The translations under genes and the position numbers were made by a program. From Tricholoma matsutake (taxonomy: Eukaryota; Basidiomycota; Agaricomycetes; Agaricales; Tricholomataceae), in assembly GCA_026075535.2 (NCBI GenBank), contig AP026539.1:620001-684000 (forward strand): 64,000 nt of DNA. The letters are read 5' to 3'. The notes beneath the pieces are model-generated. The model did no database searches. It had not been told where the DNA came from and saw only the letters and a program-made list of their open reading frames with translations. Shown in pieces: positions 1 through 64,000 of this stretch (position 1 is the first letter of the stretch; the number at the start of each line of letters is the position of its first letter).

Positions 1-3000
1 GAATACGCTGAACTAATCTCCATTTGAAGCCAGTTTATAATCTTCCATTCTGACATCATGATGATGCTTTGCATATAGCAGAGCTCCACAGCAGTGATGG
101 ATCTATAATGTTCCAACCCTTTGAGCCGATTCCATAAAGCCGGCACTAACTTGGCAGTTTCAGGTTCAGAAGGCCTGTCATTTAATAGCCCCATCATAGC
201 ATTGATATTATGTGTGATTGACCAAGTGTTTTCAGAAGGCTTTTCATCTGAACAAGCATGTAAGTCCTGGATAAAATCCTCGATTGCATGAAATACAGAT
301 ATTGAACTAAACATATCAACAAAAGATTCTGTTGGATGACGTTCTTTAATAATGTCAGCTTACTACCAAAGAATGAACATTTCATAATACATACGAAGAT
401 TAACTTCAATGGCTTCTGATGCATAAACATGAGTTATTTTTGAATTTGATTCAACAGTATCCTTTCTTGGATCATAAGGAGAATCGTCCATGGACATGTT
501 GTCTTCAGAGAGGGATGATAGCAATGATAATTCTTCATCACTTCCAAGACCAAAGGAATATGGTAATGTTCTAAGCAGGCCAAGAGTAGCATTCTTGACC
601 AGCTCAACAATATCAGGTTCCACAGGTGAAACCACAGAGTGAGCGCTGTCAACCTGCATACAATCATCATCTTGGGAAATAACATTTTGAGGAGGTCGGT
701 GTGTGTTTTCTTTCTCAAAGTCACTGTCGTTGTCTGAATTGTCAGTCAGTTGGTAATCGTCATCTTTAAATTATAAGGTAAATGCTATGAAAACATTTGA
801 TTGATACTATATTACATACCCATGTTTGTATCACCATCATATCCATCATCGATTGGCTTGCACGATGAAGAAGAAGGAATGAGTATACCATCAAACACAA
901 GTTTACTCTTTCCTTTTCGCTTCTTTTTGGCATTTGAAGATGAGACCGAGGAATTCTGTGGTGGTCTTGGTGGTGGAGCTGCTTTATTTAATAAGGAACA
1001 AGTTTCTGGTCAAGCATATTATCAGCAGAAAGTTTTATAACCAGAACTGACAAACGCTTACATCTTCAAGCGACTGGATTATTAATTTCATCGTGCACGG
1101 GGCCATCTGCTTTTCATTTATCAGTAACCAGAGTTAATATCAAGTACAATTGCATTACCAATATCCATGTTTGCCAGTCTTCTCTCATTCGTATCAGGCA
1201 GTCAGTTGTTGTTGATGGCATTCATGACTAAATTCAATGCAGCCTGGCCAGCTACAGGATAATCATTTGATGGCATTGAACTTTTATCTTGCTTAGTGTG
1301 TTGTCCTAAAATATAACAAGTTATCCAATGAAATCAAACTTATAAGGCATGAATACATACACTTTGAAGCGATGGTAGACTTATTGGTTTTCTTCTGACT
1401 TGGAGCTGCTGGACATTGCTCAAGGTAATCCATATGTTAAAAGTAATAGATTCATACCCTTTCTCTTTCTTGAAGGGCCATCCCTCTTAGTAGCTCTTTG
1501 AAAAGGTCTGACATCTCTTCCAACCAAATGTGGAATGAACTTTGCACCATCTGCTTCCTGTTCCAAAAACTCCGACACCACAAATTTTATGGCATTGATT
1601 GAACGACGGTCAGCATCCATCATCCTTGGATCCTCTAGTCCTTCAGGTAAAGAATGAGTATACCCCGTTGGGGCGTACAGCAAATCCTTGGCATGGACTC
1701 TATTTCCATTGATCTCAGCAGGAAAAGCACTCAGGAAAACTTTTGGATTGATGCATGCTTGGCATTCAATGGGAAGTTGTTGAAGGAAATAATTGTTTAT
1801 AAGAAGAAGATTTCAACAAGAATATTCAAAGAGATCATGGTTTTCCATCATTACGGGACCATCAGTCAACCAAGTTGCTTCATTTGAAGGCTCAATGGGA
1901 TCGTAAGCATCTTCGCTAAGCAAAAAATAAATTTCAGCATATCAACAAAAGCTGATGTAGATTGTGACTCACAGCATGCTTGTCATCTCAGGAGCTAGGG
2001 TGAAGATATTGCCATTTGGGAGCAACACGAAGCCTGCATGATGATTGGCTGATTGAGAAAGCATAGATGCTGGGGGATACATAACAACCATTATTCTGCA
2101 TGCTGAATCTGCAGGAGGTTTTCCTGGTGGAGACAAAGGTGGGCTGCCACCATGCTTGCAAAGGCTGCTAAATCCCATCAGCTTGAACGGATCTAGCTTG
2201 ATGTAGAGTCCCATGCTCAATAAGTTAAAGCGACCAGATTCATATCCCTCGTCAGCTGGCACAGCGACAAGTGAAAGCATTGCTGTCTCTGCACCTGGGT
2301 CATCCTTCAGGTCAATATGGCCATTTTTCTGACCAAAGTGACCCATGTCTGGGCTCATGTCAGTTGCTATGATAAAAACAATGTAAATTTACAAAATAAT
2401 AAATGTGTGTAACTAAAGACATACTTTCACATCCATCCCTTTGGATGGCAGACACAAGGTTCAATTGCATGGTGGGGTACATGCAGTTTTTGGGGACGCC
2501 AATTCATGGCATGTTAGTGGCCTCTGCAAGCAGTTCAAGGTGTTCCACAAATTTGACTGGCGCATGTTTTTGAATTCCTGCCATGCCAACTTTACCAGTG
2601 ATCTGAATTCCATGAGAATAGAATACGATGATAATAAATAATTAGGCGTACCTTCACAATGTCATGGTGGAGTACTTGATGCTCATCAAGAGTGTGATCA
2701 GCAACCTTGGCGGAGGCCATAGGCGATACTAATTGGCGAGAGCATTGATGAGAAGGTCCCAAAGTGTAGCATTGACTCCCCTTGACACCATTCAAACCAT
2801 TACAGTGTTCCCATGCAGTGCCCCCGATCCAAACGCCACCTTCCTTAACAGGATGCCCAGGCCTTGCTAGTGTCTTGTTGCCCACTATTGCTTTCTGGAT
2901 GTGGATCATTTCTTTGAGGATGCTGGGATCATTTGCATGTAACCAGGTACTGAAATAAAAATTTCACAAGATTGCCAGTATCAGAAAGGTCAAAACTTAC

Positions 3001-3448
3001 CAATTGCTGACCCACCAATCGCTGATCCACCCACCCAGAACATCATTTTCAGGATCCAGATCGTGCATGTCCCTTATAAAAACAAGGTTGTCATGATCAA
3101 TTTCAAGTATACCTTGAAATCATTGTAAATAACTGTAAAAAAAGTTAGAGGGCATTCACGCACCAAGGTTCAAAGCACTCTTGTCAGGACCCAATGGAAC
3201 TTCCAAACTTGCCTCGAAAGTTTCGAGAGCTTTCAAGCCTTCGACCAACGTATCTTGGATGTATACGAGAATGTGCCCAGGTGATAACAGGTCATGATCG
3301 TGGACCAATGGATGGGAATCGACCTGGAAGATGTAAGGAAATTGGCCATCTCGATTCACATCATATAGGAGCATGCTGCCTGGAACCTCCAGCTCCGAGG
3401 GCGCTATGGGGAGCATCCTCAGATAGATTGACATGTTCAACAACACCA
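1..3448 (-). pseudogene. TET/JBP-like 2OG-Fe(II) dioxygenase, multi-exon, runs off left edge
   Basis: Probable exons, read right to left: 3448-3164, 3112-3001, 2949-2652, 2602-2425, 2366-1973, 1915-1458, 1405-1363, 1305-1159 and further exons to position 1. They are separated by GT-AG introns of 49-58 bp. The catalytic exon (2366-1973) holds an HxD motif (NGHIDLKDD), a distal His in LCKHGGSPP and a downstream Arg in ACRIMVVMYPP, the Fe(II)/2-oxoglutarate pattern of TET/JBP enzymes, which oxidise 5-methylcytosine or thymine in DNA. Upstream exons (YDVNRDGQFPY, VLGGWISDWW) resemble the N-terminal half of basidiomycete members. The long Ser/Asp-rich C-terminal part is unrecognised. Frame is kept across introns except for TGA codons at 2504-2506, 1813-1815 and 1202-1204, each where CGA (Arg) would fit. 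The 5' end is lost into the palindrome tract near 3450. Family call is fairly sure; activity of this copy is doubtful. Confidence 0.68.
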
Positions 3449-4729
3449 ACGATCGTCAGCGCAATCGGTCTGCAGTTAAACTGCTGATGGAAAGACGCTA
3501 AGAAAAATAAAAAGAAAACAGAATGAAACAATAAGTGGCAACACCAAACAGCAGCCAGAAACAACAGAAAGAGCTGTCTGTAGTTGAACTACTGACAGAG
3601 TGTATACAGAAAAGTATAGAGCAAACGAGAATGGTGAGGATGAGATTACAATGGCAGGAAGAAAGAGAAAGTAAGGGGTGCAGATATAAAAGCATGTGAC
3701 AACATCATAAAAGTCAATTTTTAAATGCATGTAACTACATCAGGTAAGTACCAATAACAAGCATACTTAAGTTAACAACGTTCCTTGCTGTTCAACAGCA
3801 AGGAATAGTTCAAAGCCAATGGTGACAATCGAACACAGGAAGGCTGCCAACCAGGAGTTGAACCTCTCAGAACGTAAACGAGTAGGCAGAAACTGTCTGT
3901 GTGAATGGGTTGGTCTTCTTTGACAGACTTTCCTTGCCATTCAACGACGAGGAATAGTAAAGGTAAAAAGAAGACAAGAAGAAGTTGAATGTGAAGAGGG
4001 TAAAACATGGCATTCACCAAATGCCCAGATCAGAATAGGGACAGCGGTGAGGAACGAATGTTACCAACCGTTCAATGGCAGGCAACAACAACAAGAGAGA
4101 TTGTTGGAGCGGGAGAAAAGTGCCTCAAAATTTATAAGTCAAGCTAACTAGGAAACCCAACAATGTTCTTCATCAAGCTTGGGACCTCTCCAAACGTCGA
4201 CGAGTCACCTGACCAGTGGGGTTAGGGTTTTACTACTTTTTGCAACCAACAAAAATAGACCATGGAAGGCAGCAAAGTGTATGCTATAAGGACTAACAAC
4301 GGGAATTGACCTGGAAGATGTAAGAGAATCATTAACTGCCATTCAATAGCTGTTAATGATTGGAAAGATTTGAAGAACCTGTATTGTTGGAGGAAGTAAT
4401 GTTCGACAGCAGGAACGACAACAACGTTACAGGAAAAACAGATTGGAACTAATGTTCCCAGCAGTTGAACTGCAGGGAATGAACCCACAATGCTGTGGAA
4501 ATGCGTCTGAAAGAGGGTGTGCATCCACCAACTCTTGTAGAATCAGTACAACTTAAAGTCAGTAAACACTAAGTCAATTTCTGATTCACAAACTTCGAAC
4601 AATGTAAATGATTTTGACAGTTCAATATACAAAAATAATAAAACTAAGATTTTCTAGCTGTTGAACAGCCAAAAAATCAAAAATAGCAAGTTTCAGGCAC
4701 CAATGAATAAAAAAAACAAGGCTCCTCTA

Positions 4730-4888
4730 TGGAGATTATACTCCTGATCTATGTGTAGATTGTTCCCATTAAGATTGACCTAGTGGAACAAGTATGAATG
4801 ACAAAATGGCTGGAGAATGAAGTCACATGTGCCAAATATCGACATCTCCCCCCCCCAAGAGATGTCAATATTTGGTGCATGTGACTTC
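4730..4888 (+). repeat. Left arm of a 155-bp inverted pair, ending in a long hairpin
   Basis: The arm starts TGGAGATTATACTCCTGATC and ends in a hairpin at 4819-4888 with 30-base arms (starting GAAGTCACATG, near-perfect) and a loop of nine C. Its reverse complement matches 8081-8240 over roughly 155 bp with scattered substitutions. The start looks LTR-like, so the pair may be two LTR fragments in opposite orientation, but I see no target duplication. Confidence 0.75.
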
Positions 4889-6329
4889 TTTAGGGTATGT
4901 TTGAAAGTGAAAGGTAGCAAATGCAGCACAAAGACCATTATTCCATGCTGTTGAATTGCAAGGAACAACATAATATTATTGATTAAACAATAAATTAGTG
5001 TCAAGAAACCGTGATTCAATCGCAGAAAACAAAAAAGCATAGCGGGCGTTCCGAGCAATCGAAATGCTAGGATTAACGTAACATGGCACAAACAGAATGG
5101 TAAAATGGACTCATATAGCAGGAATGTTCCATGTAGTAGAGCATAGATGTTCCCTGCAGTCGAACTTCGGGGAACAAATGTTCAAAGCAAGGTGGAAGAA
5201 TGGTTCCAATTTATTCGAACAGAAATTCCTTGCACATTCGATCCCCGCATTGGCCTGAAACAACGTTCCCAACTGCAGGGCACAACGACTTTCACCAAAG
5301 TTGTTAAATGGTAATTCCCTGCCGTTGAACGGCTGGGAATGACGAAAAACCAGCCGACAAATGTAATGCAATAGGCATGCGTATCATAGAGACCCATTTA
5401 CAATGGTTCAACTACTGTAAATGCTCAAATGAACCTCTGGAATTTGAGAGCACACCAAGAAGCAGGAGCATCAGAATATGGTGCTGTTGGACAGCAATGA
5501 ACACTGGGAAGCCCAGGCCAGGAAGCTACATAGTTCACTGCAGTTCAACTGCTGTAAACTCCCAATGAACTACTCAACTATAAATGGAGCGTGCAGTAAG
5601 GTAGAGAGGGAGAGAGCTAGATGGGTCCAGTGTACATAGATGCTGTTGTGCACCATACGGCATAGACATTCTCTGCAGTTGAACTGCTAAGAATTTGATG
5701 GATATGGTAGAAGGAACCTCCAGCAGCAAAGGCAGTGCCCGAGCACGGCGTAGACATTCTCTGCAGTTGAACTGCTGAGAATTTGACAGTTATGGAAGCA
5801 AGCACCAGCAATGAACACAGAACCCGCGCAAAGGAGTAGAGAGTAAGCAGACATGTAGAAAAAAAGGTAGAGTAGTATTCCCTGTGGTTGAACCGCTGGG
5901 AATGAGAATCTGAGTATGAAGTTTGTGGTGTAAGACAAATGTTGAAGATGGTCAACATGGTAGCACCGCCACAGATGTGACATCATCAATCATCAATCAA
6001 TCGCATCCATTGTCAAGAACATCCTTTCATTCCACACACAACGAATTCTCCACAGTTCAACTGCAGAGAATGTCGATATCAGGATGACAATGGGAATGGG
6101 GAAGGCCACGACAATGCGACGCTGTGGAATATGACAGCGCCAAATGAATGAACGGTGGGGAAACAGATGGAAGGACAAGACACGGGCTATGAGGACGAGG
6201 CAAACCAGGCGTCGTTTGGGCTGCAGGTAAGTGTTTTGTATTCTCCTTTCTTTATATTCATCATTAAATCAACTTCTATTTTCTCTATGATCTTCCTGGG
6301 TAAGGACCAGAATGCTAGCACCAACTGCA

Positions 6330-6540
6330 GCAACCAGTGACACACCACCTGCCAACAGCCTTGGGAGCAACTGCCCGTGGGGTGGATGGTGAGTAGGATG
6401 ATGCCAGTGATGACTGCAGGGTACGGGCCAGTGGGAACTGGGGAAGGGGCACGATGACAACGAACAGAGGACTACAATGAATGGGGAATGATGCCCAGGA
6501 TGACCAAACCTCATGAGCAAGTGCTCATGGAGTAAATGGC
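6330..6540. repeat. Dispersed GAGCAGTTGCTC-type repeat, diverged copy
   Basis: The text around 6335-6400 (a CACACCACCTGCC stretch, then GGGAGCAACTGC, then GGGGTGGATGG) matches the tandem repeat at 63.0-63.5 kb and the copies near 33.9-34.1 kb. It sits inside the palindrome tract and has no convincing ORF. Confidence 0.5.
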
Positions 6541-8080
6541 AGGTGGAAGGATGGGAGGTGCCAAAGATTGCAGAGACGGCGAGGGTGGTCGGCAACAACA
6601 GTGTTTCATGCGCATTCTTTTATTTTTCATTTTTTGTTGTCTGGACCTTATATAACACGGAAGGGTTGATTGCAGTTGAACTGCTATGAATGCGAACAGT
6701 GGAACCAGGCCGTAACCATTCGGCATGAAATGTTGGTCATCTTGAACAGAAATTCTTACCCGCTGTTCAACAGCAGGTAACGACAAAACATATCAGAACA
6801 TCCAAGGGCGCTAGTATGGAAGGAACGTTACCCATCGTTCAACGGCAGGTAAAGACTAATGTTATCCGAAGATGCAGAGAGGTTGGTATGCAAGGAATGT
6901 TACCTACTGTTGAATGGCAGGTAATGACAATGTCTGGTATCTTCTCTGCAGTTCAACTGCTGAGAATTGACTGGCTGTTGTAGAAATGACTGAGATCCAG
7001 TGCATGTGGGAAAGTCAGCAGACACACATTGCAAGGATTGCTTAAACCAATGTCGAGTATGCTGTAGATGGGTCCATTCTCTGCAGTTGAACTGCTGAGA
7101 AATTGGTTCCAATTGAAAGAGGCACAATCATCAAGACCTTAGGTGAAGAAAAGATGTGGTGAGTAGGCAGACACATAAGCAAGATGATATATCAGCCTTC
7201 CCTGTGGTTGAACCACTGGGAAACAGAGAGAAATGAAGGTTTCTCTATGTTTGAAATTTCATGGTACAAGGGGGATGTCACACATCTCAGTCACTTGTCA
7301 CCATAGTGGCTGCGCTCAAGTCCACTATACTTATCTCTTATTCCCAGTGGTTCAACTGCAGGGAATGCTGAGCTGCTATCTCATTTATGCATATGTCTAC
7401 ATCCCTCATTACCAGGGGTTCAACCGCCGGGAACACTAAGCTATTATCTTATGTGTACACGTCACAAGCATGTACGGTGCTCAATCACAGCGGTTTCTAC
7501 AGCAGCAGCCAGTGACTTCTCAGCAGTTCAACTGCAGAGACGTTCTACAGCAAACTCAGCAGTTTGGAGTCTTCATGCATCGAACATTATCGCCCTCTCA
7601 TTTTCTCGGTAGTTCTGCTGGCCATACTGAATAAAAGACCTTTGGCATATGATGCTTTCTATGTGGCATTCTCCTTTGAAAAGCTACTCTGAAACTCTCA
7701 ACAGTTCAACTGCAGAGAATAGGACCACTGTCACCTATGGGTGCTGGCTTTAGCGCTTATTATTCGATGCAACTCTCAGCAGTGTTCCTTACCCACCTGC
7801 TCTATGTTACTTATACTTCCTCATCATTGAACTGCAGGATCTTCTGGTCAAATGACCGACCATTCCTGTCCCACCTTTGTTCCCTGTGGTTGAGCCAGGG
7901 TTCCTTGATTTGTTGTTCCTAGCAGTTCAACTGCAAGGAACAAGCTCCACTTTGCCTTATTTCTCACTGTGTTGAACTGCCGGTTCTATGTGCACGTCAT
8001 CTTGCCTTGTCCCCAGCAGTTCAATTGTGTGGAATCCTCATTTGTTGTGTGTTTTTTCTGCTTCTTGCTTTTTCAAACAA

Positions 8081-8240
8081 GTCACATGCACCAAATATCG
8101 ACATCTCTCGGGGGGGGGGGGAGAGATGTTGATATTTGGTGCACGTGAACTCTCTCCTGCTCCATTATGTCTTTTATACCTGTTCTGCTAGGTTGAACCT
8201 AACAGAACCGATTTCTTATTGCTTCAGGAGTATATGCCCA
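8081..8240 (-). repeat. Right arm of the 155-bp inverted pair
   Basis: A hairpin at 8081-8148 has about 29-base arms and an oligo-G loop (about 11 G), followed by sequence that aligns with the reverse complement of 4730-4818, for example CTAGGT near 8191 and AGGAGTATA near 8229. The loop is oligo-G where the left arm has oligo-C, as expected for the same unit read on the other strand. Confidence 0.75.
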
Positions 8241-8592
8241 ATGGAAGTGCATTGAAATTTTTTGTTCTTTGTGGCTGAATTTTGGCATTTTCCGATAATT
8301 GGCTGTTCAAAACCCGTTTTCATTGATATTGTATCTTGTATCTGCTACTGACCTCTTCCCTGCTGTTCAACAGCTAGAGAATGATGGTCGTATAGTTCTA
8401 TGTTCGATTTATTGGTGGGCTGGCTCTGGACTGCCCGCCCAAGTCTCTGTTCTGTCACCAGTCATCCTTATCGTGTTTGGCAGCTCCTTGCAGTTGAACT
8501 ACAGAGAATGTTTACCAAGTGCATTGAATTTTACCATAAACAACCTTGATATTCTGGCTCTTAAGTAAACCCTGTGCCATTAAACGGCAGAT

Positions 8593-9047
8593 AACATTCT
8601 ATTCTCTCTATATATTTGAGCAGTATAAGATTGGGATTCACTCTGTGAAGAACAAAAGCATCTGCAAAATATATGAGACTTGTAAAAATTACACACATAT
8701 AGTATGGAGGATGCCTTGGCCATCCTTGAAACATCATTGACGATCCAAGTCATTTTGGAGTGTATTTGTACATATTTACACCTACTCTTCAATGCAGCCT
8801 TTGATGGAACAATTCCTAGAAGCTGTGGAGCTCATGCAACTCATTGCATCAAATGTTTGTGGAATAGAAAATCTTCTACATCTTGCACTGGTGTGCACAA
8901 GGACTGCTGGACCAGCACTAGAAGAACTTTGGAAAAGAAACCATGACTTGAAGATGCTACTGTGTTGCCTACCAATCTCAGGCGATAAGCTAATCGTACG
9001 CTTGATATCATCTTGGTCAAAGCCATACTTATCTTTCCACATGTTAT
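8593..9047. other. No recognisable gene
   Basis: Short overlapping frames on both strands have no recognisable motif or splice pattern. The stretch separates the palindrome tract from a hAT-like end. Confidence 0.5.
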
Positions 9048-9230
9048 TAGTGTTTAAAGGTCCAGTCCAGTCCAGTTTTTGACTTCCAAATGGGGCAACC
9101 AGCAACTGCAACCAGTCTAGGACCGACCTAGAAATTGGAGGACCGCAACCGGACCCTTTAGGACTGGTCCTAATCGGTCCATGGACTGAAAAAAGACTGG
9201 TTTGGACCAGTTTTTTGTCATAAGATTTAT
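9048..9230 (+). repeat. hAT-like terminal fragment rich in GGTCC/CCGGTC motifs
   Basis: Begins TAGTGTTTAAAGGTCCAGTC, the same end as the hAT-like element at 24736 (TAGTGTTTGAAAGTCCGGTC), and continues with many copies of GGTCC, CCAGTC and ACCGGACC. No matching right end was found, so the copy is truncated or one-ended. The short repeats inside the end may be subterminal transposase sites (inference). Confidence 0.5.
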
Positions 9231-9509
9231 TGTGCCAAATAACCCATATGTATCTCAACAAATATGACCATCACCTCATATATATTATATTAATGGATAG
9301 AGATTGTAATGCTACATAGACCGATCCAACATTTAAGCAATTCTGTCAAGATTTGACTGAGATATGGCCAAAACTGAAAGGACATGCATTCAAGTTGCGG
9401 TTTGTAGTTTGTAATTTGTAGTTTGTAGTTGCACTCATTTAGGCTGTTGTATAAATAAAATCCCATGGTACAGATAAATAATATAATGAACTTAAAAACT
9501 TAAACTTAC

Positions 9510-10296
9510 ACAGCATTGTCAAAGACTTGTTGTCTATATGTTTCATTAGCAAGTACCCAAAAGCAACAGAAAGAAAGACCAAACTACCTTGTTTTTTTTA
9601 CAGGACTTGGCGTAGATGGAGTGGCGCTATCAAATGTATTGCAGTCAGATGACAAGATCAACCTTGGAACCAAGACATACACCCAGTTTTTGTTGGATGA
9701 AGGAGTGCTTGGATTAGTTTTAGCCTTTTTAGGTGAGTCTCTTGTAGGGCTGGAAGAAAGGATCGTATGTTACTTATAAGGGTACACATCATAAAGTGAC
9801 AATACCTTGGAACGAATGCATCATCCAATTCAGAATCACCCTCATTGACAGTTTGTTTCTTGCCACTGTGCATACAAAGAGGTAGGGGAAAAAAAACATC
9901 AGCACGAAAACATATATCATACAATTATCAGTCACACCACATCAACTTCTTGGGTGTTCGAGTCATAGGAGGAGTTGCAGCCTTATGATGTAAAGCCTTT
10001 TTCGGTGGTGTAACAATCCTATAGTGGAACATGAAAATTCATATGTTCAGTATCCAGAAGATATGCAGGGATAATACTAACGCTTCTTCCTCTACACTTT
10101 CATCAGAATCATCACCAATCGACTCTCCACTGAATAGAAAAGAAGTCAGTACAGAACATTTAATGAATATAAATAGCAATACTAACTCCTCATAATCGTC
10201 ATCATCAGAGCCTTCAATGGACTCATCATCATCAACAATGAAGGGATCAGAACAGACACATTCTTTTGCCAAAGTCTTGCTTCTATGAGGAGCCAT
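9510..10296 (-). CDS. Uncharacterised acidic, spliced protein (5' part)
   Basis: Seven consecutive exons keep one frame through GT-AG introns: 10296-10187, 10129-10082, 10018-9947, 9865-9806, 9740-9663, 9605-9588 and 9533-9510. The ATG at 10296 opens MAPHRSKTLAKECV, followed by an Asp/Glu/Ser-rich segment (IVDDDESIEGSDDDDYE) and a Pro/Lys-rich stretch (TPPKKALHHK, SPKKAKTNPSTPSS). This resembles disordered N-termini of nuclear proteins but no domain is visible. A splice donor GTAAGT at 9509 implies more coding sequence, which I could not follow; the hAT-like fragment at 9048-9230 lies on that side and may have broken the gene. Seven clean splice pairs in frame argue for a real gene. Function unknown. 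Confidence 0.55.
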
Positions 10297-11198
10297 TGAG
10301 AGGAGCAGTGGGAGGTAAGGCAAGAAACTATAGATTTCATATTCTTAATGAGGCTTTTAAGCACAAATTTCCAGGCACATGATTAATGAGAGATAAAACA
10401 CTGAAGGATACAAACCGAATAGATGACTGACAAGTTTTACGAGGCAAACAAAACATTCTCATGGAACAGGCAGCCGTAAAGAAATTTCTTGCTACTGGGG
10501 GCTGAAAGCCGAACCATGGCAAAGGAAATAAAATGCATCAAACTCTATAACACACAACTATTCCACAAGGAGAATAAAAAGAAGTGCTAGTTGTCGAACT
10601 TGCACATACCGGAAAACTATTAACCCAAGCGATGAGAATTCCAAGGACAATCCCAATACAAATGTATGACAAAATATCCACCCTGAGGCACATTGTCACA
10701 AACTCATGCTAATTACTAGGTCGAAATAGTCTCATGTAACGTTATCATGTAGAGTTTCCCTGCAGGAAACTTGTAATGAGCATACAGTGAATATGATGTA
10801 CCGATGCACCTGAATAGTGCCCATATACTAGAAGCCGCAGAAAATGGGATTGCCAAGTGTATTTGGCCAGGTACTGGAACAAGTTTATGCGGCAGACTAG
10901 CAAGAATGAATGATATATGGTTACGAGGCATAGGACAAACAACAGCACGACTCCATATTTCCCTCTGATATCGACAAGTCCAGATACATGGATCAGTACT
11001 ACAACCAATCTTCTGCACATATGTTCTGCTTCTACAAATATGCTGGCCAATATTGATATCATGTACAGGAGCACGGCTGGAGTTACTTTTAGCTGGGCAT
11101 AGCCCAAGACATGCTCAGCTTCATCTATATCAAGAAGTAAGCACAATTTTTCAGGATGATTGTGATTATGATATTAACTAATAACTCATAGGCTGATG
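10297..11198. other. Spacer between two divergent genes
   Basis: A 133-codon hydrophobic minus-strand frame (11146-10745) spans much of it, but it has no splice signals or recognisable motif and may be chance. The 5' exons of the plus-strand gene to the right may lie here. Confidence 0.4.
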
Positions 11199-12180
11199 GC
11201 GCATCCACAACTGCAACACCAATATATGTTGAGAGACATGACGGTTGGAAGCTGACCCAGCAGATAGACAATATTGGCAATCAGGAGGAGCTTGTTCTTT
11301 GCCTTCAGGGAATTCTTTGCTGGAAGGACTTGCCTCCTATCAGAAAAACATGTAGGATGTAAGTTCTCTGACTTTATTGTCATTATCCTTCTCACTGCTA
11401 TTTTGTTATTCTAGTGAGTTCAGACAACTAAGATATCTACAACAATTGGTCACGCTCACATTGCTAGGGTCCTCAAGCATGAGAGACTCCATCACAGCGA
11501 TTCAAGCAATCCACCACACCTTTTTGCGAGCAGTTCTGGATGATAGCATGGAAGAATGGGCTCCAACAATGTTTGAAGACTATGAAGCTGTCGACATGGG
11601 CAACCATTATTTTACTAATTGAAAGCACATCTCATCGTCTGAAGTGGTAAGGTTCAAAGCAGGTGTAGATCCCGATGGCATGCTTGAAGCAGTATCAGAA
11701 GGTACAGATGTTGCTCACACGTGGGAGAATGAGGTGGAGTACTTCGAGCTATGCAAACATACTGGTGGTCAGAAAAGGTATGCATGCACACTTACCACTC
11801 ACTACGATGACTAAATTATATCACACTAATGCAGATACAATGTTATTGATCCCATCAAATTCAGGATTGGCGATATCGTGGAGGCCCAGGTGTCTTTTGT
11901 CATCATCCCTCTCAAAGGGAAAAAATACAAAATGATCATCGTATTGGTGCGCTTACCCTACTTGATAGTACACCACTCAAAGTAAGTTACAGTATTATGA
12001 TGACAAACATACACATCATTGACTAATGTTACGCAGGATGCAGAAAAGGCAAAATATCATGAACATTTACAAGACATTCCAAGGCCCCTCTCATTGAAGT
12101 GCAAAGTTGGGTATTATGAAGATGAGGAAGAAGAAACTAGGTTTAGAATGCATAAAATGGCCATTGATAAACATGAGTAG
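11199..12180 (+). pseudogene. Uncharacterised basidiomycete repeat-family protein, 3' part
   Basis: Three 3' exons are clear: one ending at 11777, then 11835-11981 and 12037-12180, joined by GT-AG introns of 57 and 55 bp and ending in TAG at 12178. The protein contains GVDPDGMLEAVSEG, then FRIGDIVEAQVSFVVIPL and DIPRPLSLKCKVGYYEDE. I recognise this arrangement as a hypothetical-protein family dispersed in mushroom genomes, often near transposons; its function is unknown. A one-base frame offset near 11950 (VLVRLPYL where the other frame gives ALTLLDSTPLK) suggests decay. Upstream frames at 11199-11366 (VERHDGWKLTQQIDN) and 11377-11622 may be earlier exons, but their joints are unclear. Confidence 0.5.
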
Positions 12181-12736
12181 TGATAGAACAATAATAATTC
12201 ACTTGTAGATTCAGTCATGATTCAGGTCCCATTAAGCGGTGTGAATCATCCATAAATTGCCCAGAATTACTCTGACCATCAAATTTTCAAGCGCAATTCA
12301 AGTGTCGATTAAGCACACATCAAGGAAAGTCCTGTTTTGGGTTAATATTTAAAATAAGACTTGAGAGAACGTGAATCACAAAGTGAAACATGATTCAGAA
12401 GGCGATTTGACGATTCAGAGTTTTTGATGATTCATGTTTGTAACTGATCAATAACAATTGTAATGAAACTATCAATAACAGTTTGTAATCGAATGTATTG
12501 AAGTCATTACTATAGGTTACCGGTAATTTAGATAGCTGGATGAAAAATTTCCTTTAATACTCAAAATCCGCATCTCAGCTAATTTTTTTGTCCCACGGTT
12601 AGTAAAGTCAGTAATTTTTGTAATGGTTGCTGGAATGTGGGAAAAAATTACTGACCGTGGGGAAAACAGACATGGAAAAACAGTCACACTGAATTTTTCA
12701 TCGATTCCCGGTTTGAAGAATGAGTCTTAACTTTGT
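12181..12736. other. AT-rich intergenic stretch
   Basis: No gene seen. From about 12440 it contains scattered GTTTGTAAT motifs related to the minisatellite that follows and to the one at 21.3-21.9 kb. Confidence 0.5.
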
Positions 12737-13240
12737 TAAGGACTCGTAACTTTTATTGACCTCATTACAAACTTTTACCAACCTCATTACAAACTTTTAC
12801 TAGCCTCATTACAAACTTTTAGTTACCTCATTACAAAACTTTACTGACCATATTACAAACTTTTATTGACCTCATTACAAACTTCTACTAGCCTCATTAC
12901 AAACTTTTAGTTACCTCATTACAAACTTTCACTGACCTCATTACAAAACTTTACTGACCATACTCATTACAAAACTTTACTGACCATATTACAAACTTTT
13001 ACTGACCTCATTACAAGCCTTTATTAACCACATTACAAACTCATTACAAACTTTTGGTTACCTCATTACAAAACTTTACTGACCATATTACAAACTTTTA
13101 CTGACTTCATTACAAACTTTTATTTACCTCATTACAAAACCTTACTGACCTCATTATAAACTTTTATTTACCTCATTCCAAACTTTTACTATCCTCATGA
13201 CAAAACTTTACTGACTTCCTTACAAACTTTACTGACCTCA
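12737..13240 (+). repeat. 22-bp minisatellite (CCTCATTACAAACTTTTACT)
   Basis: About twenty tandem units of a 22-mer such as CCTCATTACAAACTTTTACT plus two variable bases, with substitutions and a few partial units. One or two reverse-complement units reappear at 15216-15250, on the far side of the purine/pyrimidine tract, so the array belongs to a larger inverted repeat. Noncoding. Confidence 0.9.
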
Positions 13241-14393
13241 TTTAGGTGGGTTAGATAAGGGAGGTGAGGTGCATGAGATGGGGTGGGATGGATAAGATGA
13301 GGAAAGGTAAGATAGGGAGAGGAGGTGGATAAAAAATGGGGAGGTGGGGTGGGGTGAATAAGGGGAGGGGGAAATAAGGTGGAGAGGGGGGGGGATAAAT
13401 GGGTACAGGGAATGGAGTGGATAAGACAGGGAATGGGGGATGAAGTGGGGAGGGGGGATAAAATAGGCAGGGGGGAGGAGGGGTGGGGTGGGTAAAATGG
13501 GGAAGGGAATAAGATGAGCAGGGGATGCCATGGGGTGGGGGGTAAAATGGGGAGGTTGGGAGGGTGGGTGGGTGGATAAGTTGGAGAGGGAGGGGGATAA
13601 GTTGGAGAGGGATGGGGATAAGATGAGGAGGGGGATACAATGGGGAGGGCATGTGGGGTGTATAAGATGAGGAGAGAGGATTAGGTGGATAAGTTGGAGA
13701 GGGGATAAAATAGGGAGGGGGGATAAAATAGGGAGGGGGGATAAAATAGGGAGGGGGGATAAAATAGGGAGGGGGGATAAAATAGGGAGGGGGGATAAAA
13801 TAGGGAGGAGGGGTGGGGTGGATAAAATGAGGAGGTGGGATGGGGTGAATAAGATGAGGAGAGAGGGTGGGGTGGGTAAGTTGGAGAGGGGGGGATAAAA
13901 TGGGGAGGCTGGATAAGATGGGGTGGAAGAGTGGGGTGGATACAATAGGGAGGGGGGGAATAAAATAGGGAGGGGGGGATAAGATGGGGTGGAAGGGTGG
14001 GGTGGATACAATCGGGAGGGGGGAATAAAATAGGGAGGGGGGGATAAGATGGGGGGAGAGTTGGGATGGATAGAATGGGGAGGAGGGGTAGGGTGGATAA
14101 GATGGGGAAAGGGGGTGGGGGGTGGATAAGATGGGGACAGGGGATGGGGGTGGATAAGATGGGGAAAAGGGGTGGAGGGGTGGATAAGATGGGGAAAGGG
14201 GGTGGGGGGTGGATAAGATGGGGAGAGGAGGGGTGGGGGGTGGATAAGATGGGGAGAGGGGGTCAGTTGGATAAGATGAAGATGGGGGAATAAAATAGGG
14301 ACAGAGAATAAAATAAGGAGGGGGACTTAGATAGGAAGAGGGGGTGGGGTGATAAGATGAGGAGGGGGGATAAGATAAGGAGAGGGGGAGTAG
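13241..14393 (+). repeat. G/A-rich tandem tract, about 18-bp period
   Basis: Over 1.1 kb the plus strand is almost purely purine with sparse T and few C, built of units like GGGGGGATAAAATAGGGA (six near-identical 18-mers at 13700-13810) and GGATAAGATGGGGA. Long minus-strand frames here are low-complexity Pro/Ser/Ile translations of the repeat, not genes. The tract could form G-quadruplex or triplex structures (inference). Confidence 0.92.
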
Positions 14394-14462
14394 CATATGG
14401 TGAAAACAATGGAACAAAGTTTAATAATATATGTAGTGGATAGAGAAAATAAAGAACCAAAA

Positions 14463-15250
14463 CATTCCTTCTCACTCCTCCCCTTTTGATGCACCTTATG
14501 CACTCCCCCTCCCCATCCCAATCCATATTATTTACCCTATCTTATGCATTCCCCCTTCCCATCTTATTCACCCATCCCCCCTTCTGCATCTCATGCACCC
14601 TACCCCTCCTCTGCACCTTACTCCCCCTTTCCATCTCATGCACCCACCCATCTTTCCCATCCTATTTCCCCTTCCCAATTTTATCCCTCCTTTCCATTTT
14701 ATCCAGCCCAACCCCCACTCAATCTTATCCCCCATGTTATCCACCCCAACCCTCCTCCCCATTTTATTCCCCTTCCCATTTTATTCCCCCCCTGTCCATT
14801 TTATCCACCCCAACCCCCCTGTCCATCGTTTCCCCCCCACACCCCATTTTATCCACCCCAACCCCCCTCCCCATTTTATCCCCCCCTCCCCATTTTATCC
14901 CCCCCCTCCCCATTTATCCCCCCCCTCCCCATTTTACCCTCCCCCCTCCCCATTTTACCCTCCTCCCTTCCCCATCTCACCCTCCCCCCTCCCCATCTCA
15001 CCTTCCCCCCTCCCCATCTCACCCTCCCCCCTCCCCATATCTCCACCCATTTTACCCCCCCCCCCTCCCCATTTTATCCACCCCAACCCCCCACCCCATT
15101 CTATCCCTCCTTCCCATTTCATTTCCCCCTCCCCATCTTATTTCCCCCCTGGCCATGTTATCTCCTCTTCCCCATTTTATCTACCCCATCCCCCTCCTCA
15201 TTTTGCCTCCCCAAATGAGATTAGTAAAGTTTTGTAATGAGGTTAATAAA
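14463..15250 (-). repeat. C/T-rich mirror of the purine tract
   Basis: Units like CCCCATTTTATCCACCCC are the reverse complement of the G/A units to the left, separated by about 70 bp of ordinary sequence (14394-14462). At 15216-15250 the tract ends in reverse-complement 22-mers (AAAGTTTTGTAATGAGGT). So 12737-15250 reads as one giant, unequal inverted repeat whose strand skew flips near 14430. Confidence 0.9.
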
Positions 15251-15529
15251 TGATTGGCAGCAGGGTTTAATGTAGTAATTGCAATAGTTTGAGACTTATC
15301 TGGTTTCATAGGACACAGATGTAAGAATTAGTGAGATTTACTATCTACAACAATACTATCACCATATCTGTGCTAACAAACAGCCAGGCCTTTATTAAGA
15401 GAATTAGGACATGCAAAATGGCCACTGCTCAGTATCTGATCAAAAAATTCCTAACCTTGACAGACAGAATCAATATCACTAACACAAACCCCAACTCGAA
15501 GCAGTTCAAACTAGTTTGGATCTCAGGCC

Positions 15530-17008
15530 CCTAATAATAATCCTTTTTCAATGTACATATTTAATCATGAAATATGATGAAAATTATACCAATCTCTTCT
15601 AACATATTGAGAATTAAAATATAGTGTAAGAATTTAGCATAATAGGAAACAAAATATGGTAAAGCTATATTGAATATTGATAACATATTTTCTATCAAAA
15701 TAATGAGAATATTGTGCATCAAAAGATACATTATACTTTTATCATATTTCATTATGAAATATGGTAAATTTCATTGCTGATATTTTGTCACAAAATATGA
15801 TAAAAATATTGTAAATAACATTTCAAATAATATTCAACATATGTTTAGCATAATTACAAGTTATTTTATACAGAAGTATTTAAGCTATTGTTCTTTATTT
15901 TTGTTTGAAATGAAGAATAATGCTGTCAAGAACCGTTCCTCGCCTGATTGGAACCTGCATCCATCTGACCCTTTCCCACATGTCAAACCTGACATTTGTC
16001 TATGTCTCCCAATTTTGTTCCTGGCTGCCTTGCACTGCCCACACTGCTGTGCACCAGGCTGCCTTGTACAGCACCCACGGCTGCCTTCCCAAGGCTGCTG
16101 TCTCTATTGCAAATTTGACTACAGATTCCTGTGTACCTCCCACTAGATAATTTATCTACGCAGTCAAGACACTGCCGCAGTCTTCGTTCCTGTTCCGCAT
16201 TTATTCCGGACTACAGTATTTAAGCTTAGTTAGTTTTGCCTTGTATTCCTCAGTTCATATATTGACATAGACTTGACTTTAACCTGCCAATCTAAACCCC
16301 CTTCTACTCCAACCTCAGTTCTCTAAGAGTCTGAACTCCATTCGACTCGACCTCTAGTCTCCCTCTGAAGTTCTAAACTCATCTGAACTTAACCTAAGTC
16401 CCTCCGTACTCCTCCCCACATTTACCTGCACCTTCCCACTTCTACCTCCAAACCTTCATCTTTAAATTAGGACACCAGACAAGGTGAAGGGTGCAGCTTC
16501 TTACAAGCTAAAGCCAAGTCCTTTCCATTTCCCCTCCCACAGAATCTGCAATGACCCAACAACCTTCCATAATCAACACCTGCAGGGTCCAATTGGATTC
16601 CAACAAACCTTCAGGATCAGTTCTTAACAAATGCTTGAAATTAAAGACAATAGCTTAAATATTTCTACATAAAATAACCCATAATTATGCTAAACAAATG
16701 TTGAATATTTTTTGAAATGTTATTTACAATATTTTTATCATATTTTGTGACAAAATATCAGCAATGAAATTTACCATATTTCATAATGAAATATGATAAA
16801 AGTATAATGTATCTTTTGATGCACAATATTCTCATTATTTTGATAGAAAATATGTTATCAATATTCAATATAGCTTTACCATATTTTGTTCCCTATTATG
16901 CTGAATTTGTACACTATATTTTATTTCTCAATATGTTAGAAGAGATTGGTATAATTTTTATCATATTTTATAATTAAATATGTACATTGAAAAAGGATTA
17001 TTATTAGG
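15530..17008. mobile_element. AT-rich foldback element, about 768 bp before insertion of an LTR
   Basis: The left arm (15530-15923, starting CCTAATAATAATCC) and the right arm (16635-17008, ending GGATTATTATTAGG) are near-perfect reverse complements over about 370-390 bp. Without the LTR at 15924-16629 the two arms would almost meet, giving a nearly continuous palindrome. No transposase is present and I found no convincing target duplication outside the arms, so the class (foldback or MITE-like) is inferred from structure alone. Confidence 0.85.
15924..16629 (+). mobile_element. Solo LTR, Gypsy LTR family 1
   Basis: A 706-bp sequence starts TGTCAAGAACCGTTCC and ends AGTTCTTAACA. It is flanked by the 5-bp duplication AATGC (15919-15923 and 16630-16634). 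The same LTR occurs at 47625, 48226-48929 (reverse) and 52644-53358. With no internal region and an intact duplication it is a solo LTR left by recombination. It sits close to the dyad centre of the foldback element. Confidence 0.93.
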
Positions 17009-17898
17009 ATATTTTAAAGATATTTTCTTTGCTAATATTGTTTCTCACACCCTGTGTGAGTCAAGGTTGTCAAGTTCATCCACCATCTGCATGGTTTCAA
17101 CATCCTTTTGTTCTTTATCCCCTTGTGCCCCCTGCTGAATCCCATTTTATGTTCAGACAACCTGGTTCTTCCAAGGTTTCTCCATCAACCCCTTGTCTAA
17201 TTTTGACAGATTGGCCCAGTACCGCTTGAGGGTGCTACCTTTTGCCATCCTCAAGGGATTCCTACTGAATAAGCCTTGTAAGATCCTAATCCCATATTTG
17301 ACTGTTGTGAGAATCTGTTATGGCTCATTAGAGATGCTACAATTCTCTGGGAAAAATTAGAAACTGACTCCTCCATAAGTGTTGTGCAGGTGGTCCATGC
17401 AGAAATGAATTGAGAAGATGTCAATGTTGTAGTGGGGTCAATATCAACAGACAAGTTCCAGATACATCACTGTTTTCTCAGTCCATTCTTTGAGTTTGCT
17501 TTCATTATCTACACCATCCATTTGCTGAACTGATCTACACCTTGGTTCAGTTTCATCTGACAGCCCCCAACATTTTTGTATATCTTCTCTGCCAGTTCAG
17601 CAACATAGTGATGTATGCAAGGTGTCAGGCACCTTCTTCCCCATTGGCTAGCATCAGTTCTGCATCATATTTGTACTATTAGTGCCATGCCATCTTTTTC
17701 CCATCTCATGTAATTCACTCACCTTTGTTGTATAATGCTACTCCCCATATTCTGATGTTGAATTGAACTTTCTTCTCCATCTTGATCTGGCTTTCCCTCA
17801 ATCACACCCAATCATAGCATTAGCATGTCCACAATATTAGGGGTCCAGTGGATGCTGGCTGGATCTATGGCATCCTTCAGAACCTTGTGTCCTATTGT
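17009..17898. other. No recognisable gene
   Basis: Short frames only. The right end (from 17899) starts TAGTGTTCAAGGGTCCAGTC, a hAT-like end resembling those at 9048 and 24736, into which the Tc1/mariner element is inserted. Confidence 0.45.
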
Positions 17899-18026
17899 TA
17901 GTGTTCAAGGGTCCAGTCTATAAGACTGGAAAAAGACCAGGCCCTTACAGTGCTTTTCACATGTATATGGAAAACCAGAAAAATAAAAATATTTGTGTCC
18001 TTATGTGGTTGTGTTAGATCTTAGAC

Positions 18027-19098
18027 ATGCCTCATCACCATATCTCAAAAAACTTGAAAGCACACATTCCTGCCCTGTTTTATAAACAAGATTTCACAGT
18101 TAAGGAGATCTGCAGGATCCTTGGAATCAAGAAATCAATTGTCTATTCATCTCTGTCATACTTCAGAACTTATGGCATTGCACACAATCCTCGTGTTCAT
18201 CATAAAACTGGCAGACATCAATTGCTTGATTCCACAGATATCAAGTGTGTCTCCTCCCTAATCAACTGAAGGCATACAATATATCTAGATGAAATCCAAG
18301 ATGAGCTATGTCAACATCAAGGAATCCATATTTCAGTGCTGACACTCTGCAGAACACTTCAGCAGCTCAACCTCACACACAAAGTGGTATCAGCCTGTGT
18401 GCTGGAGTGGGATGATCTCGTTTGGTCAGCATTTATGAATCATATAGCTGAAGAAGTCCCAGATCCACAAATGATGATGTTTATTGATGAAGCTGCATGG
18501 AATTGAAGGTCATCCCAGTGACCAAAGGGGTGGGCATTGTTGGGGAGGAGATGTGTCCAAAAGCGGTTTTTTGTCTGTGGAGATCATTATTCCATCCTTC
18601 CCATCCTAACTCTTGATGGCCTCATTACATATGACATCATCCCAGGATCTGTGACCTCTGAACATTTCATAGAATTTCTTTGTGAATTGGTTGTAAGTCT
18701 GATTGTGACCCTTGCTCAAAACCATCATCGATAGGACCTGTTCTCTATCTAGATTCCTCTAACCAACCCATATCCAGGTCCTTGCAGTGTTCTCATTCTT
18801 GATAATTGTAGCATCCACCACTCAGAGGAAGTTGGAGCTCTTGTAGAAGATGATGCATGTAAGGAATTTTATTTTGTGTGCCAAATGTCTGGTGACATCT
18901 TTGCCAGAATGCAAGCTTATCTTCCTCCCACCCTACTCCCCAAATCTCAATCCAATTGAACAAGCATTTTCATCAATCAAAGCCTTTCTGCATCATCACT
19001 GGCAGGACTTTTCCCTTTCAATCATAGATCATGCATGTCAGAATATTACAGCAGAGAAGGCATGGGGTTTCTTCTGGGCATCAGGATATGTAGTGTAA
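18027..19098 (+). pseudogene. Tc1/mariner-like DDE transposase, inactivated
   Basis: ATG at 18027 starts an N-terminal helix-turn-helix (FTVKEICRILGIKKSIVYSS) that would bind the element ends. The catalytic part shows MMMFIDEAAWN (first Asp), LILDNCSIHHSEEV (second Asp) and FLPPYSPNLNPIEQAFSSIK (acidic third residue), the DDE layout of IS630/Tc1 transposases, which cut and paste at TA. In-frame TGA codons at 18267-18269, 18504-18506 and 18519-18521 stand where Arg fits (for example SQ-stop-PKGWA). A frameshift separates the last block (from 18850). Nonfunctional, but its TIRs and target duplication are intact. Confidence 0.85.
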
Positions 19099-19169
19099 CA
19101 GTATTTTGTATGATCATGCAACTACAAGTACAGTGATTTGGATACAACAGTAACAAACAAACAAAAATA

Positions 19170-20908
19170 ACTAAGGCAATTCATCTTGTTCCACATACAT
19201 TCTGTCAAGGACAGGAATATAATTGTCTGGCAAGGGCACAAGTTGGCCACACGCCTCACAGAATTAGGCCTAATTGAAGTCCTGTTCCAGATGCTGCCTG
19301 CCTGGAGTGATTCATGGACCATACAGTCTTGCACTGCTGCCGTTGTTGTGAAACCTCTTCTCGAACTGCACCTTGATGTTCAGAGGTGCGGAGGGTCCAG
19401 TGGGGTGTGTTGACCTGCCAGAATCTTCATCAGGCTGTTTGCGCTTCTTAGATTCTGATTCAATGTTCCACCAGTGTAGTGCATTCTGCTTCAGACAGAT
19501 GACATCACCCTCAGACAAACCAATGCCTAGTAAAGTTGTAGATGTACCTACGACACCCCATAGTGATGGGGCGTGTTTGAAGGTGAGGCCACATTGTTTG
19601 AAGGTGTCATGGTATGTCCAAAGATGTTAGAGGATGTTCAAAGATGTTTGAAGGACTTTGTGGGTGTTTGAAGATGTTTGAAGGATCTATGAAAGGTTGT
19701 TGGTGGTTGTAGACTTTGTCAGATGGTCCCCTGACAGCTTTGATGGAGTATTCCAAGGAGAGCTAAGAGCAGCAGAGGATGCATCAGATTTGTTGTTTGG
19801 TGTTGAAGGTGCTGTGTGAGGAGTTGGTTGAACCATTGCAACAAGACCCTGGACAATTGAGGCCACATGGGCAAGATCAGATGGCTGAGAAACAGAAGAG
19901 TTTTAGATTGAGGTTGAGGTTGAATGGGAGCATGGGAGAGTCACATGATGATTGATGGGGTTGAAGGTTGCAGAGGGGTGCATGGCTGTTGCTTTACCAT
20001 CGTACTGAGGCCTGGTTAACTGCATTCAAAGGAGTAGGAAAAAAAAACACAATAGCCCTTGCCCATTCCTTCATCATGAAAGGTGTCAATGGAAATGAAT
20101 CACCATTAGCACCAGGTGCCTTATTGATGTACATGTATCTGCTATCATGATCATTTTGATAGTTGATGGGTAGGGCCTACATGTGCATGCTCACTCTGAT
20201 TGCTATTGTTTAGAGCTGGCAAGGCCTGTAATATTGAGGATTATGATGAATACAACAAAGCTGCTGTGAAGGGTATACTCAAGATGAAACCCAGTAAACC
20301 CCTCAATCTCACCATTGAGCTTGCACAGATTCACAAGTACAGCAAGGTAAATTGTATTGTTTTTTTTTTCATTACAAGATGCCACTAAATCACTGTAGAA
20401 AAAAAAAGTCACAGGGTGAGGAGGGTGCAGAGAGTAGTGAGAATGAGGAAGATGGGGACAATATGGTATGTGATACCTCCAGTTGAGAATATCACAACAC
20501 TGACTATATGCTGTATCATCTCAGGAGAACAGCCTCTCAAAGGTGGATCTTGAGCTTGCCCAATGCTGCAGACACCTCAAAGTCTTACTTTGCAGGAGGG
20601 ACCTGGATCTTGAAAGTAGAGATATGGTTTGCAGTGGCTTGGTATTTTTCTATATGGTGTATCTTCAAGAATGCATTCAAAAGCTCAACATAGTTCATCT
20701 CTGAGAGCTCAAACTTGTGTGTAAATTGCTTGATCTTCATGACCTTTTTGGTGGAGGATTTCTTGTTCTTCTTGTTCACAGCAACAGTTTCAACCACAAT
20801 GAGCTTGGCATTTATCAAAACAAAGTGGACTACAGGAATATCATCTGAAGGGGGTGGAGAGGACATGGTAGGCACTGTTGAATGTATGTAGATGGCATCA
20901 AGCGACAA
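19170..20908 (-). pseudogene. Accessory gene of the mariner-like element (SAM-like, KRFH motif family)
   Basis: Blocks in order: an N-terminal part on minus (20908-20587; PVVHFVLINAKLIVVETVAV, NYVELLNAFLKIHHIEKY); a middle part that now reads on plus (20215-20588; NIEDYDEYNKAAVKGILKMK, KKKSQGEEGAESSENEEDGD, KVDLELAQCC); and a C-terminal part on minus (20214-19170; DSFPLTPFMMKEWARAI, LSEGDVICLKQNALHWW, VQFEKRFHNNGSSARLYGP). I recognise the order from a common mushroom hypothetical-protein family with a SAM-like segment ending in GDVIxLK. Re-inverting 20215-20588 would make the gene collinear. Several stops are present. Whether it helps transposition or is passenger DNA is unknown. Confidence 0.6.
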
Positions 20909-20987
20909 TTGTTAAGTCAAATTGCAAACACAACCACACAAGTATTGTATTTTTCTGGTTTTCCATATACATGTGAAAAGCACTGTA

Positions 20988-21309
20988 ACCAAACTTGACT
21001 GCAAGAGACTGAACTGTCAGTCTTGGTTCACCCGATATTGGGACAGGCCCTTCAGTGTATTTCAACCATTACACATCAGGAAATTTGCTTTTGTAGCCAG
21101 GCTGCCCTGAGTTACCCTGGGATGTCTCTGGATGCCCTGGGGTAATCCAGGGCACCCAGGGCCATATCCCACCCTGGACAGACCCAAGGCAAGGTTGGTT
21201 TTTTTTCCAGCCCTGAGGGAAACCAATTTTGAGCAGGTTTCCCCAGGGCAACCCTGTTTGCCCTGGGACATCATGCACAAAGGCCTGCCCTAAAGATGTT
21301 ACTAACATC
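20988..21309. other. CCCTGGG-rich stretch
   Basis: Many CCCTGGG/CCCAGGG heptamers and small palindromes (for example near 21140-21160 and 21240-21260). No gene. A related CCCTGGGAAA context flanks the Copia insertion at 23080 and 30517. Confidence 0.45.
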
Positions 21310-21900
21310 ATTTCAAATTTGTTTACTGACTTCATTATAATTGTTACAAATGTTACTGACTTCAATACAAACCATTACTACTGATGAACTTGGTAAGTTC
21401 TTTGTTAGTCACCAAAGGACTTACAAGATCCTTGTGTGTATGCAGTAACAGCTTGTTAATACAGGGAGAGACAGAATTAGACCCCAAATATAACAAAGGA
21501 CTTACAAAGTTAGTGTAGTGTGGCAGGAGCTTGTTGATGCAGCTAAAAATATTATTATATGCATAGCATAAGGGCAACTGAACTCACCAAGTTTATGAGT
21601 AATAGTTTGTAATTGAAGTCAGTAACCTGTTTGTAATAGTTGTATCAAGGCAGTTTGTAATTGTTTGTATTGAAGTCAGTAACCTGCTTGTAAGAGTTTG
21701 TATCGAGATGGTTAGTAATTGTTTGTATTGAAGTTAGTAATTTGCTTGTAATAGTTTGTATTCAGGTGGTCAGTAATTGCTTGCAAGAGTTTGTATCAAG
21801 GTTAGTAATTGTTTGTATTGAAGTCACTACAAACTTGTTTACTGACTTCAATACAAATTATTACAAATAGGTTACCAACTTCAATATAAACAATTACAAA
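21310..21900. repeat. Degenerate minisatellite (GTTTGTAAT-GAAGTCAGTAA)
   Basis: Irregular units of 20-40 bp combine GTTTGTAATTG, AAGTCAGTAAC and their complements. The orientation changes near 21830, so the array is itself roughly inverted. The motif resembles the 22-mer at 12737-13240. Confidence 0.7.
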
Positions 21901-22130
21901 AGGTTGCTTGTTAACACTATTACTAGTATTAGCCTGTAGATATGAAATTGTTAGCACCATAAACACATTGACTAACAAAAGACTTACAAAAAATAATGAT
22001 TAGTAGTGACCAAGTCATTACTTCTTGTACAAGTCAACAGGATTTGTTTGGTTGTGTTGTGGCCAGAAACTGCAAGGCATGAAACTAGGTGTCCACTATA
22101 TCACATCATGCTTTTTTCATGCCTAAGTCC

Positions 22131-22345
22131 AAGTTTACATGCACCCCATGGGGCATGTTTTTGCATGTTCACTCTCAACTTGAAATTACAACTAAGTTTT
22201 TCTTTCTTTCCCTTCAACTAAACTAAAAACATTGTCTTTTTTCTAGGTACAGTACTTTTTCATGGCTAAGTCCAAGTTTACATGCACCCCATGGGGTGCA
22301 TTTTCCCATGCTCACTCTGAGCAGTACCATGTGAACTTGTGCCCC
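22131..22345. repeat. Duplicated segment with 16-bp NcoI-centred palindromes
   Basis: A segment starting AAGTCCAAGTTTACATGCAC occurs twice (about 22127 and 22267). Each copy has CCCCATGGGG flanked by matching bases: GCACCCCATGGGGTGC in one place and GTGCCCCATGGGGCAC in another, both perfect palindromes with swapped arm bases. Confidence 0.7.
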
Positions 22346-22449
22346 ATGGGGCACAGAACCACCAAGGTAGCAGTGTATCATAGTAAGTTCATTTTTTATA
22401 AGCTTAGGATTTATTCTAATGTCCCATATGTTGTTTCAAAGGCCTGATT

Positions 22450-22715
22450 AGATGAGAGATTTTTGTGTTCTCATTCTGCTGCAATCACATCATCTGAGTA
22501 CAAGCAGGGGTTTGAGAAGAGGGTACAGTATCTCAGTGAGTTCTTGACCATTTCCTTTGAACTTGGGCTTGATTTGAATGGACAATAGTGTCGTTTAAAG
22601 GTCCCGCTGAGACGAGAGCTTTGTGTGCTCTTGTTCTTCTGCAATCACATTATCTGAGTAAAAGCAGGGGTTTGAGAAAGGGGACAATATCTCAGTGAGT
22701 TCTTGACCATTTTCA
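22450..22715 (-). repeat. Two diverged 160-bp repeat units, reverse orientation
   Basis: GCAATCACAT recurs exactly 160 bp apart (22481 and 22641). The boundary text GTCGTTTAAAGGTCCCGCTG at 22589 matches the reverse complement of the 160-bp units at 25.1-25.9 kb (GTCGTTTGAAGGTCCCGTTG). These are older copies of the same satellite, outside the hAT-like element. Confidence 0.7.
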
Positions 22716-23087
22716 TGTTTGTTGCTTGTTTTTTTATTCATCTAGGGTTCAACTACATGAGAACTCCAACCAGCAGTACCCAACCACCCCACCACCACAA
22801 CCTCACAGCTACAATGTGCTGCCACCCAATGAGAGGCAGCAGCAGTAAATAGTTGCATCTGTCACTCTTTTCGAGTGATGGAAAAGTCTATTTTGTTTGT
22901 TTGTATATCTACTTGAATCTACTTGAGTTGTAGGTTGTAATAAAATTGATTTTTAAATCATTGATGGTGAACTGCAATTACAATATATCATGTATCACAG
23001 GCCATCTCAAGGCATCTCAGGCCATCTCAGGCCATCACAGGCCATCACAGGGCTACTCTAGGGTGCCTGGTGTGTCCTGGGAAATAG
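22716..23087. other. Intergenic, with short GGCCATC microsatellite
   Basis: No gene. From about 22998 GGCCATCTCA/GGCCATCACA is repeated about five times directly before the Copia insertion site. Confidence 0.5.
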
Positions 23088-23092
23088 CCTTT

Positions 23093-23363
23093 TGTTGAAA
23101 TGGATTATTACCTCCAAACCCCATAGACTCATTTAGATGCTTACAGCATTACTTATTGAGGTCTGTGCTTCTGTTTACATACCTTTTGACACATGGTCTG
23201 TGCACAAGTAGAATACATATATAAACCCGCATGTATCTCTATATCTCAACAAGAGAGCTTCCTCTTAACTTCCATCTTGTAGTATTAGCTGTAAGACTAA
23301 GTACACCCAAGGTCAGTAGTCCGACTTGCACTTCACTGCGATGTGAGACATGCTGCTTCTACA
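23093..23363 (+). repeat. 5' LTR of Copia 1
   Basis: Starts TG, ends CA. TATATAAACC at about 23218 is a plausible TATA box for the element transcript. Pairs with 30238-30508. Confidence 0.93.
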
Positions 23364-23638
23364 GGTTATGGGCCCTGGTAGCTAGCTGCAGCAGACTGCG
23401 CCCTAACAGGCTGCGATGCTGTTGGCAATAATGCACTAGGACTTATTGACCTTATGCACTATTGCGCATAGTCTATTGAGCTGCAATCACACCTTGACTG
23501 GTGTGTGTGGGGCTCTGGACATATGCAGCATACTACATTAATGAGTAGCTACAATCGGAAGTGTTTTTTTCCCCTGTGCTTTCATCAGCTTCCATCAATA
23601 AAAATGTGTGCTGACATGTGTTGTTAACAGCAATCACA

Positions 23639-24735
23639 ATGTCATCAAATCTTACCAAAGATATTCCTCTTTTGGAAGGTTCAAATTACCTCCTTTGGGC
23701 CGATGCAATGAAATATTTCTTGCATTCCCAAGGTGTCTGGCAGATTGTCAAAGGTAATGAAACCCAGATTGTTGTCCTGACAGCAATGGCTACAAATGCC
23801 ACAGCTGTCAAAGAAGCGGAAGCTGCAAAGCTTGCATGGAATAATAAGGATGACTCTGCAGCCAGATACATGATGATGAGGATTTCGCCATATTTACGTC
23901 ACCTGGTAGTGAGTTTGAATTATTCCAACCAAATATGGGATACCCTTGCCACCACTTTTGGTGTGCAAGGACCTGCTTTAATCTATGCAGAGTTTAAATC
24001 CTCTTTAGCAATAAGAATCCCTTCTGTAAACCCTGCACTCAAGATCAACTGCATGGCCACTGTCTTCGGATGCTTGGCCACTGAGAGTATTACAATCCCG
24101 CAGGTAGTCCAGGGCATGTTGTTACTTGCTGCATGTCCATGCGAGTATGATGTGGTCTCTTCGACCCTTCTTCAGAACTATTCTAATATGACTCTCACAT
24201 TTGACATCATGAGAAACGCACTTGTTGCTCACACACAGTGTTGTGCCTCTGTCTCCAGACTGCAGCAGCAGTCAGCTGTTGCAAACAAGATCTCTGCCGT
24301 GAAACACAAAAGACCCAACCCCAGTTGGCAACCCAAGCAATCACAACAAGGAGAGTCTTCTGGAAACAAAGACAATAAAGGCAATTCCTCCCATGGTAAA
24401 TGTGGGGAAAGACAAGAAAAAGAAAAAGAAGAAGAAACAACAACAACAGCATGGTCACCTCACCTCCACGGCAATTAATGCACCAGTTACTACCATAACT
24501 GGTAGTGGTGCAATCATTCCACTGATCCTGCTTGTACAACAGATTGCTGACATCCCTGCAATGAAGGATCCCCAAAAGCAACAACTGCCACAGCACTTTA
24601 TTAGCACTTCTCCTTCCGATCCAAGCTCCTCGGTATTTCCTGAGTATCAGCAAGCATGCAATCAACTGGAGGCTTTAGATCTTGTGAAAACAGCACATAA
24701 TCTTAAACCTCTTGAGATCAAGCTTGCTCAACAAG
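23639..24735 (+). pseudogene. Copia 1 gag, first part
   Basis: The likely start is 23639 (MSSNLTKDIPLLEGSNYLLW), the usual opening of fungal Copia Gag, followed by a helical capsid-type region and LKINCMATVFGCLATESI. A Lys/Gln-rich tail (KQQQQHGHLTSTA) lies in the next frame from 24393, so a frameshift occurs near 24400-24470. The reading frame ends in the hAT-like insertion at 24736 and resumes after 26178 (QQALKKRKIEDETQSNPGD). No clear zinc knuckle was seen. Confidence 0.75.
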
Positions 24736-26178
24736 TAGTGTTTGAAAGTCCGGTCCAGTCCAGTTTTTTGCCCACCTCGGAGTGCAACCGCAAACCGGAC
24801 TGGTTCATGTATTTCAAAATTTAGATGCAACCACAGACTGGACCGGTATAAACCAGTCTGTTGCAGTTGCCTAACAGTTGCTGGACTGGTTGTAACCAGT
24901 CCAGCAATGGGTCAGTCCAGACCGGTTTACAACCGGTCCAGGCTGAGTAGCTAACTATAACTTTGAAGTGCTTATTACTTACTACATACACACCCTGCGA
25001 GCAGAGGCTCGCAGCAGTGCAGGGGTGTGCTACATACTATAGATAGCAAACAAAAGAAAAAGATAATCCCCCCATGATACGTGAGGGGTCCCCATTAGCT
25101 AAGTTTCGATCTCAACTTCCCCCCAGCTAAACAAGATGTAGACTTTGCGAAAGAACGAGCAAACGCTGGCCTCTCGTCTCAACGGGACCTTCAAACGACA
25201 CCATAATAGAGTTAAAATAAGTACAGGATCATAGTAAATAAATGAGTACTCACCGAGATCTTAAGTTTCTATCTCAACCCTCCCAGGTAAACAAGATGTA
25301 GACTTTGCGAAAGAATGAACAAACGCTGGCCTCTCGTCTCAACGGGACCTTCAAACGACACCATAATAGAGTTAAAATAAGTACAGGATCATAGTAAATA
25401 AATGAGTACTCACCGAGATCTTAAGTTTCTATCTCAACCCTCCCAGATAAACAAGATGTAGACTTTGCGAAAGAATGAACAAACGCTGGCCTCTCGTCTC
25501 AACGGGACCTTCAAACGACACCATAATAGAGTTAAAATAAGTACAGGATCATAGTAGATAGATGAATACTCACCGAGATCTTAAGTGTCTATCTCAACCC
25601 CCCCAGCTAAACAAGATGTAGACTTTGTGAAAGAACGAACAAACGCTGGCCTCTCGTCTCAACGGGACCTTCAAACGACACAATAATAGAGTTAAAATAA
25701 GTATAGGATCATAGTAGATAGATGAATACTCACCGAGATCTTATGTGTCTATCTCAACCCCCCAGCTAAACAAGATGTAGACTTTGCGAAAGAACAAACA
25801 AACACTGGCCTCTCGTCTCAACGGGACCTTCAAACGACACCATAATAGAGTTAAAATAAGTACAGGATCATAGGAAACAGATGAGTATTCACCGAGATCC
25901 CATTGACTCAAACCTGTGCCATTGCCTAGTCGAGTGTGATGATTGATGATTGTTATCAATCAACAGCAGCACATGTGATCAATTGATCACTTACCCATCA
26001 AAGACCGGTTGCGGTCGGTTGCGGTCGGTCCTTTAGCGGTCCATCAACATCTTTTAAACAATGCAACTGGCAACCGGACCGGTCCAAAACCACTTCCTTT
26101 GCAGCTGCCACATAGCGGTTGGGTCCGGTTCGGTTGCCAGTCTTTTTTCAGTCCATGCAACCGGACTTTAAAACACTA
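24736..26178. mobile_element. Non-autonomous hAT-like element inside Copia 1
   Basis: Ends are TAGTGTTTGAAAGTCCGGT and ACCGGACTTTAAAACACTA (19-bp TIRs, one mismatch). The flanking 8-bp duplication TCAACAAG (24728-24735 and 26179-26186) is perfect. TAGNGTT ends and 8-bp duplications are hallmarks of hAT elements. There is no transposase. Both terminal regions are rich in CCGGTC/GACCGG words, likely subterminal binding sites. A hairpin CTGCGAGC-AGAG-GCTCGCAG lies near 24996. The middle is a 160-bp tandem array. Confidence 0.92.
25075..25905 (+). repeat. Five 160-bp tandem repeats
   Basis: ACAAGATGTA recurs at 25131, 25291, 25451, 25611 and 25770, giving exact 160-bp periods (159 for the last). 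Units share CTCTCGTCTCAACGGGACCT and GAGTTAAAATAAGTACAGGA and differ by only a few bases, so the array is recent. Diverged units in reverse orientation lie at 22450-22715. Confidence 0.95.
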
Positions 26179-28450
26179 TCAACAAGCATTGAAGAAACGG
26201 AAGATTGAAGATGAAACCCAATCCAATCCTGGTGATGCAGATTTAGTTTCTCTCGATTCATCTCCCAGGTCACCTGGACTTTATGCAGACATTCCGGGAA
26301 ACCTGAATGGCACTGCAGATAGATGGGATGAGATTGACAATTGTTATGTTGAGGAAGATAGATCTATTAGGTGACAGATTTCACTGATGAGGAAGCTACA
26401 ACTATTCTTGCACTCCCACCTCCTGTTGATGAACTTACTCTTATCAAACATAAACAAATGCAGGTATCTTACGGCGATGGCATCAAGCTTGAACTTGCTT
26501 ATCAGCATGATAACAAGTACATGCAAGAGCATGGTGGAGATGGGGCATGGTATGTCACTAGTCCTGCTTGCAGACATAAAGCTCATGTGGAAACTACAGT
26601 GAGTTCTAAAAAGTGTGAGCTATGAAATTGACAGGAGTTTCCTTAAATATACACACATGTTAGCTACTGGGGATTTGAAACCCAAATTATGTTTTTCTTG
26701 TATGGACTGTAATGATGAATGTAATTGTGGAACCGGTGCCAATTGGATCATGGATTCAGGCACATTAAAACACTTCACATCAAATCTTGATGATTTTTCT
26801 TCTTATGAAGAATTACTAAACACCGAGAATGCTGTAGTACTAATGGTGGCTAATTTGTTATCCATTGTGGGAAAAGGTGTGGTAATCATCAGACATAATG
26901 TTGAAGATCATAACACTCAATATGAATGGACCACCCATTTATATCCAGTTTTTTATGTCCCCAGTTTGACAGTTCAACTGCTGTCAATGGGCATGTTTTT
27001 GAAAAAACAGAATCATGTTGTTGGCTTTGCCGACAAGATTCATCTAATCAGTCAAAAGGGGAAAACAATAATGATGTGTACCCCTCATACTAAAACTGAG
27101 GACATGATTTATTATGCTTTCACTCATATTGAGAACCCTGAAAGCTTAGAAAAGAGAGAAGTTGCAATGAGCATTCATTTTGCTGACTACCAAGTTTGGC
27201 ATAGACACCTTGGTCACATGAATGACCAGGCTCTTGTTAAATTGCCTCAATGCACCATAAACTGCCCTGAGAAGATTTATAAGCAAAAATGCACACCCAT
27301 TTGTCTGGGTTGTATGGAAGGGAAAATGACATCAAAATCATTTCCTGACTCCGACTTGAGAGCGAATGAAAACTTTGAGTTAATCCATTCAGATCTCAAA
27401 ACCCTACCTGTGGATTCATACCACTTATACAAATATTTCATTGTGTTTGTTGATGACAAATCATCAGCTTATTGGATTCAGTGCTTGAAACTGAAATTTG
27501 ATGTGTCCAAAGTGTTTTGAAGCACAAGTCAGAGTCCAATATAAATCAATGATTCGTCATTGGCACATTGATGCAGGGGGGGAATTCGTGAATCTCAAGT
27601 TGGATGATACACTCAAGTCACTTGGTATTCATATCAAGAAAAGTGTACCATACATGCATCAGCAAAATGGCTGCTCTGAATGTGCCATAAGGACTATAAT
27701 GGAAAAAGCCCAAGCATTGCAATTCACTGCATGCTTACCGCAATCATGGTGGGAGTTCTGTGTTGAACACACAGTTCACCTCCACAACCTTACTCCTATA
27801 GCACACCTTCAGTGGCATACTCCCCATGAGGAGATAAAAGGAGAAAAACCCAATGTTTCGATGTTGAAGGTTTTTGGTTGTGGCACTTATGTCTATCTAC
27901 CAAAAGAGAAGTGAAAAAACAAACTCACTCCTCAGTCAGAGTTAATGACCTATATTGGTATGGAAGATGGCATTGAAGATGGCATTGAAGGATATAGATT
28001 CATACTCACCTCTGGTGTGATGTTCTTAGGTGCTACGGCTACCTTTGATGAAACACTATTTCCACACTGTCATGGGGCCAGTACTCCTTTGAGTACTGAT
28101 TTTGGTAACATGCCACCCCTTAATGAGGATCTACATGACTATTCTGATGGGACAGACAATGACGGCGATGAAGGTGATGGTTATCACCCTCAGCCACCAG
28201 TCTACCCTTCCACTAGACCATCTGATCAGCCTGATCAAGATGAGTCAGATAAACAAAGTGAGCACAGTGCAGGTGATGATGCTGCCAATAATGCTCCTCC
28301 TAATTCACCCCCAGTGTCTCCCCAGGACTTTGCTCCTAGGTGAGAAGATCAACAAGAGTGGAATGACCTTCCATCTCAATGATCTGGCAGAAACAGGACT
28401 ATCTGAAAACGTCATGGTAATATCCATGGTGAAGATTGTGCACCCTCGGA
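26179..28450 (+). pseudogene. Copia 1 gag end, protease and integrase
   Basis: After the hAT-like insertion, Gag resumes and leads to a protease box (NWIMDSGTLKHFT; Asp-Ser-Gly) at about 26741. Then come a GAG-pre-integrase zinc region (VWHRHLGHMNDQALV, then CLGCMEGK) and an integrase core with Asp in LIHSDLKTLP, Asp in HIDAGGEF and Glu in NGCSECAIRTIMEKA. Frames change near 26615 and 27500. A TGA at 27912-27914 interrupts PKEK-stop-KNKLTP where Arg fits. The Asp/Ser-rich spacer to 28450 is typical of the integrase-RT linker. Confidence 0.85.
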
Positions 28451-28493
28451 CATAACCTGAGACATCGAGTGTGTACGGTATTGGAAAAAGTCA

Positions 28494-30204
28494 GTGGGAC
28501 AAGATTCGCTTGGCTATCAAACACATCCACATGCTGATAAGCAACCAGTTCCTGGACCGAGTAATGCTCCAGATCTCATCATTGATGAATCTGATTCCAA
28601 TATAGAAGAAGATAATGCACAGATGCAAGGTACCCAGGACTTCACAAATCTCTTGCAAGATATGATGGAAGGAGGACATTGAGCAATCAGCATATTGCTT
28701 GCAAAAGCAGTAAACCCAGCTGAGAAATTGCTTCCTGATGCATCCAATATGGAATTTTGCAACATCAAGTTGCTTTCACCGCAACTTCAGAAAGAATGGA
28801 TAGATACCTGTTGCAGAGAACTGGAAGATCTCCAGAAAAGACATGTCTATGAATTAGTAGATCTACTGTCAGGCCGAAAGGCAATCAACAATAATTGGGT
28901 TTTTCTCATCAAACTGGATGGGAGAAAATGAGCCAGACTCATGGCCAAAGGCTTTTCACAAGTTGAAGGCATCAATTACAATGAGATATTCTCACCTGTG
29001 ATCTGCTACGAGACTGTCCACATGATGTTTGCACTTAGCACATTAGAAGGCATGTATATGACAGGCCTTGACATCAAAGCAGCTTTCCTTTATGGGAAAC
29101 TGGACGAAACAATTTATATGAAACAACCTGAGGGCTTCATGCTCAGAAGCAAATCAACCAAAGTGATGCTGCTCAAACACGTGTTATACAGCCTTAAACA
29201 AGCCACACTTGCTTGGTGGCAAGAGCTAGAAGTGTTCATGAAAACTCAGGGTTTCTACTGCACTTACTCAGATGCAGGAATCTTTATCTACAAGGACAAA
29301 AAGGGATGACTGGTCATCGCCCTGGTATACATTGACAATGGTTTATTCTTCGGAATAGACAAGGTGTTTGTAGTTAAAAAGAAGAAAGTGTGCTTAAAGC
29401 ACTGGGAATGTTGTGACACTGGCAATGTCACAGAAGTTCTTGGCATACATGTCACTCATGATGCAGGCAAAATTATGCTTGACCAGTGGAAATACCTAAA
29501 AAAGGTACTTGATCACTTTAACATGTCAAATGCCAAAATAGCGCAAACCCCACTTCCGACTGGGTGGATTCCCATGGAAAACAAAGCAGTGGTTAACCTT
29601 GCAATTCGCCAACAATACCAATCTGTAATTGGATCTTTATTGTATCTGATGCTTAGAACAAGACCTGATATCGCTTTTGCGGTCATCAGGATGTCTCAAT
29701 TCTCAGCTAATCCTAGCCAAGAACACCTAGACAAAGCAATGTACATAATGCACTATCTTGTGGGAACACAAGATTTTTCAATTGTCTATGATGGTGTAAA
29801 AGCCGAGGGTTTAATTGCCTACAGAGATTCTGATTGGGCTGCTGATCAGATCAAGCACTGATCAACAACAGGCTACTTTGCCACCCTAGCAGGCAGTATA
29901 ATTTGTTGGCAGTCATGCCTACAGAACACTGTAGCTTTGTCATCCACTGAAGCCAAATATATGGCATTATCTGACACTTTAATCAAGGATCGATCTTTAT
30001 CGGATCAAATCCAGTCCAAGAAAGAAGGACTAAACACATCAATATCTGCTATCATTGCATATGCAAATGTATTGAGAATGGCAACATCTCTGTCATCTTC
30101 ATAGAAGGAAAGGAAAACCCAGCTGACATGTTCATGAAGAATCTTGGCACCACTTTATTCCTTAAATTCTGGGATTCTCTCAGGCTAACCTTCAAGTCAA
30201 GTTA
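28494..30204 (+). pseudogene. Copia 1 reverse transcriptase and RNase H
   Basis: RT_2-type motifs: INNNWVFLIKLDGRK, RLMAKGFSQVEGINYNE, YMTGLDIKAAFLYGKLDETI and LVIALVYIDNGLFFG. The last is the catalytic Tyr-x-Asp-Asp box with the second Asp changed to Asn. RNase H shows STTGYFATLAGS and LSSTEAKYMALSDT. TGA stops at 28929-28931, 29307-29309 and 29859-29861 each replace an expected Arg. The last part, after about 29985, is shortened and frame-shifted. Not functional. Confidence 0.88.
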
Positions 30205-30237
30205 AATGCAACTCCTGTGGTATAACTTGTGGGGGGG

Positions 30238-30508
30238 TGTTGAAATGGATTATTACCTCCAAACCCCATAGACTCATTTAGATGCTTACAGCATTACTTA
30301 TTGAGGTCTGTGCTTCTGTTTACATACCTTTTGACACATGGTCTGTGCACAAGTAGAATACATATATAAACCCGCATGTATCTCTATATCTCAACAAGAG
30401 AGCTTCCTCTTAACTTCCATCTTGTAGTATTAGCTGTAAGACTAAGTACACCCAAGGTCAGTAGTTTGATGTGCACTTCACTGCGATGTGAGATATGCCG
30501 CTTCTACA
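30238..30508 (+). repeat. 3' LTR of Copia 1
   Basis: Preceded by the polypurine tract GGGGGGG. Pairs with 23093-23363; flanked by CCTTT at 30509-30513. Confidence 0.93.
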
Positions 30509-30513
30509 CCTTT

Positions 30514-31495
30514 AACCCTGGGAAAGCCTGGGTCACAAAGTAATTTTCCTGATGCAAATGGACCAACTAATGGTGGCTTTAAGCTGTGTATAATGGTCCA
30601 GCCAATGTGGGCCAATAAATCATAATAGACCATAGTAGATGAGTAGGCTCATCTTATAGATATAAGTTCATATAAATACAATGGGCTCATGGGTGATATG
30701 AGTATTGTTATAAGCCATCTGTTATTAATGGGCCCATGGGTCATATCAACACTGCAGTAGACTGTATAATGGATGTGTAAGGGGACGACTCAGTACACTC
30801 TTATCGACACTCCTCATTGCCCCTAACTATTCTATGACATCTCTGGCCCTTCACCTTTACTCCCCTCTCCATCTCCAATCTCAACCATCATCGCCAATGA
30901 TGTACAAACATATATGAACACATATGAACATCTGCAAAGATCTCTGAAGATCTCTGAAATTCTTCAGAGGTCTTCAGACAACTTCGAAGACCTTCACACA
31001 TCTACAGAACCCTTTGACTACACTTGCAAACACACAGCCTCCATTGCAGGTATCATAAACACCTTCCCTGGTCATGTCTAACACTCACAAGTCCTGTGAA
31101 GTATTTTGCCAAGGCCTAGGATGATCCCCCAGTACCTAGGGATTGTCCCCTTCAGTCATCAGACCTTCCTAGCTGTGTTTAGTGCAGTCTTTGGTTCCTC
31201 TGTGATGTTGGTAGCAGCCTGTGTCCACTATAGGCTGCATTGGGATGCAGGGTTGTGTATTGTGGAGTATCAGTATCCTGGCCTGTCAGTTACAGGCATC
31301 TTATTATACTAGTCAGCCTTGGTAGTCTAGTTAAGTAGTTGACACCTTGTAGGGGATCCTTAGAGTATTCTCTTCAGATTTCCCTTACAAGGTGGGTAGG
31401 GTGGGCAACTGCAACTGATGGTCCAGTTGCATTCAGTTGTGTTTGGTTTGGTTGTGGTCATTTTTTGGTCCACCCAACCAGACCTTTAAACACTA
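30514..31495. other. Intergenic; ends in a hAT-like right end
   Basis: No gene recognised. Around 30600-30760 there are several TAGAC/GGGCTCATGG words, and around 30900-31010 degenerate GAACATCTGCAAAGATC-type repeats. 31400-31495 resembles the hAT-like family and ends ACCTTTAAACACTA; no left end or target duplication was found. Confidence 0.4.
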
Positions 31496-31499
31496 GGCA

Positions 31500-31751
31500 A
31501 TGGAGGTATTCATATTGTCTGTGACTATCAAGGAGGGGTTCAAGATGATGAAGGAGGCTTGGCATGACTTGTATCAAGAGAGGGAAGAAGAAGAAGAAGA
31601 TAGTGAGGTGGATGGGGAGTTAGAGGACAAATTGATGGAGTTAGCGGACGAGTCCACAATTTTGGAGGACTACAGGAAGTGGTTGGTGGAGACTGGGAGG
31701 ATTGTGGAGGGACCAGTGGTGGCTAGGAAGCCACCTATGGTTAGAGAGTAG
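31500..31751 (+). CDS. Acidic ORF antisense to a Gypsy 3' region (partial)
   Basis: An 83-codon frame with TIKEGFKMMKEAWHDLYQER followed by a Glu-rich stretch and ESTILEDYRKWLVETGRIVE. It starts directly after a hAT-like end (31495), so its 5' part may be lost. Its 3' end points at the 3' end of the minus-strand Gypsy pol (31780-34830). That tail-to-tail position, and the acidic C-terminus, match the antisense Zn2Cys6-like ORF at 54703-55492, so it may be a remnant of the same gene. The similarity is in layout and composition, not clear sequence. Confidence 0.35.
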   Translation: MEVFILSVTIKEGFKMMKEAWHDLYQEREEEEEDSEVDGELEDKLMELADESTILEDYRKWLVETGRIVEGPVVARKPPMVRE

Positions 31752-32964
31752 TAGTCATGTGGAAGTCCAGTATTGCATCTGTGCCTGCCTTCAAAAATGT
31801 TTTGCTTTATCATTTTTTATTACTTCAATCTCATTGCCTTGGTCTTGGTTCTGAAGGATTGAGTTTAAGTCAAAAGGAATGGATTATAACGGAAGTGGAC
31901 CAGGTTTATGTGGATACTGAGCATGGAAGTCCACAACAAGTTCTTTTGCATGATCAAGTTTGGTAGCTGGTAACCATGAGGTTTCTTCATCAGTACCCTG
32001 ATAACCTTCCCAGCAGACATAGTAGAGTAACTTGCAATGTTGTCGATTGTCTATCTTGGAGTCAAGTATTTCAGAGATTTCATACTTGAGCTCGCCTTCA
32101 AGTTCAATTGGTGGGGGAGGTGGTTGAATATGGTTCAGAATAGTGTTCGGAGTTTCTGGTTCTAAGTGAGATAGATGGAATACCGGGTGTACTATGTGGA
32201 GATTATTGGGAAGCCATAAGATAACTGAATGGGTGCCAGGTCTGGTAATGATTTTGTAAGGTCCATAGTTTTTATCAGAGAGTTTCTTAGAGGGTCAGGT
32301 AGTGTGGAAGTGTTCTGCTTTAACAAATGCCTTTTCTCCAACTGTGAAGTCAGGAGACGGAGACTGGCAGCCCTTGATAACATTTTTGGGCCTTGGAGAG
32401 TTGATGTCAGAGTTCTGTGTGGAGTTCGTCCAGGTCAAATCATGAAGCTAACTCATGCTTGGGATGAATAGTGATATTAGGATGATAACCTTTGTTGGCA
32501 AAAAACGGGGAAGCTCGGGTGGAAGCCATGGGAGCATTGTTGTAAGCAAATTCACCGAGAGGAAGGAAACCAGACCAGTTGTTTTACTGGTAGTTACAGA
32601 AAATCCGAAGGTATTGCTCGAGGGTTTGCTTGAGCCTTTCAGTTTGTCTGTCGCCTTCCAGGTGGAAACCAGAGGTGAAGTGAGGTCTTTACACTGCCCC
32701 ATATGTTCTGCATGGATCCGTGCGGAATTGCGTGGACTCTGTATAGATTTACATCCCATCTAATGAACAGTTTTAGTTATGTAACAGGGGCAGACAGTCC
32801 ACACGGATCCGCACGGACTAGCTCGGATTCCACACTTTTTACTTGGATTCCACGGATTTCGGCTGTCCGCATCCGAGATCAGACAGCAAGTACGAGCAAG
32901 GACCAGCAAGGACAGTCCGCATGCATCCAAGCAGACCATTTGAGCTTAGCAAAATAATGTCATG

Positions 32965-33041
32965 AATGGTGTTTGAACTCAGAGCCTCATGGTTAACTAA
33001 TGAAGTACAGATGCACATTACCATTACACTATGCAGCCATT
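32965..33041 (-). ncRNA. tRNA-like sequence with pol III boxes (SINE or tRNA relic)
   Basis: On the minus strand GCATAGTGTAATGG resembles an A box and GAGTTCAAAC a B box, about 50 bp apart as in tRNA genes. I could not fit a convincing cloverleaf, so this is more likely a tRNA-derived fragment than a working tRNA. Confidence 0.3.
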
Positions 33042-33265
33042 ATTGTTTGTAGCCATTGATGCAACTACATATGACTGTTTGGCTTTGTATGACAAAGCAC
33101 ACAGCTGCATCATCAACATTGCCAGCTCATCACTCACCACCACCACCATTGACGATGACCACGCTGCCACCTCACTCCCTCCCTCCTTCCCTGTCTTCTC
33201 CACTCTACCCACATCACCTCCACCCACTCACAGCCCCATTCCATGGCCACGAAGAGCTGCCAACA

Positions 33266-33712
33266 AGCAGACCAGAAGCAATGCGGGCCCAAACAACGCA
33301 ATTGCATTGTTTGGGCCGTAGGTAATTTTTTTTATTCGTTTCTTCTTTTTATCAACTAACTAATTGTTGTCTTTGTTTTTTAGGTTCTAATCTACAGGTA
33401 ACGACAGACGACAATGTGGGCCCAAACGACACAATTGCATCGTTTGGGCTGTAGGTAATTTTTATTTATTTGTTTCTTCTTTTTATCAATTAACTAATTG
33501 TTTTCTTTGTTTTTTAGGTTCTAATCTACAGGTAACAACTCCACGGCCACAAAGAGCTGCAAACAAGCTGACCAGAAGCAACGCAGGCCCAAACAACGCA
33601 ATTGCATTGTTTGGGCTGTAGGTAATTTTTTTTTATTCATTTCTTCTTTTTCTCAACTAACTAATTGTTTTCTTTGTTTTTTAGGTTCTAATCTACAGGT
33701 AACAATGGACGA
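33266..33712 (+). repeat. Three tandem hairpin units (GCCCAAAC...GTTTGGGC)
   Basis: GCCCAAAC occurs at 33287, 33420 and 33587. Each is followed by ACRCAATTGCATYGTTTGGGC, so each unit contains a roughly 30-bp near-palindrome around CAATTG, then TAGGTAATTTTT and a T-rich stretch ending TTTTTTAGGTTCTAATCTAC. The T-rich end plus TTTAG looks like splice acceptors, but no exon follows. Confidence 0.82.
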
Positions 33713-33859
33713 CAACACAGGATGATGCAAACCCCCCCAAAACAGATGAAAACGAGCACCAGGGCCCCACCACGACCACCCATGGCAACGGATGACACAC
33801 CACCCACCCCCAGCCCCACAACACCGACGAAACTGACGCCAACCACAGAACGACACACC

Positions 33860-34110
33860 ACCCACCATCCACCCCACAAGGACACACCACCCACCTCCAG
33901 CCTTGTGAGCCACTGCTCGTGGGGTGGATGGTGGGTGGAATGATGACGAGGGGGATGGGAGACGAGAGGAAAGGGAGATGAAGGGGGAGGCAGAGGGAGA
34001 CAACGAGGGAGATGGGACAGGAGATGACAGCACACCACCCGCCCCCAGCCTCACAAGCAACTGCTCGTGGGGTGGATCATGGGTGGAACAATGACAAGGA
34101 AGGGGGGTGC
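33860..34110. repeat. GAGCAGTTGCTC-type repeat, two diverged copies
   Basis: CACACCACCCACC, then CCTTGTGAGCCACTGCTCGT and GGGGTGGATGG near 33890-33935, and again near 34030-34090 (CTCACAAGCAACTGCTCGTG). These match the units at 62990-63490 in reverse orientation. Noncoding. Confidence 0.65.
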
Positions 34111-35479
34111 ATACAGACCAATGGGGAATGGTGAGGGGGGACAAGAGGGGGCCACAAGGGAGGGCCAACAATGAATGCACCCACCCCTGCCATCTCGCAT
34201 GCTAGCGAGACGGTGGGTTATTTATTTTATTCTATAGTCTACTGCCCCCCTCTTCAGCAGGGGGGCAACTTTTTTTGTATTTAATACTACCAATAAAATG
34301 TCCCCCATCGTGGGGCATCCTTGTTTTTTTTTGCCATCAACCCATGCCTCAATTCTTCATTTGGGTCACCACATGGTTGGAATCTGTGTGGACTTATGTG
34401 GACTTATGTGGACTCCGCATGGACTTATGCGGACTCTGCGTGGACTGGGGCGGAGTCCACGGTGAAAGGGGTGTAATTTTTCATTTTGGTCACCAGATGG
34501 TTGGACTCTGCACAGAGTCCACAGAGTCCACATGGATCCGTGCAGAACATATGGGGCAGTGTAAATTGCTGGGTGAAGTGAATCTTCATGTCTAGGGCTT
34601 GACCTAGAGAGCAGAAGAAGTGGGAGATGAACTCAGAGCCCCAGTCACAAGTGACATGGGACAGAACTCCGTGTTTAGAGAATATGGGGGGGGCAATTCC
34701 CAGTATTTGCCACTTGTGTAGCTTTGTTTGGCTCACACTAATAAACACCAATTTCATGAAGCACTCATTTTTCTCTTCACACAGCAATTTCCTAGGCTCA
34801 TGGTAGTGATAAAAGTTGTTCATAATAAATTGCTGTACAAGTTCTTCCTGGTGGAATTTTTGTTTTTGTTTTTTTTATCAAGTTAGGACGAAAATACACT
34901 TTGTTTTGGGGTCTATAATACGAACAACAAAAAATATAAAAAATCAGCCACAAAGAACTTGTAGCCCATGTCCAATAACCCCTGTTTTGACACAAAGTTG
35001 AGGCCAAAGTGTGAGCAAACAAGCAACAAAACACCTCGCAAGGTTAGAGGTGCATTACATAGCCAAAGCGGAGTTTGAATTTGAGTGCAAACATGCTAAA
35101 TGCATTGCATGTTATTGGAAATCAACCTGGGAAATGAAGAGAGAAGAGATAATTCTCTTAGAGACAAGTGGGGGAAACGAGACAAGAAACTTATTATTCT
35201 TTCTCCTATACTATGGCTGTATGTAACTGTTCTATAAATAAAACACGCATCAAAACAGCCACTCTATTAATAAATCTGGCATCCAGCCTCAGACCACAGG
35301 CTTGGAATGCCTATCCCAACACTCCCCTTCAAGCCAAGCATGGTTTGAGTTATTGGGAATGGTTAACTGGATTGTCATTCAGGTGCGTTAAAACCTCTGT
35401 GGTGGAAAACCCTATGGGTAAAAACCAACTCACACGTGAGGAAAGCTACTGAGTTAGTTGATCAACTGTATTCCCATCT

Positions 35480-38400
35480 CCACCCTATGTTGCATAAATT
35501 TGGGCCTCAGTAGTGCCTTTGTTAATGCATCCGCTGTTTGTTATGGGTCACGACAGTTTTGAATATCGAGTATTTTATCGGTTACAAGATCTTGGATTCA
35601 ATGATGATGTAAAGCGATGTGTTTTGATCGCTGATGGAATTGTGGGTTGTGGGTTAATACAACTGAACCGTCGTTGTTGCCTTTAATTATAGTTGGATAA
35701 TTTTAAGGAAATCCGAGTTCACCATATAGATTTCTGAGCCATGTTGCTTCACGTCCAGCCTCTGAGAGAGCTACATATTCTGCTTCCATTGAGGAAAGTG
35801 CAATCATGGTTTGCTTCTTTGATTTCCACGTGATCACTCCCCCTGATCCTAGGAAGATGTAGCCAGTAGTAGATTTATGGTCATCGGCATTTGCAAAAGC
35901 GGCCTCAGCATAACCATGGAAGAGGTTATTGGTATCAGTTTCATTGGGGGTTTTTCTATAAGTTATCCCCAGAGTTTTGTACCTGCTAGGTACCTGAGTA
36001 TCTGCTTTATTGCACCATGGTGTTGAAGACCCAGGTTAGCGGTGTAAGTAGCTAGTTTGTTGACTGTGAAGCTGATATCCGGTCTTGTGGAATTTGAGAT
36101 GAATTGCAAACAGCCCAGCAATCTAGCATATGAATTGCTACGGTTTAATTCATTGTTGTCTGGATTTGGTGTAGATTTAATATTTGGGTCCATAGGCATG
36201 GTGACAGGGTTCACATCCAGCATCTCTTCTTTGCAAAGAAGGTTCTCAATATATTTTTGTTGAGAAATGGAAATTGAATTGTCAGTATGTGTTACTTCAA
36301 TGCTGATGATCTTATGTGGTTCCCCTAGATCGGTAATTTCCCATTCTGAGCTTAGTGCATTCTTCATGTGATCCATCATTTGATCTGATGATGCGAATAG
36401 AAGTGAGTTGTCAACCCAGATGGTTATAATACCAAAGTCACCATTGTCTCTTCGAATATATGCACATGGATCTGTTGTTAAGCATTGATAATCATGATTC
36501 TTGAGTTTCCCATCAAGTTCATTGTTCCATTTGCATCCAGCTTGCTTTAATCCATATAATGGTTTGAACAGCTTACAAACTCGGCCCATTCCATCTTCAT
36601 ATCCTTCAGGTTGTCGCATGTAGATAGTTTCATGTAATGTGCCATTGAGATATGCGCCTTTGACATCCATTTGTTGCAATTTAAGGTTTTGCATCGGTAC
36701 TAAAGCCAGAATTGAATGCAGAGTGTCCATTCTGACCACAGGTGAAAATGTTTCCATATAATCATACCCAGGACGTTGCGCGCACCCTTTGGCCACAAGT
36801 CTTTACTTTGTACCTTATTACTTTTCCTTGGTTGTCATGCTTCTTGATGAATACCCATGTATTAGCAATTGGGATTGCATCAGGTGGTTTTTCAACAAAT
36901 TCCCAAGTCCCCTTCTCTTTTAGTAAGTTGAGTTTGGCTTGTATGGCATTTTCCCATTCTGGCCAATCGGGGGAATTCTTGGCATCCTTGAGGCTCGTCA
37001 TCTCATCTCCAGCAATTATTGCATAAACTTCTTCCATTGTACAAAAGTTGTCTTCTTTTTCTTCTACTGAACAAGGATCTTGAAGGTTTTTATAATTGAT
37101 ACAAATTCCACACATCTTCCATGGAGCATTGATGTCTATATCATCCTCCAATAAATTTCTTTTATGCTTTTTGCTGCCAGGATCAAGAGTCGAAGTATAA
37201 TCCAAGCCTGTTACACCCATAGGCAGTGTGCCCCCCACAGACTCCCCCTCGTGTTGACTATTGGGTGTGATGTCGATGCCTTTGGGGATTGGAGTCGATT
37301 GTGGAAGTGTCATCTGTTTGAAATTTCTTGAGGTTAGGATGTTGCACATTTCAGCATTGTAATATTTTACAGCCCCAGTGCCATCTTCAAAACTGATGTA
37401 AATGCGCCATTTGGATTTTGCCTGCATTTTTTGATCCACTTTTTGTCCCTGTGATAAAATCCATACAGGTGCACCAAATTCACATAAATCAGAGATGTTT
37501 GGTCTTTTATTATACCAGCCTTCATATGGTGTATATTTTGGCAAATGTTTGGTCAATGATCAATTATGGAGATAAGTGGGGTGCAGGACTGCATATTCCC
37601 AGAGAAATTTGGGAAGGTCATTGGCAATTAACATTGCTTGAGAGAGTTCAACCAATGTACAGTTCATCCATTCAGCAATACCTTTCTGTGAAGGTGAATA
37701 TGGTGCAGTGTAGCAAATTTCCATACTGCGTTCCTTGCACCAACTTTCCAACTTCTTGTTTATGAATTCCTTTCCATTGTCAATTTGAATACCCCTTGGA
37801 TTCCTCCCTTGAGTCTTCAAATGTGCCAAATAATTTATTACGACTTGTGTTGCATCAGATTTCTGCTTGATGCGTTTGACGGTTGCAAATCTCTTGGCAT
37901 CATCCACAAATAACAAGTAGTATTGATTGCCATTGATCGATCGGATTGTGTACTTTCCCCATAAGTCAATATGCATTAATTCACCAGGTTCAGTATTTCT
38001 GATTGATGATTTTGGGAATGGTTTGACGTGTTGTTTCGACTCTGTGTATGCAACGCAATCAGGCTTAGGGGAGTCCTCATCCACAATAAATCCGTCAACC
38101 ATTTTTCCATCCAGTAATTTTTGAAGCCTGGTATATCCAACATGTCCAAAGCATTGATGCCATGTTTCCCATGTAGGCAGCATATTATTTCCAATGAATG
38201 TTTGAGGAGATTGGATTTTATTGCACCATGTGGGAGGTCTTATAACCATCTTCATGCGATATAGATGTTTGCACATTTTTGTTCCTTGCGCTACCAGCAT
38301 ACCATCTTTTGTTATGAGTGTAATTTCCCCATTCCTGCCATTGTAGCGTCTGCCAGCTGCATCCCATCGCCCCAACAAAATTAAATTACTTCGTGTTCCA

Positions 38401-38890
38401 GGCACATGAAGAATGTTCTGCAAATGCAGAATATAGTCAGTGCCATTGCATGTTGATTTTAATTCAACAGTTCTGCACCCTGAAATTAATGCTTCTTTAC
38501 CACCTACACCTGTTATGGAAATATTCCTCATAGGTGTGTAATCAGTAAATGCTTCTCTTTGATGTGTAACATGAGATGTTGTTGCTGTGTCTGCTAACCA
38601 ATCATAATAGATCAATTGCTCATCATTCGCATCAGCGTTACAAGCATCATATGTATCAAAGTTGCACTGCTCTTCATTTGCTTGGAATGTAATATATTCT
38701 TCTGCCACATTTGTTTGTTCTGCATCCTTCTTTTTCTTCTTTGCCTTGTCCTTAACCTTCTTCTTACTCCAGAAATTCCCTGCTTGATGTCTGATCTTTC
38801 CACAGTTCTGACATCTGTTCCCTTCAAATTTACGGCATTTGGTTGTCCAGTGTCTGGCATGTTTACAATGATCGCAATAAGGCTGTAAGG
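35480..38890 (-). pseudogene. Copia 2 pol
   Basis: From the right: two CCHC knuckles (CDHCKHARHWTTKC; second CQNCGKIRHQAGNF with the last Cys replaced by Phe), a protease-like box (YYDWLADTATTSHV), GAG-pre-integrase (TWHQCFGHVGYTRLQKLL), integrase Asp in MHIDLWGKY, Asp in IQIDNGKEF and Glu in QKGIAEWMNCTL. RT follows with KLQQMDVKGAYLNGTL, LFKPLYGLKQAGCKWN and IWVDNSLLFAS (second catalytic Asp changed to Asn). RNase H lies below 35963 in another frame (STTGYIFLGSGG, IALSSMEAEYVALSEA). Stops or shifts at about 37557, 36796 and 35963. Confidence 0.85.
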
Positions 38891-38909
38891 AGGATTTTTG
38901 ATCAGAAAT

Positions 38910-39551
38910 TCAATCTTCTAGGGATTTACTAGCACTGTTAGCATTCTGGGTTTTCACCAGATTTATGCTCCCCATAGTACCATTTTTATTATTCCCATTA
39001 TTAGATCTGGTCAACCATATTTTGTATTCCTCCCATAACAGTCCAATAAATGTGTCAGAAGTTAAGCACCGTTTAAGGTCGGGATCATTTGGATTGTTAG
39101 CGTTCCCATTATATGGTTCAACATAGGTATGCCACAATGAAGGTAAGGACACAGATATGATCGCTTTAAAGCCTGTGTCCAAGACATGAAATTCCTCATT
39201 AGGAAATCTGTTGATGCAGTCGCAATATGATTTGAGAACATCCAGATGTTTTAGGAGGTTGTCAGCATCGAGTAATTTGGTCTCATATAATAGGCATTGA
39301 ATATGATTAACAGTTTGATGTGCCTTATTTTTGTGAGTTACTGAGAGTGCAGAGTACATTTCTTTTGCAGACATCTTGGACCTGATGTGGTTCATTTGCA
39401 AGGAGGTGATGTTATGAATAATAATTTGTTGCACCCAAGAATCGTTCTTGTACCAGTTGTGTGCGCCTTTGGGGTCGATACTCTTGTTAGGGCATTTGAC
39501 ATCCCCTCTAACATACCCAGTAATATCACAATTGAAAAATACCCTCTTCAT
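38910..39551 (-). pseudogene. Copia 2 gag
   Basis: A 213-codon frame opens MKRVFFNCDITGYVRGDVKC and includes HNWYKNDSWVQQIIIHNITS, MSAKEMYSALSVTH and LHLW-type helices usual in Copia Gag (capsid-like RNA packaging protein). It ends in a stop just before the zinc-knuckle frame at 38890, so gag-pol is interrupted here. The true start may lie further upstream and be lost. Confidence 0.72.
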
Positions 39552-39876
39552 TCTCTCTTTCCATTATATAGGGGTTTTGAATGGGGGTTCCAGGTTAGGG
39601 GGCTAGCCAGGCTAGCCTCGAGCCGATTTGCATATGAAAGGAAGAGAAGAAAAGGCAAGGAAAGGTAACAAAAGGCCAGGAAAGGTAAGGAAAGGCTAGG
39701 AAAGGCTTTGAAAGAGGTGGATAGACAAGGCACAAGGGGATCATAAGAGTTTAAGTTTTTAGATGGAAAGCCGCATGTCATGGTGAACTGACTCGTGGGT
39801 TGATGAGGAAGGGATCTAGGTCAATGCTGAGTAGGATGCTTGAACCTGCATGTCATGTTGCCCTGACTCGCGGGAC
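39552..39876. other. AAGGAAAGG-type simple repeat and spacer
   Basis: About ten variations of GGAAAGGTAA/GGAAAGGCTA at 39655-39715. CATGTCATG-TGAACTGACTCG and CATGTCATGTTGCCCTGACTCG at 39774 and 39850 form a diverged direct repeat next to the MITE. Confidence 0.5.
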
Positions 39877-40190
39877 TAGTGTTGCCATGGCTCGAGCCAT
39901 GTTTTTTGCTATCTTGGGAAATAAATTATGTAAAATCACTAAAATATTTGAGGAGCTAGATCCCATCAAAAGCCAAGGGGGTCTCCTGCCAACTCTAAGC
40001 AATTGGAGAAGGGGTTCCTGAGATATTCAGGTGGCTTTGAAATGGCTTGGCTCCCCCTTCTCCAATTGCTTAGAGTTGGCAGGAGACCCCTTGGCTTTTG
40101 ATGGGATCTAGCTCCTCAAATACTTTAGTGATTTTACATAATTTATTTCCCAAGATAGCAAAAAACATGGCTCAAGCCATGGCAACACTA
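39877..40190. mobile_element. hAT-like foldback MITE, 314 bp
   Basis: Arms of about 140 bp (TAGTGTTGCCATGGCTCGAG at 39877; the complement ends at 40190) surround a short loop. The 8-bp flanks are CGCGGGAC (39869-39876) and CATGGGAC (40191-40198), a duplication with two changes that are both CpG transitions. TAGNGTT ends and an 8-bp duplication point to hAT. No coding capacity; frames in the arms are chance. Confidence 0.9.
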
Positions 40191-40198
40191 CATGGGAC

Positions 40199-41679
40199 TG
40201 AACTATGAAGTCAGACATCAGAGTGGGTATGTGTGGGAGAAATTAGACCAGGATGACCTGGAACAGAATATAATTAAGGTGTGGTCGATACCATCAGGTA
40301 AATTTAGGGTTAGGGTTAGAGAGGTGTATTCTACAACCTGCGGAAGAGTATGCAAGTTGTGTAGGACAACAGGCACTGGGGAATCCAAGTGAATCCTGAT
40401 TTGCTTGTATAAGCTCTTCGGGTCCGATATCTCGTGCTGATAAGAATCAGCATGACAAATGCTGAGGGTGATTTAAATCATGGCCTCAGGCATAAAACAA
40501 TAATCACTAATCTTTTTACAAAGATGCTTACCGATCACTGAATGGCCGATCAAAAATTCTAAAAATAGAAAGATAAGCAGATAAGAGAAATACTTATGAG
40601 CAAGGCCTATAATGCTATATCCCAAATACTCCCCACTGCCCCAACAAAGGGGCATACGATGGTGAGTACTCCAACTTGCCAAACCCAATGTCCCAACATT
40701 GAAGGCTAACATCAACCCTCTTTAGAGTCCTGTTAAGGTTCTCTTAGTTAAGGTTTAGAGTTAGAGTTCAGGTTAGCTAAAATATATATTAGTCTAACCT
40801 GATGATATTTTTATATGATTAAATATAAAGACTCATGGTTAGGGTTTGGGTTAACCACATAAGCTATATGTGATCCCCTAGGAATCAATGTGTGAAAAAT
40901 TACTTCGGACAGGGTCCATAAGACAATTGTTTTTTTGTCTTGAAAGAACTATGTTATGCAACTATTAGTGATCGCTTACTGCGTTGACTTACGTGTATGT
41001 GCTTACCCTACTAACGTCAACATGTCAAAACCTGTAAACTTCACACTGATACCATACCACTATTTTCACCAAGACATTTGGCTACTAAGATGGCTTACCC
41101 AAAGGCAGTGCATTTTTGTGAGTGTAAACAGGTCGTCTCCCTCTTGGGGTTGCAGCTGTACACTTGGGTCATCTGTTCAACGATAACCTATAGTTTGAAA
41201 TAAGTAGGCTGGGTCTGTCTCAGACATATCAGAGGAGCTATCCTCTTCATTATCTCAGACGTTGGTACCAGCCTCTAAAGTATCCTTATCTAACAAGGTG
41301 AGCACAGTCTTTTTCCAAAGACTGGTAAGGTCAAATAGATTTCATGTTTGTTTATGCAGAACTATCAATTTCCAATTAGCTAAGCCTACTTTCCAGACAT
41401 CAGGGATTGGGCTGGGGCCAAGAGGAGTGGAAGCCATGACACAGAATGCTGGGTCCACATACTCAAGGTCGCCATAATCATCTGAGTATTGTCTGTATTC
41501 TATATACTTTTTGAGCAGTGGGTCAGGGTTGGGTCTGTGCTGGGGCTTGGTTGGGCCTGGGTTGTAGTATGGTGGTGGCTGCAGGACAAAGCAACATAAG
41601 AGGGTTGCACCATATAAATCCAGTAGAAGTGGGTTAGACCTATAGAAATGAAGGTGAGATAGGGTAGAGAACTGTGTGT
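40199..41679. other. No gene recognised; includes a short TTAGGG run
   Basis: TTAGGGTTAGGGTTAG at 40304-40319, with TTAGGTTTAGAG and GGTTAGGGTTTGGGTTAA near 40745 and 40835, resemble telomere repeats but are too short to call a former chromosome end. Other frames are short and unsupported. Confidence 0.5.
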
Positions 41680-41870
41680 ATGACTCGCAGGTCAAAGAAC
41701 TCGACCTGCAAGGGATGTAACTCACAAGTTGCAGGCATCTTGCAAGGGAAAATGTAACTCGCAAGTTGAATATGCTTGACCTGCAATGTTATCTTGCAAA
41801 TGGAACTACCTCACAAGTCGAATATGCTTGACCTGCAAGCATATCTCGTGAGTGGAAATCTACCTCAGCA
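41680..41870. repeat. 54-bp palindromic minisatellite, first block (diverged)
   Basis: About four degenerate units such as ACTCGCAAGTTGAATATGCT followed by TGACCTGCAA. Same family as 43430-43925. Confidence 0.75.
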
Positions 41871-43012
41871 TTCCAACATTCCCAACCTCTGAGAAACCTT
41901 GCAGTATCCCTTGATTGTCAATATGCATTGATGTGGTGAAGCATGAGGATGCAGGATTCCATCAGACTCCTTGACACCATGGAATGTCCTTGACAGCAGA
42001 CACATATGATACTTATAACTTTATGATTTAGCCCATTTGGGTTTTGTCCACCAGGTACCAAGCCTGCCACTCACCACACAAAATCTTCCTCAGTTGCCTC
42101 CTATGAACTAGCACCTCTATTCTGTGTCTCTAATCAATCAAACACTGGGTCTAGTCATGATGCAGGACCTTCTCACCCTGTGTCACAAGTGGACAATCTG
42201 CATTCCAAGCAGAGTATTTGGGCCCATATAGCCCGAGGCACAATGTCAGAGGAGGTTATGGAGAGGGCAATAAAGTTTGACCCATATATGGTAGCCAATA
42301 ACATTCAGAAACTGCAAAGTTTCATCAAGAACAAGTTTCCACTGCAAATGAGAACTTTGTATCATAGTACAGTGCAGACAGATTCCCATGTGTGACAATG
42401 GAAATGAAGCAGTGGGTGGAAGAAGAGTTTCCAAAGTGAGGTGACAGGCCCAAAGCACTGATACTGTGGGGTCCAACATGGATGGGAAAGATGGAATGGG
42501 CAAGAAGTTTATGTAAGTAGTAAAGTTCATTATTTGTGGCTAGGTCCTGGACTACTATAAGGGCAACCTAAGCCTCTAGCAAAGGGAAATCCGAAGTTAA
42601 AATTATACTACATAATACAGGCATTGGGGGCGCACCTAGCAAAGGGAAATCCGAAGAGAAAACTCTAAGGATCCCCTTGCTGATGCCCAGTATATGTGAA
42701 GACGACAAAAATCAAATATAACCTAAAAATAGAAAAAGGCGGAGATAGGCGGATCAAGGCCGCCGAATGACATCATACCAAGGGGTATGTGTCGGAAGGG
42801 GTACTCCGCCTCTAAATATAAAAGTGTCAACATATACAAACATGATAGCAAGGGAAAATTAGTAATAAAATCCGGAAAAATCATAGAAAATGAAGAATAG
42901 AAGGAAATGAGGTGGGGAAAAATATGGGACGAACATAAAAAATAGGAAAAACACACAGGGCACCCCCTTAGTCCCCTTACAACTACCATATTGTATAGGG
43001 AATCATTCATAC
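41871..43012. other. Mostly unassigned; a coding-like fragment near 42180-42395
   Basis: The frame at 42180-42395 (SIWAHIARGTMSEEVMERAI, FIKNKFPLQMRTLY) has protein-like composition but no recognised family. CTAGCAAAGGGAAATCCGAA is duplicated at about 42576 and 42637. Confidence 0.3.
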
Positions 43013-43294
43013 ATGGGGTCAATGTTCAATGCCAATGCATTGGATGAGGCATCAGATTATATTATTTTTGACAGTTGTGACATAGGAAATCTTGATATGG
43101 ACTACAGGATATGGATTGGTTGGATGGATGAGTTTGATGGAAGCCAGACGAGCAGAGGCAAGGGTAGAATGAAATGTGGTAAGCCATGTATCTGGTTATC
43201 TAATGACGATCTGAGGGATTGTAAAAAGTGGGACAGGGAATGGGTAGATTGGAACACTGTTGTGATCAATCTGACACACCAATTGTGGATGTAG
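43013..43294 (+). CDS. Unrecognised 93-codon ORF
   Basis: Protein MGSMFNANALDEASDYIIFD..., with IGNLDMDYRIWIGWMDEFDG and KWDREWVDWNTVVINLTHQL. Aromatic-rich, with coding-like composition. No splice context is clear and no family is recognised. It could be an exon of the decayed gene that continues at 44127. Confidence 0.25.
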   Translation: MGSMFNANALDEASDYIIFDSCDIGNLDMDYRIWIGWMDEFDGSQTSRGKGRMKCGKPCIWLSNDDLRDCKKWDREWVDWNTVVINLTHQLWM

Positions 43295-43429
43295 GTTGTA
43301 CAATACAATAAGTATTAATAGAGGTTGAAAGGCATGTGAAACAGAATTTAATCTGGGGTGTGGGGATGTGACCACAAGTGTGCTAGAATATTCCTTCATT
43401 GTTGTTGACTTGAAGCATGGGCAGTGGAA

Positions 43430-43925
43430 ATGTACCTTGCAAGTCAAACATGCTCAACCTGCAAGGGTATCTCACAAATAGACATATACTTTGTAAGTCA
43501 AGCATGTTGAAGTGTACCTCGCAAGTTGAACATACTTGACCTACGAGGGTATCTTATATACCTTGCAGGTCAAACATGCTTGACCTGTGAGGGTAACTCA
43601 CAAATCAAAATATACCTTGCAAGTTGAACATACTCGACCTGCGAGGGTATCTCCTAAATGGAAATATACCTCACAAGTCAAACATGCTCGACCTGTGACA
43701 TTATCTCACAAATCAAAATGTACCTCGCAAGTCAAACATACTCAACCTGCGAGGGTATCTCACAAATTGAAATGTACCTCGCAAGTCAAACATACTTGAC
43801 CTGTGAGGGTATCTCATAAATGGAAATATACCTCGCAAGTCAAACATGCTCAACCTGCAAGGTTATCTCCCAAATTGAAATATGCCTTGCAAGTCGAACC
43901 TACTCGAACTGTGAGTGTATCACCA
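43430..43925. repeat. 54-bp minisatellite, each unit with a 32-bp near-palindrome
   Basis: About ten units. The last five start at 43667, 43721, 43775, 43829 and 43883, exactly 54 bp apart. The core reads CCTCGCARGTYRAACATRCT followed by YRACCTGCGAGG, close to its own reverse complement. Most differences between units are C/T or G/A. A plus-strand frame through the array encodes an 18-residue repeat but probably by chance. Confidence 0.92.
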
Positions 43926-44126
43926 GTCAGCCATATTCAATGACTGAATATGATGAGGAATTCTTGCTGAAATCCCCTATGTGCCTGATCACCTGATGAA
44001 CATGAGACAGTCACATCTGATCAATAGATTTTTCAACCTGCTTCCATCTAATGCATCATCACTGTACCTCAACATCAAAGTGAGTGCCATTATGACAGAG
44101 AAGACCATCAGTTGATGATCCCATAG

Positions 44127-46200
44127 ATGGACCCTACATCTGCCTCAAATGCACCCTCTATCCAGATCTGGCCATGTCCCAAAGCATGCAAACCACAGGC
44201 CAACATTACATTAATAAATATCACAGGCAAGACGACTCATATCAACAAGATGAACACCGACAATGTACAGATGCTGGACTCGGTAAAGATATGGGTGCAG
44301 GAGGTGAAGTGACAGGAATCACTCACCGCCAAAAGAAAATGTTCACAGTCACAGACATGGAGGGACAAAGTGAGGAGACAGAAGATGATGAGGATGATAT
44401 GGGTTCACCAGGAGAGGAGATTGCGGAGACTTTGAAGTGGAAGGGGAAGGCAAAGGCAAAGGCAAAGGCAAAGGCAAAGGCAAAGGCAAAGGCAAAGGCA
44501 AAGGCAAAGGCAAAAGGGAAGGCAAAGGCAAAGATGACAGGTAAAGAAAAAGGGAAAGAGCAAGTGGCAGCAACAGCGGAGTACCAAGGCGTGCAACAAG
44601 GGGCTGACACCAGTGAACTTGAGGAATACCATGCCCCCACGGTGGAATTCAACCACATGGATGGGATCTGTGGGCAGGCATTGTTCATGTATGTGCATAT
44701 CAATATACTCCATCCTCCAATGGAGATAGTCTTTGGTGAATGGAACAAGTGGCTGGAAGTCAAGAGCAAGGCACACAAATTAGCAAAGTCAATCATTGAG
44801 CAAAGATTCTGACTGTTCGCATCTGATGGTCTCCTTCCATTAATTATTGACAAGGTGGTGATCAAACTGAACAGCATCTACATGACTGCCAACATCGAGG
44901 ACATGCTGATGCTGAAGCTGATGGAGATGGCAGTCCATAACAGCATATGCTTACATTTTGCAGGCAGTTGACATGGGCACAGGGCAGCACAAATCATTAA
45001 AGACATGTTGGAAGAGAAGGTGAAGAGATACCAGGAGGACATTGAAGAGCTCAAGAAGAAGGTGGGGAAGGCAAAGGAGGGATTGGTTATGGTGGAAGGT
45101 CTGGCAAAGAAGGTTTGAATGAGGGAAGTTCAAATAACAATGGAGAGAGAAGATCACCATATGGGGAGTTGCAGTGTAAAACCAAGGTGAGTGAATTGTA
45201 CCATGTATAATGGGCAGTCGCACGACACTGAGAATGCAAAATTGCAGAGGCTATGGTAGCAAGCGGACAAGCAGGAGCACAACATCTGTCGTCAAACAAA
45301 GAAGTGCATCATTATGTGGCAGAGGAATGAATGGACAAGCACATTGGTGACTACTGCATGCACAAGGAGCAGGGTGGGGATCAGTATTCACAATGGCTAG
45401 TGCAACTGACCAAAGCCAGCTTGAAAAATGGTCAGCTATTCAACCACACAGAAACTGTGTGTTACCTTGAATGACTGTGGACATACTGGCTGCATTACAA
45501 TGTTGAAGCCATCTTCTTGATTCCTTTCTGCCTCAGAAACTTGCATGGCATGTCAAGGGGAGTAAGTCATGGTATTTAATATTAGACCAGATATCTTACA
45601 TTGCTAATCATCAACACAGATAATTGTTGCAACAGTTGAATATGGGCTCTCCATTTTACAAGGGATCTACATGGAAAACCCACTCAACATCTGTGAAGGA
45701 GGGAATCTGGATAACTACCATGCCAAATTGTTGAGGGGCGATGAGGGGGCCATTGAGAAGCAATTCAAGAATGAGGTCATCCAATCCTGGAATGGGATCA
45801 TCCAGTGCAACGAAAGCAAGGATCCTGAGAAGATGGAGATGGAGATGGAGATGCTGACTGGTCAGCTCCAGGAACTCACACCGATTTTGCAAAAGGCACC
45901 CAGTTCTTCATGACTTCCTTGACATCCTGGACATCAGTGATCCCAATGTATGTCGAGGCACTTGGCAAGTACACAGATGAGACTGCACAACAGCCTGGAG
46001 GTCTGCCATTGCTGAAGAAGATCCATCAAGGTCATCCAGAGAAGATTGCATGGGTAATGATGAACCATCATAGCCTCCACAAACTCGCAGCATTTCTGAT
46101 GATGACCAGGAGCATAGTTGCCATCATTTCAGATACTCTTTGGGACATCACATTGGCTATATATGAGGTGGGTGGAGGTCTTGTTTTACTGCACAATTGC
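44127..46200 (+). pseudogene. Decayed uncharacterised gene with (Lys-Ala)n tract
   Basis: The clearest frame is 44174-44812: an acidic stretch (EGQSEETEDDEDDMGSPGEE), a Lys-Ala run encoded by about eleven GGCAAA hexamers (44448-44512), then LEEYHAPTVEFNHMDGICGQ and IVFGEWNKWLEVKSKAHKLA. Coding-like sequence continues in other frames: LPLIIDKVVIKLNSIYMTAN (44820-44900), KRYQEDIEELKKKVGKAKEG (about 45030), MHKEQGGDQYSQWLVQLTKA (about 45360-45430, bounded by TGA codons where Arg fits) and NPLNICEGGNLDNYHAKLLR (45671). It looks like one gene broken by stops and shifts. Function unknown. Confidence 0.45.
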
Positions 46201-46232
46201 ATAGACATATTTGACTTGCAGGATAAATTAGC

Positions 46233-46385
46233 AAATACCTCACAGGTCAAGCATGTTCGACCTGTGAGGCTATTCCATAAATTGGCATAGACCTCACAGG
46301 TTGAACATGTTCAACTTCAGAGGGTATCCCACAAGTCAAATATCTCAATCGGCGAGGCTATCCCATAAATTGGCATATACCTATA
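46233..46385. repeat. 54-bp palindromic minisatellite, third block
   Basis: Two to three units, for example CCTCACAGGTCAAGCATGTT followed by CGACCTGTGAGG, a near-perfect palindrome. Same family as 41680 and 43430, so the decayed gene is bracketed by it. Confidence 0.8.
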
Positions 46386-46985
46386 ACCTGAATTGCTTGT
46401 AGAACTTTGTTGGTGACAGCACAACTCACACCAGCTCTATGGTGGAGCCAGATGACAAGAAGGCAGACCATCTTTATAATAAGTATGCCAGAAAAGTTGA
46501 TATCTGTACTATATTTTTCAATTATATTCTTATAGAAACAATTTAGCACTTACCTGTAGGAAAATTGGAAGCTGTAGATTTTTTTGCTGATGAACTTGGG
46601 GATGATTGTGGCTTCTGTCTTGCCAAGGCAGGGTGTTTTTCCTGTTTCTCATGCTTCAAATGAGTTGGACCACTAACCAACTGTCCTGGTTGTTCAACAC
46701 CATGGATGGAGACAGTTTTCATGCTGAAAACTGAGCATGTACATATAACTGAAGGCATTGTCAAGTGAAATAGGAAGGGAATGGAAGAAAGGAGTATTCA
46801 CATGGTACTAACTCCCACTACTCTATATGTATTATTCAAAGTATGTAACCTAGTAACAAGAATAATACAACAAAAGTTGTCACATGATCACAAGGGCAAT
46901 ATGGAAGGTCAGGTGATGATTCTTCAATATTGCATAATTCCTGATTCAGGCACTGTCAACTGCCATACCCACTGCCTTAGGTTTT
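46386..46985. other. No confident gene
   Basis: A minus-strand frame (46764-46543) with HEKQEKHPALARQKPQSSPS is Ser/Lys-rich and could be the C-terminal exon of the antisense ORF to its right, but no splice joint was fixed. Confidence 0.3.
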
Positions 46986-47485
46986 GCCTATGGTGACACT
47001 ACTTCCTCACATTTGTGTTTGATGTGGATGCACTTGTCACACACACACCCCTGCATGCCCATCTTGAAACAAGAGATTTTGTGATTTTTGCACCCCTGCC
47101 ACACATCAGTAAAGGATGATGAATAAATAAAACAAAGACCCACCTTTTGCAGGGCAGGGCCACTTGCACCCACACCTGCCCCTCAGACTCCTCTGACCCC
47201 ACTCTCACCTTTGACTTGGTGACCCTCTTCTTTTTTGGGGACTTGCCTCCCTCAGCCTCATCACCCAAACCTGTGGCCACAGCCTCCTTCTTCCATGCCT
47301 CTGCCTCCTTGCACACTGCCTCAGCCTTGGCAGCCTCCTCTGCTGCCTTCCATGCCTCCTGCGCCCTCCACTCCTCCTCTTCCTGCCTCTTCACCTCCTC
47401 CTCTAGCTCCCTCACCTCTCACTCCATCTGTTGTTGTTGAGTTGTCATAGCTGCCAGCTTGTCATTCATGGAGAGTACTGGGGGT
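46986..47485 (-). pseudogene. Antisense Zn2Cys6-like ORF of a Gypsy element (copy 1)
   Basis: Minus-strand order: AAMTTQQQQME, a TGA where Arg fits, an Ala/Glu coiled coil (LEEEVKRQEEEEWRAQEAWK), a basic patch (GGKSPKKKRVTKSKVRVG), WVQVALPCKR at a GT donor (47143), intron to 47096, then a Cys cluster (ISCFKMGMQGCVCDKCIHIK, then HKCEEVV). The Cys frame is one base out of phase across the intron, so this copy is probably broken. The gene lies antisense just upstream of a Gypsy polypurine tract and LTR at 47605-47625. Homologous to 54703-55492. Confidence 0.6.
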
Positions 47486-47624
47486 GACATAGTATGTTGA
47501 TCATGGTGGTAGGAAACAACTTTGGAGTTTTTCAACCAACTGCCACATTCAGATTTCAACCAACTTCCTTATTTGGACTCAATCACCCATGTGCCTGGTA
47601 GGCTCAGCACTAAGGGGGAAATAC

Positions 47625-47985
47625 TGTCAAGAATCATTCTTTGCCTGATTGGAACCCGTAATCATCCAACCCTTTTCCACACCTCAAATCCAACATTCAC
47701 TGACTCCTCCAATTTTTGTTTCTGGCCACCTGGCACTGCCCACACTGCTGTGCATCAGGCCACCTTGTACAGCACTCATGGCTGCCTTCTTGAGGCTGCC
47801 ATCTCTTTTGCAAATTTGACTATGGATTCCTGTGCAGCTCCCACTAGGTAATTTATCTACACAGTTGAGACACTGCTGCAGCCTCCACTTCTGTTCTGCC
47901 TTTATTCTGGACAACAGTATTTAAGCTTACTTAGTTTTGCCTTGTATTCCTCAGTTCATATAGTGACATAGACTCAACAAAGATG
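47625..47985 (+). repeat. Truncated 3' LTR, Gypsy LTR family 1
   Basis: Starts TGTCAAGAATCATTC right after the polypurine tract AAGGGGGAAATAC. It matches the first half of the LTR at 15924 and 52644 and stops at about 47985, where a minus-strand gag of another Gypsy copy begins. So this is the 3' end of a plus-strand element whose body is mostly lost. Confidence 0.85.
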
Positions 47986-49520
47986 AGAGGCCAGCTCCCA
48001 GAAGTCCACATTATACTTCACTATTCATCCACCTTTCTTCACGGTGAGTTCTGAAAGGGCTTTCTCTGTGTCCCCAACAGGGTTGTGAGAGCCAAAATTA
48101 CCTTCCAACTCACTAAGGAATTCCTCATAGTTCCACATGCAATGAACAGAATTTGTTGGGTCATTGAGCCCAGGTTTGAACCAGCTAAGGGCTGACCCTT
48201 TAAGGTAAAAAAGAATGAATAGGATTGTTAAGAACTGATCCTAGAAGGCACATCAGAATCCGATTGGACACTGTAGGTGATGATAGCAGAAGGTTGTCAG
48301 GTCATGGCAGATTCTGCAGAGGGGAAATGGAAAGGACTTGACTTCAGCTTTTAAGAAGCTGCACCCTTCACCTCGTCTGTTGTCCTAATTTCAAGACAAA
48401 GGTTTGGAGGTAGAAGCAGGGAAGTGTGGGTAAATGCAGGAAGGAGTATGGAGGGACTTGGGTTAAGTTCAGATGAGATTAGAACTTCAGAGGGAGACTA
48501 GAGGTCGAGTCAAATGGAGTTCAGACTCTTAGAGAACTGAGGTAGGAGTAGAAGGAGGTTTAGATTGGCAGGTTTAAGTTGAGTCTATGTTGATATACAA
48601 ACTGAGGAATACAAGGTGAAACTAACTAAGCTTAAATACTGTAGTCCAGAATAAGGCAGAACAGAAACAGAAACTATGGCAGTGTCTTGACTGTGTAGAT
48701 AAATTACCTAGTGGGAGCTGCACAGGAATCCATAGTTGAATTTGCAAAGAGATGGCAGCCTTGGGAAGGCAGCCATGGGTGCCGTACAAAGGCAGCCTGG
48801 TGCACAGCAGTGTGGCAGTGCAAGGTGGCTGGGAACAAAAGTGGGAGGAGTAGATGAATGTTGGGTTCAATGTGCGGAAAAGGGTCAGACAGATGTGGGT
48901 TCCAATCGGGTGAGGAACGGTTCTTGACAAGGATCTTCTTTTCATCGGAGCCAAACAATTGAGGACAATCACAGAAATGAAGGTTGCACAAGACTAGGAA
49001 GTCCCGAAGTTTCCAGGGGTTGGCCCCATCAAAAGTGTCAGGGTCCCAAACTTTGATCTTCTTGGTTTTGGGTACTTGACTCTGCCAGCTGAGGATTCAG
49101 AGACTATCTCCTGGGTCAGGATTTCTACCATCAGGAGGTTGAGGGTCAGCAGGATTGTCAGGATTGGGGTCATCCCCAGGGCTGTCAGGACTGCTGGGGT
49201 TGTCAGATCCACTGGGAAGTCTGTCCTCTTTACCTGGCCCTTCCTCATCGAAGGGATTAGGTTTCCCAGCATTATCTACATACTCAAGTGGAGTTGTATT
49301 CCAAGGGGTCTCCAGAGGCTGAGACATGAGGTTTGCACTGATAGAGGGTGCTCCAGAACTGATTTGTTGGAAGATATTGGATGGTCTGGTGCATGCACCA
49401 AAAGTTGAAGTGTGCCTAGGTGAAGGAAGTATAGATCAGCAGATTGCTGATAAACCTGGTACCACACCAGCATGGCAAGAATTCCTGGTGGTTTGTTGAG
49501 TCTGAGATTCAGTGGGAGTC
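47985..49520 (-). pseudogene. Gypsy gag (Gypsy C), split by a solo LTR
   Basis: From about 49520 down: an N-terminal Pro/Asp-rich region (NPFDEEGPGKEDRLPSGSDN, DNPADPQPPDGRNPD), then TKKIKVWDPDTFDG and CNLHFCDCPQLFGSDEKKI. The LTR follows (48929-48226), then ILFYLKGSALSWFKPG, MWNYEEFLSELEGNFG and IVKYNVDFWELAS. This is the capsid region of Retrotrans_gag type, near identical in order to 53535-54340. A TGA sits before IVKYNV where Arg fits. The 5' LTR is at 49585-50179. Confidence 0.82.
48226..48929 (-). mobile_element. Solo LTR, Gypsy LTR family 1, inside gag
   Basis: Reads TGTTAAGAACTGATCC to GGTTCTTGACA on plus and is flanked by AGGAT on both sides (48221-48225 and 48930-48934). Inserted in the minus-strand gag at SDEKKI, as shown by the uninterrupted copy at about 54000. 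A second young solo LTR besides 15924-16629. Confidence 0.93.
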
Positions 49521-49584
49521 ATAGGAAGGTTCAGAAAATGGAAATGTGATGGATTTGATGAGAGAAGTTGGAGTTTGTAAATAC

Positions 49585-50179
49585 TGTTAAGTTCTGAGCT
49601 GGAGGAGGGGAGTTGTCAGATTTCTGGTTGTACCCCAGTGGTAGAAGTCAATAGGAGGGAATTGAATAGGAGTGGGATCCCAACAGAATTCCGAGGTGAG
49701 GTTTACTTGATGTACCATACCAAGTGTGGGGACAGAAAGGACTTGGCTTCAACTTGTAAGAAGTTGTGCCCTTCTCCTCATCAAGTGTCCTAATTTCAAG
49801 ACAAGGGTAAAGAGTAAGATTGAAGGCTCAGAGATTTTCCAGAGAGGATGAGTTAAAGTTCAAGAAAGACTTAAGAGAATATTTGGAGGTGTAATTGGAT
49901 TGAATTAAGTGGGTGACTTGGTTGAATTACAAACTGCTAGTACAAGATGAAAGTAGCTAGCTTAAATCTTCAAGGTCGGAGGCAATCAGAGTTTCTGAGG
50001 CTGTGATAATTTGCAAACCAGCCTCTGAGGCAAATATCCTGAAACCATTTCATGAAATTGGAAATGAGAGAATTTCATCTCTAGGCAGTGCTGCTGATAG
50101 GAGGGGGGCTGTGATGCAAGATGGCCTGGAACAGTAGTGGAAATGATCAGAAATCCAGTTGGAGAAATTGGTCTTGACA
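49585..50179 (-). repeat. 5' LTR, Gypsy LTR family 2
   Basis: 595 bp; minus-strand TGTCAAGACC to CTTAACA. It lies just upstream of the minus-strand gag. It shares only its ends and short motifs with family 1 but matches 54340-54557. No second boundary or duplication was found because the element is truncated on its left. Confidence 0.82.
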
Positions 50180-52643
50180 CTTGGCTTGACTCACTTACTG
50201 CAACTAAGTCAGATTTATTGGACAGGCTCTAGCTGGAAGGGGACCCATCTTCATGAGACACTGCCCATATATGTATCAGGTTTCCAAATGGAGAGTGAGT
50301 CACTTGGATTACTTGCTAATGAAAATGGTAATATAATTTTGAAACCTACATCTTATAATAAACATTGTTGTTTGTAGTGTAAATTACTATATGTATCACA
50401 GGCATACACTGATTGCAATTGTACTGTCATGCTAGCATGCATATCAGAATATTCTTTTAGTTGGGTTTCAGTCTGAAGCAGTCTGAAGAAATTTCAACAA
50501 ACATTGTCATTTGCACTGTAAACTACTATGTGTCACAGGCATACACTGACTGTGATCTCATTCACACATGGCTAGTTTGTGTATCAGAATATTCTTTTGG
50601 TTGTGTTTCAGTCTGAAGAAATGTCAAAAAATGCTGATTGCTAGGGAATCAGGGTCCTGGTCCCTATTTCCTGGAAATGCCTGGCTGAGAGTGGTGCCTG
50701 CCAAAAAAAGTGACAAGGTTGGGGAAATTAGCCAGAATGGGTGGAATACAGGCCCATATTTCCAGATAATATATATAGCATGATGATGGGTGAAGGTTAA
50801 GAGAGGTTTGTTTGCACATGATGATCTATATATACAGCCATGTTTATCCATAATTGCTACATGACTAACTTTATATCAATCTATCCAACAATTGTTGTAT
50901 TATACATGACTAGTCAGTCAACTTGATTAAGGCAATAACAGTGGTTTTACTGGAGGAAATGGCTTCTGGCATGCACACCTTTTTTGTGAATTGAGATAGC
51001 TGGTTAGTAGGTGGCACCCCAGCTGAATAAAAGAAACTGCCTTGCAAGATGTCCTTGTTCCTTGGATTAAAACTTTTGGTATTTGAGATATAGTAGACAG
51101 TCCTAAGATACTTGGGAGAATTGTAGTAGACATCAGCATTTAGTGGCACCACATTCATGTCTGAAGGCAGTGTGACCAGGCCTTCAGGTTCTGCAAGATT
51201 GACCAGCTATTGTTGACATCCCATTTTCCTTCCACCATAAAGTATTGCTTGAGCTTGACATTACTGACAATGGCATTTGCCAAGTAATTTTGATGTTTGA
51301 AAAAATGATTGGTGTCATCACATACATTGATTGCAATGGTACTGTTATTTAATTCAAACATGGGTAGTAATCTTCTTTTGGATTGTTTATATCCAGAAGA
51401 AATTTCAACAAATGCTGATTCTGCCAGAAATGGGTACCCATGGTGTCCTTTTCCAGAGTAGTGGCCATCATGGTTACCTGCCAAACAAAAGTGCTGAAAC
51501 TGGTTGATTTGACAGAAAAGGGTGGAAAAGGGTGCCCTTTTCCCATATAAGATACATAGGCCAAAACTACACAATGGCAACATAGTTAACAAAAAATGTT
51601 TGAAGTCAAACTAGAACCCAAAGCACTGGATGCAAGCAATGAATCCACAAGTTCCAACTGTGCAGAGAAAAGAAGATAAACTGATATGTTCATTGCTGAT
51701 TGTCGAAAATGTCCCAGTGCAGAGGAAGGAAATGACGAGGAACATTGTTTGGGATGGGAAATGGACATGAGGCATGCTGACATATTTACAGGCCAGACTC
51801 ATCTGTCTGGCCCTTTTGGCATTCATACTGGTGGATACTCATATCTGGCCTGTGCTGCCCAAGGACCACACTGCCATCTTGTCCCAGTATCTTCTGTCTG
51901 GCTTCAAACATATCTAATTAACTGCATCCCTATAGCACAATTCCAGCCTATTGACTCTGCTTTGTCCTACAGAACAGGCAGTTGGAAATTTGGGAGCTGG
52001 ATGCACAAACTGTAAGGTGCTACAATGCACCTTGGCCAAGGAATGGAAATGCACTGGAAAACCAGTTGTGTTGTGGTGTGTCTGACAAAAGTTCAATCAA
52101 TGATCATTCAGTGATGTTGGTAAATAGACATCAACAATGCATTCAATTGAACCACCACCAATCAATCACTGCTCTAATCTATCTATGTGTGTGTACTGGA
52201 TTTCCAGATGCACTTCCCATCTTCTACTGTTATTCTACTAAAGACATGCTCCCCTCATCACAATCTATCCAATGTTACAAAGTTCAGGCAAATGTGCTGT
52301 CAGCTCTGCTCTCCATTCCAAATTCAACAAAAAGTCTTGGCTAGGGCTAACAGAAGAAGTCAACAGTTTGAATAAACATATTTGTTACTGGATATGAAAC
52401 TCTCCCCATTATGCGCTATTGAATGCTGAAGACATCCCAATGAGTGTGCCTGCAACAAGTCACCTATCCATCTGTTTGTTCTCATGGATGCAGTACAATT
52501 TCTTGTAAAGTCTAAGTCTGCAAACCATGTGCATCATCCATCCAAGTATCCTGTAAGGTGCACAGTTTACCTGGTTTACAGCAATTACAGGTACTATACA
52601 CAGAGCACATACCTCCATGACTTAAGTCCTGACTATGTAGGTA
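50180..52643. other. Diverged tandem duplication with a decayed minus-strand ORF
   Basis: Three related segments begin near 50400, 50540 and 51310 (CAGGCATACACTGA, then GTTTCAGTCTGAAGAA, AATGCTGATT). The clearest coding-like sequence is minus 51592-51155 (APFSTLFCQINQFQHFCLAG, LLPMFELNNSTIAINVCDD), continuing after a frame change as 51158-50910 (NSPKYLRTVYYISNTKSFNP). No family recognised. 51600-52640 shows only short frames. Confidence 0.4.
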
Positions 52644-53358
52644 TGTCAAGAACTGTTCCTCGCCTGATCAGAACCCACACTCTTCTGACCCTTTTCCATA
52701 CTTTGTTCCTCCCTCACCAGGAAGCCCAACATTCACCAACTCATTTCTGCCTTTGTTCCTGGCCACCTTGCCCTGCCCACACTGCTGTACACCAGGCCAC
52801 CTTGTACACCACCTATGGTTGCCTTCCCAAGGCTGCCATCTCTTTTGCAAATTCAACTATGGACTCCTGTGCAGCTCCAACTAGGTAATCTATCTATGCA
52901 GTCAAGCCAATGCTGCAGTTTCTGAAATGTTTCACTCTTATTCTGTACTTTAGTATTTAAGCCTAGTTAGTTTCAACTTGTATTCCTCAGTTCATATATT
53001 GACAAAGACTTGACTTAAGCCTGCCAATCCAATCTCATTCCTCTGCTACCTTCATCCTCTAAGAGTCCAAACTTCATTCAACTCAACCTCTAGTCTCCCC
53101 TCTGAAGTTCTGATCTCACTTGAACTTAACCTAAGTCCCTCCACACCCATCCTCCTGCACTTCCTGCTCCTACCTCCAAAATCTTCATCTTGAAATTAGG
53201 ACACCAGACAAGATGAAGGGCACAACTTCTTACAAGTTGAAGTCAAGTCATTTCCATTCCCCATCTGCCAGATCTGCTATGACCAGGCAACTTCCCACTT
53301 TCAATACCTACAGGATCCAACCAGATTCTGATGTGCACTTCAGGATCAGTTCTTAACA
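52644..53358 (+). repeat. 5' LTR, Gypsy LTR family 1
   Basis: 715 bp, TGTCAAGAACTGTTCC to AGTTCTTAACA. Flanking 5-mers (AGGTA left; GTATA right) do not match, consistent with an LTR followed by its own internal region (gag at 53535). TAGTATTTAAGC near 52950 is a likely TATA-type promoter. Confidence 0.9.
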
Positions 53359-53534
53359 GTATATATGAACTCACACTTCACTTGTCTCACTTCTCTCTAT
53401 GACCCCTACTGAGACCCGCCAGCACACAACCAGAAATTCCCAATGCACTGGCACCATTCCTGGGATCTCTGCAATTCAGTGATCCACTCTTTCCAACCCC
53501 TGACCTGCTACTACATTAGAGTGTCTTCCAGACC

Positions 53535-54340
53535 TTGAACATCTTCCAACAAATCAGCTCAGGAGCCCAATCAATCAGCGCTAATCTCATGTCTACTCAC
53601 ACCCTGCAGTCTTCTGCCAATCTAGAAGATCTTCAACCTATGACCTCCCTTGAGTATGTAGGGGGCATCCACCAGCCTGAACACCATGGGTTGGAAGATC
53701 CTGGTCAAGAGGACAGACCCCCTGGCAGACCTGATGGCCCTGGGGGTGACCCCACTCCCAATGATCCAGATGATCAACCTCCCACTGTGGGAAACCCTGA
53801 TCCAGAGGATAGGTTCATAGATGTTCTTTACAACCTTTTGGAGACTATCTGCATCCTTCGACAAGGTGCTGCACCCAAGACCAAGAAAATCAAAGTTCAT
53901 GACCCTGACACTTTCGATGGCACCAGTCTGGAGAAACTTAGGGACTTCCTAGTCTCCTGTAACCTTCATTTCTGTGACTGCCCACACATATTTTCCTCTG
54001 ATGAGAAAAAGATCATATTCATCCTTTCTTATCTTAAAGGATCAGCTCTTAGTTGGTTTGAGCCTGCTCTTAATAACCTGACTGATTCTGCACACTGGAT
54101 GTGGGATTATGAAGCATTCCTCACCAAGCTTGAAAGCAACTTTGGCCTGCATGACATGGTTGGGTTTGCCAAAAAAGCTCTCTCTGACTTAGCAATGAAG
54201 AAAGGTCATCATATTACAAAGTATAATGTTGACTTCTGGGAATTGGCTTCTAGGGTCAACTGGAATGAAGCCACCCTTTGTGACCGCTGTTTCTGTAGTC
54301 TTCCACTCCGACTTCACACAGAAGTTCTTCAGGGTGGTAC
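53535..54340 (+). pseudogene. Gypsy gag (plus strand, 3' truncated)
   Basis: Open from 53535; ATG at 53589 (MSTHTLQSSANLEDLQPMTS) is another possible start. A Pro/Asp-rich linker (HHGLEDPGQEDRPPGRPDGP) precedes the capsid region: KIKVHDPDTFDGTSLEKLRD, FILSYLKGSALSWFEPALNN, WMWDYEAFLTKLESNFGLHD, KKGHHITKYNVDFWELASRV and LPLRLHTEVLQGG. Gag coats the element RNA. The frame runs into a reverse-oriented LTR fragment at about 54340, which removed zinc knuckle and pol. Confidence 0.85.
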
Positions 54341-54557
54341 AATACAGAATGAAAGTAGCTAGCTTAAATACTAAAGGTTGGAGTTTCTGAGGCTGTGGTA
54401 ATTGGCAAACTGGCTCCCAAGCCAAATCCTGAAACCAGTTCATCTATTTGGAAATGAGGGAATTTTGCCTCTAGGCAGTGCTGCTGATAGGAGGTGGGCT
54501 GTGGCCAGGAAGAGAGGCAGAAAATAATCAGAAATCCAGTGGAGAGAATCAGTCTTG
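54340..54557 (-). repeat. 3' LTR fragment, Gypsy LTR family 2
   Basis: On minus it begins TGTCAAGACTGATTC directly after the polypurine tract AAGGGGGAAATAC (54558-54571). It matches about 49960-50179 and is cut at 54340 by the junction with the plus-strand gag. This marks the 3' end of Gypsy B. Confidence 0.82.
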
Positions 54558-54702
54558 ACAGTATTTCCCCCTTAGTGCTGAGCCTATGAGGCATGTGAAG
54601 GTTCAAATCCAAATTGGATATGTTGATGTTGATGGGTTCCCAGGTCTTTCTTCAACCACCACCACCACTACCATCATTCACCTCCCCACCCCCCTTATTG
54701 CC

Positions 54703-55492
54703 ATGTCCTCGCACATGGAGAAGATTGCGGCCCTCAGGACCCAGCAAGAGAATTTGATAGAGGAGCTCCAGCTTGAGGAAGAGGCAAGATAGGCTGAGGA
54801 GTGCAGGGTCACCGAGGAGGCTGCGAGGGAGGTGGCCAGAGTAGAGGCAGAGAAGAAGGCCACGAAAGAGGAGCAGAGGAAGGTGGCTGCCACTCAAAGG
54901 GCAGAAAAGAAGCGGAAAGCCATAGAGACAGATGAGGCTGAAGGGAGTGCCTCCCCCAAGAAGAAGGCAAAGGGAAAGGTGAGGGCCAAGGGGGCCAACA
55001 ATGAGGTCCCTGTATAGATACAAGCCACAATTTCTTGTAAAAGGTGAGTTCAGTGCATCTCCTTGTAGTTCCAGGCTGACTCTTAGTAGATGTTTGAGTC
55101 AAAAGTTGTTGTGTTTCCAGACAGGAACCCAGGGTCAAGCCTGCAAGCCTTGTACCAAGGCAAAACATAAGTGCAAAGAGGTTGTGTGGGAGGGGCAGGT
55201 GTTGCCAGTGGGACCCAGGCTAGGGGAGAATGATGGGGTGATGGTGATACTGAGGGAGTGGGTGGGGGCAGTGAAGGGGGTGAAGAAGGAGCTCTGTGAG
55301 CTCTGGGTAATAAGCAAAGGAGTGTTGGTGCTCCAGGACTCCCTGGCAGATATCCAGGGGGCGTTGGATCCAGAGTGGAGGTCGGAGTCCAAGGAGGTAG
55401 AGGAGGACAAAGGAGAGGACAAAGGAGGTGAAGATGATGAAGAGGTGCAGGGAGAACTGCCAGGTTTGGCAGAGCAGAGGGTGGAGAAGTGA
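54703..55492 (+). CDS. Antisense Zn2Cys6-like protein carried by Gypsy B (copy 2)
   Basis: ATG at 54703 (MSSHMEKIAALRTQQENLIE) starts an Ala/Glu/Lys coiled coil (about residues 5-75), a basic patch (SASPKKKAKGKVRAKG) and SCKR at a GT donor (55044). A 43-bp intron ends in AG at 55086 and the frame continues SRCLSQKLLC, FQTGTQGQACKPCTKAKHKC. The Cys spacing is C-x4-C-x6-C-x9-C-x2-C-x6-C, close to fungal Zn2Cys6 binuclear clusters. The C-terminus is a helix (LREWVGAVKGVKKELCELWV) and a Glu/Asp tail ending EQRVEK. It lies antisense between pol and the 3' LTR. Two TAG codons (54790 and near 55014) may be decay. Possible role: DNA or chromatin binding (inference). Confidence 0.6.
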
Positions 55493-55653
55493 GGGGGGAG
55501 TAGGGATCTGGCAGGGATCCAAAATAAATAGACTTACTTTATTATTATTTTTTCGTTGTTTGTGAAAATGAATAAATGTTGGTTTTGTTTGGCATTTGTG
55601 TGATTGTTTGGTGGAGAGAGGACTGGGTTTCCCTGGGTAACAAGTGTGGTAGT

Positions 55654-57970
55654 CTATAATGAGTTCCTGGGCATGATTAAGTTCTGTAGTGGGAAGCTAG
55701 GAGGTTTCTTTGTCGGTTCCTTGGTACCCTTCCCACCATATGAGATAGAGTAGCTTGCATCGATGGTGGTTGTCAATTTTTGAATCGAGGATTTTGCAAT
55801 CTTGTACTCCAGTTTATTGTCTATAATGACCAGAGGAGGTGGAGGTTGAATACGAATAGGAATTGTGTTGGGAGTATCTTCTTCCAGTTGGGAGAGATGG
55901 AACACTGGGTGGACAGCCTGGAGGTGATCTGGAAGTCGAAGGGTAACTGAGTGGGTACCCAGATGGGCAATGATTTTGAAAGGGCCATAGAACATTTCTG
56001 AGAGCTTCTTGGAGGGTCATGTAGTGTGTAAGTGCTTGCCTTTGACGAAAGTGTAGTCACTGATTTTGAAGTCAGGAGTGGGGGCCTGGAATTTGTCTGC
56101 AGGACTTCTGTGCTTTGGTAAGTTGTTTCCAGAGTTCCTGGTGGAGATCATCAAGGTTGACCACAAAATGGTGTCTGTCCATTGCCTTCTGGATGGTAAC
56201 CCAAAGTGAAGTGGATGTTCATGTCCAGGGCTTGCCCAAGAGAGCAGAAGAAATGGGAAATGAACTTGGAACCCCAGTCACAGATGATGTGAGATGGAAC
56301 ACCATGTTTGGAGAAGATGTGCATGATGAAGAGATTAGTGAGTTCTTGTGCCATGATTTCATTTACTGTGGGGATGAAGATACCCTGTTTCAAGTTTGGA
56401 AAGTCAGTCTACAATGACTAGGATGGCCATGTGTCAATTGGAGTCTGGTAACAGTTCAATGAAGTCCATGGAAATTGAGTTTCAAGGCCTTTCCAGGACC
56501 AGAAGTTGCTTCAGAAATCTGTCGGGTTTGTGTTGGGGTGGTTTGGAGTGTTTGCAGGTAGTACAAGACTTGCAAAAGTCCTGCACAAAGGTGCAGAGAT
56601 TGGGCCAAATATATTCCCATTGGATAAGCTGAAGGATCTTGTTTTGCCCATAATGACCTGAGAGAATATGGTCGTGCTTGTATTGTAAGACTTTAAGATG
56701 GAGGTCTGCAACATCTGGGATGTAAATCCAGTCAAAGTGGCGGAGAAGTCCACTGTTGTCTAGAGACCAATTTGGGGCAGATGGCAATGGAAGGTGTGAG
56801 GAGGAGATGGGATGAAGAGGGAGTGAAGATCGGATATCATTGTGGAGTTTTTCAATGTCCATGAGAATGGCTTGACAGATGATAGGGGTAGCCAGGAAAG
56901 TGGCTCAGAGGGAGGATGTGAGTTGTTCTTGAGTAAAGACTGGACAGGAGGATGTGAGTTGTTCAGGTTCTTGAGTAAAGACTGGATGGAAGTTGCTTGG
57001 ATTTACTGAAGTGAAGTCACTATTCCCCCTTTGCAGTAGATGTTACAGTGCCTAGTGAGCACATTGGGTTTAGCCCCCAGCTTACCAGGGTGGAAGCGGA
57101 TGGCAAGGTTGAACTGTGAAAGGTATTCTGTCCACCAAGCTTGATGACGAGTAAGGAGCTTCATGGTACTGAAATATTCCAAGTTTTTGTGATCCATGAC
57201 CACATCTACTGGATTTCCAGAACCTTCAAGGTACTGTCCCCAGTGTTCGAAAGCTTTGAAGATAGCCAGAAGTTCCTTGTCATGGGTATCATAGTTCAAT
57301 TCAGCTGGGTTGAAGGAACAGGAGTGGAATGCAACCAGGTGGATTTCTCCATCCGAGGTATAGATGGAAAGGATCACCACTAAGGCATAGTCTGAGGTGT
57401 CTGTCTCCAAGATAATGCAGGAGTCTGGTAGCCATTGAGTAAGTGTTGGGGCATGAGTGAATTCTTCTTTCAATTTGTTGAAGGCTTCTTGAGATTTCTT
57501 GGCAAAGTCTCAAGGCATGTGCTTCTGGGTGAGTCTGGTGAGAGCGATGACAATGTCGGAATACCCATGGATAAACCATCGGTAGAAGTTGCAGAATCCA
57601 AGGAAGGATTGGATGTCCTTAACCTTTTGAGGTTCAGGCCAGTTGAGGATGGTTTTGACTTTATCTTCAGACATCTGGAGCCCATCTGGAGAGAGGATGA
57701 ACCCCAAGTATTCCATGCTATCTTTATGGAACTCGCATTTCTGCAGACAGCCATAAAGCCCATTCTTCTGGAGTCTCCAGAGAACTTCTTTGATGTGAGC
57801 CTTATGTCGACTCATGTCATTGGAGTAGATTAGGATATTGTCAAGGTAGACAATGATGCTGACATCTAATAGGTCACTGAAGATGTTGTTCATGAGGCAC
57901 TGGAAGGCAGCAGGTGCATTAGTGAGTCTGAAAGGAACCACCAGCCATTCAAAAGAACTGTAGCATGTGC
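55654..57970 (-). pseudogene. Gypsy B pol: RT C-terminal half, RNase H, integrase
   Basis: From 57970 down: RT palm ([34 protein letters not shown]; second catalytic Asp is Asn), thumb ([37 protein letters not shown]), RNase H-type segment (CIILETDTSDYALVVIL, NYDTHDKELLAIFKAFEHW, VVMDHKNLEYF), integrase HHCC (HDHILSGHYGQNK, CKSCTTCKHSK), Asp in ISMDFIELLP and Asp in CDWGSKFISH. A deletion removes the catalytic Glu (NGQTPFCGQP instead of DGQTER). The C-terminus has HPVFHLSQLEEDTPN. RT fingers are missing: the gene begins abruptly at an inversion or junction at 57970. Confidence 0.87.
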
Positions 57971-58303
57971 ATACTTCTGCAGCACAAACCCTGCCTTCAT
58001 CTCGATCCCATGATCCCATGGCTTCTGCACCAGCATTCGCTCAGACTCCTTCTTCTGGAACACTGACAGATATTCATGATATGCTTTTGGCACCCACTTC
58101 TCCACTGGCTTCTCCATATTCACAATATTCTTGTCCCATGATTGTGCTCCACAAATTGCTCTAAAGGTTTGCTTCTGCTCTTCTTTTTCGATCATGATCA
58201 GCACTTCCCCATTTGGCATTTCCTCATCCTCCACTTCCTCAGACATTTTTCCTCAAATCAACCTCTGGCATGCCTATCACTTAGTCTGCATTTCTGAGGG
58301 AGA
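57970..58303 (-). pseudogene. Gypsy A protease-RT linker, inverted segment
   Basis: On minus: [40 protein letters not shown] and [16 protein letters not shown], the stretch normally found directly before KVYPLSP in this Gypsy type. [10 protein letters not shown] is present at 58314 but on plus. Flipping 57970-58303 would restore the order. Confidence 0.7.
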
Positions 58304-60711
58304 TAAATGGAGTCGAAGGTATATCCATTATCTCCGATGGAACAAGTAGAAGTGGATGCATTCCTGAAGGAGCAATTGCGCAAAGGATACATACGACCTT
58401 CAAAATCGCCACAGATGTCACCAATATTCTTTGTACCAAAGAAAGATCAGAGGAAGAGGATGTGTACAGATTATAGGTATCTGAATGGGTGAATGGGTGG
58501 ACAGTGAAGAATATGTACCCCCTGCCATTGATCTCAGAAATAATTGACAAGGTGGGAAAAGCCAAGGTCTTTACAAAATTGAATTTATGATGGGGATACA
58601 ACAATGTACAAATAAAGAAAAGAGATGAGTGGAAGGCTGCATTGGCCATGCATAAAGAATCCTTTGAGCTGCTTGTCATGTTTTTTGGGATGACTAATAG
58701 TCCCCTGACCTTCCAAAATATGATGCATGACATTTTCAAGGATGTAATAGACAAAGGCATGGTAATAATATTTCTTGATGACATTCTGATATTCACAGAG
58801 GATGAAGAAAATCATGAGGTGATAGTGCAGGAGGTGCTACAGAGGTTAGCAGAGAGTGATCTATTTTTGAAACTGGAGAAGTGTGTGTTTGGGGCAAGCA
58901 AGATCGAGTTCCTAGGATTATTGATTGGCCCTGACAGGATCAAAATGGATCTGATCAAGGTACAGGCAATCACAGATTGGCCTGCACCCACCTGCATCAA
59001 AGAGGTTCAAGCTTTCTTGGGACTTGTACATTACTATTGTTGCTTTGTGCATAATTTTTTGAAAATTGCCACACCCTTACATAACCTTATGCGAAAGGGA
59101 AGTGGTGTGAAGGTAAGGAGACCAGCAGCAGACAGTGTTTGAAGAGTTGAAGAGGAAGTTTGTGGATGGACCAATATTAGCCCCAGTAGATTTCATGCAT
59201 CCCTTACGAGTGGAATCAGATGCTTCTGGCTTTGCTACTGGAGTGGTATTATCAATGCTGTGTGAAGATGACAAATGGCATCCTTGTGCATATTTGTCCC
59301 AATGGTTGAATTATGTGGAGAGGAATTATGATGTGCATGACAAAGAGATGTTGGGGATAATATGAGTGTTGGAGGCATGGAGGCATTATTTGGAGGGATG
59401 TATGCATCAGATTGAGATCTGGATGGATCATCACAATCTGCAATACTTCATGTCAGCCAAAAAGCTTAATCACTGGCAAGCACATTGGGTGTTATTCCTA
59501 TCGTGTTTCAATTTTCACTTGGTCCACAAAGTGGGAAGCTTAATCAGGAAAGCAGATTGATCACAAAAGGGGGGTGGAGGAGGACAATAAGAATGTTACC
59601 TTATTCAAACCCAAATACTTTTGCATGTGCACTATGCATCAAGGGCATCTATTAATAGATAGCTCGGAAATGGAAACATTGTCTAAAATTAGACAATGTT
59701 TGGAAATGGATGATGAAGTAGTGGAAGCCATGAAAGCTCTGAAGGGAGAGAAGAAAGGTAATATTAAAGGAGATGAATGGGCTGAGGAACAAGGGCTGGT
59801 GTTATTTTGAGGAAAGGTGTATGTACTGAAGGATCAGGATTTGCGAAGGGAGATCATCTGGTTACATCATAATACACTGACTGCTGGACACCTGGGAAGA
59901 TGGAAGACATTGGAATTAGTGATGAGAAATTATTGGTGGCCAGGAATTTCAAGGTATGTGTTGGGGTATGTGGATGGATGTGATACATGCATGAGGGGGA
60001 AGAAATTTCCAGAGAAACCTGCTGGAAAATTAATGCTGAATCCTATACCTAAAGTGCTATGGCGAGATATATCTGTGGATTTTATTACCCAATTACCTGA
60101 GGCTCAACGGTATGATGCAATATTTGTAGTATGTGACCGCTTCACCAAGGAGGTCCATATTATTCCTACTACTACAGAAACCTCATCATTGGGCTTGGCA
60201 TGCCTCTATCTAAATCAGGTATGGTGGTTACATGGGTTACCCAATACCATTATCTCTGATTGCAGACCACAATTTGCTTCCACATTTATGTGAGAACTGA
60301 ACAACATATTGGGGATTTAAACTAAATTATCTACAGCATATCACCCACAAACTGATGGGCAGACAGAGAGAATGAATCAGGAGTTGGAGCAGTACCTACA
60401 TATGTTTGTTAGCTACCAACAAACTGACTGGCCTGAATGGCTGGCAATTGCCAAATTTTCCCACAATAATAAATTCCATTTGGCTATGCATATGTCACCC
60501 TTTTTCATGAATTATGGATATCATCCTCGCATGGGAGTAGAACCCCGAAGGGAAGTCAAAGTACAGTCAGTAGAAGACTTTGTATCTAAGATGCAAAAGA
60601 TACAAGAGGAAGCAGAGGCAGCATTGAAGAAAGCAGGCAATGACATGATGTGACATGTGGATTGTACTTGAGCATGCGCTCCAGAGTACAAAGTTGGTGA
60701 CTTGGTGTGAC
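58304..60711 (+). pseudogene. Gypsy A (chromovirus) pol: RT, RNase H, integrase
   Basis: [70 protein letters not shown] and IIFLDDILIFTED with intact Asp-Asp. RNase H: RVESDASGFATGVVLSMLCE, NYDVHDKEMLGII, IWMDHHNLQYF. Integrase: HHNTLTAGHLGRW and CDTCMRGKK zinc site, Asp in ISVDFITQLP, Asp in IISDCRPQF, Glu in DGQTERMNQELEQY. An 8-bp duplication (GAATGGGT twice, 58480-58495) shifts the frame. TGA stops at 58588, 59363, 59558, 59808, 60291 and 60651 stand where Arg is expected. It ends at VGDLV-stop-LST. Confidence 0.88.
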
Positions 60712-60940
60712 TAAGTACCATGCATTCAGCGTGAGGGGTTAGCTTTTTATGTATATAAATAAAACTCCCTCTCACATCTTGTGAGAGGGAGGATTTTTTG
60801 TTTATGTACATAATCACAATCATCCCGACTCCTTCGCATTCAATGTGAGGGATGTGGTTAATTAAAAAAATTTGATCTTAACTACTTTGAAAAAAATTAG
60901 CGTGTCATGAATAAACATTATATTACTATCTAACCATTCT
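60712..60940. other. Short stretch with a 27-bp hairpin
   Basis: CTCCCTCTCACA-TCT-TGTGAGAGGGAG (60765-60791) is a perfect hairpin followed by TTTTTT, like a terminator or small MITE. CATTCAGCGTGAGG and CATTCAATGTGAGG near 60723 and 60839 flank it as a direct repeat. Confidence 0.55.
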
Positions 60941-61031
60941 CCTGTGGCTCAACTGGTTAAGCACACATGTTTGGTTTGTCATGTGATCACTCTAATCAAG
61001 ATGTCTTGAGTTCAATCCTTACTTGGCACAA
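60938..61031 (+). ncRNA. tRNA-like sequence with pol III A and B boxes
   Basis: TGGCTCAACTGG at 60945 fits an A box with one mismatch, and GTTCAATCC at 61010 fits a B box. The spacing (about 65 bp) is long for an intronless tRNA and the T-arm stem pairs poorly, so a SINE head or tRNA relic is more likely than a functional tRNA. Confidence 0.4.
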
Positions 61032-61140
61032 ATATATTTTGTAGGCACTTTGACAACTTAAGACTTGAAATTTGACTATCCATTAGGGTATATACTCTAA
61101 GTTGAGCATCTGGAGTAACCAGAATATGGTCAGAACAACC

Positions 61141-61220
61141 GGAATAACTGGACTCTGACTGGAATAACTGGACTCCAACTGGAATAACTGGACTCCAACC
61201 AGAATAACTGGACTCTGACC
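61141..61220 (+). repeat. 20-bp tandem repeat, four units
   Basis: GGAATAACTGGACTCCAACT and close variants repeat exactly every 20 bp, about 110 bp after the tRNA-like B box. Confidence 0.9.
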
Positions 61221-61239
61221 AGAATAGGTGGGTGAGGGT

Positions 61240-62289
61240 AAATTACAGCAGAGAACTGGATGTTGGCATCCCTAACAACCAATTGCCCATGATAAATCAA
61301 TTGTCAAGTGATGAAATGACTTGTTCCTCCATGCACAATGTGAAAGGGCCTGTGATGTGCTCATAGCTTTCTTCCATCAACAAACAAGCTTTCAGACTCA
61401 CATCATTTGTAAAGCTCCCAAATGTCCAGTCCCACAAGAGTATGGGGAAGGGCAGCTCTGATAGATTCATCAACAGTTCCCAGCTCCTTTTTCTTCAGTC
61501 ATCATCGTCAATCTCCAAAGCAATGACCAGTGCCAAATAGTGCTGCCCATCAGCACTCGGTGTCTCATATCCTGCCACAATGCCAGTATATGCCAACCAC
61601 ATGGATATTGGTATGGACTATGGGGTCACTTCTCAGTGCTTTAATCATGTCGGCAACCTTTTGCCTGTCAATCTTAAAGCCTTTCACATAAAGCATCATG
61701 ATGACAGCCTGTATAAAGATCCAGTTATTGTTTGCATGCTATGGAGGAGTGTCAATGAGTACCTTGCATCGGAGACAAGATGTGGTATAGCAAGAATGGC
61801 ACTGGAGGTATGCAAATTGGCAAGTATGTCGTATCGAGTGTAGGCATTACATAATCATCAACCACAAGGCATTGATAACAAATTGATGATTGATCCCAAC
61901 CTTAAAACTATGCACAGTGCAGTGAATGAGTGACTGTTAGGGTGACACCCACTATCTGCTAGCTAGATTGTGTGGATTCTCTCTACAAGAAGGGGGTGGG
62001 ATCCATGCACATGATGGGGGAATTGATGGTTTTGATCCGAGGGGTTATTTTTAGATGAGTTTGTTGAGATAGGCCTTTCACACCACAAGTGTAGGTGGAA
62101 TACCTAAGAGAACACAACTGTGGTCCCCTAGGTGTATATTTAGGGTTTATATACTATGTTACATATATTGTACATTGTTGTTACCAATGCACATATACAT
62201 GCATGTACATATTGATGCATGCAAAATAAAATTCTCATGCTATCAAAGTGTAGCATAATTTGGGGTTATTGGGTGTAATTTGACATAAT
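61240..62289. other. No recognisable gene
   Basis: Frames on both strands around 61480-61850 look weakly coding-like (minus: VKGFKIDRQKVADMIKALRS) without a known family. The rest is AT-rich. Confidence 0.4.
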
Positions 62290-62840
62290 AAAATAAAAAT
62301 GAAATTTTATGAAGTAATGGAGCAGTTTCCTAACATTACCCTCCTTTTATGTCTCGACTTCCAGGCCAGAAAATATTGTATCTGTCCCCTCCATGAATTT
62401 TTGGTAAGGCCAGAATTTCATCCCCTCATACACCATTCTTGCAATGTGATGCAGAGCATTCAGATTACATCTAAAGAATTGGGTGATCATGTTGCATGCT
62501 TGCTTACAATTCTCTTCAGGTTCCCTTAAATTATTTTCATCAGTATAGTTCTTCCACTTTATTAGGAACTCCAATTTGTTCCATGGAAGATGTGAGTCTA
62601 GACTTTCTTCAACTACATATTCTGGAGCACCTTCTACTATTATCGGAGGTTGTGGAGTGGTTTGTTGGCCAGGAATAGTGGGTGGGCAGTAGGGGCATAG
62701 GCAAGATATGTTAATCTCAGGATCAATCTTGAATGATCAGGGTAATTTTAGCACTACCACATTAAGTGAGATCACTTTAGAGATCGCATATGGGCCAGCT
62801 TGTTTCTCCATAAGTTTCCTTGAAGGTCATGGAATATTCA
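62290..62840 (-). pseudogene. Gypsy integrase C-terminus and chromodomain (likely Gypsy A 3' part)
   Basis: On minus: NIP, a TGA, then PSRKLMEKQAGPYAISKVIS and FKIDPEINISCLCPYCPPTI, followed by PEYVVEESLDSHLPWNKLEF and a chromodomain LIKWKNYTDENNLREPEENC. Chromodomains target chromovirus integration to modified histones. The first residues continue what is missing after VGDLV-stop-LST at 60711 on plus. So this is probably the inverted 3' part of Gypsy A; a separate element copy is the alternative. The TGA at 62827-62829 again replaces Arg. Confidence 0.78.
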
Positions 62841-62989
62841 GGTCCTAGGGGGGAGGTAAAAACATGAAGAAAAAAATCCCTCCCCCACGCAAAACAGGGG
62901 AGGGGGGGCACAATACTAATAAATAATTAAAAGTACAAAAAAAATCCCTCCCCACACAAAGTGCGGGGGAGGGGGAGGGGACACAACCC
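62841..62989. other. Two oligo-G/oligo-C hairpin-like segments
   Basis: AATCCCTCCCCCACGCAAAA followed by CAGGGGAGGGGGGG (about 62875-62910), then AAATCCCTCCCCACACAAAG followed by GCGGGGGAGGGGGAGGGG (about 62943-62980): two copies of a C-run/G-run foldback. Confidence 0.6.
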
Positions 62990-63490
62990 CACTGTTGTCT
63001 GTCCTTCCACGCATGATCCACCCCATGAGCAGTTGCTCATGAGCCTGGGGGCGGGTGGTGCATCATCATCTCCTATCCCTGCCCCTGGGCATCATTCCAC
63101 CCATGTTCCACCCCACGAGCAGTTGCTCATGAGGCTGGGGGTGGGTGGCTTGTCATTGTTGTCATTCCACCCATGATCCACCACACAAGCAGTTGCTCAT
63201 GAGGCTGTGGGCAGGTGGTGTGTCATTGTCATCTCCTATCCCTGCACCTGGGCATCATTCTACCCATGTTCCACCCCACAGACAGTTGCTCGTGAGGCTG
63301 GGGGTGGGTGGCTTGTCATCATTGTTGTTCCACCCACAATCCACCCCATGAGCAGTTGCTCGTGAGGCTGGGGGTGGGTGGTGTGTTGTTGTCGTCTCCT
63401 GTCCCTGTGCCTGGGCATCATTCCCCCTACGATCCACCCCACAAGCAGTTGCTTGTGAGGCTGGAAGTGGGTAGCTTATCATTGTTTGTC
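62990..63490 (+). repeat. Tandem repeat with central palindrome GAGCAGTTGCTC
   Basis: Six copies of a palindrome near 63024, 63114, 63183, 63276, 63346 and 63440 (CATGAGCAGTTGCTCATGAG and variants), alternately about 70 and 92 bp apart, each followed by GCTGGGGGTGGGTGG. One copy is CACAAGCAGTTGCTTGTGAG, with matched changes in both arms. Diverged relatives lie at 6330-6540 and 33860-34110. Confidence 0.88.
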
Positions 63491-64000
63491 GCTGTCATCC
63501 CCTGTCTGGATTTCTGTTTTTTACTTTTGTTTGGGGGGGGGGGGGGGGGGGGGGGTTTGGATGCATCAGTGTGATGTGGCACGAGTACAGAGGTGGGTGG
63601 GTGCTTACTAGGCAGGTACCCCCCTTCTGGGGTCTCCTGGCATCCCTCTGCACCATCCTAGCCCATGTTGACAGCCTCACATCCCATTTGAATGGGGAGG
63701 AGGGGATTGGGTGGGCATGGGCGTGGGTTGCACATTTTTTGTCGTGGCAGGTCGTCCCCAGTAGTATACAACCTAAAAAGCAATGAATTACAATTAGTTG
63801 ATTGCACATGAGGTTAGTATATGCTGTGGACATATATATAATTGGTTTCTCATTCCTGTTAGTCCAAAGATTTTTGTTGGAGGTGTCAGTATTAGGGCAA
63901 CACCTCTACAAGAAGCTAAGGGGTTGGCAACATGTGATGCATGGTTTGATGGAGTGATGCATAGAGTTAAAAATAGAATAGTTGATTGAAGAAAGCTGTT
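63491..64000. other. Oligo-G run and unassigned end
   Basis: A run of more than 20 G at about 63533-63555 may limit assembly accuracy. The frame at 63798-63989 (KIFVGGVSIRATPLQEAKGL) looks weakly coding but is not recognised. Confidence 0.4.

Follow-up and report, generated by a model that had tools for sequence, protein, structure and literature searches.

A dense array of covarying 25-bp palindromes within a giant Helentron/Helitron2-like Helitron, tentatively read as duplex recognition sites

The window (the whole 64,000-nucleotide stretch of DNA that was analysed) carries at 3466-8594 an array of 36 related, odd-length 25-bp palindromes scoring at least 9 with a symmetric weight matrix. 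Judged from the sequence, this array is part of a repeated giant Helitron that is Helentron/Helitron2-like. The divergence of the sites is roughly half that of base- and context-matched spacers. The palindromes are better conserved than the intervening DNA, which makes it probable that the element needs them as a docking array. We tentatively propose, with a probability of about 0.45, that they are cis-acting dyad recognition sites of the Helitron, read as duplex DNA. They provide a natural series of covarying palindromes in a eukaryotic transposon whose constraint can be measured, and about 12 copies in two subfamilies allow comparison. If a factor binds them, they would reveal how a giant Helitron regulates itself or evades silencing.

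At the same matrix cut-off, the remaining ~58.7 kb of the window contained six sites. In 50 Markov-1 sequences of the array region the mean was 0.18 sites and the maximum 1. A chance origin of the array, the refuting outcome that an earlier, sequence-only reading had envisaged for a composition-matched control, was rejected. TTSAA-centred dyads with at least 8 of 12 pairs numbered 30 in the array (null mean 0.42, maximum 2). The sequence-only reading had counted close to forty dyads, which is a fair count because a 37th palindrome (8183-8207), falling under the matrix cut-off, adds to the 36; all inner and outer arm types it had quoted were found as well. It had also described two arms of up to 12 bases: the dyads are indeed there, but only the site at 3781-3805 is a perfect 12-bp dyad, and pair ±7 is usually mismatched. 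Many spacers are unrelated, as it had claimed for all of them, but some stretches (sites included) are related, namely 5657-5754 with 5745-5840 (78%), 5755-5902 with 7075-7222 (71%) and, inverted, 4661-4891 with 8310-8075 (72.5%). The array has a density of about 7 sites per kb.

Arm covariation was assessed over 12 pairs in 32 window sites, 31 chosen by matrix score and one by its own palindromy, which correspond to 31 distinct rows. Cells with both sides changed numbered 46, compared to 15.7 in shuffles and 7-15 in slid controls; none of 500 shuffles was as high, and the number of pairs showing double change was reached in 2 of 500. Covariation was strong at pairs ±4, 8, 9 and 10 (0/1000 shuffles each), marginal at ±5 (0.041) and, for the window sites tested against shuffles, absent at ±1, 2, 6, 11 and 12. 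When 230 distinct sites from all copies were pooled, ±3 was significant too. The signal persisted when the window sites were thinned to 20, 11 or 8 that do not resemble one another (0/1000 shuffles each). One exact repeat without covariation was thus rejected, the arm changes being compensatory also after removal of similar sites. At 3781-3805, for example, pair ±4 is T-A in the window and A-T in all seven aligned distant copies. Pair ±7 is unpaired in 24 of the 31 distinct rows, with an asymmetric T.T or A.A in many sites of the window. Of 326 sites, 299 have G or C at the centre (G 153, C 146), with no strand preference; on the dyad axis, a G:C pair looks identical from either strand. Among 20 sites comparable between subfamilies, the centre differs as G versus C at five (in some or all copies), and distant copies have A or T there at three.

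Substitution rates, together with covariation, support the earlier suggestion that the dyad itself is kept. Base- and context-matched differences amounted to 64 in sites versus 149.5 in spacers for close copies, and to 353 versus 711.8 for distant ones. Positions ±1, 2 and 8 to 12 are more conserved than spacers in both comparisons. Between close copies, spacers are 6.5% diverged, compared to 0-1.6% at ±8 to 12, 2.2% at ±7 and 0/91 at the centre, while ±3 (6.6%) and ±4 (10.4%) are no lower than spacers. Between subfamilies, ±3 (20%), ±4 (26%), ±7 (21%) and the centre (30%) resemble the spacers (23%). Alignable copies of both subfamilies have sites at corresponding places, some of them degraded or interrupted by gaps. 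Gaps of more than one base affect five sites (at 3478, 6768, 7829, 7928 and 8195), each in a single copy, and one-base gaps occur in distant copies at 4953 and 5061. The block 6942-8234 is inverted between the subfamilies.

In the mushroom genome carrying the array (161 Mb, 13 contigs, probably Tricholoma matsutake), the array recurs at about a dozen loci belonging to the two subfamilies. A genome-wide scan with a strict site pattern, the kind of check the sequence-only reading had put forward, found 158 places versus 8 in the control. The array loci examined account for 134 of these; most of the other 24 are without an assigned place. Of the 50 matches listed, which come from C1 and part of C2, arrays contain 48; two are outside, which is near chance level, and a host regulon was rejected on this ground. 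Viral contigs had 92 stretches with the pattern, with one site in each of the 80 listed; a matrix scan of the pattern stretches gave at most three sites each, mostly weak, and no array.

The first reading had viewed the array without an element around it, which has to be revised, as the array belongs to the repeated Helitron. RepHel and the 3' end (C2:609596) of the window copy lie left of the window. There, minus-strand ORFs in series, with one matchless ORF between, match PF14214 (Helitron_like_N, E 2e-30), PF05970 (PIF1, E 3.4e-24) and DUF6570 (E 7.6e-22); the Rep and the PIF1-type helicase expected of the Helitron superfamily are both present. The termini, 5' (T)TACGAGTCC and 3' CCCCCAAG, are not those of a canonical Helitron1 (5' TC, 3' CTRR, A/T insertion). 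Two Helentron/Helitron2 traits were found instead: subterminal inverted repeats (ACGAGTCCTTAA near the 5' end and TTAAGGACTCGT near the 3' end) and a 3' palindrome, GCCAGTACTGGC, 13 nt before the element end. As to the insertion between T and T expected of Helentron/Helitron2, a T precedes the exact 5' ends in 31 of 31 cases; the 3' flank is visible in two copies only, in one of which a T directly follows the end. Of 40 listed 3'-end matches, 18 were long and reached the end, one was long and ended 33 bp short, and 21 were short. The copy at C2:7.74 Mb has ~6.3 kb at the position of 9048-9477, which the window copy does not have. Helitron copies L053 and L054, without the array in the 4.0 and 3.0 kb compared, are uninformative about it because homology stops inside RepHel.

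Table 1. Features of the window (M, matrix scan; MA, matrix scan and copy alignment)
Feature	Position	Strand	Basis
Giant Helitron, part within window, interrupted at 9048-9477	1..12750	-	copy comparison
Later coding block of leftward gene	1972..2388	-	comparison with paralogous frames
Leftward element gene, first coding block, ATG 3434-3432 adjoining array	3159..3434	-	codon-position divergence
Palindrome array, whole	3466..8594		matrix, covariation; recurs at ~12 loci
25-mer site, weak	3466..3490		M
25-mer site	3574..3598		MA
25-mer site, perfect 12-bp dyad	3781..3805		MA
25-mer site, weak	3848..3872		M
25-mer site	3930..3954		MA
25-mer site	4061..4085		MA
25-mer site	4332..4356		MA
25-mer site	4455..4479		MA
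25-mer site, degraded in distant copies	4651..4675		MA
72.5% inverted repeat inside array, left arm	4661..4891	+	self-comparison
~75-bp hairpin, C-run loop	4816..4891		sequence comparison
25-mer site	4941..4965		MA
25-mer site, weak	5049..5073		M
25-mer site	5150..5174		MA
25-mer site	5315..5339		MA
25-mer site	5397..5421		MA
25-mer site	5534..5558		MA
25-mer site	5669..5693		MA
25-mer site	5757..5781		MA
25-mer site	5878..5902		MA
25-mer site	6046..6070		MA
25-mer site	6666..6690		MA
25-mer site	6756..6780		MA
25-mer site	6828..6852		MA
25-mer site	6900..6924		MA
25-mer site	6942..6966		MA
25-mer site	7077..7101		MA
25-mer site	7198..7222		MA
25-mer site	7341..7365		MA
25-mer site	7409..7433		MA
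25-mer site	7517..7541		MA
25-mer site	7695..7719		MA
25-mer site, weak	7817..7841		M
25-mer site	7916..7940		MA
25-mer site	8010..8034		MA
72.5% inverted repeat inside array, right arm	8075..8310	-	self-comparison
Second ~70-bp hairpin, G-run loop	8079..8148		sequence comparison
25-mer palindrome under matrix cut-off	8183..8207		dyad search and copy alignment
25-mer site	8356..8380		MA
25-mer site	8484..8508		MA
25-mer site, weak	8570..8594		M
Rightward ORF	8741..9079	+	weak F-box-like match, E 0.012, under cut-off
Stretch matchless in other copies	9048..9477		copy comparison
Helitron 5' end, T-TACGAGTCCTTAAC..., with terminal inverted repeat	12440..12750	-	copy comparison

The array sits between the ATG of a leftward gene (3434) and a conserved DNA block (8762-9047) in the region of a rightward ORF. 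In the first coding block of the leftward gene, third codon positions diverge by 0.396 versus 0.164/0.138, and its later block has HID...HGG residues common to four paralogous frames. Pfam and PDB sequence searches gave no match for this gene; a single-sequence AlphaFold model of one of its exons reached a pLDDT of 35.7 and was left out of the reasoning. In the selection of element ORFs scanned, whose frames are broken, no DNA-binding domain turned up. A divergent-promoter symmetry was rejected, as the flip of composition and polarity that the window shows near 7280 does not hold generally; the C13 copy keeps a single base composition through most of the array.

If the palindromes are duplex recognition sites, a homodimeric DNA-binding protein, encoded by the element or the host, would dock on the dyads and control the region, acting on the expression of the element genes or on their anti-silencing. 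A single dimer would span ~25 bp, its main contacts being the TTSAA centre, G/C at ±3, 5 and 6 and, one helical turn off, the TT/AA ends, and the site density would confer element specificity. The excess of sites and their confinement to the element, their conservation, the balanced centre G/C, the covariation, the position of the ATG, the Helitron identity of the element and the analogy with motif arrays in the non-coding DNA of other transposons all speak for this model. Against it, a dimer of fixed specificity predicts independent arm tolerance and not covariation at ±4, 8, 9 and 10; to hold, the model would require more than one class of site or a structural (cruciform) step. The asymmetry at ±7 is unlike a strict two-fold site, and the spacer-like differences between subfamilies at ±3, ±4, ±7 and the centre, those at ±3 and ±4 in close copies, the A/T centres in distant copies and the lack of a DNA-binding domain in the element ORFs scanned count against it as well. 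We consider it rather improbable that the array is the element's own anti-silencing platform, where a recruited element-encoded protein keeps the element unmethylated. That protein would possibly be the dioxygenase-like product (HxD...H, perhaps TET/JBP-related) of the array-adjoining gene, and several symmetric site classes would then reflect co-evolution of homodimer and site.

Of the three functions named by the sequence-only reading, a dimer-binding family or a cruciform fits best, a one-strand RNA hairpin is less favoured, and a mobile element is not supported. That the dyads act as structure, either as duplex cruciforms or as displaced-strand hairpins in rolling-circle replication, is less likely than duplex recognition. 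As such they would serve as targets for the element's HUH/Rep protein or would slow the helicase, with stem pairs free to change if both sides do and the TTSAA loop fixed. In favour of this, stem covariation occurs alongside a conserved loop, five hand-picked 25-mers fold as single-stranded DNA at -6.3 to -10.9 kcal/mol (z -3.7 to -7.9), and a 3' hairpin serves Helraiser as terminator (PMC4778049). However, a single-strand loop should discriminate G from C at the centre, which a cruciform need not; the ±7 mismatch sits within the stem, the array is kilobases away from the element termini, and the papers searched do not describe this for other Helitrons. RNA hairpins in a leftward transcript crossing the array into ATG 3434 seem doubtful. 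The same five sites give stable RNA folds, composition is one-sided over most of the C13 array, and raw mismatches lean to leftward-strand G.U (169 versus 117, p=0.0025), although these rows are not independent. After de-duplication the excess was gone (42 versus 36, p=0.57; G.T 36, A.C 42), and this strand signal was rejected; the bias is also inconsistent by array block, centre G and C are equally used, and block 6942-8234 is inverted between subfamilies.

There is similarly little reason to expect that symmetry arises without selection, through template switching between arms (quasi-palindrome correction) that makes or keeps palindromes and flips the centre. Such switching accounts for arm matching and G/C centre differences without any factor, and fits the spacer-like divergence of the centre and ±7 between subfamilies. 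It leaves unexplained why ±1, 2 and 8 to 12 change less than spacers in close and distant copies alike and why the centre and ±7 are so well kept in close copies; moreover, a correction tract spanning ±8 to 10 would be expected to repair ±7 too, which most distinct rows leave mismatched. Least probable is repeated insertion of a tiny mobile element, of which every 25-mer would be a copy. The many unrelated spacers would agree with this, but within the aligned regions no copy has cleanly gained or lost a single 25-mer and no gap equals exactly one site, and nearly all listed strict matches lie within arrays; neither empty sites nor dispersed copies, as expected of a MITE- or REP-like palindromic element, were found in the aligned regions or with the strict pattern.

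The subterminal repeat arrays of Spm/En, which hold TnpA sites, likewise offer a protein of the element a large number of short sites beside element genes; these sites are not 25-bp dyads and lie at the termini. With Helentron/Helitron2 (PMC4067079), our element shares RepHel, a 12-bp inverted repeat near both ends, the 3' palindrome and the T before the 5' end. In the ORFs scanned, whose C-terminal frames are broken and unspliced, Pfam gave no match to the AP endonuclease that Helentrons carry fused to RepHel, nor to an OTU domain. Our element differs in the ~23-45 kb between end motifs and in the internal array of 36 dyads, for which the papers searched offered no comparable description. A functional analogue may be the VANC motif arrays of VANDAL transposons (PMC5735166), in which short motifs are packed in the non-coding DNA of one transposon family, near its genes, at family-restricted density. 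In an anti-silencing array of the VANC type, a protein of the element binds the motif and removes methylation. VANC motifs, however, are 9 bp long and accumulate by tandem repeats, whereas here 25-bp covarying palindromes are separated by mostly unrelated spacers, and a VANC-like protein is not known for this element. Bacterial REP palindromes are clustered as well and are linked to a tyrosine transposase, TnpA-REP (PMC2817692 and PMC8266576); in contrast, the present sites are confined to one family of a eukaryotic Helitron and are not dispersed over the host genome. Finally, a hairpin of the family seen at 4816-4891 also occurs in other Helitron copies, ~310-410 bp inside the 5' end.

Scored with a symmetric weight matrix, the palindrome array contains 36 sites of 25 bp, compared to 6 across the remaining window. 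Fifty Markov-1 sequences of the array region gave a mean of 0.18 sites and a maximum of 1, so the dense dyad array described by the sequence-only reading is not reproduced by composition. The approximate consensus, TTCYC-W-GCNGTT-S-AACNGC-W-GRGAA, forms a dyad of 12 pairs, numbered here ±1 to ±12 outward from the centre. The matrix gives no reward for pairing, but it was seeded from palindromic sites, and one of the 32 aligned sites (8183-8207) was picked for its palindromy.

Features of the array and its surroundings (window positions)
Feature	Position	Remark
Palindrome array	3466-8594	36 sites
Leftward gene, ATG	3434	minus strand
Leftward gene, exon	1972-2388	minus strand
Conserved block right of the array	8762-9047
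Unmatched stretch	9048-9477	deletion in the window copy
Inverted array block	6942-8234	inverted between two Helitron subfamilies (window vs distant copies)
~75-bp hairpin family in the array	4816-4891 and 8079-8148	two copies, opposite orientation
Related short repeat	6335-6405	mid-array
Related short repeats	33876-34099 and 62995-63486	distant window places

The compensating arm changes also noted in that reading were borne out: the dyad alignment holds 46 double-changed cells versus 15.7 in shuffles (0/500 as high) and 7-15 in slid controls, and 85.8% of its cells are paired versus 74.9% in shuffles. Covariation is located in pairs ±4, 8, 9 and 10, is marginal at ±5 and appears at ±3 in the pooled set only, while pairs ±1, 2, 6, 11 and 12 show plain conservation. 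Pair ±7 is mostly unpaired (5 of 30 distinct window sites paired, 11.5 expected; unpaired in 24 of 31 distinct rows of the dyad alignment), with pairing somewhat more frequent in distant copies. To account for relatedness, sets were thinned so that no two sites shared at least 22, 20 or 18 of 25 bases. Covariation exceeded all 1000 shuffles in each of the window sets (20, 11 and 8 sites) and in sets of 52, 31 and 17 sites over all copies; with the harshest thinning over all copies (7 sites), its level was reached by 64 of 1000 shuffles.

The window corresponds to C2:620001-684000 of a genome of 161,040,721 bases in 13 contigs. In this genome the array has four close relatives with 93-96% identity, one of them partial and another divided into two blocks; distant relatives number about seven, with approximately 70-78% identity. 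Leftward from the array, homology continues over some 14 kb and stops sharply at C2:609596; rightward it reaches 12750, beyond a stretch where the window copy has a deletion of ~6.3 kb when compared with the C2:7.74 Mb copy. Beyond the left edge of the window, minus-strand ORFs code for DUF6570, Helitron_like_N and PIF1. The termini on this strand are 5' T/TACGAGTCCTTAACAAAGTTAAG and 3' TTAAGGACTCGTACCTGCCAGTACTGGCCCTCACCCCCAAG. A 12-bp repeat lies in inverted orientation close to the two ends, and the 3' end is accompanied by a palindrome. Such inverted repeats and 3' palindromes are described for Helentrons and Helitron2 (PMC4067079). Judged from these ORFs and end structures, the host is a giant Helitron, and its ends are of Helentron/Helitron2 type. 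The 5' end motif has 100 genome matches at ≤1 mismatch (control 0), and T precedes 31/31 exact motifs; being commoner than the array, it also marks other family members. End motifs lie about 23 kb apart in the window copy and 26 kb apart in a C13 copy, whose 3' end is short by some 33 bp and whose intervening DNA was examined in part. Two copies span about 40 and 45 kb, with other repeats inside at least one. In the C11 copy (L040, C11:6885007-6892006), a 1034-bp segment within RepHel, the Helitron_like_N and PIF1-type helicase protein, is inverted relative to the window copy.

Among close copies, divergence is 6.5% in spacers, 0-1.6% in the outer arms (±8 to 12) and 2.2% at ±7, and the centre differs in 0/91 cases; ±3 to 6 differ by 4-10%, with ±3 and ±4 no lower than spacers, and nearly all changes there create or destroy a pair. 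Across subfamilies, the figures are 23% for spacers, 4-10% for ±8 to 12, 2.5% for ±1 and 6% for ±2, but 26, 20, 21 and 30% for ±4, ±3, ±7 and the centre. Site differences numbered 64 versus 149.5 expected, and 353 versus 711.8 expected (base and CpG context matched), in copies of common ancestry and hence not independent. Few compensatory changes between subfamilies are clear-cut, the cleanest being T-A to A-T at ±4 in the 3793 site, found in 7/7 aligned distant copies; pairs ±8 to 10 vary from site to site, not in step between copies. Site positions coincide wherever copies align, although some sites are degraded and five are interrupted by gaps of more than 1 base, each in one copy only. In regions aligned to the window, no 25-mer was seen to be cleanly gained or lost. 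Spacer changes (3470-8592) private to one close copy are for the most part C>T and G>A (235/382), 144/382 being in CpG context, which looks like methylation decay.

G or C occupies the centre of 299 of 326 sites (153 G, 146 C). Of the 20 sites comparable between subfamilies, 5 differ by G versus C, in some distant copies or in all of them, and 3 show A or T. A G:C pair on the dyad axis is identical from either strand, while the loop base of a one-strand hairpin is not. Raw mismatches are skewed (A.C 169, G.T 117, plus strand), but after de-duplication there is no G.T skew (G.T 36, A.C 42). Together with the balanced centre, this argues for an element at the duplex level, or a cruciform. The covariation points to structure; the conserved ends and inner core point to sequence reading. 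A putative homodimer docking on the dyads of duplex DNA is our leading proposal, and a cruciform ranks second.

The ORF of the adjoining leftward gene diverges in distant copies by 0.164, 0.138 and 0.396 at the three codon positions, indicating that it is coding. Since the first, weak site starts 32 bp from its ATG and the nearest strong site 140 bp from it, a regulatory role of the array for this gene would be natural. Codon-position divergence in the conserved block right of the array is 0.094, 0.110 and 0.135, which is no proof of coding; the F-box match there falls short of the cut-off. The leftward-gene exon has five paralogous matches (28-30%) elsewhere in the genome, and HID and HGG are invariant in the four paralogous reading frames examined (L152-L155). 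HID...HGG matches the Fe(II)/2-oxoglutarate dioxygenase motif. This identity found no support in Pfam, in a PDB sequence search or in an AlphaFold model built from a single sequence, and a possible dioxygenase is a lead only. TET/JBP genes occur in fungal Helitron2, but the relevant PE type has HxE (PMC12730594).

VANC motif arrays enable VANDAL elements to escape methylation (PMC5735166). The palindrome array may perhaps work in a similar way, but it is not a member of that class, as motif form and protein differ. No described Helitron with palindromic or hairpin arrays, fungal cases included, was found in the literature searched, which covered few subscription papers.

The array also contains a hairpin of ~75 bp whose loop is a run of C or G. 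This hairpin recurs in other Helitron copies (L055-L059), ~310-410 bp inward of their 5' ends.
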